A stretch of DNA of 54,579 nt. It comes from Myxococcales bacterium. GTDB lineage: Bacteria; Myxococcota_A; Bradymonadia; Bradymonadales; Bradymonadaceae. Every line of letters begins with the position of its first letter. Position 1 is the stretch's first letter. A model generated the notes under the pieces. That model worked only from the letters and a program-made list of their open reading frames with translations. It did not search any database and was not told the origin of the DNA. The position numbers were made by a program, and so were the translations under genes. Where the stretch lies: NCBI GenBank assembly GCA_026988815.1, contig JALSKP010000431.1:1-54579 (forward strand), read 5' to 3'. Below, piece by piece: positions 1 to 54,579 of this stretch.

Positions 1-124
1 CAAAGATTTGGGTGCAGATATCTCAAAAGTTGGGATAGGAGCCAGAGCACGTTGATTTGATCTAGATATTGGACACATCTCCAAGCAATGTTAGGGTGTA
101 TCCAACCTAATTAGAGTATTGAAA

Positions 125-1300
125 ATGGCTGAATTGGATCTCAATCGAATTCTAAAAATTGCAGTGAAGGGTGGGGCTAGTGATATCCACATCAAAGCGG
201 GTTTGCCTCCAATTTTTAGAGTGGATGGTGGGCTCGTTCCACTTCGGGACGGCAAGCGCCTAAGTCCGGAAGACATTGGGCGAATCGCGCTCAAAGTCAT
301 GAACAAAATGCAACGCGATACTTTTCAGAAAACCTTAGATATCGATTTATCTTATGGTGTTCCTGGTGTGGGTCGTTTTCGTGTCAATTGTTTTCAACAG
401 CGTGGTTCCATCGGGTTGGTTTTTCGTGTCATTCCTTTCAACGTAAAATCTATCGAAGATCTTCTTTTGCCAGATTCAATTCGTAGACTTGCAGAAGAAA
501 GACGTGGGCTCATACTCGTTACCGGAGCGACGGGTTCGGGTAAATCCACAACCCTTGCGGCGATGGTGGATTACATCAATAGCACCCGTACCGACCACAT
601 TATTACGGTTGAAGATCCAATTGAGTTCCTCATCCGCGATAAAAAATGCATTATCAATCAACGTGAAATTGGCAATGATACTGCCGGTTTTGGTCGCGCA
701 TTAAAAGCTGCGTTAAGACAAGATCCCGATGTGATTATGATTGGTGAAATGCGAGATTTAGAGACCATTGAAATTGCAATGATGGCCGCCGAAACGGGCC
801 ATCTTGTTCTTTCCACCCTCCATACCGTGGATGCTGCAGAATCTGTAAACCGCATCACTTCCGCTTTTCCACCCCACCAGCGCGAGCACGCACAATACAT
901 GTTCGCCAACTTGTTTAGGGGCGTTGTTTCTCAGCGCTTGATTCCTCGTTCGGATGGAAAAGGACGCGTTCCCGCCGTTGAGGTGATGTTGTCCACCGCG
1001 CGATTGAGAGAGCTTATTCTTGAGGGCGCGACGGCTAGAACGATCACCGAAAACATTGCCAAAGGCGTTGATTCCTATGGCATGCAGACCTTCGATCAAT
1101 CCTTGATGAAACTCCTTCAAAGTGGCTACATTACCTACGAAGAAGCGCTATCTCAGTCGTCAAGTCCAGATGATTTTGCCCTACGTGTAAGTGGAATCGG
1201 ATCGAGCGAAAACGAAGGTGCATGGAGCAATTTTGAACGCGATAAGAAAGACGACAATGATGATTTTGACCTTGATGAGTTCGAGATTGAACGCTTCTAA
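125..1300 (+). CDS. pilT: Type IV pilus twitching motility retraction ATPase (PilT/PilU family)
   Basis: Walker A GATGSGKSTT, Asp box VEDPIEF, Walker B-like DPDVIMIGEMRD, His box TGHLVLSTLHT. ORF opens at TTG 119; ATG at 125 is the more likely start. Confidence 0.93.
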   Translation: MAELDLNRILKIAVKGGASDIHIKAGLPPIFRVDGGLVPLRDGKRLSPEDIGRIALKVMNKMQRDTFQKTLDIDLSYGVPGVGRFRVNCFQQRGSIGLVFRVIPFNVKSIEDLLLPDSIRRLAEERRGLILVTGATGSGKSTTLAAMVDYINSTRTDHIITVEDPIEFLIRDKKCIINQREIGNDTAGFGRALKAALRQDPDVIMIGEMRDLETIEIAMMAAETGHLVLSTLHTVDAAESVNRITSAFPPHQREHAQYMFANLFRGVVSQRLIPRSDGKGRVPAVEVMLSTARLRELILEGATARTITENIAKGVDSYGMQTFDQSLMKLLQSGYITYEEALSQSSSPDDFALRVSGIGSSENEGAWSNFERDKKDDNDDFDLDEFEIERF

Positions 1301-2551
1301 ATGAGTTCTATGTTGATGAAAATAACCTATCTCTTCTTGTTGGGGCTATTCGTTTTTCCAAGTCTTGGCGTCGCTCAAGAGGAGGAAACTTTTACAAGAG
1401 TCGTCATTTTAGGCCGGGGAGATCACCAAAATCTCAACGAGGCTCTGGAAAGCTTTGATCCTCAAATCGAAATTCGCGGACAAACCTGGTTCTTAAAAAA
1501 AGTGAAATCCCGCGGCATTCGGCCCAAAAAACTATTTAAACGTCCAAAAGATCTGACCTTCATTCTGGAAATGACAGAAACCGACTTTGTATTCACACTC
1601 TCCGCTGATGGGAAAAAAAAATACAACGTAAAAATATATGACCAATCGGGAACGATCATCAAAGAGATGAGCGTCAAAGGAAAAGAAGGTATTTCTAAAA
1701 AAGGCGCCGCAAAAGTTCGCGCCTTTTACGAGACTTTGGTTGAACTCCCAGCCGAAGAGCCCGAGGAAGAGGAAGAGGAAAAAGAAAAGGAACAGGAAGA
1801 AAGCGAGGAAGTTGAGGTCAAAGAGGAGCTCAAAGTTAAATCCGAAGAAAAGCCCTCCGGTCCGACCACATCCAATATCTCGATTGCTCTGAGTGGCGGT
1901 CTTTTTAAGCGTGATTTTGAAGTTGATAGCCCTGACGGCGCGCTTTTATCGTACAATTCAAATTTCTATCCAGGCGCGCAATTTGAGGGTGCATTTCTTT
2001 TTGGTGACGAAAAGAACAGACCGGGGATTTTTGTGCGAGCGGTAGGTGCCTTCGATTCTGTTTCGGTTGAGAAGGAGGGAAAAATCGAAAGCTCGAGTTT
2101 GCTCCAGATTGATGCCGAGCTCGGTGGGTTCTTTCTGTTTAGCGCTCCTCTTCTCGATTCGCGATTACGTGGATCCGTCCAGCATTCCAGGTTTCAAATC
2201 GACGTAAGTGCTCTTCCAACAACAACCTACACAACACTAAATATTGATGCTGAATTTCTCTTCCATAATCTGTTTGCACCAGGTGCATCCTTGAGCGCTC
2301 ATTTGGGTTTTACCCCTTTTGGTTTGTTTCAAGATGGCGGCTCTCTTTTCGGTGAGTCGTCTTTCATTTATGGATTTCGAGCGGGTTTGGGTGGCATATA
2401 TGCTCTCTCCGATTCTCTCGTTCTACGAGGAGATTTTCAGATGCGAAATTTAAGAAGTTCCTTCTCTGGAAACGGCGAAAGCGAATTCGCCGATTCTCAC
2501 GCCTTCGATTTTACCCAAAGTGCCATTCTTGGTGTGGAGTTGAAATTTTGA
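1301..2551 (+). CDS. Hypothetical secreted/outer-membrane-associated protein with acidic E/K-rich linker
   Basis: N-terminal signal peptide (MKITYLFLLGLFVFPSLGVAQ), EEEEEEKEKEQEE linker, C-terminal beta-rich region ending in an aromatic/basic residue pattern (VELKF). Confidence 0.7.
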   Translation: MSSMLMKITYLFLLGLFVFPSLGVAQEEETFTRVVILGRGDHQNLNEALESFDPQIEIRGQTWFLKKVKSRGIRPKKLFKRPKDLTFILEMTETDFVFTLSADGKKKYNVKIYDQSGTIIKEMSVKGKEGISKKGAAKVRAFYETLVELPAEEPEEEEEEKEKEQEESEEVEVKEELKVKSEEKPSGPTTSNISIALSGGLFKRDFEVDSPDGALLSYNSNFYPGAQFEGAFLFGDEKNRPGIFVRAVGAFDSVSVEKEGKIESSSLLQIDAELGGFFLFSAPLLDSRLRGSVQHSRFQIDVSALPTTTYTTLNIDAEFLFHNLFAPGASLSAHLGFTPFGLFQDGGSLFGESSFIYGFRAGLGGIYALSDSLVLRGDFQMRNLRSSFSGNGESEFADSHAFDFTQSAILGVELKF

Positions 2552-2609
2552 AATTGCGTATGTTTAGAAGGTAGGTATGGTGTCTATCATCACTTACGAG
2601 GCAGAATAA

Positions 2610-4547
2610 TTGAGTGACTCAAAAGCCCCTGCAATTCGGGCGCGTCTCAGATACGCGAGCGTTGCAGAATTCAAAGTAGGGTATTCTAAGTTTGTTTCCA
2701 CCGGCGGAATGTTCATTCCCGTTCCAGAGTCGAAATTAAAACCGGTTGGTACACAAATCCGATTCCAGTTCATGCTAAATAACGGAGAGACCGTTTTATT
2801 GGGAAAGGGGCGAGTTCTTCAAATTCGAAAGCCTGATCTTTCAACCCCAAATGCGCCAACTGGATTACTCGTCAAGTTTTCAAAACTGAGCAAGGATTCC
2901 AAACAAATTATCGACGAAATTGTCGCGGAAAAGGAACGTCAAAAGCAAGCTCTCCAAGACGATGCTGAAAAAAGCCGAGAAAACTATCCTACACCTGCGG
3001 CACTTGCAAGGGTTGCGCCTGAAGAACCGGCCCAAGAAAGCGTTGATATTACAGAAGAGAAAACTATTCTCACCGCTCGCCCCGATATTTATCTCCAACA
3101 AGATAAAAAAGAGGAAAAAGTCGAGCCCGAAAATGACGATATTTCCGAAGATAAAACAGTGGTGGGTACCCTCGACGATATCTTCCGAAGCCAATCCGAG
3201 CCCGCTGAGAAAGGTTTGCCCGAAGACTCCGCCGAATCAGAAGAAATTGAATTGGAATCTGAAATTTCGGAAGCCTCTATTGAGGATTCAGAAGTTGCTG
3301 TCGGTATGACGCCGGTAAAAGAAGAGATGGAAGAAGAAGCCCAACTTGAGCCTGACGACTTGATTTTCAACGCTCCTACGCCGTCTATCGAATCCGTCGC
3401 TCAAGTCGAAAAAGAAGTTTCAAAAGAAAAAAATGCCGAACGTTTGGATGCTCTTTTTTCTCCCAAAAAACTAACCTCGTCCAATATTCGAGTACTCTCC
3501 TACGAAGATATGAGCGCCGTAGATGCAGCTGAAGTGGATTTCGGTTTTTCTGGTGAAGAATCTGAAATCGACGATATGTTCGACGACCTCTTTGGGGTTT
3601 CTGGTGATAATAGTTTCTTTGACGATGTATTGGGCGGAAGTGATCCCGAACCCGTCGCAATTCCAGAACCTGTCGCGATTCCAGAACCCGTCGCGATTCC
3701 AGAACCTGTCGCGATTCCAGAAGCACCGGTTGAAGAACCCATTTTTGCTATCGAGGATCTTCTAGAGGAATCATCAGCAGCGGAACCTCATCTCGCATTA
3801 ACCGAAGATTCAGCTCCAATTATTCTAGAGGCTCCCTCGGTCGACGACTCCCTTTCCATGGATGACGCTTTTGAAAGTGAATCTGAAGACGACATCTTTG
3901 TGGCCGCGCCCATCAATGACGTTTATGACGAAGAAGATGAAAATCCCTTCCGAGCCGATCCTCCCTCAATCGAATTATCCGATTTTGATATCGAGGACGA
4001 GGTTAAAGGTCCGCCAGAAAATGAGTCAGCCGCCCACTCTCCTCTAGATGCAATCTTTTTTGAGGACGACGACGAGGAGGCAGAAAAAGCGCCTTTGGTG
4101 GCCCCAATCGTTGACGACGAATCAGAACCTATTTTTGAATCTTTTGACGACCTTTCCGAAGCCAAAATGATCGATGAGGATGCGGACATCGAAGAACCCG
4201 TTTTCCACGCAGATATTAGCCGGGAAGGAGAGCTTGATAGTCTTCTCGGAAATCTGGAAACCGACTCTCCACTTGGACGAACCTTTGATCTGAGTCATGA
4301 GCCCGAAATTGAGGAAGAAAAGGAAGAGGATGACGCCGACAGTCTTGAGGCACTACTCGCCTTGGCGAACAAAGATATCGAGACACAAAAAGAAGAAGAA
4401 GAAAAAGAAGAAATCGATATTCTCGATCAACTTCTTGGTGAAGATTTACCTCCTTTACCCGATGCCGATAGCAGCTTTACGATGCCAACGCCTGAATCTT
4501 CAGGAAAGAAGAAAGGCCTTTTTTCGAAGCTATTCGGAAAAGATTAA
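2610..4547 (+). CDS. PilZ-like domain protein with long acidic low-complexity region
   Basis: N-terminus RARLRYASVAEFKVGYSKFVSTGGMFIPVPESKLKPVGTQIRFQFMLNNGE...GKGRVLQI resembles PilZ/TIGR02266-type domains; very acidic middle; basic C-terminus KKKGLFSKLFGKD. TTG start. Confidence 0.7.
   Translation: MSDSKAPAIRARLRYASVAEFKVGYSKFVSTGGMFIPVPESKLKPVGTQIRFQFMLNNGETVLLGKGRVLQIRKPDLSTPNAPTGLLVKFSKLSKDSKQIIDEIVAEKERQKQALQDDAEKSRENYPTPAALARVAPEEPAQESVDITEEKTILTARPDIYLQQDKKEEKVEPENDDISEDKTVVGTLDDIFRSQSEPAEKGLPEDSAESEEIELESEISEASIEDSEVAVGMTPVKEEMEEEAQLEPDDLIFNAPTPSIESVAQVEKEVSKEKNAERLDALFSPKKLTSSNIRVLSYEDMSAVDAAEVDFGFSGEESEIDDMFDDLFGVSGDNSFFDDVLGGSDPEPVAIPEPVAIPEPVAIPEPVAIPEAPVEEPIFAIEDLLEESSAAEPHLALTEDSAPIILEAPSVDDSLSMDDAFESESEDDIFVAAPINDVYDEEDENPFRADPPSIELSDFDIEDEVKGPPENESAAHSPLDAIFFEDDDEEAEKAPLVAPIVDDESEPIFESFDDLSEAKMIDEDADIEEPVFHADISREGELDSLLGNLETDSPLGRTFDLSHEPEIEEEKEEDDADSLEALLALANKDIETQKEEEEKEEIDILDQLLGEDLPPLPDADSSFTMPTPESSGKKKGLFSKLFGKD
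3648..3719 (+). repeat. 4 x 18-bp in-frame tandem repeat encoding EPVAIP
   Basis: gaacccgtcgcaattcca / gaacctgtcgcgattcca / gaacccgtcgcgattcca / gaacctgtcgcgattcca. Confidence 0.95.
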
Positions 4548-4548
4548 C

Positions 4549-5868
4549 CTACAGATCTGTGCGATAGTGCATCCCTTTCCAACTGATTTTTTTAGCCTCC
4601 TCCAAACAACGATCCATACACCCTTCGCCCGTTGAACAAATGGACAAAACGCGTCCTCCTTCGGTGTAAAAAAGCCCCTTTTCTTTTTTGACTCCCGCAA
4701 AAAACATTTTGCTGTCGACATTTTCTAAGCCGACGATCACGTCGCCTTTTCTAACCTCACCTTCCCCGTAATATTGCGATGTCAAAACGAGGCAGGCGGT
4801 TTCTTTTGTAGTGAGCTGTACATCTTTTTTGATCTGTCCCTTTGCGCAAAGGAAAAGATAGGGCAGCAATTTCTCCTCGATCCCCACCATTAACGCTTGG
4901 GTTTCAGGATCTCCTAAACGTACATTAAATTCCAATACCTTCATTCCACTTTGTGTGAGCATCAGTCCAACATAAAGAAAGCCAGTATAGGTGATGCCCT
5001 CTTTTTTCAATTCCCGAAAGAGCGGCCGGAGAACCGTCTCCTCAATCCACGTTCTGGTCTCCTCCTTCTCGTCTGGTGAGGGAACCCGTGCTCCCATCCC
5101 GCCCGTATTTGGACCAAGGTCCCCGTTTTTTAATCGCTTATAATCCCGACTTGTTGGCAGAGAAATAAAATGTTCTGAGGAACACAAACAAATAAAAGAC
5201 AATTCATTTCCTTCAAGCCGCTCCTCAATAACAATCCGCTTGGAACTCTCACCGAAGAGACCCTCTTGCATGAATTGCCTCAAAAAGGTTTGAGCCTCAT
5301 CCAAGTTGGAGGGAAGAACAACGCCTTTTCCGCCGGCCAATCCGTCGGCTTTAATGACGACAGGCGAGTCTTCGTCGGTGTTGCGGTAAAGTTCGTCGAG
5401 GTAGACGCGAGCGTCATTGTAATCACTAAAGGCGCGAAAAGGGGCACTTGGAATGCCCGCTTGATGCATTATTTTTTTCGCAAAACTCTTGCTTGCTTCC
5501 AATTGTGCAGCATCTTTGTTTGGACCAATTACAAGAATACCTTCTTTTCTCAGACGATTTCCCAAGCCCAATACAAGTGGCTTTTCGGGCCCAATGATGA
5601 CGAGATCTATTTTTTTCGATTTAGTAAATGATACGACTAAATCAAAAATTTCGCTGTCAATATTTGCATCCTTAAAGCCATCCTCAAATAGCCCTGCATT
5701 TCCCGGCGTCACAAAAATTTCGGCACCTTCCTTTCTCAATCTCCAGGCTAGGGCATGCTCTCGGCCGCCACTTCCAATAATGAGGATTTTCTTCTTTGGG
5801 TCGTGGTCGTTTTCGTAGATCATGAGCGATTTTATAACCTGTAGTAAACACAAAAACAACATGTGCAA
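4549..5868 (-). CDS. purD: Phosphoribosylamine-glycine ligase
   Basis: ILIIGSGGREHALAWRL, VVIKADGLAGGKGVVLP, NTGGMGARVPSP, LEFNVRLGDPETQ motifs. True start is probably the internal Met near MIYENDHDPKKKILIIGSGGREH. Confidence 0.95.
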   Translation of the reverse strand: MHMLFLCLLQVIKSLMIYENDHDPKKKILIIGSGGREHALAWRLRKEGAEIFVTPGNAGLFEDGFKDANIDSEIFDLVVSFTKSKKIDLVIIGPEKPLVLGLGNRLRKEGILVIGPNKDAAQLEASKSFAKKIMHQAGIPSAPFRAFSDYNDARVYLDELYRNTDEDSPVVIKADGLAGGKGVVLPSNLDEAQTFLRQFMQEGLFGESSKRIVIEERLEGNELSFICLCSSEHFISLPTSRDYKRLKNGDLGPNTGGMGARVPSPDEKEETRTWIEETVLRPLFRELKKEGITYTGFLYVGLMLTQSGMKVLEFNVRLGDPETQALMVGIEEKLLPYLFLCAKGQIKKDVQLTTKETACLVLTSQYYGEGEVRKGDVIVGLENVDSKMFFAGVKKEKGLFYTEGGRVLSICSTGEGCMDRCLEEAKKISWKGMHYRTDL

Positions 5869-5877
5869 ATGCCGTAA

Positions 5878-6318
5878 CTATCGACATAGACGTATTCTGT
5901 CCGTTGTGTGTCTGATTAAAGGCAGTCGGAGATTGAATTTGATCTGTAGGGTATCGATGAAAGGGATCGCGCCAAATCGACCGGAAAGATAGGCAAGGTC
6001 TAAATTTTGGTCTTTGCGTGGACTAACATCGTCCATCGAATAGCGTTCCGTAGATTGTTTCTTCTTGTCTTTTTCACAGCACCAGATCTGGTCTCGTCTA
6101 AAAATATTGTCATTCAGAATGGATGTTTCATGTGTCGTGAAAAGAAGCTGAGTATTCTTAGTATTTGTTTTTTCGCCCCATAAATTCCCACTGATTTTAA
6201 GAGAACATGTTTTTGAAAAAAAGGTATTTTCTTTGGAACGTACACTTCCCTTTAGGAAGCTCAATGTTTGGGTTTCATGAAATGAACGAAAATTACTTAC
6301 ACTGAATTCAATTAACAA
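5878..6318 (-). pseudogene. AAA15-family (RloC/AbiE-like) ATP-binding protein, internally deleted remnant
   Basis: N-terminus MLIEFSVSNFRSFHETQTLSFLKG joined directly to C-terminal LLFTTHETSILNDNIFRRDQIWCCEKD...YLSGRFGAIPFID; Walker A and most of the protein are missing. Confidence 0.75.
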
Positions 6319-6450
6319 CGTTCCTTTTGTGGCTATTTACAACGAAGTTAAAACACAGGGAGTAAGTGGATAAACCTATTTTCTCCGATATTTCAACTAC
6401 TAAAGGGAACATCACATCTCACATATCCCAAATTTTAATGCTCTTAATAA

Positions 6451-7686
6451 TTATTCAGGAAACTGCATGAAACGCGTTTCGATAAAGGATTTTGACATCG
6501 CGTCCAATATGGGCAGATCGCCGTGTATCCACTTCTGGACTGCGCAATACCACGTTGGGTATCCCTCCTTCTGCGGGCAATAACCGTTGTTGATTAGGAA
6601 AGAAATATCGTATGCAGGTTTATCTTCTTCCCTTTTTCTGGTGAGCAAAACCTTGCTGGTTTGATCGTCCTCGTAATGGCCACCGAACATGAGGTCGCAC
6701 GTAGTCGACCAACGCTCGGCTTGGATTTCCAAGTTGGCACGCATTTGTACTTCTGCACTTTTTGACAGCTCATCGATGGCTTGTTGTTTGAGTTTCCCAC
6801 CATCCGACATTGTAAACCTGCATAAGGACAATACCGCGCCTATGCGAAAATCGATATCATAGGCAACGAGCTTCTTTGACTCTTTTACATTCCAACTCTT
6901 AGGTTGGCCCTTTCTGACCCAAAGTCCGAGGCTATGAATCGCGGCGCTATAATCATCTTCGCTCGGAGGGTTATGTGCCAAAGACATCTGCATGGATTCC
7001 AAAACATCTCGTCCCCATTTGGGCGACAAGGTTTTCAAATATCGCCGACAGGAGATGCCTCCTTTGTACGTCGTATAGCTCCCACATCTTTGTAGCCAAG
7101 TATGGAAACGAGGGCTCTTTACACGCACGCGATTTTCTCGAAAATAATCCAGCAAGGTCCCCACAATTCTGGGATCAATTTTCATCGCCTCAAGGTCGAT
7201 GAAAAACGATTCTACTTCGGTTTTCAGTGTGCCCTCAGGTAGGCGTTTCTGTAAAAGTAAGGTCGTTAAGCATCGCCATGGTGCGCCTGGTCTTCTTTCT
7301 TTCACAGCTTTTTCGAGCTGGGCAGAGGCCTTTTTGGAAAAGGTGCCCGACAGGATTGCGTCTTTATTTTTTTCACACGCGCTTTCAGAGGCAAGCGTTG
7401 GTCCGAACAAAAAAAGGGCTTGGAGGTCGCTTTCGCTCCACGCGTGTTCGTCCAGTTCTTCTTCGGACATTTTCTCAAATCGGCGAGAAATTTTCTTGTC
7501 TGCTTTAAGGGCGCGTTGGCGTGCGGAGTCGGACTCTTTTCGGACCGATGGTTTATGTTCAATAGGTGCTTGGTAGGAAAAAAACCATGCGATGCCCAGA
7601 AAGATAAGAATGGAAAAGAAAACCGAAAGTTCGGTTCCAAAATAAGCTTCTTCCTTCGGGCCAGGAATGTGTAATTTTTTCTTCAT
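6451..7686 (-). CDS. Hypothetical protein with single N-terminal transmembrane helix
   Basis: 411-aa ORF; TM segment LSVFFSILIFLGIAWFFSY near the N-terminus; no recognised family. Confidence 0.7.
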   Translation of the reverse strand: MKKKLHIPGPKEEAYFGTELSVFFSILIFLGIAWFFSYQAPIEHKPSVRKESDSARQRALKADKKISRRFEKMSEEELDEHAWSESDLQALFLFGPTLASESACEKNKDAILSGTFSKKASAQLEKAVKERRPGAPWRCLTTLLLQKRLPEGTLKTEVESFFIDLEAMKIDPRIVGTLLDYFRENRVRVKSPRFHTWLQRCGSYTTYKGGISCRRYLKTLSPKWGRDVLESMQMSLAHNPPSEDDYSAAIHSLGLWVRKGQPKSWNVKESKKLVAYDIDFRIGAVLSLCRFTMSDGGKLKQQAIDELSKSAEVQMRANLEIQAERWSTTCDLMFGGHYEDDQTSKVLLTRKREEDKPAYDISFLINNGYCPQKEGYPTWYCAVQKWIHGDLPILDAMSKSFIETRFMQFPE

Positions 7687-7877
7687 TGTTTCGAGTTTAT
7701 ATTAATTCTAGGCCTATGACTATCCGCGAGACCTAGTATCTGATTAAAACGAGATCGAAGTTCAAGCTGCAAAACTAAGCGCATCTGTAGCTTTTTGGAA
7801 GTCCTATGACGGAATATATTTCAAAATGGTGGAATGCACGCTACGATCAACCGGTGATTTGGACCTTTCTATAGGGA

Positions 7878-8807
7878 CTAAGGGACCTTCGACGCGGAGG
7901 CGAGCGAGATAATTTCGGCGGCAATTGAAATCGCAATTTCCTCAGGGGTGTGGCTCCCAATGGGCATCCCGATGGGTGCCGAAAGTCGTGAAAAAAGCTC
8001 GGGCGATATGTTCTTCTTTATCTTCGCAATCTTCGCCGGACTACCCATCAAACCGATGTAGGGATAGGGAGCGTCCAGGCTGCTTAAGGCTTCTACATCC
8101 GACCCAACGTCGGCGCTCATGATCACAACATGGGTGGTCTCGGGTTGGGCGATATGTTTTCCGATATCCTTATAACTATTTACTATTTTTCGTTCATCTG
8201 CGCAATCGATTCGAAGGAATGTCGTTGTCTCTCGAATATCGAAGACGCTTACATAGAATCCAAGCTGGTGCATGACCCTTGATAAAGCCAGCCCACAATG
8301 TCCACCTCCGACGATGGCAATACGTTTGGGGTTGAAGAAAAGTTCTTCATAGCACCACGCGTCTATATCCGTTTTAACGAGCCCTTTGTAGCGTACCCCA
8401 ATAGAAGAAGGCGAATGGGTTGTTAGTCCCGAAGGCTCGATTTTTAGCAACCCATCGCCACTAGAGTTAGTAAATCTGCCTATGATATTGATATTTTTGA
8501 TAATGCCGAAAATCAACCATTGTTCGCCAGCGCAAAATAGGCCTGATGCAAAATCTCCTGCGCCTTCTCGGTGGATACGTCGTTCTAGAAAAAATACCTC
8601 TTCATCCTTCTCTAATAATGCGCGGCCGCGATTTAGTAACTCGAACTCCATTATTCCGCCGCCAATGGTTCCCCAAGATTGTGTTTTCGTTGCAAACATT
8701 CGCGCGCCAGCGGTACCTGGGGAGTGGGCGGTGTTTTCCCCAACGATTGCAAAAAAGAGGGGCTCCTCTTGAAGGACGAGCGCTAGCTTTTCCCAGTAGT
8801 TTTTCAC
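7878..8807 (-). CDS. xdhC: XdhC family xanthine dehydrogenase maturation protein
   Basis: GTIGGGIMEFELLNRG, RIAIVGGGHCGLALSRVMHQLGFYVSVFDIRE, YIGLMGSPAK, IGMPIGSHTPEEIAISIAAEII. Confidence 0.92.
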   Translation of the reverse strand: MKNYWEKLALVLQEEPLFFAIVGENTAHSPGTAGARMFATKTQSWGTIGGGIMEFELLNRGRALLEKDEEVFFLERRIHREGAGDFASGLFCAGEQWLIFGIIKNINIIGRFTNSSGDGLLKIEPSGLTTHSPSSIGVRYKGLVKTDIDAWCYEELFFNPKRIAIVGGGHCGLALSRVMHQLGFYVSVFDIRETTTFLRIDCADERKIVNSYKDIGKHIAQPETTHVVIMSADVGSDVEALSSLDAPYPYIGLMGSPAKIAKIKKNISPELFSRLSAPIGMPIGSHTPEEIAISIAAEIISLASASKVP

Positions 8808-11140
8808 CCCTTTGTATTCAAAAAGAGGAGCGAGGTTTCGCCAGGACCATCACGGGTGGTACGCTGGGCAAACATGGTATCGTTATGAAGATCCATCAGA
8901 ACTTTTTCGGGTGTCAGAGGAGCATCAAAGGCGAACTCGCTTTTGTTTTCCGGATCTGCATCTTTTTGAAAGGCTCGCATGGCATCCCGGATGGCAAAAA
9001 AGGCGCCGATGCCGTACATCAATGGTGGTTCGCCCACAGCTTTTGAGCCGTGAGGTCCGACGGGATTATCGTCGACGATCATTTGGATATCATATTTGGG
9101 AGCAGAAAATACATCAGGCGCTTTATAGGTCGAAAGAGCATGGGAGGTAAGTTTACCATCTTCATTGTAGGCCAGCTCTTCCATTGTCATCCAACCGATA
9201 CCTTGGGCTAGGCCTCCTTCAATTTGTCCCAGATCGACGACCGGGTTGATAGGACGTCCAAGGCCGTGCGTGATGCCAACCCAATCGATATCGTAACGAC
9301 CACGCAGACAATCGACCGTCACTTCGGTTAAAGCCGTACCGTAGACGTGATAGGCAAATGGCCTTCCCTTTTCTTCGTCCGTGTCAAAATGTACGTTCGG
9401 TGTCGCATAGAATCCGTGAGCAGAAAGGCCTATGCGTTCCAAATACGCGTTGATGACAAGTTCTTCCCAGGACCAGGATTGTGTGCCGGCGACGAAAAGA
9501 TACCCGTCTTTTAATTCGAGATTATCTTTGGTCGCGCCCTCAAGCTGTGAGGCAGCAAAAGAAAAAAGCCGTTCGCGAATTTGTGTACAGGCCAAAATCG
9601 TCGCGTTACCATTCAGGTCCGATGTTGCACTTGCAGCACTTGGTGACATGTTTGCGATACGCGTCGTGTTGGTTGATTCCACACGGATGCGATCCAGGGA
9701 TATACCAAGTTCACGTGACGCGAAATGCATCATATTGGTCGACACGCCTTGGCCCATTTCAATACCGCCCGTCGAAATACTTACGCTTCCATCGGTGTAG
9801 ATATGGACTAAGGCGGAGGCTTGATTGAAAAAGGTTTTGGTAAAAGAGATGCCAAAACAGATTGGCATAAAGGCCAAACCTTTCTTGATATCGAAATTGT
9901 TTTTATTAAACGCGTTGACTTTTTCTAAACGGCCCGCGTAGTCAAATCCTTCGATCGCGGCATCCCAAAGTTTGCCAGCTTGGTCTTCTTCAGCGCACTG
10001 CCCGTAGGGAAGAGGATCGCCTTTTTTAAGAAGATTTATGTGTTGAATTTCGCTTCGATCAATATCAAGTTTTTCGGCTAAAGCGCTAATGGCAGACTCG
10101 ATAACAAACATCGCTTGAGGACCGCCGAAACCACGAAAGGCCGTATGAGGGTGAAGGTTGGTCCGACAACATGCCGCATATATTTTTGCGTTCGGGATAA
10201 AATAACTATTGGTTGCGTGAAAAAGACTACGCTCCAAAACAGCCGTCGAGAGGTCGGCCGCCGATCCTGAATTCTGGAACATTTCACAATCGTAGGCGAT
10301 GATTTTATAATCCTTATCAATGCCGATTTTGAAGTCTGCACTATAGGGGTGGCGTTTTCCGGTCATTTTCATATCGTCGACGCGATTCAAAACGAGTTCG
10401 ACCGGGCGTTTTAAATCGTGGGCGGCTAGGGCCGCTAAACATGCCCAAAGGGTAGCCTGATCTTCTTTTCCACCAAAACCACCACCGAGACGTTTGACAT
10501 CCACCTCGACCAAATGCTCGGGCAAGCCGAGAATCTTTGCGGCTGTTTTTTGAACGGCGTAGGGACTTTGGGTTGATGAAAAAAGGACGATTTTATTTCC
10601 ATCTTGTGGAATCGCGCGCGTACGGTTGGTCTCCAAATATAAATGTTCTTGGCCGCCAATTTCGCATTCCCCTTCAACAATGAGGTAGCAATCCGACCAT
10701 GCATTTTCCACATCGCCTATGGAAAAGGTTCTTGGTGGTGCGATAAAAAGCCCTTTATCATGCGCCTCTCGCGCATGAACGATCGGTTTCAAAACCTCAT
10801 ATTCGACCTGGCAGAGGCGAGCGGCCTGGCGGGCTATATCTGCGCTCCGGGCGACAACGACGGCGATGGGATGGCCAATAAAATGGAGATCATCGATCGC
10901 CAACGCGGGTTCATCCTCAATGATCGCCCCGATTTGGTTTTCGCCTGAAATATCAACATGGGTGAAAATTTTCACACAACCTTCAAGGGCCAGTGCTTGG
11001 CTAAAATCCAAAGATTTAATTTTTGCGTGAGCGACCGGCGAGCCAAAAATAGCAGCATGGAGCATGCCTTCTGGTGCGGGAACATCGTCAACATAAAGGC
11101 TTTCGCCGCGAACATGGATTGGTGCGTCAATGTGTTTCAT
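8804..11140 (-). CDS. xdhB: Xanthine dehydrogenase, molybdopterin-binding subunit
   Basis: GGGFGGKEDQ, TAFRGFGGPQAMFVIE, GGIEMGQGVSTNM, GGLAQGIGWMTMEEL, KAVGEPPLMYGIGAFFAIRDA; 4-bp overlap with downstream xdhC. Confidence 0.93.
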   Translation of the reverse strand: MKHIDAPIHVRGESLYVDDVPAPEGMLHAAIFGSPVAHAKIKSLDFSQALALEGCVKIFTHVDISGENQIGAIIEDEPALAIDDLHFIGHPIAVVVARSADIARQAARLCQVEYEVLKPIVHAREAHDKGLFIAPPRTFSIGDVENAWSDCYLIVEGECEIGGQEHLYLETNRTRAIPQDGNKIVLFSSTQSPYAVQKTAAKILGLPEHLVEVDVKRLGGGFGGKEDQATLWACLAALAAHDLKRPVELVLNRVDDMKMTGKRHPYSADFKIGIDKDYKIIAYDCEMFQNSGSAADLSTAVLERSLFHATNSYFIPNAKIYAACCRTNLHPHTAFRGFGGPQAMFVIESAISALAEKLDIDRSEIQHINLLKKGDPLPYGQCAEEDQAGKLWDAAIEGFDYAGRLEKVNAFNKNNFDIKKGLAFMPICFGISFTKTFFNQASALVHIYTDGSVSISTGGIEMGQGVSTNMMHFASRELGISLDRIRVESTNTTRIANMSPSAASATSDLNGNATILACTQIRERLFSFAASQLEGATKDNLELKDGYLFVAGTQSWSWEELVINAYLERIGLSAHGFYATPNVHFDTDEEKGRPFAYHVYGTALTEVTVDCLRGRYDIDWVGITHGLGRPINPVVDLGQIEGGLAQGIGWMTMEELAYNEDGKLTSHALSTYKAPDVFSAPKYDIQMIVDDNPVGPHGSKAVGEPPLMYGIGAFFAIRDAMRAFQKDADPENKSEFAFDAPLTPEKVLMDLHNDTMFAQRTTRDGPGETSLLFLNTKG

Positions 11141-11308
11141 GACGCGAGGCTAGCATAAGGCCCGCCTGTTCGTGAAGGCGAACCTTGGTCCTTTAACAAG
11201 TGGAAAAGGAATTGCAGAAAATCCTTCCCCTCGCTCTGGGCGAATCCTCATGCGCTTGGTATGAGGCTGGTGTTAGAACACAGATTACTTCAAAAAGAGA
11301 GAATACTT

Positions 11309-12067
11309 ATGGCTCGTAAAGATGGTCGCGCAAATGATGAACTTCGTCCTGTTTCAATTTCCCTAGATTTTACCGAAACGCCAGATGCGTCGGTGCTTAT
11401 TAAGTTCGGGAAAACCATTGTATGGTGCTCGGCGTCAGTAAAAGATGAACAACCCCGATGGATGAAATATGAAGGTCCAGAAAATAAAGGTTGGGTCACC
11501 GCCGAATACAGCATGATGCCCGGCTCTACAAAACCGCGCGCTCGTCGAGAAGGACGACGTGGAAGTGTGGGTGGACGAACGCACGAAATTCAGCGTTTGA
11601 TCGGTCGTAGTCTACGTGCAGTTTGTGACCTCGAAAAACTTGGGCCAAGAACCTTCACGATTGATTGTGATGTATTGCAAGCCGATGGCGGAACACGCAC
11701 GGCATCGATTACTGGTGCGTTCGTCGCGTTGGCGATTGCTTGTCAAAAACTCATCGATCGTGGTGAGCTGAAGGAGCTCCCTTTTCGAGATTCCCTGGCC
11801 GCTATTTCTTGTGGCGTTGTGGATGGTATTCCCGTTCTCGATCTTCCTTATGTTGAAGACGTCGCGGCGGATGTGGACATGAATGTGGTCATGACCGGCA
11901 AAGGGTCTTTTGTTGAAGTGCAGGGCACAGGCGAGGAATCGGTTTTCTCGGCAGATGAGCTTTCGGCGCTTCTTGCGCTGGCAGGAAAGGGCGTAAAAGA
12001 CCTTACTGCGATTCAGGCCGAAGCCGTTAAAGATTATCCAAACTTAGTATCGTTTTTTACTAAATAA
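11309..12067 (+). CDS. rph: Ribonuclease PH
   Basis: GWVTAEYSMMPGSTKPRARRE, GGRTHEIQRLIGRSLRA, TIDCDVLQADGGTRTASITGAFVAL. The ORF in the track begins at 11261; ATG at 11309 gives the canonical N-terminus. Confidence 0.96.
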   Translation: MARKDGRANDELRPVSISLDFTETPDASVLIKFGKTIVWCSASVKDEQPRWMKYEGPENKGWVTAEYSMMPGSTKPRARREGRRGSVGGRTHEIQRLIGRSLRAVCDLEKLGPRTFTIDCDVLQADGGTRTASITGAFVALAIACQKLIDRGELKELPFRDSLAAISCGVVDGIPVLDLPYVEDVAADVDMNVVMTGKGSFVEVQGTGEESVFSADELSALLALAGKGVKDLTAIQAEAVKDYPNLVSFFTK

Positions 12068-12147
12068 TCCAGTACTGTTTCAACCAGAATCACCAACGTG
12101 TAATGCCGACCTTCGGTTCCGGATACACAGGCCATGCCTGATAAGAC

Positions 12148-12778
12148 TTTTGACGCATCCTAAACAAGGTTACTATTCTGGCGTTTTGATGTGCGATGGT
12201 GCCGCAAATTTCACGAAAGCTCAAAAAGAAATGGGTAGTTTTGAAATCGCCAATGATTGGGCGCATGTACGAAGGAAATTTGTAGAAGCTGCTCCAGATT
12301 TTCCAGTTGCAGGTGAGATGGTGAATCTCATTGGGGCTCTTTTCGAAGTCGAACGGAAGGCGAAAGAAAAAAGGATGTAAGTTTAGTAGATGCGCGTCGA
12401 CAGATGAGGTTAGAATCGACTTCAACTTTAGAGGGAATACGAAAATGGATGCTGGAAAATGCGACAGGATGGCAAGGCTCGAATTTAAATCGGGCAATTA
12501 GATATACGGATTAAAGATGGGAGAAGCTGACCTATTTTTTGACGCATCCAGAGGTCCCATTGCATAACAATCCGGCAGAATTTGCTTTACGAAAACCTGT
12601 ACGAGGCCGAAAGAATTTTCATGGCAGCATACCCCGAGGGGCAGGCTTCGCGCAGAGGCCCGATGGTGCAAAATTTAGCGCAATGGCTTATACACTTTGC
12701 GAAACGGCACGAAAGCACGGCTTAGATCCAGGTGAGTATCTGCGATCTTGCCGAATCAGGGCGAGTAACTTTCCCTGA
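12148..12778 (+). pseudogene. IS66-family transposase (TnpC) C-terminal remnant, frameshifted
   Basis: HVRRKFVEAAPDFP..., RRQMRLESTSTLEGIRKWM...GSNLNRAIRYTD, then FLTHPEVPLHNNPAEFALRKPVRGRKNF: IS66 DDE/C-terminal pattern across several frames. Confidence 0.85.
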
Positions 12779-12876
12779 AGATCTTCTCAACGAATAGTTT
12801 TTTTTATCGTCAATAACGTGCTTGGTCGAGGTGGTACTTTAGGCCTACTTCAGTTAGTAATTTAGGCTCCTTTGAG

Positions 12877-14614
12877 CTATCGAAAGCGTTTTGAATAAAC
12901 GAAATTGTCACCTAAATCTGGTTCCTTATTTCCCCAAACGACCATTCCATGCCCCTTTTCATTTAACGACAGGGTTGATTCGTATATTTGCTTTTCACTG
13001 TGAATAAGATTTTCGTTAATCCACTTCTGTTGGAAGACATTAAACCTTTTGGTGTATAGATTGGTGAAGGTTCCCCACAACGCAATCGCATTACCTCTTC
13101 CATCCATTTTCACATTGAGACCAAAGAGATTGGAATTTTCCTGCTTGATAATTTTAGCGTCTGTCCAAACTTGGGCACTTATATCGTAATATTTTGACCA
13201 AGCCGTAAGCCTGTTCTGATCTTCCTCATATTTTATCCAAGATGCCAACATATTCCCTTGAAGATTTTTGGTCAGTTGCAAGTCGCTCGTAAACCCGACT
13301 TCGGTTTCTAAGGGCTGAGGTTTTGACCAGATTTGTTTTTCAGGATCGTAATACGTAAACCATACGAGCACATTTTCTGACTCGTCGAAAGCGCGCCAAA
13401 CAATCATCGTATTGCCTCCTTTCGTTTTTAATGAAATTCGGTTTTCTGTTGAGCGCGCGAAAAGAGGTCCCTCACCTATGTCTATATGTTCAATCTCACT
13501 CCAATCGGAAGTGGAGGATCGATATCGTATGGCCCGAATCTCGATCGTTCCTAAAGTAATATAAAACCAGGCAATAATTGCATCTCCGTTTTCGTCTAGG
13601 TCCATTGTTGGTCTAAGACCACGAATATCGTTTACTTCCCATATCAATTTTGGAGTATCCCATTTTTCTGTTTCCACATTGTATCGTTTGGCCCAAAGGT
13701 TACTGTCCGGAAAGTCGACGTCTTCTTCCCAAAGAAGAATCGTATTTCCGTCTTCATCTGACGCCACATTTAGATAGTTGATTGGGTAATCGCTCGGAAT
13801 CATTTTTGATGTACGCCATGAAGAGGTCTTCGCATCGAACCGTGTAGTCCAAATTTTATAATCGTTGGTGCTTTCGCTTTCGTGTGCCAACCAATAAAGT
13901 GTTAGGCTTCCGTCTTTATCACTCACTATGTGTAAATCATAAAACCGACTCGATTGGGTATGTAAGGGTTTGGTTTCACCCCATGTTGAAGAGTTTTTGT
14001 CAAACTGACTTACAATCAAACCGATGTCATATTTGTACCAAAAAGCGAAAGCGTCACCAGATTCGGTATATTTGAGCTGAAGCTCTTTTGCCTTACCTGG
14101 TCCGACGGTTTTTGCATCCTCCCACGCCCCATCTACAGTAGTAAAGGACCAAGAAATATCGCCCAAAGAATTCCCACTCACGTCTCGGATGATTGGCTTG
14201 AACATAATTCTGTATTTACTTAAGAGCAGAAGTGAATCGGGCAAAAGTATAGAAAGGCGAGAATGGAGGTCATCGTAATTTATGGTACTGTTGACTATCC
14301 TGCCTTGATGATCGAGAAGCACGACACTTTCTGAATGGATAGTAGTTTCATCCATCTCTTGACCGAAAACCGCCGAGATCGATGGGTCTAGCTTAATGTT
14401 TGTAGCGTTGTTTTCGGGCTCAAATTGACCGATCGTCGCACTAGGTAAGGATTGAAAATCATTTGCCATATCAGGATTGATTCCAACATCGAGAATATCC
14501 ATGTCTGAGGGATTTGTTCCTAAATCCATTTTCGATTTTAAACTCTCGTGTTCCGTTTCCGAACAGGCCAAAAACGATACACCTCCCAAGAATAATATAA
14601 GATAATTACGCACT
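12877..14614 (-). CDS. Predicted lipoprotein with Big_5/SbsA-type Ig-like domain and repeated beta-strand (propeller-like) units
   Basis: GTG start at 14614 preceded by AAGGAGG; signal VRNYLILFLGGVSFLAC lipobox; EPENNATNIKLDPSISAVFGQEMDETTI...SWSFTT Ig-like pattern; repeated W...A.W units. Confidence 0.8.
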
Positions 14615-14844
14615 ACTTGCCTCCTTAAATAAGATATAATCTTAAACGTATGATTTCCGTGGAAATTCGTTTTTATTTTCAAAAATATTTTTTCAAAAAT
14701 AAATCCTCGCCGGGACCCTCTAAACTCGCATCTCTTGCTCTCCACCCCCATTCCAAAGGCGAAGAAAAATGTGAAACAAAGATTTCAATTGTAGAGAAAA
14801 AGTAAAAACCAGGCCGACGTGTTTTTATTCGCCAGAACTAAAGT

Positions 14845-16430
14845 TGGAAATCCTGGGGATTTGCGATGAATTACATCATTTAGGTTGGACTCGAAAACAA
14901 ATCCAAAGCGCTTTAAATGTCGGATATCAGAGCATTGATGTCTGGAAAAAACCAAACATAAAAATACAAGGTTCAAATTGAGAGTTCGTCGGTGCAACTG
15001 ATTTCACCCGGCGGTTGGCAAGTAAAAGGCATCAAGTTATCCGATTTGAAAGTCCTGCTTTCATGAATTTCAACACACGAACATCACGTGTATTTGCCTA
15101 TCCAGCACGGGCGGACATGGTGCCCGCGAAGCTAGGGTATTTACGAAAGGGATTCAACGGCCTTTATGGTTGGGTCGAAGACGGGCTCGATGAAAATCCG
15201 CTCTCGGGTGATCTTTTCCTCTTCGTAAACAGAAATCGAAATCGTGCGAAATTTTTACTCTGGGATGGAACTGGGTTGTGTATTTACCAAAAAGGTTTGG
15301 AACGAGGCCGCTTTGCCAAGCTTTGGAAAGACACAAAAAAAAGTGATCTTGAGTCATTCCGCACGTTCCCTTTTTCTTGAGGGGTGCGAACTTATCGGCG
15401 TCCAAAAGCTATCTCCCGATACCTTTATTTTTAGTAAGCAACGTTACTTAACTCTTCGGTAAACGAGACCTTTAGTGTATTCTTTTTCAATGAAAGCTGC
15501 ACTCAAATTCAAAGTTGAAAGCCAGGAAAAACTAGCGATACTGACGACGCTTCAGGGGTGTGAAATTGAAAGACAACACCAAAAAATCGCGAACCTTCGA
15601 AACCAGCTTCGGGAGAGGGACGGGGAAGTTCAGGAAGTATTTTTAGAGGATCCTCCGAAAATAGAAGAGGAAATTATTGCGCCTAGCAAGCTCAAGAAAA
15701 AAACGAAAATCAAAACGCCGAAGAAAGGCCACGGCCCTACAGAACAAGGAAATATAAAGTATATCGACCAGGTTCATCTATTAGATGAGTCAAACGAAAT
15801 CTGTCCGTCTTGCGGTGGGGAACTCGTCGAATGGGATGGGCAATTCGAGGGCGCAGATCTTGTAGACCCTTTGCATGCTCATATTTTAGAAAAGAAGATC
15901 GTCGGAATAGATACCTTCGCCTTCAAGGGCTCTTGGTGGTACACGTACGACAAGTTGGCCAAAACGAATGAAGACCGAGTGCCGCAACTTGTAATGCGGT
16001 AAAAAGCCCGGAACCAAACCGTGGCAGATGTGGTCGCATGCTTTCGATGGTAAAAATGCGTGACGAGTGATGATGGGATTTACCATTCGATTCGTCACGA
16101 TAAAGGACCGCAAACATGCAACGTGATTTTGAAAAACGCATTATGCAGCGCAAAAAATGTGTCGGCGCGAGAAGGTCCAGGCTCAAATTTGCCGGATGTT
16201 GCACCCGAGGGCATAAAGGCTCACGTTTATCGTCGTTTTCGAGAAGCAGCTAAAGATTTCCCGAACGAGGCGGACCCTGTCTTGGAAATGATTTCGGGAT
16301 TATACAAAGCGCGAAGTGAGTCAGATAAAGGCGAATCGAAAGACATTATTGGTAAACTTTTCGCCTATTTATTGGGTCTTGCGAGACGTCCAAAATCAAG
16401 CATTCAAAGTACGATAAACTACGCGTTAAA
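14845..16430 (+). mobile_element. Degenerate IS66-family element (tnpA-like HTH, tnpB, tnpC fragments)
   Basis: ELKLEILGICDELHHLGWTRKQIQSALNVGYQSIDVWKK (HTH); TnpB-like DMVPAKLGYLRKGFNGLYGWV...NPLSGDLFLFVNRNRNRAKFLLWDGTGLCIYQKGLERGRF; TnpC N-terminus with zinc-finger-like CPSCGGEL; later HVYRRFREAAKDFPNEADPVLEMISGLYK. Confidence 0.85.
15063..15380 (+). pseudogene. IS66 family accessory protein TnpB (remnant)
   Basis: NPLSGDLFLFVNRNRNRAKFLLWDGTGLCIYQKGLERGRF matches the IS66 Orf2/TnpB consensus pattern. Confidence 0.85.
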
Positions 16431-16549
16431 TCCCCCAGGGGGACTTCCCTTCGGAGCGTGCGAAAGCGTCTTTGATCTTGTTTTTAACGGACGACGAAAT
16501 TTGGGATACTACGACTGGAGGCGACGAGGTCAATCAAACGGGACCTTGA

Positions 16550-16778
16550 AAATGACAAACTCGACTACCACATTTTAAAAGCGTACGAAAAAAGCAAGGG
16601 TCGATATGGGTATCGAAGAATTTACTACGCTCTAAAAGCGGAGGATATCCAGACAATTGTTCATCGTGTCCAACGTCGAATGGAGGCTTTAGGATTGAAG
16701 GCGAAGCGTCGTAAAGCCTATAAACAAACAACGAAGTCAGAGAAAGGGAATGTCGTGCCTAAGTGGAGGGCCAAATGA
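16550..16778 (+). pseudogene. IS3-family OrfB transposase fragment (HTH_21-like)
   Basis: Frame reads DKLDYHILKAYEKSKGRYGYRRIYYALKAEDIQTIVHRVQRRMEALGLKAKRRKAYKQTTKSEKGNVVPKWRAK*. Confidence 0.75.
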
Positions 16779-17114
16779 TGACCGTGGGTCGCGTTCGTCT
16801 AGTTGTCCTCCATTGGATGACTAAAGCGTGTGTTCAAACTTGCAATACGTCCCATCACATTACGGATAGATGAAATTTCAATCAGGAGAAATCGCGCATT
16901 CAAGCACTTTTCATACCGCCAGAATTTTTTTCTATTTCAAACTAGAACAACTCAAGAATTAACAAATCTAAATTTCGCCCTTATTTGCTTACTCTACGCG
17001 TCTCCCTGTTGCTTTTGGCGAAGCCCTCAGCGTTTTTGGACCCGCGGAACGGATCAGACATTTCCCTTTTAGGTTAACCGCCGGTCAGCTATTTTGCCGC
17101 TCCTTTCCGTTGGG

Positions 17115-17534
17115 TTATGAGAGTTTAGCGGCCAACGAACGAACGTCCTCATAATCCCAATTTTTTTCTATGCAAAAATCAATAATTTCGCGTGCGGTTT
17201 CATTGAAGCTGCTCTTAATTTCGTCGATGGAATATATTCCCAATGATGAGATAACCCCTCCTTCTACCCCTTCGATTTCACACCATCCCCGTTCGACGAC
17301 TGTTAAGTTCAGCGCAAAGGGCCCGTCCATAAAAAGAAGTTCTTGACTAGAACCTTCTTCTCCAAGAGAATTTAAAGAATCTATCCACCAACCCAAAATT
17401 ACAATTGGAAAATCGTCCCAATTATATACAGGAAAATCATAACCTTCCAACGAGCAAAAAATAACACCGGTAGTCCTTCCCAACTTTGTTCGAGAAAATG
17501 TATTGACTTTAACTGTAGTTTTGAATTCTGACAT
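17115..17534 (-). CDS. Predicted immunity protein paired with the upstream toxin tip
   Basis: Intact 139-aa acidic ORF whose ATG lies 9 nt after the toxin stop; position and composition fit a polymorphic toxin immunity gene; family not recognised. Confidence 0.5.
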   Translation of the reverse strand: MSEFKTTVKVNTFSRTKLGRTTGVIFCSLEGYDFPVYNWDDFPIVILGWWIDSLNSLGEEGSSQELLFMDGPFALNLTVVERGWCEIEGVEGGVISSLGIYSIDEIKSSFNETAREIIDFCIEKNWDYEDVRSLAAKLS

Positions 17535-17543
17535 GTAGCAAAT

Positions 17544-18815
17544 TTACCATTTGGGATACGCAGTTTCAGTGACCTTTGTTTTAATATTTACCCACATTTC
17601 TATTCCATTTCCTCTTATTTTTACGGTGTCTCCTTGAGTTTTGATTCTCTTTCCGAACCTGTAGGCTTGTCGCACGGCTTTCTCAATCTGACCTTTGGTC
17701 ATGTACTCGGGGAAAAGGCTCTTTTTTGGGCCAACCCCTTTCCGACCATATGACGATCGGTTATATGCTCAATATCGATTTTTATTTTTTTCCACGAAGG
17801 TAAATTGATTGACTGTGGCTTTTTCTTGAGTTTCTTTATCGTCTTCTTAGCTTTCTTTTTTACTTGGCGCTTTACTACTTTTTTGACCAAACCTTTAGGA
17901 TTCGGGACGACGTTTACGACCGCGTCAGCTCCATAAACTATATCTTCGAATTTGCATTGAAATTTGCAATCCCATTTAACCCGGTGGTGCATGTTCACAA
18001 AACCGGTCAACGGCGAGCGCCATCTGGCGTTTAGACCAAAAGGCATTCCAGCAGGTGCGCTACAAATGACGCCAGGATTACCGACTTCATTACACTCCAA
18101 GGCTTCATCGTTTGAGACGCCCTTCTTCATCGTAGGTTGCGATACCTACCATCATACCGTTTTCCATATCCCACGCCCCAGCAATGGATTTTTGGTGATC
18201 GATTATCGGCATTAGTGTTTGATTTTCATCATGGAATTCCAAGATTAAATCGAGGTCAGGACCTTGGAAACTTTGCCAAAAAATCGCATAGTTTTTATCC
18301 ATCGATAAGAAATCATTTGAACTGGATGGCACTCCAATCTGGTCGTAAGTCTCACCATCGAATTCGCGAAGAATTTGGATTGTAGATGCAACTGGCCGAT
18401 TCCCTCCACCATCGAATGTGTCCACCGAAAGCGAAACGTCATAATGCGGTGACTGTTGCCAAACCACATTACCGCTGGTGTCATAAGACATATAAGTTGT
18501 GCCTTGACCGGTTGATTGGACCAAACGCGACCATCTGGAAATCGTGACCACTCGGTGTTTATAATGCCGTTTGAATCTTTAGAAACAACTTCACCGTGTC
18601 CGTTGTAGCCATATTGCACCGAGTACGTAGTGGACCCCGCTCCCGAAATCCCGAAGGGAGTCGAGGATTGGTAATTACAAGTTCGTTCTTCTGCCCGTAG
18701 GCCGCTTGCCATTCGGTACCGCGTGTATCTGTCCACGAGACCTGTCGATCATAATCATCGTAAGTATAAGTTTCAGAAAGTTGAGTTCCCGCAGTACCGT
18801 AGATATTTGCGATGA
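17544..18815 (-). pseudogene. Orphan Rhs/YD-repeat C-terminal tip with nuclease-like toxin domain, multiple frameshifts
   Basis: YD-type repeats (SETYTYDDYDRQVSWTDTRGTEWQAAY; YGYNGHGEVVSKD; YMSYDTSGNVVWQQ), Rhs-core-like FGLNARWRSPLTGFVNMHHR, then toxin-like EHITDRHMVGKGLAQK[fs]KSLFPEYMTKGQIEKAVRQAYRFGKRI...VTETAYPKW*. Confidence 0.7.
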
Positions 18816-18901
18816 GTCTTGACTGACAAATTAGACAATTTGCAAAGCCTTTTTTTACAAGCGATCCCACAGCTGTTTCTGGGAGAGGTAGCGCAAAACA
18901 T

Positions 18902-18943
18902 AGAAAGGCCTCCTTCGAGAAGAATCCCAAAGTCGGCCTTTCT
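18902..18943. terminator. Probable bidirectional intrinsic terminator hairpin
   Basis: AGAAAGGCC (18902-18910) and GGCCTTTCT (18935-18943) form a 9-bp stem; A-rich upstream, followed by GTTTTTG on the + strand. Confidence 0.6.
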
Positions 18944-19354
18944 GTTTTTGCTCCTCCCCTAGCTCATCATTTTAGTGAACTAAGACCAACCTCGATTCCC
19001 TGAAAAGAGCGAACCAAATTGATCCGGGTATTAAGCACCTGAGCCGGGGCCAGGCCCAACGAGGTGCGGACGTCTGTCGACGCCCATTTTAGAATTTTGA
19101 GATTGTCCGAAGACGCTCCCAAATTCTCCCACCCTGATAGTTTTATATCTCATTCCCACTCCATCAGTTGAGGGCGCTTCTAAAAGGTCCGCCCCTCTAG
19201 TAGTTCGTGTAATGCCGATCGAATACTCTCGTTTGGAGTACTCGTGCGAAGATAATGAGCGATATTTGCCGACAGTGTTACCTCGCTTTTAGGCAAATTT
19301 TTTAGGCTAATATTTTCATAGAACGCTAATAGTTGGTCGATTTCCATTCTTCTC

Positions 19355-19702
19355 TCAAATTCTTTTTAACATCAGTTGAGCGCGTTGCCCCCAGAAGTCT
19401 TCACGAATGCAGATTTTCTGCAAGGCCACCTTAGCATTTTTAACACTTCCGCTATCAATTTCAGAACGGCAATACGCCATACAAATCGCCATATTCTCAG
19501 GGTCCAACTGGTAGGCACGCCGAATATAATCCAACGATTTGTCGCCCGATTCATAGATTTCGCTCAGTAGACTCCAACCCAACGCAAATTGGGGTGAGAT
19601 AGTAACCAGACCTTCGCAGACCTTTTTCGCGCGCTCCCTGAGATCCCACTGCAATAAAAATTTTGCATGATGGTAAATGGAGAGATTTTCGGTCTCATTC
19701 AT
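19355..19702 (-). CDS. TPR-like small protein downstream of flhB
   Basis: LLQWDLRERAKKVCEGLVTISPQFALGWSLLSEIYESGDKSLDYIRRAYQLDPENMAICMAYCRSEIDSG: TPR pattern. Confidence 0.7.
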   Translation of the reverse strand: MNETENLSIYHHAKFLLQWDLRERAKKVCEGLVTISPQFALGWSLLSEIYESGDKSLDYIRRAYQLDPENMAICMAYCRSEIDSGSVKNAKVALQKICIREDFWGQRAQLMLKRI

Positions 19703-19705
19703 TGG

Positions 19706-20737
19706 CTATTCTCCTAGACTGTAAACATATTGTAATACAACTACTACCTCGTCGTACAGCGATTCCGGAATAGTTTCGTCTAAATCGAGTGCGGCCAAGG
19801 CCCGCGCCAGACCGATATTTTGAATAATGGGTATACCCAATTTCACAGCTTCTTTTCTTATTCTTGCCGCCTGCTCGCCAAATCCACTCGCGATGACCAT
19901 CGGCGCATCCATTTCTTCTTCATATACCAACGCCGCTGCTACATGGGTTGGATTAACTACAACGGCTTTTGCGCGTTTTAAAGTATTCATTCCGGCTTCG
20001 CGAATGAGTTGACGATGCATCGCTTTGCGTTGCGATTTGACGTAGGGGTCCCCCTCGGCTTCTTTGTATTCATCGATGACTTCTTGCTTACTCATCATGA
20101 TCTTTTTGCCGGTCGAGTGTCTTTGCCATAAAAAATCTGCAACACCGACGACAAATAAGAGGGCCGAAATGGAATAGGTTGTGGTCGTAAAAAGCTGACC
20201 AAATCGATAGAAGGCGCCTTCAATCGAGGTTTCCGAGACACGCGAAATAAGTTTTAAAGTGTCCCAGTAGACCGAAATGGACACCGCTCCAACTAACAAT
20301 AATTTCGTAAGCGTTTTTACTAAGTCAACAAGGCGATCTGAGGAAAAAAGACGTTTTATCCCTTCGCCTGGATTCAACCGATTCATATCTGGTGTGACTC
20401 CCTTCATTGAAAATCCAGGACCAACTTGAAGATAGGAAATAATAAACGCACCAACGAATCCGACGAAGACAATCGGACCAGCGATTTTACTCCACAATAT
20501 CAATCCTTCGAGCAAAAAAGAGGAGGGATCGCCCTTGTGGATAATCGTTTTTTCAATCGTATACTTCATGAAGATGACGAATTCTCCAACCATTATTGGC
20601 GCAAGGGAAATGATGGTTACGAGGACCAAAACTAAAACGAAGGCACCCGTGAAGTCTGCCGATTTCGCAACTTGGCCGTCCTCGCGCGCTTTCTTCTTTC
20701 GCTTGGCGCTGGCTTGTTCGGTTTTTTCTCCGCTCAT
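19706..20737 (-). CDS. flhB: Flagellar export apparatus switch protein FlhB (FlhB/SctU family)
   Basis: N-terminal SGEKTEQASAKRKKKAREDGQVAKSAD; autocleavage motif VVVNPTHVAAALVY; IPIIQNIGLARAL. Confidence 0.95.
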   Translation of the reverse strand: MSGEKTEQASAKRKKKAREDGQVAKSADFTGAFVLVLVLVTIISLAPIMVGEFVIFMKYTIEKTIIHKGDPSSFLLEGLILWSKIAGPIVFVGFVGAFIISYLQVGPGFSMKGVTPDMNRLNPGEGIKRLFSSDRLVDLVKTLTKLLLVGAVSISVYWDTLKLISRVSETSIEGAFYRFGQLFTTTTYSISALLFVVGVADFLWQRHSTGKKIMMSKQEVIDEYKEAEGDPYVKSQRKAMHRQLIREAGMNTLKRAKAVVVNPTHVAAALVYEEEMDAPMVIASGFGEQAARIRKEAVKLGIPIIQNIGLARALAALDLDETIPESLYDEVVVVLQYVYSLGE

Positions 20738-21555
20738 TTTTTCGGACCCATCGCTTCAATGAGAACGTCGACACGATTCATCCATCCCGCGAACTGGTCC
20801 ACAAAACGGTCCGATAAGATACCAATGCCAAGGCAAAGTACACCCACGCCTATGGCCGACTTTAACGGCATCCCTAGAAAAAAGACGTTAATTTGAGGCG
20901 CAGATTTGTTGATAAGACCGAGCACAATATCTGCCAAAAGGACGGCCGCAACAACCGGAAAAGCAAACAATACACCGCCGATAATAATGTCCGAAATCGC
21001 TCGGATGATAAACTCGACGATGAAGGCGTGATTGTCGACATTCGGAAACTCAAAAGGTCCCAAGGTTTGATAGGTACGTACGATTCCCTTGATGACGAGA
21101 AGGTGGCCACCGAGCGCAAACAATATTGCAACACCGAGTTGATAGAGCGTAACGCCGGTAACAGAGGCCCGCTGTTTTGAAAAAGGCAACATGATCGTCG
21201 ATTGAGTTTGCCCTCTCACTTGATCAATAAACTGCCCCGCGATTCGAAGAGACTCAAAAATTGCATTGATAAAAAACCCGATCGTAAACCCATAAACCCC
21301 CTCCTTCAACAAACACGCAACATAGTTCAACCCCGTTGGTATCTCGTCCAAGACAACTCCCTTCGAAATAAGCAAGGGAAGCAGAATGAGGGTCAACGCA
21401 AAGGTGAGTCCCATTTTCACGATTTGGGGAATCGCCGATCCTCCAAGCAAAGGGACCATCTGAATGATGGGTGCTAACCTCGCCGCAACAAGCGTTCCGG
21501 CGAGTAGAATCGTCTGACTCGAGTGGTGAATATCGGCAAGATTGGAGAGGTTCAA
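20734..21555 (-). CDS. fliR: Flagellar biosynthetic protein FliR
   Basis: Multi-TM FliR/SctT-like sequence (AGTLVAARLAPIIQMVPLLGGSAIPQIVKMGLTFALT; GQFIDQVRGQT) in a FliPQR-FlhB operon. Confidence 0.92.
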   Translation of the reverse strand: MNLSNLADIHHSSQTILLAGTLVAARLAPIIQMVPLLGGSAIPQIVKMGLTFALTLILLPLLISKGVVLDEIPTGLNYVACLLKEGVYGFTIGFFINAIFESLRIAGQFIDQVRGQTQSTIMLPFSKQRASVTGVTLYQLGVAILFALGGHLLVIKGIVRTYQTLGPFEFPNVDNHAFIVEFIIRAISDIIIGGVLFAFPVVAAVLLADIVLGLINKSAPQINVFFLGMPLKSAIGVGVLCLGIGILSDRFVDQFAGWMNRVDVLIEAMGPKK

Positions 21556-21815
21556 GAAACGGTCGCTATGGTTTCAAAAAGTAATTTCGTGAAGCGAATA
21601 AGCTGTTCTCCGATCCAAGGGCCAGCGATAACCAAACTAATAAAGACACCAATGATTTTAGGTACAAAAGTAAGCGTTTGTTCCTGTATTTGGGTGGTCG
21701 CCTGAAACACACTCACCAAAAGACCGATGAACATGCTTGATAAAACCGGTGGCGCGGACACCAATAACACGAGGTAGAGCGCCTCGCGAAAAATCTGAAT
21801 GAGTTGCGTTTCCAT
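21552..21815 (-). CDS. fliQ: Flagellar biosynthetic protein FliQ
   Basis: 87 aa, two TM helices, FREALYLVLLVSAPPVLSSMFIGLLVSVFQATTQIQEQTLTFVPKI. Confidence 0.95.
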   Translation of the reverse strand: METQLIQIFREALYLVLLVSAPPVLSSMFIGLLVSVFQATTQIQEQTLTFVPKIIGVFISLVIAGPWIGEQLIRFTKLLFETIATVS

Positions 21816-22586
21816 TTACACATACCCCAACAAAAGTCCTTTGATGACCAGAAACCAGCCGTCGACCAGAACGAACAATAAAAGTTTGAAAGGTAGACTT
21901 ACAGTTGTCGGGCTCAACATATGCATTCCCAGACTCAACAAGATATTGGCAATCACCAGATCTACGATCAAAAAGGGCACGAAGAGAATGAAGCCGATAA
22001 TAAAGGCCTCTTTTAATTCCGTTAATACGAACGCGGGAATCAAAACCAAGGCATCCATATCCGTTAAATCCTCCCGTTGTTCTGGCGTCCGAAGTTCGAA
22101 AGCAAGCTCGTAAAGGAGCCCGCGTTCTTCCTCATCGGTATGTTTTACCAAAAAAGATTTTAAGGGTCGAAGCGCCTTTACGCCGAGTTCTTCGTAATCA
22201 GCGATGGTGTAGGTTTTGCCCTGCTCGGCTTGTTCTACAAAAGGGCGCACCTCATCGTAAATAGTGCCACCGACGGGGGCCATCACGTACACGCTTAAAA
22301 TAATAGCCAGACCCGTAATCACCTGATTGGGCGGGACTTGTTGAACGCCAATCGCCGTTCTGAGGAGCGACAAAACGACCGCAATTTTAACAAAGGAGGT
22401 GACCATGACGAGCACGAAAGGGAGCATCGCCAAAAGTGCCAAGAGGACAACGAGAACCAAAGGATTGGTTCCACCGCCAATGACCTGCGCTGACGCCTCG
22501 GCGGAAAGGGTCGTACTTACGACGAAAACAAGGGCTGCAACTAAAAATTTAGCCGAGCGCAACATTCTTTCTTTAGCAAAGTTCAT
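21816..22586 (-). CDS. fliP: Flagellar biosynthetic protein FliP
   Basis: LLALLAMLPFVLVMVTSFVKIAVVLSLLRTAIGVQQVPPNQVITGLAIIL; LIPAFVLTELKEAFIIGFILFVPFLIVDLVIANILLSLGMHMLSP. Confidence 0.97.
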   Translation of the reverse strand: MNFAKERMLRSAKFLVAALVFVVSTTLSAEASAQVIGGGTNPLVLVVLLALLAMLPFVLVMVTSFVKIAVVLSLLRTAIGVQQVPPNQVITGLAIILSVYVMAPVGGTIYDEVRPFVEQAEQGKTYTIADYEELGVKALRPLKSFLVKHTDEEERGLLYELAFELRTPEQREDLTDMDALVLIPAFVLTELKEAFIIGFILFVPFLIVDLVIANILLSLGMHMLSPTTVSLPFKLLLFVLVDGWFLVIKGLLLGYV

Positions 22587-23047
22587 GCTTCTTCCTCCAC
22601 CGGTGCGTCCAAAAGGGGAGAAGCCGCCATGTCTTTGGAGCGTTTTAGAAGATCTTTGAAACTCCTTTCGTTTTGTTTCCCATCAAAAATAAATGCTTTT
22701 TTCTGTTCAGCGTTCAACTCGCCTAAATTCTGCATGCCAGCCTCAGAACTCCCGATAATGAGGGTTTTCCCAGCGATATCAACCACGACCACCGAACGAC
22801 GTCCATCAATGGGAAGACGCCCTAAAATTTTCATAGGACCTTGTGCACCAAGATTCATTTTCGAAAGATATTTCAAACCAACGTAGGCAGTAAAACACAG
22901 GCCAACTAAGATGAAGGCCGTTTTCGTAAGCAACCAGCCGTAGTTTGGACTTTCCATGCCGATTGGCGAAGCCGTTTCTTGACCGAAAACCATGGGCGCC
23001 CAAATCATCACAGCAAAAATCGAAAAAAGTGTAACAACAGGTTTCAT
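22583..23047 (-). CDS. fliO: FliO-like flagellar biosynthesis protein
   Basis: Single TM plus MKILGRLPIDGRRSVVVVDIAGKTLIIGSSEAGMQNLGEL; first gene of the fliOPQR-flhB run. Confidence 0.85.
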   Translation of the reverse strand: MKPVVTLFSIFAVMIWAPMVFGQETASPIGMESPNYGWLLTKTAFILVGLCFTAYVGLKYLSKMNLGAQGPMKILGRLPIDGRRSVVVVDIAGKTLIIGSSEAGMQNLGELNAEQKKAFIFDGKQNERSFKDLLKRSKDMAASPLLDAPVEEEA

Positions 23048-23212
23048 GAAAACTCCTGGTTAAATCCCACCCCAATAATACAAGGGGCGCTCAACATACT
23101 GCTTGAAGCAACAAATTCAACTCAAATCATTGTAAATTTGATTTATATAGATCCTTTTCTCGACGAAAAACTTTCATCCACGTATACAAGCGAAGTTAAA
23201 AAAGGAGACCCT

Positions 23213-24436
23213 ATGGAAGTAACACGTGAATTTATAAACAGAATGCCAAAGACGGACTTACATGTTCATTTGGATGGTTCATTACGTTTATCGACAATTT
23301 TAGAATTAGCAGAAGAACAAGGTGTGACTTTACCAGGTGGCGCAAAAACAGAAGAGAAACTAGCTAAAGCCATTCATATGGGTGAAATTTGCACCGATTT
23401 AAATGACTACTTAAAAGCGTTCGGCGTAACGTTGAGCGTCATGCAAACCGAAGAAGCGCTCTACCGCGTTGCCTATGAGCTCGGCGAAGATATGGCTCTC
23501 GAAAATGTGCGTTATACCGAGATTCGATATTCGCCTCTTCTTCATACCGAAAAAGGTCTTTCTTTTCCGGTCATCGTTGAGGCTGTTGCCGAAGGTTTAC
23601 GCGAAGCGAAAAGAAAATATGGTCTCATGAGCGGCCAGATTATTTGCGGAATTCGGCATATTACGCCGGAAACCTCCTTACGCATGGCCGAACTTTGTGT
23701 GGCCTTTAAGCATCGCGGCGTCGTCGGTTTTGACCTCGCCGGTGGCGAGATGAATAATCCCGCAAAGGATCACCGCGAAGCCTTTTATTTGGTTCGCAAT
23801 AATAACGTCAATTTAACCATCCATGCCGGTGAGGCTTATGGTCCGGAAAGTATTCACCAGGCAATCCATATTGCTGGTGCGCATAGAATCGGACACGGAA
23901 CGCGTTTGCGTGAAGACGGCGATCTTTTAAATTACGTCAACGATCGTAGAATTCCACTTGAAATTTGTGTTTCAAGTAACGTTCAAACGCGCGCCTGCGA
24001 CAGTTTTGAAAGTCATCCACTGCCATTCTATTTGTCCTATGGTTTACGATTATGTCTGAACACCGACAATCGTTTGGTCACCGACACCACCATGACGGAG
24101 GAATTTTGGCGAGCGACCCAGTATTACAATTTGGGCATCGGAGATTTGCGAAAGCTTACCCTCGGTGGATTCAAATCGTCCTTCATGCCGTACAGAAAGA
24201 AGAGAACGGTAACGCAGATGGCAATCGAAGAATTTGATGCTCTGGTCGAAGAATTCCAATTGGACGGCAAAGACAAAAATGTCCTTCAAGAGATAAATAT
24301 TTACGACAAGGGTACTAAATCCAGTCAGTCTTCTTATGAATACAAAAAGTCCTCTTCCAAGAAAACGACAACCAAAGCAAAGGCGAAACCGAAGACAAAA
24401 GCCAAAGCTAAAAAGTCGACCCGAAAGAAAAAGTAA
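23213..24436 (+). CDS. add: Adenosine deaminase with lysine-rich C-terminal extension
   Basis: MPKTDLHVHLDGSLR, NLTIHAGEAYGPESI, RIGHGTRL, LCLNTDNRLVTDT; C-terminal tail KKSSSKKTTTKAKAKPKTKAKAKKSTRKKK. ATG at 23213 preceded by AAAGGAGA. Confidence 0.95.
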   Translation: MEVTREFINRMPKTDLHVHLDGSLRLSTILELAEEQGVTLPGGAKTEEKLAKAIHMGEICTDLNDYLKAFGVTLSVMQTEEALYRVAYELGEDMALENVRYTEIRYSPLLHTEKGLSFPVIVEAVAEGLREAKRKYGLMSGQIICGIRHITPETSLRMAELCVAFKHRGVVGFDLAGGEMNNPAKDHREAFYLVRNNNVNLTIHAGEAYGPESIHQAIHIAGAHRIGHGTRLREDGDLLNYVNDRRIPLEICVSSNVQTRACDSFESHPLPFYLSYGLRLCLNTDNRLVTDTTMTEEFWRATQYYNLGIGDLRKLTLGGFKSSFMPYRKKRTVTQMAIEEFDALVEEFQLDGKDKNVLQEINIYDKGTKSSQSSYEYKKSSSKKTTTKAKAKPKTKAKAKKSTRKKK

Positions 24437-24517
24437 TCCAAGAAGAAGGGTGTTCCTGTCTCGATGCGAACGCACCCGCTCCGGCCTCGCGCCGAGGCGG
24501 GAAAAGGTAAGGTAGAA

Positions 24518-26557
24518 ATGATGGAAACGAAAACAAACACGGGCTGCCAAAAACCGCTTATGATGGGCGGTGGTTTAATACTTCTTCTTATCATCGCCGT
24601 TTTCGGATTTTTCAAAATTCGAGAAAATAATAAGAAAGAAGCTCAAGAAAAAGTAGCCGAAGAAATGTTTTCGCCAGCCCTCACTAAACTAGCGGAGTCT
24701 TCGCCAAAAGGTAAAGATACATACGATATTGATAAAACGATTAGCGTTATTCACGGCATTGATCGCGCGCTAAAAGAACAAGGAACGCTCAAGGAATATT
24801 TGCGATATATGTCCACCCAGGATTACAGGAACGTTGCGCCGGAAGTTCTTGAGGCACGGCAAAACGTTTTGGAAATCTTGAAGCGTTTGTACGCCAAACA
24901 AACGGAACTTGAAAACCAAGAGGCCACGTTCACAGTTACACGAACAATTTTGTCCACAATGACGCTCGTCAATGCGGACTTGTCGATTGCCACAGGCGTC
25001 CCTTCTTTGGATAAAGAACAGGCGAAATCTATTCTTAAAGACTTACGACAAGATCAAGAAGATCGTGAAGATATGCTAAATGAGCTTACTAAAATGGAGG
25101 GTGAGTTGATTGGTGTGATGATTGATTATAGTAAAACCTACTACAAATATGTTGAAGAATGGGATCGCGTAGCTGGCTTGCGGGATGCCGCCTATTTGGC
25201 AAGTTCGGCGGGTGATTGGTCAACGGTTATCCAAAAAACCGAACAGGTTGTCAAACTTGCACCCTTCGATTCCGAAGCGCGTTTGCTCGGCGCGCTGGGG
25301 CACATTAACCTCGTCGATCTTGAGCCTGAAAGTCATCATCTAGAAAGTGCATTAGATTTGGTCGCCGACTATGTAAAAGCCCATCCTTCAAAAACCGCAC
25401 CAGCGTTACTTTTGCAAGGGATCGTGAAATCGAAGCAGTCCGACAATAAGGATGCTATTCGTCTTTTTGAGCAGTCGGCTGCCTACTTTCCAAAACAATC
25501 TGAGGCACTCTCGGATATGTTAAATCCCTACGAGGTACGTTCTTTTTTACGGAAGTCGAGCGAAGGAAAGCGAATCGTTGACTTATACAAGTCGACGATG
25601 TTGGGGGCGGGTTTTTTCAGTCCAGATCTACAATTGGCCAAACTCCATTTCCTTCGAGGCGAGCACGAAGCGGGGCGAAAGAAAGTCCTCGATCACTTTT
25701 CGCGTCGACGCGCGCAGAATGAATGGGATCTTGTGATATCGGATGTCAATTTCTGCCAGAAATTTTTGGGTGCAGATTTTGATTCTATTTTAATTGAGGA
25801 CTCTCATCTTGAGCTTCTCGTTAGCCCCGCGTTAATCGGTAGCTCGATAAAAGCCAAAATAAAAAATGGATCTCAAAAAGGACTGCACAATGCGACCCTG
25901 GTATTGGCCTTACAATTTACCGACATGCATCGCGACGATTTTGAGAGTTTTAAGGTTGGGGAAACAGTACCGATTGTGAGCCCAAATGCGGAGACCGATT
26001 TTGGGTCTTTGGATATCGATTTTAATTTTTTGGGAACGCCAAAAAGTAAAGACGATATCGTCGTAAATCGCGCAATTCTGATCTCCGATGAAGCCGTCGT
26101 TTGGGTCGATACTGATGCTTATAAACTTGCCTTGGCGAGGGATTCAAAGCGCCAAGAAAAACAAAATCCCATCATTGAGAAAAAACGAAAAGGATGGTTT
26201 GAGGCCATGAAAATTTCTCCAGATATTCTCAAAGAGGCCTTGAAAAATAATATGTCATCCGACATCGATCTCAGTATTGGTAAAGACGATGTGATTTTTG
26301 AGTTGCCAAAAGAACTGGCATTACTCAATCCCATTTTTCGTTTGCAAGTCGGCGATAAATTAAGCGCCCCTGGAGAGAACACATTGGGTTCGGAAAAAAT
26401 AAAGCTTAAATTCGAAAGTGTGGAAAATTACGATGCAAAAGACGCCAATCAAGATGCGAAATTAATCATAAGCAGTCAGTTTGGAGATTTCGAAATTTTT
26501 CTCGGTAAGGATAAAGAAAAGTTCGGTCTGAAGAACATTCGATATATATCTAAATAA
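24518..26557 (+). CDS. Hypothetical membrane-anchored protein, probably TPR-containing
   Basis: N-terminal TM PLMMGGGLILLLIIAVFGFFKI; helical repeat region; C-terminal region of unknown type. Confidence 0.65.
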   Translation: MMETKTNTGCQKPLMMGGGLILLLIIAVFGFFKIRENNKKEAQEKVAEEMFSPALTKLAESSPKGKDTYDIDKTISVIHGIDRALKEQGTLKEYLRYMSTQDYRNVAPEVLEARQNVLEILKRLYAKQTELENQEATFTVTRTILSTMTLVNADLSIATGVPSLDKEQAKSILKDLRQDQEDREDMLNELTKMEGELIGVMIDYSKTYYKYVEEWDRVAGLRDAAYLASSAGDWSTVIQKTEQVVKLAPFDSEARLLGALGHINLVDLEPESHHLESALDLVADYVKAHPSKTAPALLLQGIVKSKQSDNKDAIRLFEQSAAYFPKQSEALSDMLNPYEVRSFLRKSSEGKRIVDLYKSTMLGAGFFSPDLQLAKLHFLRGEHEAGRKKVLDHFSRRRAQNEWDLVISDVNFCQKFLGADFDSILIEDSHLELLVSPALIGSSIKAKIKNGSQKGLHNATLVLALQFTDMHRDDFESFKVGETVPIVSPNAETDFGSLDIDFNFLGTPKSKDDIVVNRAILISDEAVVWVDTDAYKLALARDSKRQEKQNPIIEKKRKGWFEAMKISPDILKEALKNNMSSDIDLSIGKDDVIFELPKELALLNPIFRLQVGDKLSAPGENTLGSEKIKLKFESVENYDAKDANQDAKLIISSQFGDFEIFLGKDKEKFGLKNIRYISK

Positions 26558-26603
26558 ATTCCGGTGTTGAATCGTCGAAGAAGATAGAAATACGGAACCC
26601 AAG

Positions 26604-27173
26604 ATGAAAAAAGAAAAAAAAATTTGTGGTGATCCATTGAATTGTAGGGTGGGACCCTCTGTGGTCGCCCGATTCTCGGGTGAGCAAACAGCCCAACGCT
26701 TAAAAAAGATTCTTCTAGCCTTACTTGCCATCTTATTCCTTGGTGCTCAATCTCCTGAAATGCAAAAGCGATTGAAGCGTTTGGAACGCAGCCATGGCTT
26801 AAAAAAAATAAAAAGAAAGACGAAGACGAAAAAGAACAAAAAGAAATCCAATGTCTTTGTGGTGAAGAAAAAAGCCCCTCAAAAAGGCATCCTTATTTCA
26901 CGTGGAGAATCACGTAAAATTGTTAAGCATTACGATGCGTGGAGAAAAGAAAAAGAGGCTTTGAAACAGAAGGCAGCCAAGGGGTCCAAGGAAGCCGAGA
27001 AGGAGTTAAAAAGGCGTTCCGCCATTGAGGTTCATCTCATTCGCGTCGCGAAAATTCAGAGCCTATATCGCTACGCAAAACGCGCCAAGAATCGCGCCTT
27101 GGTTGGTCAATCAATGATTTTGATGAATGAAGAAAATAAACGCTTCCAAAGTGAAATGGAAAAATTTCAGTAG
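26604..27173 (+). CDS. Hypothetical Lys/Arg-rich exported or membrane-anchored protein
   Basis: Hydrophobic segment ILLALLAILFLGA followed by a strongly basic helical sequence. Confidence 0.5.
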   Translation: MKKEKKICGDPLNCRVGPSVVARFSGEQTAQRLKKILLALLAILFLGAQSPEMQKRLKRLERSHGLKKIKRKTKTKKNKKKSNVFVVKKKAPQKGILISRGESRKIVKHYDAWRKEKEALKQKAAKGSKEAEKELKRRSAIEVHLIRVAKIQSLYRYAKRAKNRALVGQSMILMNEENKRFQSEMEKFQ

Positions 27174-27179
27174 ATTTTC

Positions 27180-27782
27180 TTAGAAAGAAAACGCGGTCAA
27201 GAAACGCTTAAACAATCCTGGCCATTGATAGCTCAAATTGGTCCAGGTCAAAATCGTACCGATCAGAATCCACGTTGAAAAAGGGAGCCAAGATCGCTCG
27301 TCAAATTCGGGTTTTTCCCAGAACTGTCCATTTTGAGTCATCAACACTCGCGCTGCGCTTCGAAGAATTCGAAACATATTTTTAAAGAGCTGAAAAATAT
27401 AGCCGTTGAAAATCGAAACAATAATTCCACCAATAGACCCAACCAACATTGCGTAAAAGAAAACTTCGAACCCCGAATACCAACCCAGGAATGCACCGAC
27501 AACGGTAAGCAGTTTTACATCTCCGCCTCGCATTGCACCCCCGATAAAGAGCAAAAGCGATGCACCGAAAAGCGCTAGAGCTCCCAAAAATCCGGCCAAT
27601 AATCCTTCCCATCCTAAGGCGATCGTATGACAGAGGAGACCGATTCCAACAGAAGGATAGGTTAATTTATTGTATACTTTTTTTTCTTTGAGATCCGTAA
27701 AGGTCGCTATCGAAAGGATAATGCCTAGTGGAAGGAGAACAAAAAGTTGAAGTGAAAAAGGTATTTTGAAGAGCGCTTCCAC
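27180..27782 (-). CDS. A24-family prepilin peptidase (TadV/CpaA-like, no N-methylase domain)
   Basis: TFTDLKEKKVYNKLTYP and GGAMRGGDVKLLTVVGAFLGW catalytic aspartate motifs; GTG start at 27782. Confidence 0.9.
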   Translation of the reverse strand: MEALFKIPFSLQLFVLLPLGIILSIATFTDLKEKKVYNKLTYPSVGIGLLCHTIALGWEGLLAGFLGALALFGASLLLFIGGAMRGGDVKLLTVVGAFLGWYSGFEVFFYAMLVGSIGGIIVSIFNGYIFQLFKNMFRILRSAARVLMTQNGQFWEKPEFDERSWLPFSTWILIGTILTWTNLSYQWPGLFKRFLTAFSF

Positions 27783-28616
27783 TTACAATTCTCTTAAAAT
27801 AAGCTCATTGGGAAGGGCGCTATCCGAGGAAAAAGTTTCACGTAATTCTCGTCGCCCGTCTTCTATAGCGTGAACTTGGATATGACCCTTGCCTTGTGAT
27901 AGGAGCTTTTCTGCGTGAATATCTTCGCTCTTGTCGGCCGAAACGGTGTGATAGACGAAAGATAAATCATCGCCCTCGATTCTTCCAAGCAGGTGTCCGC
28001 GTAGGACATCGCCTCCTCGAAAGTTGGATTCCACAACGGATCCGCGTTGTTGAAATAGAAAAATACTCCCTAATGGGGTGGTTGCATTTTCGCTTTGGTT
28101 TTCGATGAGTTGAAAGGCACATTTGTCAAAACCGCGTTTTATGCCTTCTTTGTAAGAACGGACAAGAATCGTGGATCCCGAATTTTCCTTGTGTTTGGAA
28201 AAGGTGGAGTGCTCTAAAATGCCGTATGGTAGGTCGCTAAGTTCTTGAGGGTAAAAGCCAAAATTACTAAAAAGGCGAAAGACACCCGGCGATTCCGAAC
28301 AAATAAAAATATTATCTATTTTATTTTCGTCTTTGAGTTTGGCCATCGCTGTGGCCAAAACCCCTACACCCAATCCGTTTCCACGCGAGGTTGGCGCGAC
28401 GGCCAACGAGTGGATGACGGCTTGATTTTCACCGATGATCGACCAACCAATACAGGCGGCAACGCCGCCAGCGCCCGTTTTTAGTACGTGATAGGCATCA
28501 TTTTCATTCTCCTCTCTCACACTGAGATTGCAGACGTTGAGTAAAGTTGAGAGAGATGATGTGTCCGAAGCGTATTCAAGCACATATCCCATGGATACAA
28601 TATGGTCGACTAACAT
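27783..28616 (-). CDS. GNAT-family N-acetyltransferase
   Basis: AVIHSLAVAPTSRGNGLGVGVLATAM acetyl-CoA-binding motif. ORF extends to 28748 but that overlaps the divergent gene at 28707; MLVDHIVSMGY at 28616 is a plausible start. Confidence 0.75.
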   Translation of the reverse strand: MLVDHIVSMGYVLEYASDTSSLSTLLNVCNLSVREENENDAYHVLKTGAGGVAACIGWSIIGENQAVIHSLAVAPTSRGNGLGVGVLATAMAKLKDENKIDNIFICSESPGVFRLFSNFGFYPQELSDLPYGILEHSTFSKHKENSGSTILVRSYKEGIKRGFDKCAFQLIENQSENATTPLGSIFLFQQRGSVVESNFRGGDVLRGHLLGRIEGDDLSFVYHTVSADKSEDIHAEKLLSQGKGHIQVHAIEDGRRELRETFSSDSALPNELILREL

Positions 28617-28706
28617 GGGTGGAGGATAACATAAGTGTGCTCTCTTGTTTAGTGGACCAAGGAAGCTATACTCCGCATGACTTAGACCCAGATAAATGGT
28701 GCATGC

Positions 28707-29831
28707 ATGTCTAAAAAACTCATTTTTTTGTTCATCTGTTTGATTCAATTCATGGCCCTTGACCTTTTTGCCGAGTCGCCAAGTGCGGCTGTTATGAAAT
28801 TTGAACGGACGAAAACCGTTAGCGCAGAATTTGCTGAGACCATTTCAGCGGTCGTTCGAAATGAGGCTCAACAGATTGAAAAGTATGATGTCGTTAATAA
28901 ATTTCCTATCGAGTTCAATGATATTCTCATGGCGTTGGATTGTAAGGTTGAAGACAACAACTGTTTGTTGAAAGCGGCAAACCATCTCAATGCGAGAATA
29001 TTGGTATTCGGTGGTATCGACGAGGTTGAGGGTCGTATTCGTATTCGCGTCAATGTATTTGATTCCTTAGCGAAAAAAATCGACAAGCGTTTGATTCGTT
29101 CATTTGATCCCAAAAAAGATCCAGTCGTTGAGTTTCGCAAAGAATTGCAAATCTTTTTCGGCACCAAAAAAGTCTTAGAATCGAAAATAAAAATAGAATC
29201 TAATATTCCTCGCGCTAAGATTTTTCTCAATAATAAATGGATAGGCGAAGTGCCGCGTGTCCAAGGAAAAGTAAAAGCGGGGACCTATCAGATTCGCGTC
29301 GAAGCGCAGGGCTACATTTCTTGGGAAACCAGGGTGAGCGTAAAAGAGGGCGATGAATTGCAAGTCTGGGCTCAGCTTCAAGAAGACCCAACAAAAACAA
29401 AAACCAAAGAAAAAACGAAAGTGGTTTCCCCTCTTGTTACAAAGACGAAAACGCTGCCCGATTTGAAAAAAAAGGACTCCAAGTTTATACCCGATCCAGT
29501 GGAAGAATCTTCCCTCAACTGGGGAGCGCTTGCGACAACCGGTGTTGGACTAGGGTTGATGGGCGGCTCGCTTGTCTTTGGCGCGCAACTAAAGGATACC
29601 CAAGATAGCATCGATCGAGAACGTAGGGCAGGAACGCTAACGCGTGCCAGATATGACGACCTTGAGTCTGAGGGAAAAACGCAAGAAACGATTCATTTGA
29701 TTATGCTAGGAACGGGCGCCGCCGTCACAACGGTAGGTCTCGTATGGTTCGCCATCAGCCCCACCTTTTCTGAGTACGCGATTGAATTTCAAGTCTCCCC
29801 TCAAAAAATATCTGCGCGTCTATCTTTTTGA
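28707..29831 (+). CDS. PEGA-domain protein
   Basis: Signal peptide MSKKLIFLFICLIQFMALDLFAES; PEGA domain KIESNIPRAKIFLNNKWIGEVPRVQGKVKAGTYQIRVEAQGYISWE; C-terminal TM region. Confidence 0.85.
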   Translation: MSKKLIFLFICLIQFMALDLFAESPSAAVMKFERTKTVSAEFAETISAVVRNEAQQIEKYDVVNKFPIEFNDILMALDCKVEDNNCLLKAANHLNARILVFGGIDEVEGRIRIRVNVFDSLAKKIDKRLIRSFDPKKDPVVEFRKELQIFFGTKKVLESKIKIESNIPRAKIFLNNKWIGEVPRVQGKVKAGTYQIRVEAQGYISWETRVSVKEGDELQVWAQLQEDPTKTKTKEKTKVVSPLVTKTKTLPDLKKKDSKFIPDPVEESSLNWGALATTGVGLGLMGGSLVFGAQLKDTQDSIDRERRAGTLTRARYDDLESEGKTQETIHLIMLGTGAAVTTVGLVWFAISPTFSEYAIEFQVSPQKISARLSF

Positions 29832-29898
29832 TGAATAAGAAGTAGACGACCTAACGGAACCCTATACCTTAAACTTAACTCGGATTTTTGGAGACCTT

Positions 29899-31566
29899 AT
29901 TCGACATCTTCTTCTGGCTATCTTTTTCGCGACGCTCGTACCGTCCACGCTTTGTTTCGCGCAAAGCGCCGAACTTAACTCAGCGGATAGATTGGCGATT
30001 CTTTATGCTCCTCAATTAAAATTTACTCGACAGGGTGATCCCCTTATCCGCGTCGGTTTAATGGAAGGACGAAAGACGATTCGTTTTACACCTGATCGCC
30101 AGATTCGTGTGCTACCACAGGGTGAAGGCGGTCCCGAGATTTTATTACCCGGCAACATCGAGTACACTGTTAAGATTTCCAAAGCCCGTGCCGGTAAGTA
30201 TTCCCATGCCTTGATTGTCGCGCGCTTATCCATCGAAAACCGGGATAAAATAAAGAACGTGCAAAAGACCTGGCTAAGCCGAGGCTTTCAGACCGATCGT
30301 ATTGAGGTCGGAGGTTTATTTGCGGTGAATGGTAAAGTTTTTGATTCCCGAACGATTCTAATTGGAATTTCGGGGGTGAAAAATAGGAAGAAAGTTACCC
30401 AGTTAAAAAGAAAGTTAGAGGAAAAATATGGTATTCGAGGCAGTATTCATTCTGAACTTGAGACCTACCCCGGCGGCGAGATAACGATTAGTGGGAAAGG
30501 TATTCAGGCTAAAATATCCAATCAAAATACGTTGTGGATTGCGCCGAAATCGAGCGATGACGAAAAGATTCGATATCGTATTCCAAAGATTGCAAAGTCC
30601 TACGGTAAAGGTTTTGAAACCCGAACCTACACAGGGACTCTTATTTTCGCTCCAGACAGAAAAGGAAAACTCATCGCCATGGTGAGCCTTGGCGCAGAGC
30701 GTTTGCTCAAGGGTGTCGTGCCCTCAGAAATTTTTGCCTCCGCACCAGCACCCGCCTTAAAAGCCCAAGCGATTGCCGCCCGAAATGAAATTTTTAGTTC
30801 CATCGGTGTTCGAAACTTAGCCGAGCCTTATATGCTTAGATCCGATGTGATGGATCAAGTCTACACCGGTGTTGGCAGGGAAGACCGAAGGACGAGCGCG
30901 GCTGTCGAAGCAACGCGCGGAAAGGTGATGTTCTACGGGAAGAAAATTATTGAGGCCTTTTATAGTTCTAATTCTGGCGGCTTTACGGAGAATAACGAAA
31001 ACGTATGGGATATGGAGCCCTTACCTTATTTACGTGGCAAACCCGACGCGCCCTCCAAAAGCGTACCCGCTTTTTTGAAAGATGGTGTACAAAACGCAGA
31101 ACTCGCCCGTTTCCTCAACGCGGACTACCCCGCCTATTCTAAAACCTCGCCGGTGGGCAGTGCGAAGCATTATCGATGGAAGAAAAGCGTTCCCATCGAA
31201 AAGGCAACAACATGGCTCAAAGCGCATGGACGAAACATTGGATCCATTCTTTCGATTAAGATATTGAGTCGTGGAATAAGCGGACGCGTTAAGCGATTAA
31301 AGCTACAAGGAACCAAAGGCAGCACAATCGTTGAAAGAGAACTAAATGTACGACGCATGTTCGGCGGCTTGAAAAGCGGTTTATTCACCTTCAATGCAAA
31401 AAAGAAGAAGGGTCTTATTCAATCGGTGTCCTTCGTTGGCGCCGGCTTTGGTCATGGTGTAGGGATGTGCCAGACAGGAGCGGCAGGAATGGCGCAAAAA
31501 GGCGCAAGTTATAAGCGTATTTTAAAGCATTATTATTCAGGTATCACAGTAAAGAAACTTTACTAA
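29899..31566 (+). CDS. SpoIID/LytB domain-containing secreted protein
   Basis: LKGVVPSEIFASAPAPALKAQAIAARNEIFSS, YSSNSGGFTENNENVW, GAGFGHGVGMCQTGAAGMAQKGASYKRILKHYYSGI. In-frame signal peptide RHLLLAIFFATLVPSTLCFAQS lies upstream of the tracked TTG start at 29992. Confidence 0.9.
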   Translation: MRHLLLAIFFATLVPSTLCFAQSAELNSADRLAILYAPQLKFTRQGDPLIRVGLMEGRKTIRFTPDRQIRVLPQGEGGPEILLPGNIEYTVKISKARAGKYSHALIVARLSIENRDKIKNVQKTWLSRGFQTDRIEVGGLFAVNGKVFDSRTILIGISGVKNRKKVTQLKRKLEEKYGIRGSIHSELETYPGGEITISGKGIQAKISNQNTLWIAPKSSDDEKIRYRIPKIAKSYGKGFETRTYTGTLIFAPDRKGKLIAMVSLGAERLLKGVVPSEIFASAPAPALKAQAIAARNEIFSSIGVRNLAEPYMLRSDVMDQVYTGVGREDRRTSAAVEATRGKVMFYGKKIIEAFYSSNSGGFTENNENVWDMEPLPYLRGKPDAPSKSVPAFLKDGVQNAELARFLNADYPAYSKTSPVGSAKHYRWKKSVPIEKATTWLKAHGRNIGSILSIKILSRGISGRVKRLKLQGTKGSTIVERELNVRRMFGGLKSGLFTFNAKKKKGLIQSVSFVGAGFGHGVGMCQTGAAGMAQKGASYKRILKHYYSGITVKKLY

Positions 31567-31586
31567 AAAAGGACTAGGAGCAAGGA

Positions 31587-32495
31587 TTGCGAAAACTCAT
31601 TTTAGAAAAGAAAACCTTAATAGGGTTATTTATTTTAGTAGGCGGAGTTACTTTTAGTGAAGCCTCCTACGCACAAGAATTCACATCAGGGATTCGACCG
31701 GGCGGTATGGGCGATGCATTCACGGCCGTCGCCGACGGTACGGCAGCGATATACCATAACCCGGCCGGCAGCGCGCGATCGGTGATGTATGCGCTAGAGG
31801 CAAGTTATGAATATACGCCCACGGGAAATGTTCTTGCCGCATCCATTGTGGATAGCAAAACCAATCCCCAGCTTTCGGCAGGTCTTGGTTATAGCTACTT
31901 TTTCGCACGCGACTCCGAAGTTAAAGGACACGATATTCGTTTAAGTCTTGCTATTCCCATTGTTCCCGACAAAATTTCGGTTGGTGTTGGCGGTCGTTAT
32001 TTAATCATTGGCGATACGCAAAAAATTGAAAATGAGGCAGGCACACGCGTTGATACAGACGTTGAAATACTAAATGGGTTTACTTTAGACGCCGGTATTA
32101 TGATCAAATTAGCTCCCCAATTTCATATTGGCGTTGCGGGTCAAAATCTTATCGACCAATGTAATCGCGTGGATTGTAAGAGCATTGCACCGACGATTAT
32201 TCAGGGCGGCGTCGGTTTTACTACCGAAGATGGATTGATTATTTCTGGAGATTTCGGAGCCGATCTTAGCTCTGGTCCAGAAGTCGGTATCGAGTTTGGC
32301 GTGGGTGCAGAATACCTAATTTCCGTTGTTCCAGTTCGCGTTGGTTTTTTTAGAAAGGGCGTCTCAGAAACCAACTGGGTCACCTTTGGTGGAGGCTGGC
32401 GATCGAAGGCGGCCGGTATTGATGTCGGCATGAAACTCAATTTGGACGACACTTCGGTCTTCCAAACCGGCGGTTCTATCTCGGTCTATTTCTAA
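31587..32495 (+). CDS. Outer-membrane beta-barrel protein (PorV/OmpP1-like)
   Basis: GIRPGGMGDAFTAVADGTAAIYHNPAGSA motif; signal peptide; barrel-type repeats. Confidence 0.75.
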   Translation: MRKLILEKKTLIGLFILVGGVTFSEASYAQEFTSGIRPGGMGDAFTAVADGTAAIYHNPAGSARSVMYALEASYEYTPTGNVLAASIVDSKTNPQLSAGLGYSYFFARDSEVKGHDIRLSLAIPIVPDKISVGVGGRYLIIGDTQKIENEAGTRVDTDVEILNGFTLDAGIMIKLAPQFHIGVAGQNLIDQCNRVDCKSIAPTIIQGGVGFTTEDGLIISGDFGADLSSGPEVGIEFGVGAEYLISVVPVRVGFFRKGVSETNWVTFGGGWRSKAAGIDVGMKLNLDDTSVFQTGGSISVYF

Positions 32496-33556
32496 TGGAA
32501 GCGCGCGTACGAAAAGCACTTAAGCTCGCTCAAGTTCGCCCCGAACTGGAATGGGATAAAGACATTTTTAGCACTGCCGTCTTGGAAAATCTTGGTGGTC
32601 ACGCGTCTTTACGGATCTATTGGCGTATCCAATCTCCGTCCATTTTTCGAGGCGATGACTCTCTCATTGCAATGGTTCTGCCCCTTGAGGGCGCCCTGGG
32701 GAGTGATGAGGGCGCGTCCCAATCGGACCCCACACCCGTGGAGTTACCCTTTGTTAGCGTTCAAAAGTATCTCAAGACAATTGGTATTCGTGTTCCCGAA
32801 ATTGTGTTTATCGACATGAATCTGGGCGTGCTTTTGCTTGAAGATTTGGGAACAACGATGTTTGAAAATCGCGTTCTCGATGAACCCGATGCGGTCGAGG
32901 ATTTATATAAGGAAGCGATCGATTTTCTTGTCGATTTTCAGAATAAATCGATGGCCGACAAGACGAAAAGTTGCCTATGTTGGTCAAAATCCTTCGACAA
33001 AACATTGCTTGAATGGGAGCTTGAACATTATATAGAATGGGGCGTGGACGCGATCAAAGAAGGCGACTTTTTTGAGGGAATACGAAACGATATTAAAGAA
33101 CGATTTAGTAAACTCGCAGAAGATTTATGTGCCCTTCCTCAAGCCTTGGTCTTTCGTGACTATCAATCGCGAAACATTATGTGGAAAAAAGACGAATGGG
33201 TGGCCATTGATTTTCAAGATGCCCTACAAGGTCCCTATATTTACGACTTGGTCGCCTTGCTTCGCGATTCCTACATCGAGCTCGACCCAGAAATGGTGCG
33301 CCGACTTGTTGATTATTATGCGGACCAAAAGTTGCCATGGACCCTCTCAAAGGAAGAGATTCACGTCGCCTTTGATATGCAAAGTCTGCAACGCAAATTG
33401 AAAGATACAGGCCGTTTTGTCTATATCGATAAAGTTAAAGGCAACGATAGTTTCTTGCAGTATTACGATCCCTCGTTGGCCTATGTAAAAAACGCATTGA
33501 AGAATCTACCTTTTAAAGACGATCCGGTGTGGAACAAAATCGTACAAAATGGCTAG
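32495..33556 (+). CDS. Aminoglycoside phosphotransferase-family sugar kinase, AmgK-like
   Basis: VLLLEDLGTTMFE, LVFRDYQSRNIMWKKDEWVAIDFQDALQGPYIYDLVALLRDSYI. Confidence 0.8.
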   Translation: MEARVRKALKLAQVRPELEWDKDIFSTAVLENLGGHASLRIYWRIQSPSIFRGDDSLIAMVLPLEGALGSDEGASQSDPTPVELPFVSVQKYLKTIGIRVPEIVFIDMNLGVLLLEDLGTTMFENRVLDEPDAVEDLYKEAIDFLVDFQNKSMADKTKSCLCWSKSFDKTLLEWELEHYIEWGVDAIKEGDFFEGIRNDIKERFSKLAEDLCALPQALVFRDYQSRNIMWKKDEWVAIDFQDALQGPYIYDLVALLRDSYIELDPEMVRRLVDYYADQKLPWTLSKEEIHVAFDMQSLQRKLKDTGRFVYIDKVKGNDSFLQYYDPSLAYVKNALKNLPFKDDPVWNKIVQNG

Positions 33557-34476
33557 ACTATTTGGCCACGCGCCCGGAACGAAAGTGCGGTCGCTACGCA
33601 CCTAGTCCTAGCGGCGAACTTCATCTCGGAAATTTACAAACGGCAATTTTAGCCTACCTGCAATGTCGCGCTATGGGCGGCGTTTTCGTCATGAGAATGG
33701 AAGACGTGGATGCAAAGCGCGTCGTGCCGGGCAGCGCCGAGGGTATTCTTGGGGACTTAAAAACAATACAGATCAGATGGGATGAAGGTCCCCAAATCGG
33801 CGGCCCTTACGGTCCCTACGTGCAATCACAAAGAAGCGATATTTACGAAAGTGCGCTTCTTTTCTTAAAAGAAAAAGGCCTTCTTTTTCCTTGTTTTTGC
33901 ACACGCAAAGAAATTAAAATCGCGGCCCAAAATGAACCAGGGAAAACAATCGTCTACCCTGGAACCTGTCGAGACCTAAGTTTAGATGAGCAAAAGGAGA
34001 AAGGAAAAACGCGCTCTCCTTCGTGGCGTTTTCGTGTACCCGATACCAAGATTAAGGTCCAAGATCGGCTATGTGGGGCTTTTTCTTCAAATCTAAAAAC
34101 CGATGTTGGTGACTTCGTTCTCAAACGCGCAGATGGTATATATTCTTACCAAATTGCGGTTGTCGTAGATGATATATTAATGGGCATTAGCGATATCGTG
34201 CGCGGAGAAGATCTCCTCGAATCCATACCTCGACAAGGCGTTCTATTTCAAGCCTTAGAAACGCCTCGCCTGCCCAACTTTTGGCATGTCCCTTTGTTAA
34301 AAAATAAAGAGGGCGAAAAATTATCAAAACGTAATGATTCCGCTGGCCTGGCGAGGTATTTAGAAAAACACTCGATCGAGGACCTATTTGACTTCTTTTG
34401 CGAAAATCTCGGTGTTCCCAAAGGCAGCTTGTTTCACCAGAGATCGCTTGAAGACCTCTTTTTTCTGCTGCGGTAA
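33529..34476 (+). CDS. gluQ: Glutamyl-Q tRNA(Asp) synthetase
   Basis: GRYAPSPSGELHLGNLQTAILAYLQCR, RMEDVDAKRVVPG, FPCFCTRKEIK, YSYQIAVVVDDILMGISDIVRGEDLL, KLSKRN; short GluQRS-type. Confidence 0.9.
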   Translation: MEQNRTKWLDYLATRPERKCGRYAPSPSGELHLGNLQTAILAYLQCRAMGGVFVMRMEDVDAKRVVPGSAEGILGDLKTIQIRWDEGPQIGGPYGPYVQSQRSDIYESALLFLKEKGLLFPCFCTRKEIKIAAQNEPGKTIVYPGTCRDLSLDEQKEKGKTRSPSWRFRVPDTKIKVQDRLCGAFSSNLKTDVGDFVLKRADGIYSYQIAVVVDDILMGISDIVRGEDLLESIPRQGVLFQALETPRLPNFWHVPLLKNKEGEKLSKRNDSAGLARYLEKHSIEDLFDFFCENLGVPKGSLFHQRSLEDLFFLLR

Positions 34477-34489
34477 AATTGCGCTATCA

Positions 34490-35125
34490 CTAAGAACGTT
34501 GAAGTAAAAAGACCCCCAGTCCATTCCACCAACCCTCTTGAGTTTGATTGCCATCTAGTTCGATTTCCCATTCGATCTCAAAATCCATTTCTTCGATCGC
34601 ATCTCGGGTGGCCTTTTGGATCGCAGGATCGTTCCAGTCATCAACGAGGATAACTGCCTCGTCAGCAAGTAATGTATTGACGGCGAGGATGTGATCTCTC
34701 GTTGCTTTGTAGGAATGATCTCCATCATAAAAGTAAACGCCAATATTATCAGGTACGAGGTTTTTTCTAAACATTTCCTCGGAACGCATATGATGAAAGG
34801 TAACCTTTGCCGACTCAGATTCATACCTGTTCAGATTATCATATAGAGCTCTTTTTGCCTTAAAACCCCAACCCGTAAATTTGCCATGGAAGCGAAACTT
34901 ATCACAAGCAACACAATTCTTGCCTTGGTTATGAATCGCCGCTGAGCAAATCGTCAACCCTTTCCATGTACCAATTTCAAGATATGTTTGCTTTTCCTCC
35001 ATATGACCCACGAGTTTATTTAAAAGCGTACAGACCCGCGGCGTCGACATTCCCTCTACATCGACCAAATGTTTGGCGTTTTCGAAATATTTATTCTCTT
35101 CTATAATTTGTTGCACGAAATTCAC
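34490..35125 (-). CDS. Class I SAM-dependent methyltransferase-like protein
   Basis: TYLEIGTWKGLTICSAAI, VYFYDGDHSYKATRDHILAV, AVILVDDWNDPAIQ: Methyltransf_24 pattern; GTG start with GGAGG upstream. Confidence 0.75.
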   Translation of the reverse strand: MNFVQQIIEENKYFENAKHLVDVEGMSTPRVCTLLNKLVGHMEEKQTYLEIGTWKGLTICSAAIHNQGKNCVACDKFRFHGKFTGWGFKAKRALYDNLNRYESESAKVTFHHMRSEEMFRKNLVPDNIGVYFYDGDHSYKATRDHILAVNTLLADEAVILVDDWNDPAIQKATRDAIEEMDFEIEWEIELDGNQTQEGWWNGLGVFLLQRS

Positions 35126-36498
35126 TAGAATTCCTCCTTAGGACTAATTGTTAGGTGTTTAAAGTAAAAGTCATCGTTTGAAAGTTCCCCAACGTCCAAT
35201 ACTATTGCGTGGAGCATTCCTGTCATTCCCGGGATTGTGTTATTTCCCAAATCCCAAAACCTTAGTCCCTCAATTTCTTCGTCACCAGGGATAAAGTTTA
35301 CGTGGAAATTTCCCACAAAATCGGGTCGTACGGTGACGGTGTTGCTATTATCACAATATGTATCTTCCCCCAGGAAAAGACTCTGCATTTCGATGATTGC
35401 TATTGCTTCGTTCGCATTCGTATCTTGCGTTATATAAAGCCTACCGGAGGGACTAAATACACCTCCTTGGACTCGACTTATCTGAAAACCGAGATCAATT
35501 TCTCCACAGTATTTTATCGACTGAGGAATACCGCTTGAATTCGTTGGAATTTGGTACCTGTATAATTTATTGTCATTGAACTTGGAACTATACCAAAATC
35601 CGCTTAAAGGATCTCTTGCAACCCAAGACATTCGTTTTTTATTTGCGATTGATTGAGGTCCTTCAAGAATCTTGAGTACCTTATGCGTTTTGGTGGAAAA
35701 GGGGCGTGAAAATCTATCTTGTCGGATCGCGCCAATTGCGGTGTTTTTCGATGTACCACCATCAGGTGAGAGCGCTATGTAAACCCAACCATTATAATAA
35801 TCAATGCCACCGGGATGGCGATAACCTGGCTCAAATACGCCTTCAATATAGTCATTCGAATTAATATCGTTCATTCGGTGTTTCTCAAATCTCGCGAATC
35901 TAGAGGTTTTGTCGCACCCGAAGAAACAAAATGGTGTATAGCTACTCGTTGCAAACCAATGCGTATTATTGTGTGTGACGCCCTGCATACCATTGGCGAA
36001 ATCGTATGACCTATCGAAGGGATAATCTTGTTCTTCGAACGCCGTAGGTAAATCTGTACAATTATTACCTTCACAGGGCGAATTAATGAACAAAGAACGG
36101 GTGGTTGTTGGAATACAAAAATTATACGAAGCCAGGAAGGAAACTTGATTATCGTACGCATAATTAAAACTACAACTGTATTCAGAAACATTCATTGTTG
36201 TGAATGGATTGTCATTTACTATAACTCGAAACTCTCCCGTTCCACTGTTGTTCCAATATCTTGAATTTCGTGGATACCTGGTGGGAGTACCCCAAAAAAA
36301 CCAAGTATATCCGCCAGGATCTATAAATGGGTTGGTCCCTGATAACGTCGTACCGAAGGTATCCCACATGTCGGTGCCGTCTCGTCTCGCTTGTATTTTT
36401 ATGAAAACATTCGACTTTGAATGAATGCCTTCAAAAACTTGTTGGTCGAATTTGTTGTTTCTAAATTCGCCGTTTGGTGGGCCCGTGATGCATCCCAT
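35125..36498 (-). CDS. Hypothetical lipoprotein; annotated ORF begins at the lipobox, full reading frame interrupted in the signal peptide
   Basis: ORF starts MGCITGPP; upstream codons in this frame read TTLLYYTLLTLLV-MGC but no start codon is available in that frame; ATG at 36545 is out of frame by 2 (see findings). Confidence 0.6.
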   Translation of the reverse strand: MGCITGPPNGEFRNNKFDQQVFEGIHSKSNVFIKIQARRDGTDMWDTFGTTLSGTNPFIDPGGYTWFFWGTPTRYPRNSRYWNNSGTGEFRVIVNDNPFTTMNVSEYSCSFNYAYDNQVSFLASYNFCIPTTTRSLFINSPCEGNNCTDLPTAFEEQDYPFDRSYDFANGMQGVTHNNTHWFATSSYTPFCFFGCDKTSRFARFEKHRMNDINSNDYIEGVFEPGYRHPGGIDYYNGWVYIALSPDGGTSKNTAIGAIRQDRFSRPFSTKTHKVLKILEGPQSIANKKRMSWVARDPLSGFWYSSKFNDNKLYRYQIPTNSSGIPQSIKYCGEIDLGFQISRVQGGVFSPSGRLYITQDTNANEAIAIIEMQSLFLGEDTYCDNSNTVTVRPDFVGNFHVNFIPGDEEIEGLRFWDLGNNTIPGMTGMLHAIVLDVGELSNDDFYFKHLTISPKEEF

Positions 36499-36510
36499 TA
36501 CCAGTAGAGT

Positions 36511-36535
36511 AAGTAAAGTATAGTAAAGTAAAGTA
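36511..36535 (-). repeat. Pentanucleotide repeat, 5 units (AAGTA AAGTA TAGTA AAGTA AAGTA on + strand)
   Basis: Direct reading of 36511-36535. Confidence 0.95.
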
Positions 36536-36937
36536 GTCTAGACATAGGATTGCCGATGAAGAAGCGTTAGGCTATGGCGACGCTTGATCTATGTAAAACG
36601 AATGTCAAGACGTGTCCAGTATCAATACTCATCGTCTCATAACTCTGCCTACAAGATCAGGCTTTTCAAAATAAATCCCGCCGAAAATGATCACACTAGG
36701 GAAGGCCTCAATATTGTTCGAATTATTTATCGCTTTTGGTGTGAGTAAATTAATTGTCCAGGATCAATTCCTTTGGAGAGATATTATCAAATGTTGGGTA
36801 TCTAATTATTGAGGTGTTAAGGCCCATAATTGTAGCGCCCTTGAAAGTAGGGATGTACTTTAGGGCTGGTAGGACCGTTTTGTTTCTCATGGAAATCGGC
36901 GACCGTTGAGCGACATTGATCTTGGCAATTCAACGCG

Positions 36938-38228
36938 AGATATTGTCAAATGTTGGGGATCTAATTAATTAAGCGGCATCTCCATTTTTGTAAACTTCAT
37001 TGCTTAATACTTCCTTAACTAAATGTGGTGCGCTGATTTTCCTCCATCGTTTTTCGGCCATGTCCAAGAGCTTAAAAACCATCATCAACGCTTTGATTCG
37101 ACTTCCCTACCCTTTAGTAACCCGTTGATGCAATCGTACCGTCGCAAACGCAGAGCGCGCAGCCTACCCTTGGGGTATTCGATCGCATTTGTACTTTGAA
37201 TATGTTTCCAATGCGCAGCTGGAAAGTCGAAAAAGGCAAATAGTCGGTCGAGGTTTTTAGTAAGGTTGTTTACGGATTTGGGATATTTGTCTTCGTACAT
37301 TTCGTTGAGGTCGTGGATCGATTCTTCAGCATCTTTCTTCGACTCGGGGGCCATGATTTCATGCGCCCTGAAAGAAGTGCCCTCGGGGTGCAACATTTGC
37401 TTGGCTCGAGGCTGACTACGTTTGGGGAGTTTATCCAAAACATTTCCCAATTTGTGCACCCAGCATCGCTGTTGTTGGCCAAACATCTCGGACCGCTAAG
37501 CCCAAAGCTCCGTCTCCGATAGCCAATTTTCGAGGTTCTAAATCGCGTCGTTTTAGGTCGCGTAAAAGGTCTGACCAGCTTTCACTGCTTTCTCGAAACC
37601 GTCCTCGACTGCGATCAACTCTTTGCTTCCATCTTCGCGAGCCCCCATCAACACCAGGGTACAAAGCCTTTCCAAACGAACCCTAAAATAGATACCATCT
37701 GCCCAAATATAGACGAATTGTTTTCCCTCAAATCGTTGGTTCTTAAAGGCAGCATATTCGTCCTTCGAAACCTTAGTGAGACGCGATATCGTGGCACTCG
37801 AGCTTGCTACACCCGTTCCAAACAGCGAAGCTAGACCTTCAGACATGGTGCCTTGAGCCTTTGGCGAAAAGGTAAAAATCACCGGGCGATAAACCACGAA
37901 GATAATACAGGAATAACCTCGGCTACATTTGGCGATTTTCGCACGCTCCGAAGGGAAGTCCCATTGGGGGATGTAGGGAGGAAGGATTTTACTCATAAAG
38001 TTTTCGTGCTCTTTCTCGAACTATATTATTCAAAACGGATCTTACTTCAGTCCGTACTTCTTCTTCGTTTTCTGTCAATCTCAATATGGCGCACGTTTGC
38101 CAAGAGCACTTCAAGGCGAACGTATCCTTCCCGATGACAGTCGGGTGTCATTGTTTAATAGTTATTAAACCTAATGTGCTGCTTTTTTTTGATTTTTCAA
38201 CTGATCCCCAACTTTCAGTAATAACGCT
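36938..38228 (-). mobile_element. IS256-family insertion sequence remnant (frameshifted transposase)
   Basis: QRCWVHKLGNVLDKLPKRSQPRAKQML, HWKHIQSTNAIEYPKGRLRALRLRRYDCINGLL, MMVFKLLDMAEKRWRKISAPHLV, FVYIWADGIYFRVRLE in different frames; candidate terminal inverted repeats sharing GTTGGGGATC at 36938-36967 and 38203-38228. Confidence 0.82.
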
Positions 38229-38295
38229 TGTTTTAGGTTCTACCAAGATCTAAGACAGAGATTTACAAGAGGTCCAGACGCGCTACAATCAACCT

Positions 38296-40188
38296 ATGAG
38301 TGATTCGTTTTTTAACATACCTGTGCCCGACTATTTATCCGCGTTAATGGAGCGTGAGTCCGACGAAATTGAAACGATCCTAGCCCGTCTCCCCGTTGAG
38401 CAAAAAGATTCGATTACCCAACGCTTGGTGGACTTGGTTGCCCATAAGCAAAAACAAATTGATGGCATGGTGGCCATTGGTTCAGCATTTAGTAACTCTT
38501 TGCGAACCGAAGATTTGCTTCAAGTGATCATGGAAAAAATCACTCTATTAATGCACGCAGAGCGCTCTACTCTTTTTGTTTTAGACGCCGCCAATGACGA
38601 ATTATGGAGCGTGATTAGCCAGGGAATGGGTAATATCGAAATTCGTTTGCAGGTCGGCGAGGGCATCGCTGGCTGGGTCGCAAAAGAGCGTGAGTCGGTC
38701 AATATTTGCGATGTGTATAAACACGAAAAATTCCAAAAATCCTTTGATAACGACAGCGGTTTTGAGACCCGAAATATGCTCTGTCAGCCCGTTTATAGCG
38801 CTGCGTCAAATCCTGTTTCTTTAAGTGGGGCATCTCAAAAAGAAGTCATCGGTGTCGTGCAGGTGCTCAATCGAAAAGATGGCGCCTTCGATGAGGAGGA
38901 TGAATACCTCCTTGCTGCGATTTGTGGGCAGGTCTCCATCGCACTTGAAAATAGTAAACTCTACACCGATATTCTAAAGAAGAATGAATCCCTCAGGGAA
39001 ATGACAACCCAGCTGGCGGCCAAAGTCGACGAGCTTGATTTACTGGTTGAGGTTGAACGCATTGCAAATCAATCGACCTCGATGGATCAAATGATCGGCG
39101 CGCTTATTGAAAAGACCTGCAATGTTTTTCGTTCCGCAGGCGTTTTTCTCACCCTTAGCGATGTGGAAAGCTCCTGCGTTCATCAATTCGTTCCAAGCCT
39201 TGATCCGGTCCCGACCAAACAACGCATTAAAAATAAAGTGTGTATTGGTCAAAACCTTATTCAAAATGTGGAAGGCATGATTTGCCAGTCCGATTCGATT
39301 TCTCCAGAACTCGTTGCCTTGATGCCTTTTACGATTTCCTCTGTCGCGGGCGTCCCGCTTTTCGACGAGATTGAGAACACATGCATCGGTGCCCTTCAGG
39401 CCATCCACACCAACAATTCCGGCGAACAATTTAGCGAAGACGAACTCAAAATTCTCAACATTATTGGCTCACGCATCGTTGCCGTCATTCGAGCCCAAAA
39501 GCAACGAGAAGAAATCGAGAAAAACAATCGTATGGCATCGATGGGGCAAATGCTTTCGGGTATTATCCACGACATTAAAAATCCGATCTCGATCATATCC
39601 GGTTATGTGCAACTGATGGCACGCAATGAGGATATCGAAAAAAGAAAAGCCTTTGCGAAAACGATTAAGAGCCAGTTTGGGCTCCTGGACAAGATGACGA
39701 GGGAACTTCTCGATTACGCGAAAGGGCAAAGCTCTTTATTGCGGACAAAAATTTTTATCGGTGATTTTTTTGACGATTTTGAGGAGCTTCTTTCGATGGA
39801 ACTTTCCTCACGTGGCATCGAGCTCCAACTCGACATTCACTACCGTGGCGTGATCATTGCTGATTCCTCAAAATTACAACGTAGTATTTTGAACCTTGCT
39901 AGAAATGCCGCTGACTCCATGCCCGAAGGTGGAACATTTTCTATTCGTGTTGAAGAAGATGGAGATGATATTGTGTTCCAATTCCAAGATTCGGGTCAGG
40001 GGATTCCCCTCGAGATTCGAGAAAAATTATTCGACGATTTCGTGACTTCTGGAAAAAAGAACGGCACCGGACTTGGACTTGCGATCGTGAAAAAAATTGT
40101 TGAAGAACATCAAGCAAGCATTTCCTTTGAAAGTGTACTCAATAAGGGCACTACCTTTTTCATCCGTCTTCCCAAAGGTCTTTCATGA
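38296..40188 (+). CDS. Soluble GAF-domain sensor histidine kinase
   Basis: Two GAF-like regions (ERSTLFVLDAANDELWSVISQGMG...EGIAGWVA); HisKA SGIIHDIKNPISIISGYVQLM; HATPase GGTFSIRVEEDGDDIVFQFQDSGQGIP, GTGLGLAIVKKIVEEH. Confidence 0.95.
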   Translation: MSDSFFNIPVPDYLSALMERESDEIETILARLPVEQKDSITQRLVDLVAHKQKQIDGMVAIGSAFSNSLRTEDLLQVIMEKITLLMHAERSTLFVLDAANDELWSVISQGMGNIEIRLQVGEGIAGWVAKERESVNICDVYKHEKFQKSFDNDSGFETRNMLCQPVYSAASNPVSLSGASQKEVIGVVQVLNRKDGAFDEEDEYLLAAICGQVSIALENSKLYTDILKKNESLREMTTQLAAKVDELDLLVEVERIANQSTSMDQMIGALIEKTCNVFRSAGVFLTLSDVESSCVHQFVPSLDPVPTKQRIKNKVCIGQNLIQNVEGMICQSDSISPELVALMPFTISSVAGVPLFDEIENTCIGALQAIHTNNSGEQFSEDELKILNIIGSRIVAVIRAQKQREEIEKNNRMASMGQMLSGIIHDIKNPISIISGYVQLMARNEDIEKRKAFAKTIKSQFGLLDKMTRELLDYAKGQSSLLRTKIFIGDFFDDFEELLSMELSSRGIELQLDIHYRGVIIADSSKLQRSILNLARNAADSMPEGGTFSIRVEEDGDDIVFQFQDSGQGIPLEIREKLFDDFVTSGKKNGTGLGLAIVKKIVEEHQASISFESVLNKGTTFFIRLPKGLS

Positions 40189-41093
40189 AACCTCTTAACG
40201 TTTTTCTTCTCCTCTTTTTTCTTGTTCTCAGTGCCTGCGACGAAACGAGGGAAAAGCAGGAACCTGTTCGCTCGCCGGTTGTCGAGGAAGTGAAGAAAGG
40301 CGCCGAAAAAGTACCCCAAAAAAAGGTTGAAATCGAGGTTGAAGTTCGTCGTGAAATCACAGATCCGAATGCGTTAAAACGTGGAAGCGATGAGCAAATC
40401 CAACTTTTGGTCCAGGCAAAATCCGCTTTATTTAACGATGATTGGGATAAGGCAGATGCTATTTTTGAAAAAATAGTAAAAACGGAGCCTTTATCCGGCG
40501 AAAAAATCACAGCCTATATTGCGCTCGCCAATAGCTACCGCGATTCTAAGAAACCCAAAAAAGCAGTCGCCTTGCTCAAGGAGCTTTCCCTCTTAGGGGA
40601 AAAGATAGCCGAAGTTCAATTCGTCCTTGCAAGGTCTTACGCAGAGCTTGGAGAGAGTACGGCATCCATCAAAGCCTACGAATATACGATAAAAATTCAA
40701 CCCGATTATTTACAAGCTATCGTCGAATTGGCAGGCGCCTATTTAAAGGCGGGTCGAAAAGAAGAATCCGAAAAAATGTTTTATGAGTATGAGAAGAAAA
40801 TTCACAATTACTCAAAAGTCCTAGAGTCGGACGTGGCGACGAAAGAAGAACAATTGCAGGTGATTGATGTCTTCAATTTCCTCGACGATGAGCGCGCGAA
40901 TAAAGCCATCGTGCATGCGTTGGGTTCTCGATACCCAGACGTTCGCGAATCGGCAATTTCCCTCGTTCGAGATTTTCGTTTGAGCGATTCTAAAATCGTG
41001 TTGGATAAGTTAAAACAAATTAAAGATGAAGATCCCGATTTGCGGGTTCGCATGATGGCAAAAGATGCGATTCTGCTCATCGGAAAAAAATAA
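40185..41093 (+). CDS. TPR/HEAT-repeat lipoprotein
   Basis: Lipobox LVLSAC ([18 protein letters not shown]); TPR units; C-terminal HEAT-like segment; ATGA overlap with kinase gene. Confidence 0.85.
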
Positions 41094-41107
41094 GCAGTGG
41101 CAATAAA

Positions 41108-42511
41108 ATGAAAGAATATGATGTAATTGTTCTAGGGAGTGGACCGGGTGGCGAGGGCGCGGCGATGACCTGCGCGAAGGCCGGTAAATCGGTTGCCATT
41201 ATCGATAAAAGCGAAGAGGTCGGCGGAGGATGTGTGCACTGGGGAACGATTCCCTCAAAGACCCTTCGTCATATGATTTGGCGATATCAGATGATGAAAC
41301 AAGATCCCATTTTCTCGACGTGGGGAAAGGAAATCGAATTTCAAGATTTGGTCGATCGCGCCAAGACCGTCATCACCAAACAATCCAATATGAGAAGCGC
41401 GTTTTACGATCGTAATAAAGTGGATTTTTACGATGGTCATGGGTCCTTTATCGACGCCCATAAAATTGCCGTGAAAGGCCCCCACGGCAGCGAAATTATC
41501 ACCGGTAAAAAAATCGTTATTGCGGTCGGGACACGTCCTTATCGACCCGCTAATATCGATTTTACAGATCCTCGAATTCGAGATTCAAATACTATTTTAT
41601 CTCTTCCCGAAACGCCCTCGTCGATAACGATCTACGGGGCAGGTGTTATCGGATGTGAGTACGCTTCTATTTTTCGCGCCTTGGGTTGTAAGGTAAATTT
41701 AGTAAACACACGTGATAAATTATTGTCCTTTCTGGACGATGAAATCGTCGATGCGCTTTCCTATCATCTTCGTGATAACGGGGTTCTTATCCGTCATAAT
41801 GAGGTTTACGATAAGGTAGAGACTAGCGAAGATTGCGTGGTCCTGCATTCTAAATCTGGCAAGCAATTAAAGAGCGAATACTTCCTTTGGGCCAACGGAC
41901 GAACCGGAAATACGGATACTCTCAATCTCTCCGCGATCGATTTGGAAGCCAACTCTCGCCAACAACTCAAGGTGAATGAGAACTATCAAATTATCAAAGG
42001 TGACGATGACGCCACCACGCTGGATCACATTTACGCGGTTGGCGATGTTATCGGTTTTCCAGGACTCGCCAGCGCCAGTTACGATCAAGGTCGATTTGCG
42101 GCAACCCATATTGTCGATGGATGTTGTGACCGACGTTTGGTGGATAATATTCCCTCGGGCATTTATACCATTCCCGAGATTAGTTCGATCGGTCCGACCG
42201 AGGCCGAGCTCACCGAGCAACGCGTGCCTTATGAAGTCGGTCATGCGATGTTTCGAAGCCTTGCCCGTGCCCAAATTGTTGACGTTCGTGTGGGGATGTT
42301 AAAAATTCTATTCCACCGAGAGACCTTTGAAATCCTAGGCATTCATTGTTTTGGGTATCAGGCCGCCGAGATTATTCACATCGGTCAGGCGATTATGTCG
42401 CAAGAGGGCGCCGGAAACGATTTACGTTATTTCGTCAACACGACCTTCAATTATCCGACGATGGCTGAAGCTTACCGTGTGGCCGCCTACAATGGTCTAA
42501 ATAGATTGTAG
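41108..42511 (+). CDS. sthA: Soluble pyridine nucleotide transhydrogenase (Si-specific)
   Basis: [89 protein letters not shown]. Confidence 0.95.
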
Positions 42512-42517
42512 TCTATT

Positions 42518-43517
42518 TTACTTTTTTATTTCGATGAGGATTTTACCAAAGTGCTTGCCGCCTTCCATATGTCTAAAGGCATCGATGGCGTTTTCAAAAG
42601 AAAATCGGTCGCTGATAACAGGCCGAATATCGGTTCTTTCAAGATGTGAAATAAGCTCTTTCTTTATGACCCACGATGATGCCTTGGATGCGAATTTGGC
42701 GCATGAGTATGGGAATGAGATTCACCTCGCTTTGCACACCCGATAGAACGCCAATCATGGCAATCGTCCCGCCGACGCAAACGGCCTTTAACGATTGCTC
42801 CAAGGTTCCCGCACCTCCGACTTCAACGACGATATCCACGCCCACACCATTGGTAAGCGTCTTTACTTCTTTTCCCCAGTCTTTGTTGCTCCGATAGTTA
42901 ATAAGTTCATCGGCGCCCAAGGCCTTGAGTCGCTCTAGTTTTTTATCCGAACTTGAGGTCGCAATAACGCGCGCGCCTAAACTTTTGGCAAGTTGAAGGG
43001 CGGCGATTGAAACGCCCCCGCTTCCTTGAACGAGAACACTATCGAGTTTATCTCCGCTTTTTAGCGCTGACCACGCGCTAAGGGTTGCACAGGGCAAGGT
43101 CGACGCTTGGGCCAGGGTCCAGTTTTTCGGGGGTCGCAGAAGGGCGCGTTCTGGTAGGACCATCGATTCGCGAAGCGTGCCATCGAGCGGGCCTCCCAAG
43201 GTTTGGGAAAGTTTTTCTTTCGTCGGAAGTCCCGTTTCGTAGTTGGAAAAAAAACTGGGAATAGCGACATCGCCGACCTTCCACGCTTTCACAGCAGAAC
43301 CGATTTCGATGATCGTTCCGGCAGCGTCCGAACACGGAATGAGGGGTAAGGGCTGGCGAGGATTATAGAGTCCTTTTACCATCAATAGATCTCGAAAATT
43401 TAGTGAAATGGAGTCGATTTCCAACCGAACCTCGTCCTCCCCTAAGGGCAGGCGATCACGTTCTGCGCGTTTCAAATTATTTACTCCAAATTCGCTTTCG
43501 ATCTGATAGATTTGCAT
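42518..43517 (-). pseudogene. Zinc-independent/MDR-family NAD(P)-dependent alcohol dehydrogenase, single frameshift near the C-terminus
   Basis: NLKRAERDRLPLGEDEVRLEIDSISLNFRDLLMVKGLYN, VLVQGSGGVSIAALQLAKSLGARVIATSSSDKKLERLKALGADELINY. Frame 1 stops at GHKERAYFTS*; frame 2 continues EELISHLERTDIRPVISDRFSFENAIDAFRHMEGGKHFGKILIEIKK*. Confidence 0.85.
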
Positions 43518-43554
43518 GATAAACCTGAGTGTCCTGAGAAATTTGGAAATTATC

Positions 43555-44925
43555 ATGAACCCATCCATCCCAAAAGAACCAACGGCCGAAGAGCCACTAA
43601 TTGTTGCCGGCGCCGGTTTGGCGGGCTCCTTGATGGCGCTTTATCTAGCGCGACGGGGTTATTATGTTGATATTTACGAACGCCGTCCCGACTCTCGAGA
43701 TGCCGAATTTCTTGGCGGTCGCAGCATCAACTTGGCCCTGTCGACGCGCGGATTAAACGCGCTTGAGGGCGTGGGCTTAAAGGACAAAATTCTTGAAAAA
43801 TGCATTCCGATGCATGGCCGTTTGATCCATAAAATGAATGGCCAGACGGAGCTTCATCCCTACGGAAAAGAGGGTCAGTTTATCAACTCGGTCGAACGTC
43901 GTCATTTAAATGAGGTATTGATGAACGCCGCTGATGCGCACGACCATGTTAATTTTCACTTCGAAAAAAAGGTTGTTAACGTAGCCTTGGCCGATGGTTC
44001 TCCGATGGTTGAGGACATGCAAAGCGGCGAAATTTCAACGGTAAAAACGCGTTATCTTTTTGGCGCTGATGGTGCTTTTTCGGCGGTTCGAGGCGCACTT
44101 CAAAAAACGGGTCGTTTCAATTATGCGCAAGATTATCTATCGCACGCGTATAAAGAGTTAACGATTCCTGCCGGTCCCGATGGAAGCTGGCTCATGGAAA
44201 AAAACGCTCTTCATATTTGGCCTCGCCATGACTTTATGTTGATAGCCTTACCCAATTTGGATGGCTCATTCACGGTCACTTTGTTTCTTGCTTATGAGGG
44301 TGAGCATAGTTTTTCAAAGTTGCGCAGTGAAGGCGCGGCGATCGCGTTTTTTGATACCTTTTTTAAAGACGCGCTAAAATTGATGCCAAATTTCGAGAAG
44401 GATTTTTTCGACAATCCAAGGGGTGATTTGGTGACGATTAAATGCTCACCTTTTCATTATACAGATCAAGTGCTTTTGATCGGAGACGCGGCGCACGCTG
44501 TGGTTCCTTTTTATGGCCAGGGTATGAATGCCTCTTTTGAAGATTGTTTTTTAGTTGATCGCTTACTCGATTCTCTGGCTCCAGATTGGGGCGAACTTGG
44601 GCGACAGTTTTCCAAAGAGCGCAAAGCCGATGCGCATGCGATTGCAGATTTAGCGATCTACAACTTTTTAGAAATGCGCTCGAAGGTCTCTAATAAGAAT
44701 TTCCTTTTGAAGAAAAAAGTCGACAAGCAATTGCATAAGTGGTTCCCCAAAAAATGGATTCCGCTCTATAGCATGGTCACCTTTTCGAATATTCCTTATG
44801 CTCAAGCGCGCGAGCGAGCGACACGTCAGGATAAAATTCTACGTAAGGCGGGCTGGCTTATTTTCCTTCTTATCGCGTTCTTCTTTTTTAGCGCAATCGT
44901 TTTCGGCCGCACGTTTTTGCTCTAG
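43555..44925 (+). CDS. kmo: Kynurenine 3-monooxygenase with C-terminal transmembrane helix
   Basis: VAGAGLAGSLMALYLARRGYYVDIYERR, GGRSINLALSTRGLNAL, GDAAHAVVPFYGQGMNASFEDC; C-terminal hydrophobic WLIFLLIAFFFFSAIVFGRTFLL. Confidence 0.92.
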   Translation: MNPSIPKEPTAEEPLIVAGAGLAGSLMALYLARRGYYVDIYERRPDSRDAEFLGGRSINLALSTRGLNALEGVGLKDKILEKCIPMHGRLIHKMNGQTELHPYGKEGQFINSVERRHLNEVLMNAADAHDHVNFHFEKKVVNVALADGSPMVEDMQSGEISTVKTRYLFGADGAFSAVRGALQKTGRFNYAQDYLSHAYKELTIPAGPDGSWLMEKNALHIWPRHDFMLIALPNLDGSFTVTLFLAYEGEHSFSKLRSEGAAIAFFDTFFKDALKLMPNFEKDFFDNPRGDLVTIKCSPFHYTDQVLLIGDAAHAVVPFYGQGMNASFEDCFLVDRLLDSLAPDWGELGRQFSKERKADAHAIADLAIYNFLEMRSKVSNKNFLLKKKVDKQLHKWFPKKWIPLYSMVTFSNIPYAQARERATRQDKILRKAGWLIFLLIAFFFFSAIVFGRTFLL

Positions 44926-45022
44926 AACAAACACCCTACGTAAAAAGCACAGGTATTTTAGGCGTTCGCAACTGGGCTACAATTGAATTCGTGTCTCTTT
45001 GGCATTGTAAATATTAGGACGA

Positions 45023-45076
45023 CTTGGCTTTTAAACATCTGAAACAACGAAGGCATATGTCTATTGGTTTCCTTGG
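45023..45076 (-). repeat. Inverted repeat arm (pairs with 49554-49608)
   Basis: Reverse complement ccaaggaaaccaatagacatatgccttcgttgtttcagatgtttaaaagccaag differs from 49554-49608 by 3 mismatches and 1 gap. Confidence 0.95.
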
Positions 45077-45121
45077 TCAGAAATACTTTTTTTTTTCAGA
45101 GCGTGGTTCAAGTGACCAGGA

Positions 45122-47989
45122 TTAGAACTGAGCGGAAAGCCCCAGTGTTGGAATAAAGGGCAAACCCTGGACGGGCCGACTTTCGGTGAAGTCGTAATTA
45201 TATCTTACACCCTCTTCATTGGCTTGATTGTAGACGTTTTGAATATCCAAATAAGCGCCCAAAATCCATGAATCAAAAACGAACTTTTTATCGATGCGTA
45301 AATCGAGTTGATGAAAGGTCGCCGCTCGCTCGGAAAATGGCTGCCCCTGAATGCGTTGATATTCGTTAGCATCGGAATTGAAGACCCCGCCAATAACCGG
45401 CGTTTGTGGATTGCCCGTCGTTAGACGGAATCGAGCCGAGATATCCCAGTTTGCAGGAAGGTTGTATCCAGCGACCAAGGTCAGAATATGAGTTTGATCG
45501 AATTGGTAGGTATCATAATTTCCCGTCAGCGCGTTCAATCTTTCGGACCGACTTAGCGTGTAGGCTAGCCAACCAAAAAAACGATTATGAGGGTAGTGGC
45601 GAATCAACACTTCGCCGCCGTATGCCCGACCCTCACCCTCGCTCACAAAACGCAGCGGCCGAAGCTCGCCGTTCTTTTCAACCTGGCGATCGGTGGGAAC
45701 AATAAGGTCAAACATGTCGCGGTAGAAAAGCGTCACGTCAAATTCCAAATACTCGCTTGGTTTGTACTCCCCACCGATTGCGTACTGCACTGCTTTCTCT
45801 GATAAGACCTCTGGATTTCCAAAGTCTTCCGATTCGCTTCCATCCACCGGAGGTTGTGTAAACAATCCCGCACCGCCCTTAACTGTAAACTTGTCAACTA
45901 AATCCCAACGCAAAGAAAGCCGAGGTGATATTACCGTATCTTTAAGTTGCCCGTAGTGATCGATACGAACACCGGGAACGAGAAGTAGCTTTTTATCAAA
46001 CAAAGAAATTTCGGGTTCAAGATAGGCGGCTGGCATAATGAAACTTGGGGTCTGGGTGGATTGGATCCCATTTTCCCCGAAGTTTGGCGTAGCGTTATTA
46101 CCGCCTTGTTCGTTCTCCGAAAAAGCCGGAATCGAAAATTTGACCTTGGCTTTTCTAAGCGCGTTATCGATTCCCAATCGCAAGCTGACCTCGTCGCTAA
46201 ATTTGATACGCATATCGTCGCGAATTTGAGCGACAATAAAATCGTTTTCAAGGAACAAACTATTTCCCGCATCAAAGGCGGTTTCACTCACGCCAAAGGA
46301 AACCATGAATTTATTCTCGATGGGATAACGCGGATTCCATTCCCACTTAATATTCCCTCGGTGGAAGGAGTTACCAAATTTGACGCCTGTCGCTTCGAAT
46401 TCGCGCGTCCCTTGAGGATCATCTTTTGGAAAAAGAATATCAAGCTTATCATCAGATCCGTAGATCATCAGTTCCAAGGTATGGTCTTGGATGCCCTTAT
46501 AGGTAAGCCATCCTTGGTAATCATAATAGCGCGGGAAGACCGTTATATCGGGACCGTCATCGGGCAAAAGAAGGGGAAGAAAAACGTCAAAATAACTACG
46601 ACGCCCCGAGATCGCGAAACTGAGATCCTCTGTAATGGGGCCTTCCAATAAAACCGATGTATCGAGGATATCGACATCGACCATTCCATGAATGCGATCC
46701 GTTTTTGGAGATCGCGTTGAGAGGTCAATAATCCCCCCCGTCGCACGTCCGAAGTAGGTGCTAAAGTTGCCCGGGAAAAATTCTAAAGAATCGATCATTT
46801 CCGAATTAATCACCGCAGGCCCACCAAGGAAATGGTAGACGAGGGGGATGTCATCGCCATCGATTGAAATTTTAGTATCTTGGGGCGCCGCTCCGCGAAC
46901 AACGATAAGACCGCTCACAAAGGGTGCTCTTGCCACACCCGGTAGATTCTGAACCACACGGACAATATCGTTTCCAGTACCCGGAATACGACGCACTTCT
47001 TCCAACCCAATTTTCCTTCTAGATATTTCTGTGCGTGTCTTCTTCGCCTTCGTTTCGACGGTGTATTCATCGTAGTACTCGGCTTGAATCGAATAAGTGC
47101 CCTCTGTAATTTCGCCTTTTTTTACCTGAATCACCGTCGAGGAGTTAAAATAGCCTTCTGCTTCGAAGGAGACGGTATACTCTCCATTCTCGATTCCGCG
47201 GAACCCAAAGCGACCATCGGATTTGGTAAACCCTTCAACGATTGCTTTCTCAACCCCCTCGGAAAAAAGTTTCACGGTGATGCCAGGCAAAGGTTTTCGC
47301 GTTCCCGATTCCTGCACTCGCCCGACAACATTTACGGCTCTTGCCATGACCTTATAATCGATCTCGGAAACCTTTCCTGCCGGTAATTCCACCTCTGATT
47401 TATAGTCTTGGTATCGCTCCACTCTAACTTCGATGCTGTACGTTCCAGGCGGAATGTTTCCAAATTCAAAGCTTCCATCAGCCGCTGTTTTTGAAGACGC
47501 TTCTGGGAGGGGATCGTAATCACCACCTAAGTATTTGATCTGAACAAATGCATTTACCGCTTTACCGCTCTCTGAGTCGATGACTTTTCCCTTTAAAGTT
47601 GCCGGTAGAATGGGCATCGAAAAATCGATAGTAAACGATAATACTACCGCGGAGGGAATATTGTTAATTTCTGCGGGTTCGAATTCAAACTGCTCTGCGG
47701 CTTTCTTCGCCGACTCATCGAGTCCATGACCCAGTCTTTCTAAGATCTCGACCTTCTCGACTTTTCCGGTCGCAGTGAGGGTCAAACGTAGTTTTACTTT
47801 TCCTTCGATCTTATTGTCAATCGCGTCTTCGGTATATTCTGCTTCGACAGATTTTTTCAGTTTGGGACGTTTAGTAATCCTAACATCTCCTTTTTCTTGA
47901 GCCTGCAAGGATGGGAACTCAAAGGAGGTCGAGAAAAAGGTTAAAAGCACGCATCCAAAGATGAGGGTATTGGAAATCACATTTTTCAT
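45122..47989 (-). CDS. TonB-dependent receptor fused to N-terminal TonB_C and two carboxypeptidase-regulatory-like domains (copy 1)
   Basis: TonB_C: VEAEYTEDAIDNKIEGKVKLRLTLTATGKVEKVEILERLGHGLDESAKKAAEQFEFEPA; CarboxypepD_reg: LKGKVIDSESGKAVNAFVQIKY..., VVGRVQESGTRKPLPGITVKLFSEG; plug RRIPGTGNDIVRVVQNLPGVARAPFVSGLIVVRGAAPQDTKISIDGDDIP; barrel ending LGLSAQF. ATG 47989 overlaps the stop of the upstream gene. Confidence 0.92.
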   Translation of the reverse strand: MKNVISNTLIFGCVLLTFFSTSFEFPSLQAQEKGDVRITKRPKLKKSVEAEYTEDAIDNKIEGKVKLRLTLTATGKVEKVEILERLGHGLDESAKKAAEQFEFEPAEINNIPSAVVLSFTIDFSMPILPATLKGKVIDSESGKAVNAFVQIKYLGGDYDPLPEASSKTAADGSFEFGNIPPGTYSIEVRVERYQDYKSEVELPAGKVSEIDYKVMARAVNVVGRVQESGTRKPLPGITVKLFSEGVEKAIVEGFTKSDGRFGFRGIENGEYTVSFEAEGYFNSSTVIQVKKGEITEGTYSIQAEYYDEYTVETKAKKTRTEISRRKIGLEEVRRIPGTGNDIVRVVQNLPGVARAPFVSGLIVVRGAAPQDTKISIDGDDIPLVYHFLGGPAVINSEMIDSLEFFPGNFSTYFGRATGGIIDLSTRSPKTDRIHGMVDVDILDTSVLLEGPITEDLSFAISGRRSYFDVFLPLLLPDDGPDITVFPRYYDYQGWLTYKGIQDHTLELMIYGSDDKLDILFPKDDPQGTREFEATGVKFGNSFHRGNIKWEWNPRYPIENKFMVSFGVSETAFDAGNSLFLENDFIVAQIRDDMRIKFSDEVSLRLGIDNALRKAKVKFSIPAFSENEQGGNNATPNFGENGIQSTQTPSFIMPAAYLEPEISLFDKKLLLVPGVRIDHYGQLKDTVISPRLSLRWDLVDKFTVKGGAGLFTQPPVDGSESEDFGNPEVLSEKAVQYAIGGEYKPSEYLEFDVTLFYRDMFDLIVPTDRQVEKNGELRPLRFVSEGEGRAYGGEVLIRHYPHNRFFGWLAYTLSRSERLNALTGNYDTYQFDQTHILTLVAGYNLPANWDISARFRLTTGNPQTPVIGGVFNSDANEYQRIQGQPFSERAATFHQLDLRIDKKFVFDSWILGAYLDIQNVYNQANEEGVRYNYDFTESRPVQGLPFIPTLGLSAQF

Positions 47990-49122
47990 TGGGCCACCCC
48001 TGTCGCAAATAAAGAACGCTTTATCCAATCCACACCCAAACGGTTATCGCGAACGACGCTCCAGAGTTCAATCTCACAACCCTCGGTCGGGTCCGAACTT
48101 TTGAGGGCCGGACAACTCTCGATAAAGGCCTCTCCATTGGAAACTTCCTCGGATTGGCTTAAGTCTTTTAGGGGAAAGAAAAGCGTAGTCGAACGCAAAG
48201 CATCGAGATCTGTCGACCCGTCGAAATACAGTTTTCGAGGCGGATCAAATGAACCGAAAGTGGATAACCACTGGAAACCAAGGTTCTCTCTTTTCTCAGC
48301 TAAGAACTCCTCTTTTGACCCCTCAGGCGCGCGAGGAGTGTAAACCTGTATACTATCTTCGTTTATATTCGAATCGACCTCGTAGGAGAGTCCGATAAGA
48401 ACCGGCGTAGATTCACCTTCGGGCAAAACATACCAATCCTTTTCAAAATCCTCAATTTGGGTGACCCAAGTATGTCCCGCGTCAAGCAAGGTCTGTTTAT
48501 CTTTTTTCATGGGACGAATACGAAGCTCGTCGACGCGCGGATTTTCATCTGATTCTTGGTCGGCCCCTAACCAAAGATTCACCCGTTTGGACGCGACATG
48601 CTTTCGACCATTTTCTTCTATGCTCAGACGAATCGAAACCTCATATCCATCCTCGCAATGGACGGTTGGTATATTGACGGCCAGGTCTTCGCCCGCATCT
48701 TGGGCCGCGTTTTGAAGGGACTGGCAAATCGCGTTCAGAAAAACCTGAGGTGCGGGATACTTGAACACTGCCGTTTTTTTATTTCCCAGATCAAAATCCT
48801 CCAAGGGAATGTTGATCTGCGGCCCGTCTTGGGTTGTGTTTTCTGAAATCAGCGCCAGCAATTCCTCTTTGGTTAAAGGGCAGTCAAACTGGTCGACAGC
48901 ATTGGTTCGAAAAGGACACCATTCCCATTTATAGGTTGCCTCTACGCCATCGGGAATGTGAACGAGCGCACTCAGTTCGCTTTCCATATTGGGACGAAGT
49001 TCTGGAGCACTGCTTTTTACCGCCATAATCCTAACTTTATTTACTAAGGCAAAAGGTTCGAAACGATCGCCTTGGCAAGCGCTAATCGTAAACAGGCATA
49101 CGATAAAAAGAAGTGACTTCAT
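47986..49122 (-). CDS. Six-cysteine lipoprotein of unknown function, coupled to TonB receptor (copy 1)
   Basis: MKSLLFIVCLFTISAC lipobox; paralogous to 49635-50771 along its length; ORF in the track starts at 49338, but the lipoprotein signal starts at 49122. Confidence 0.85.
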   Translation of the reverse strand: MKSLLFIVCLFTISACQGDRFEPFALVNKVRIMAVKSSAPELRPNMESELSALVHIPDGVEATYKWEWCPFRTNAVDQFDCPLTKEELLALISENTTQDGPQINIPLEDFDLGNKKTAVFKYPAPQVFLNAICQSLQNAAQDAGEDLAVNIPTVHCEDGYEVSIRLSIEENGRKHVASKRVNLWLGADQESDENPRVDELRIRPMKKDKQTLLDAGHTWVTQIEDFEKDWYVLPEGESTPVLIGLSYEVDSNINEDSIQVYTPRAPEGSKEEFLAEKRENLGFQWLSTFGSFDPPRKLYFDGSTDLDALRSTTLFFPLKDLSQSEEVSNGEAFIESCPALKSSDPTEGCEIELWSVVRDNRLGVDWIKRSLFATGVAQ

Positions 49123-49553
49123 TCTGATTCCTAAATATTTGTAATCGGCGTTTGGAATTGCTTTAGGGATATTAATATACCTGATTACTATTATTAAAAA
49201 GGTAAATCCTTCACCAGACCTGTCTTTAGGCGAATCTGGATAGTGCCTTGTCCTGAACCTGAATGATTGGATGAACCCTTGTCCGGTTATTACCCCTACC
49301 TTTCGAGAAGATGGATCACCGCAGGGCGTGTTTGGCACCCTACGATTTTACGCCCCTAAAATACGTGCTTTTTCTGTAAGGTGCTCATGCAATTCAAGAT
49401 GGTGTGGAACGCCTACGATTTTGCCTTAAAAGAGGTATATATTATTTATTTACAAAGGGGACTCAGGCACGTGACCTGAGGGTTAACACCAGACATCATT
49501 GAATCGTAGGGTCGGCTTTAAATCGCATGGATAAAATTTAATCGTTTTTCCGG

Positions 49554-49608
49554 CCAAGGGAAAACAATAGACATTTGCCTTCGTTGTTTCAGATGTTTAT
49601 AAGCCAAG
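49554..49608 (+). repeat. Inverted repeat arm (pairs with 45023-45076)
   Basis: ccaagggaaaacaatagacatttgccttcgttgtttcagatgtttataagccaag. Confidence 0.95.
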
Positions 49609-49634
49609 GAGTATTATCACTCTAGGCAGTCGGC

Positions 49635-50771
49635 ATGAAATATATTCTTCTAATGGTATTCGTTGTTTTAGCGGGGGCCTGCCAAGGCGAACGTTTTGAA
49701 CCCTTCTCTTTAGTCAATAAAGTTAGAATTTTGGCGGTAAAAAGCAGCTCGCCGGAGCTCTTACCGAACAAGGAAACCGAGCTCAGTGCGCTCGTCTATA
49801 TTCCCGAAGGCGTGAATGCGACCTATAAATGGGAATGGTGCCCCTTTCGTACCAACGCGGTAGATGAATTTAAATGTCCTCTTACCAAAGAAGAACTACT
49901 TGATTTGATCGCAAAAAATGCCCCCGACGATGGACCGATGTTTAACATTCCTTTGGAAGATTTTGACCTGGGGACTGGGGAAAAAGCGACCTTAAAATAT
50001 CCAGCCCCCCAAATATTTCTTCTCGCTATTTGTCAGGGGATTCAAAATGCGGCCAAAGACGCTGGCGAAGATCTTGCGATCAATATTCCTACCATAGATT
50101 GTAAAGATGGTTACGAAATTTCAATTCGTTTGACGATTGAAGAAAAGGGGAAAAAGCACATCGCCTCAAAACGCGTCAATCTATGGTTGGGTTCCCAGCA
50201 AACCCAAGATTTGAATCCTAAGGTGCGCGAAATTCGAATTCGACCGAAGCGTCGAAACAAGCAGATGTTGCTCGATGCGGGGCATGATTGGGTCGCAGAA
50301 ATCGAAGACTTCGAGAAAGACTGGTACGTTCTCCCCGAAGATGAGCCGACGCCGATTTTTCTTGGTGTCTCCTACGAACTTGATTCTTTCATTGATGAAG
50401 AAAGCATCCAAGTTTACGCCCGCCGCGCACCAGAGGGATCGGATTTGGAATTCTTGGAAGCCCAACGCGAAAATATGGAATTTCTCTGGTTGTCTACTTT
50501 TGGTTCTTTGGATCCCGACCGAGAACTTTACTTTAATACATCCACAGATCTTGAAGAACGTCGCGTGACCAAATTGTTTTTCCCCGTAAAAGATCTTTCT
50601 CAATCCGCGGAGGTTTCAAACGGCGAACGCTTCATTGATAATTGTCCAGAGGTTAAAAACGCAGACCCAAACGACGGTTGCGAGATTGAACTCTGGAGCG
50701 TCGTTCGCGACGATCGCTTGGGCGTGGATTGGAAAAGGCGAACCTTATTCGCGACGGGGGTAGCACCATGA
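49635..50771 (+). CDS. Six-cysteine lipoprotein of unknown function, coupled to TonB receptor (copy 2)
   Basis: MKYILLMVFVVLAGAC lipobox; close paralogue of copy 1. Confidence 0.88.
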   Translation: MKYILLMVFVVLAGACQGERFEPFSLVNKVRILAVKSSSPELLPNKETELSALVYIPEGVNATYKWEWCPFRTNAVDEFKCPLTKEELLDLIAKNAPDDGPMFNIPLEDFDLGTGEKATLKYPAPQIFLLAICQGIQNAAKDAGEDLAINIPTIDCKDGYEISIRLTIEEKGKKHIASKRVNLWLGSQQTQDLNPKVREIRIRPKRRNKQMLLDAGHDWVAEIEDFEKDWYVLPEDEPTPIFLGVSYELDSFIDEESIQVYARRAPEGSDLEFLEAQRENMEFLWLSTFGSLDPDRELYFNTSTDLEERRVTKLFFPVKDLSQSAEVSNGERFIDNCPEVKNADPNDGCEIELWSVVRDDRLGVDWKRRTLFATGVAP

Positions 50772-53662
50772 ATCCTCTTGTAGTATCTCGTCGGCTTGTC
50801 CCGATTCTCATTGCGCTTTTCCTTGTGTCGATTCTTGTACCGACTTTACTTCCCAGTCCTCTGATGGCGCAGGAAAAAAAGAAGGAGAAAGGAGACGTGA
50901 GGATCACCAAACGTCCTAAACTAAAAACATCCGTGGAAGCCGAATACACCGATGATGCGATCAAAAATAAAATCGAAGGAAAGGTCAAACTTCGGCTTAC
51001 GATTAGCGCCCTTGGCAAGGTCGAAAAGGTAGAAATTTTAGAACGGCTCGGGCACGGACTTGATGAGTCCGCAAAAAAGGCAGCCGAACAATTTGTTTTC
51101 GAACCAGCCGAAATTAACAATATTCCTTCCGCTGTTGTGCTCTCTTTTACGATCGATTTTTCGATGCCGATTTTGCCCGCAACCTTGAAAGGGAAAGTCA
51201 TAGATTCACAAAGCGGCAAACCAGTGGGTGCCTTTATTCAGATTAAATATTTGGGATCCGATTATGATCCGGTGCCCGAGGCCTCGTCTAAAACGGATGT
51301 TGACGGCACTTTTGAATTCGGAAATATCCCTCCCGGAAAATACAGTATCGATGTGAAAGTTGAGCGCTATCAAGATTTTAAGTCCGAGGTCGATTTGCCT
51401 GGCGGAAAGGTTTCAGAAATCGATTATAAGGTCATGGCAAGAGCGGTTAACCTTGTCGGCGCAGTACAGGAATCGGGAACACGAAAGCCTCTTGCTGGCG
51501 TGACGGTGAGGCTTTTTTCCGAAGGGATTGAGGAAGCTGTAGCTGAAGGATTTACAACAGCGGACGGTCGTTTCGGATTTCGCGGCGTTAAAAGCGGCGA
51601 GTATACGATAGCCTTTGAGGCAGAAGGCTACTTTAATTCCTCGACTCTTATAAAAGTGAATGATGGCGAAATCGCCGGTGGTACCTATTCTATTCAGGCT
51701 CAATATTATGATGAATATAGGGTTGAGACCAAAGCCAAGAAAACGCATACGGAGATTTCCAGAAGAAAGATCGGACTCGAAGAAGTGCGAAGAATTCCGG
51801 GCACGGGAAACGATATTGTTCGCGTGGTTCAAAACCTACCTGGGGTCGCCAGAGCTCCTTTTGTGAGTGGTCTTATTGTCGTTCGCGGTGCGGCACCGCA
51901 AGATACGAAAATTTCAATTGATGGCGATAATATTCCGCTAGTTTACCATTTTTTGGGAGGCCCGGCGGTGATCAATTCGGAAATGATCGATTCCTTGGAA
52001 TTTTTCCCAGGCAATTTTAGCACTTATTACGGACGCGCGACGGGCGGAATTATCGACCTTTCTACGCGATCTCCTAAAACGGACCGTATTCACGGTATGG
52101 TGGATGTCGATCTTCTTGATGCCTCCGTTTTGGTAGAAGGTCCGATCAACGATGATTTTAGTTTCGCATTATCCGGGCGTCGTAGTTATTTTGACGTGTT
52201 CTTGCCCCTGCTTCTTCCCGATGATGGTCCCGATATTACTGTCTTTCCGAGGTACTACGATTATCAGGGATGGTTCACGTATAAGGGAATCGAGGATCAT
52301 ACGCTTGAGCTGATGGTGTACGGTTCTGATGATAAACTCGATCTTCTTTTTCCAAAAGATGATCCTCAAGGAACACGCGAGTTCGAAGTGCCCGGAATTA
52401 ATTTTGGCAACTCTTTTCTACGCGGAAACTTTAAGTGGGAATGGGATCCACGATATCCAATCGAAAACAAATTTATGATTTCTTACGGTATCAATCAAAC
52501 AGCTTTCGATGCCGGAAATAGTTTGTTTTTTGAAAATGATTTTCTCCTCGCCCAGATTCGAAACGATACGCGAATCAAAGTATCTGAGGAAGTGACGGTT
52601 CGTTTAGGTGTGGACAATGCGTTCGGGAGCGCCAAGGTGCGCTTTTCAATTCCCGCATTTTCAGAGGCCGAGCAAGGACGAGGAAACGCATCGCCGCCTA
52701 ACTTTGGCGAAAATGGAATCGATCTTGAGGTGAAGCAGACCTTCCTGATGCCGGCCGCTTATATTGAACCAGAAATTTCTTTATTTGAAAAAAAGTTACT
52801 TCTCGTTCCCGGGATTCGAGTGGATCATTATGGCCAGCTCGCCGACACGGTGGTGTCACCACGTTTTTCTTTTCGTTGGGATTTCGTAGACAAGTTTACT
52901 GCTAAAGGGGGGGTAGGTTTGTTCACCCAATTCCCGCTTGGTGGAAGTGAAACTGAAGAATTTGGAAACCCTGATGTCTTATCCGAAAAAGCGATTCAGT
53001 ACGCTTTGGGGACCGAATACAAGCCAAGCGAATATTTGGAATTTGATCTGACTTTATTCTACCGCGATATGTTTGATCTCGTCGTTCCAACGGACCGACA
53101 GGTTGAAGTCAACGGCAAGCTTCGTCCGCTGCGTTTTGTGAGTGAAGGAGAAGGTCGCGCGTACGGCGCCGAAGTTTTGATTCGTCATTATCCTCATCGT
53201 CGTTTTTTCGGATGGCTTGCCTATACCTTGAGTCGTTCAGAAAGATTAAATGCGCTGACTGGAAATTTCGATACATACCAATTTGATCAAACCCACATTT
53301 TAACTTTGGTCGGCGGATACAATCTTCCCGCGAATTGGGATATTTCGGCGCGTTTTCGACTGACCACAGGCAACCCTCAAACACCCGTTATTGGCGGCGT
53401 ATTCAACTCCGATGCAAGTCGATACCAGCGTGTCCAAGGTGAGCCTTTCTCAGAACGCGCGGCGACCTTTCATCAATTGGATTTACGTGTTGATAAGAAG
53501 TTCGTTTTTGATTCTTGGATTCTCGGTGCCTACCTGGATGTCCAGAACGTGTACAATCAGGTTAACGAGGAAGGGATTCGATATAATTATGACTTCACCG
53601 AAAGTCAGCCTGTTCAAGGCTTGCCTCTCCTTCCTACAATTGGGCTTTCCGCTCAGTTCTAA
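50768..53662 (+). CDS. TonB-dependent receptor fused to N-terminal TonB_C and two carboxypeptidase-regulatory-like domains (copy 2)
   Basis: Same domain order as copy 1; MNPLVVSRRLVPILIALFLVSILVPTLLPSPLMAQE signal; ATGA overlap with the upstream lipoprotein gene. Confidence 0.92.
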   Translation: MNPLVVSRRLVPILIALFLVSILVPTLLPSPLMAQEKKKEKGDVRITKRPKLKTSVEAEYTDDAIKNKIEGKVKLRLTISALGKVEKVEILERLGHGLDESAKKAAEQFVFEPAEINNIPSAVVLSFTIDFSMPILPATLKGKVIDSQSGKPVGAFIQIKYLGSDYDPVPEASSKTDVDGTFEFGNIPPGKYSIDVKVERYQDFKSEVDLPGGKVSEIDYKVMARAVNLVGAVQESGTRKPLAGVTVRLFSEGIEEAVAEGFTTADGRFGFRGVKSGEYTIAFEAEGYFNSSTLIKVNDGEIAGGTYSIQAQYYDEYRVETKAKKTHTEISRRKIGLEEVRRIPGTGNDIVRVVQNLPGVARAPFVSGLIVVRGAAPQDTKISIDGDNIPLVYHFLGGPAVINSEMIDSLEFFPGNFSTYYGRATGGIIDLSTRSPKTDRIHGMVDVDLLDASVLVEGPINDDFSFALSGRRSYFDVFLPLLLPDDGPDITVFPRYYDYQGWFTYKGIEDHTLELMVYGSDDKLDLLFPKDDPQGTREFEVPGINFGNSFLRGNFKWEWDPRYPIENKFMISYGINQTAFDAGNSLFFENDFLLAQIRNDTRIKVSEEVTVRLGVDNAFGSAKVRFSIPAFSEAEQGRGNASPPNFGENGIDLEVKQTFLMPAAYIEPEISLFEKKLLLVPGIRVDHYGQLADTVVSPRFSFRWDFVDKFTAKGGVGLFTQFPLGGSETEEFGNPDVLSEKAIQYALGTEYKPSEYLEFDLTLFYRDMFDLVVPTDRQVEVNGKLRPLRFVSEGEGRAYGAEVLIRHYPHRRFFGWLAYTLSRSERLNALTGNFDTYQFDQTHILTLVGGYNLPANWDISARFRLTTGNPQTPVIGGVFNSDASRYQRVQGEPFSERAATFHQLDLRVDKKFVFDSWILGAYLDVQNVYNQVNEEGIRYNYDFTESQPVQGLPLLPTIGLSAQF

Positions 53663-53711
53663 ATTGTAAAATTTTAAAATTTGTATAGCTTCCCATGTCG
53701 GAAATATCTGA

Positions 53712-54075
53712 CGCTAAAGATTCGGTTCTGGATACGATCGCTAGCGTTTTACGTTAGAGGAAAGTCCGGGCATCACAGGGTAAGAATGGTCGATAACGTC
53801 GACCGGAGGCAACTCTAGGGAAAGTGCCACAGAAAGGTAAACCGCCTCGTTTTTCTTAGGGAGACCGAGGTAAGGGTGAAAAGGTAAGGTAAGAGCTTAC
53901 CGGGATATTGGGTGACCATGTCCGCTTGGTAAACCCCATTCGATGCAAGGTGAACAGGAAGAGAGTACCCGCTCGTTGATTCCGGGTAACCGCTTGAACC
54001 TATCGGCAACGGTAGGTCTAGATGAATGATCGTAGAAAAACAGGACCCGGCTTACGAGGGACCGAATCTTTAGCG
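53712..54075 (+). ncRNA. rnpB: RNase P RNA, bacterial class A-like
   Basis: Conserved AGAGGAAAGTCCGGGC, GCCACAGAAA, GTGAAAAGGT, AACAGGACCCGGCTTA; P1 cgctaaagattcggt/accgaatctttagcg is a perfect 15-bp helix. Confidence 0.95.
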
Positions 54076-54116
54076 CTCGATATTGCGCTTGAAGGGCTCA
54101 CACGAGGGGCCGATTG

Positions 54117-54579
54117 ATGAATCAAGATTTTCGTGATAACGGTACTAGCCCAATTGGAGAAATGAAAATGGATGATGTGCAAACGAATGCTGACCGCCTA
54201 TTTTTTCAAGCCGATGGTCTGATCAAAGATGGTCGTATTGTCGATGCTCGAAATTTATTGGAACAATGTATCCAAAAATACCCAACCCACGGAAGAAGTT
54301 ATAATCATCTGGGTTGGCTCCATCAGGAAAAATACAAAGATTTTGCATCTGCAGAAAAATATTTTTTGAAGGCCTTAGAGTATTCACCGGAATACCCAGC
54401 CGTGTACAAAAATTTTGCGTTTTGCCTTTCCACCCAACGCAAATTTGATCAGTTGGAAAAGCTTCTAGAAAAAGCGCTCAACACAAGTGGCGTGGACCAT
54501 AGTTTTGTGTACGAGGAGTACGCGATCATGTACGAGCTTCAGGGCGACTATGTACTTGCGATCAAATATTTTACCGAGT
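54117..54579 (+). CDS. TPR-repeat protein, truncated by window end
   Basis: MNQDFRDNGTSPIGEMKMDDVQTNADRLFFQADGLIKDGRIVDARNLLEQCIQKYPTHGRSYNHLGWLHQEKYKDFASAEKYFLKALEYSPEYPAVYKNFAF; open to 54579. Confidence 0.8.
   Translation, partial: MNQDFRDNGTSPIGEMKMDDVQTNADRLFFQADGLIKDGRIVDARNLLEQCIQKYPTHGRSYNHLGWLHQEKYKDFASAEKYFLKALEYSPEYPAVYKNFAFCLSTQRKFDQLEKLLEKALNTSGVDHSFVYEEYAIMYELQGDYVLAIKYFTE

Follow-up and report, generated by a model that had tools for sequence, protein, structure and literature searches.

An old, divergently arranged pair of lipoprotein–TonB-dependent receptor operons in a Bradymonadaceae genome, possibly reordered by a later inversion

In Bacteroidota, pairs formed by an outer-membrane receptor and a surface lipoprotein, such as SusCD and BtuB-BtuG (PDB 8bmx), are encoded with the lipoprotein gene adjoining that of the TonB-dependent transporter. 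MxcH-type receptors, described by the NCBIfam model NF038079, carry an N-terminal TonB C-terminal-like domain before the plug and barrel. At the level of DNA rearrangement, DNA duplication associated with inversion (DDAI) has been documented in bacteria (PMC8963470, PMC4671568), among them Helicobacter pylori and Thermus, and is marked by inverted copies of the breakpoint at the ends of the inverted segment. Here, we analyzed a locus with likenesses to each of these systems, located in a window of 54,579 nucleotides (the whole stretch of DNA analyzed) from a member of the Bradymonadaceae whose genome assembly has 903 contigs and is 88% complete. The order Bradymonadales is rich in predators, and a single lineage within it appears to have doubled an outer-membrane uptake unit that is otherwise single-copy.

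The locus consists of two complete operons arranged head to head. Operon A (45122–49122, minus strand) contains the lipoprotein gene lipA (47986..49122, −), encoding a 378-aa protein with a lipobox Cys16 and a conserved Cys pattern, followed by tbdtA (45122..47989, −), encoding a 955-aa TonB-dependent receptor with an N-terminal TonB_C domain, two CarboxypepD_reg-like domains, a plug, and a barrel. Operon B (49635–53662, plus strand) contains their paralogues in the same order, lipB (49635..50771, +; 378 aa, 70% identical) and tbdtB (50768..53662, +; 964 aa, 83% identical). The lipoprotein and receptor genes overlap by ATGA in both operons, and the divergent centre between them (49123..49634) spans 512 bp. 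This layout, with its gene order and overlaps, had been described in a first-pass annotation of the sequence, and the open reading frames and their positions confirmed it. When the inverted arms of the two operons were aligned, they matched over 1096, 1811 and 921 bp at 70-78% identity, far above chance. Position 45023, where that annotation had placed the start of the duplicated region, instead marks one end of a distinct inverted repeat of 61-65 bp that lies outside the operon-to-operon alignment.

We then considered which protein families the two operons encode. TonB_C, CarboxypepD_reg-like, and plug domains were present in both receptors. Pfam family PF07715 matched both, while PF00593 matched TbdtA, and the barrel of TbdtB was recognized by structure: its AlphaFold model (mean pLDDT 78, pTM 0.63) has 22 predicted strands and, in a structure comparison, matched PirA, FusA, and BtuB-type receptors including 8bmx. 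Pfam and the 22-strand model of TbdtB together provide the plug and beta-barrel that define a TonB-dependent receptor. LipA had no Pfam or NCBIfam match, and the conserved lipoprotein family is in this sense Pfam-less. Its members have conserved cysteines, and the model of LipB (mean pLDDT 82) consists of Ig-like beta-sandwich domains. A sequence search of the PDB with the lipoprotein returned matches at chance level only, and comparison of the lipoprotein model with solved structures gave TM scores of 0.13-0.21 (by query length), too weak for naming a relative.

These features separate the locus from the described systems that it most resembles. The receptors scored 69 and 66 bits against NF038079, far under its cut-off of 925, and are therefore not MxcH, the myxochelin receptor. 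The match was limited to the N-terminal domain, and unlike MxcH-type receptors, TbdtA and TbdtB have two CarboxypepD_reg-like domains and a preceding lipoprotein gene. Assignment to the SusCD systems was also rejected, as the partner there is a SusD-like helical/TPR lipoprotein, whereas the lipoprotein here has no Pfam match and is predicted to be an Ig-like beta-sandwich. The probable product of each operon is a single outer-membrane uptake complex. In such a complex, the lipid-anchored Ig-like lipoprotein, putatively coupled to the receptor at translation, would be the partner of a 22-stranded TonB-dependent transporter, which would carry its additional TonB C-terminal-like domain on the periplasmic side. 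We infer the transport role from the families concerned: the partner is lipid-anchored and has conserved cysteines, and the barrel is of the TonB-dependent kind. The translational coupling and the lipoprotein–receptor complex are likewise presumed.

To describe how far the copies have diverged, we used codon alignments, in which the lipoproteins share 69% of nucleotides and 70% of amino acids, and the receptors 75% and 83%, respectively. By model-based region, receptor identity was 98% in the plug, 82% in the barrel strands and periplasmic turns, and 85% in the extracellular loops; an initial description of plug and barrel as almost invariant thus holds for the plug but not for the barrel. Among the main receptor regions, the signal peptide, already recognized as differing between the copies, and the second CarboxypepD_reg-like domain have diverged most, with differences at 69% (18 of 26 aligned positions) and 27%, respectively. 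For lipoproteins and receptors alike, pN was far under pS, and the near-invariance of the plug reflects purifying selection.

The first-pass annotation had proposed that the pair is either maintained by gene conversion or made up of specialized paralogues. Conversion would fit the high protein identity of the plug and the exact runs shared between copies, which reach 29 nt. However, fourfold-site identity between A and B was 0.36–0.40, only slightly above the 0.27–0.28 expected for independent sequences, and plug windows with 95-97% protein identity were just 29–45% identical at fourfold sites. Sliding-window, fourfold-site, and exact-run analyses revealed no tract of raised synonymous identity along either gene, and we consider it highly improbable that conversion keeps the copies alike. 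Using the AlphaFold model of TbdtB, with loop boundaries taken from predicted strands and hence approximate, we found differences at 25 of 169 loop positions (15%) compared to 64 of 353 positions in strands and turns (18%; p=0.39). Because the differences are not concentrated in the predicted extracellular loops, substrate specialization is unsupported. Neither copy was accelerated at family-conserved sites, each having 25 deviations in the receptor and 6 in the lipoprotein, and there is therefore no sign that one of them is decaying. The 200-bp regions upstream of lipA and lipB had no meaningful similarity, so the two operons may be regulated differently.

Next, we examined copy number in 20 genus and family relatives. 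One lipoprotein gene was present in 19 of the 20, three single-contig genomes among them, compared to two in the source genome (G000). The two lipoprotein matches in G015 fall within one open frame and were counted as one gene, and the search of G009 gave no match. Receptor searches agreed with a single copy in the relatives: G009 and G014 gave no match, and in G010 and G020 the second receptor match is a fragment located on a different contig, which supplies the portion of the receptor that was lacking. The adjacency of lipoprotein and receptor genes is kept in named Myxococcota and Deltaproteobacteria contigs. Judged by these sequences, the pair is a conserved unit of the Bradymonadales that is recognizable in other Myxococcota, and the combination of a Pfam-less lipoprotein family with TonB_C-fused receptors across the phylum makes a reasonable target for study.

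In the receptor tree, A and B are sisters (support 99/99), with the single copy of the congener G001 outside. Grouping operon A with G001 was rejected (AU p 0.0007), as was grouping operon B with G001, less strongly (p 0.034). Relative to G001, the receptors of A and B have 91 states in common, compared to 65 and 46 for the alternative pairings, and neither copy is nearer to a different species' gene than to the other. The lipoprotein tree alone, from a shorter alignment, does not settle how A, B, and G001 branch. Because the copies are sisters with the congener outside and their synonymous sites are near saturation, the duplication is lineage-specific but old, dating from around the time when G001 branched off or later. 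The single lipoprotein gene in relatives and the receptor tree thus support the earlier view of a paralogue pair kept after a lineage-specific duplication. A duplication before that split, followed by loss of one copy in G001, is compatible with the lipoprotein tree and with the milder rejection of operon B plus G001; a second copy may also be missing from the G001 data, since that assembly is only 84% complete. This alternative is unlikely given the 99/99 support for A plus B and the fourfold identity between them, which exceeds that of either copy to G001 (0.27–0.33).

A short repeat beside the operons suggested how the head-to-head order may have arisen. This 65-bp repeat, I4, has exactly two copies in the genome. 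The left copy (45023..45086, −) is located 35 bp past the end of tbdtA and is inverted relative to the right copy (49544..49608, +), which lies 26 bp upstream of lipB, so that the two bracket operon A, one downstream of A and one upstream of B. They are identical in 57-58 of 65 columns (89%), and their alignment score is 93, while none of 1000 simulated sequences scored above 28. The right copy folds into two hairpins (z −3.2), while in the left copy the predicted hairpins are lost (z −0.6), consistent with the left copy being a relic. Since the longest exact run common to both is 24 nt, assembly error is unlikely to have produced this arrangement. If I4 has evolved neutrally, its 89% identity makes it look far younger than the duplication of the genes, although functional constraint could invalidate it as a clock. 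A promoter was also sought in I4, but the scan gave one weak site, fewer than in shuffled sequences.

From the position of I4, we infer a tandem ancestor and an inversion. A single ancestral lipoprotein–TonB receptor unit doubled in this lineage, around or after the time when it parted from its nearest congener, and purifying selection has since kept both copies intact. The pair would have stood in direct tandem, lipA–tbdtA–I4–lipB–tbdtB, until the first unit, operon A, inverted, and a staggered or copied breakpoint would have left the lipB leader (I4) duplicated past the 3' end of tbdtA. Inversion of a tandem pair with its breakpoint copied would yield exactly the observed I4 arrangement, whereas a simple inverted duplication would not. 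As in DDAI, inverted breakpoint copies lie at the ends of an apparently inverted segment; the evidence for the event here is one 65-bp repeat in one genome. Tandem order was found in no relative, no genus or family relative among the genomes compared has two copies, and G001 has its one operon elsewhere. We assign a probability of roughly 0.55 to the reading as a whole, that is, an old duplication, selection on both copies, a role as uptake complexes, and a later, apparently younger inversion of operon A from a tandem pair.

The orientation of an 8.5-kb inverted duplication, as first described, was confirmed, while its mechanism is called into question by the position of I4, which follows operon A but precedes operon B. 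If the operon had been copied directly head-to-head, with I4 an unrelated repeat, the orientation and order of both operons would follow, but a two-copy inverted repeat located 3' of A and 5' of B would need a separate event. The dissimilar upstream regions of lipA and lipB also count against direct copying, though neutral DNA that old would have decayed anyway. We therefore regard this alternative as possible but doubtful. Inverted, 89% identical repeats bracketing operon A could also suggest an active switch, in which I4 flips the 4.5-kb operon and alternates divergent and tandem order together with expression of the receptor pairs. Such a switch is very unlikely, as the longest exact run is just 24 nt, the repeats have diverged, with the left one lacking a fold, and no site-specific recombinase family was found among the window proteins scanned; we saw no evidence of reversible switching. 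Apart from the scar of the favored inversion, the locus is an unremarkable case of an old gene duplication maintained by selection, with little to surprise a specialist.

A weaker inverted match, I5, has its left copy (44932..44965, −) directly after kmo and its right copy (49350..49383, +) in the divergent centre. We considered I5 as a second breakpoint but downgraded it because a decayed dispersed repeat adjoins or overlaps the right copy, which may belong to that family and is ambiguous. The dispersed repeat is intergenic, up to about 100 bp long with a core near ATGACATCATGCATTTCAAGATGGTGCGTGG, and occurs at 15 places in this genome, among them window positions 49385-49412 (decayed, operon centre) and contigs C38, C193, C899, C811, C724, C164 and others. 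It was absent from G001 at E<=0.1.

The surroundings of the operons also differ between genomes. The window interval 44926-54113, between kmo and a TPR gene, contains both operons and RNase P, while the corresponding interval in the congener (L099, 5783-8220) contains GNAT and PolX genes; the best PolX match of the source genome is on contig C899. Given this difference in content, one of the two lineages has remodelled the interval. Synteny was set aside as a means of placing the ancestral operon, as neighbours differ between genera. A bacterial RNase P class A RNA (window 53721-54070) lies 58 bp after tbdtB; in G001 it has an unrelated location, separate from the operon. A zinc-binding-dehydrogenase-like gene (window 42527-43568) has an apparent frameshift near 42659 compared to the 333-aa protein of G001 and appears to be a pseudogene or an assembly error. 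Window positions 37085-37996 and 15015-15380 hold remnants of a Mutator-family transposase and an IS66 TnpB-like gene.
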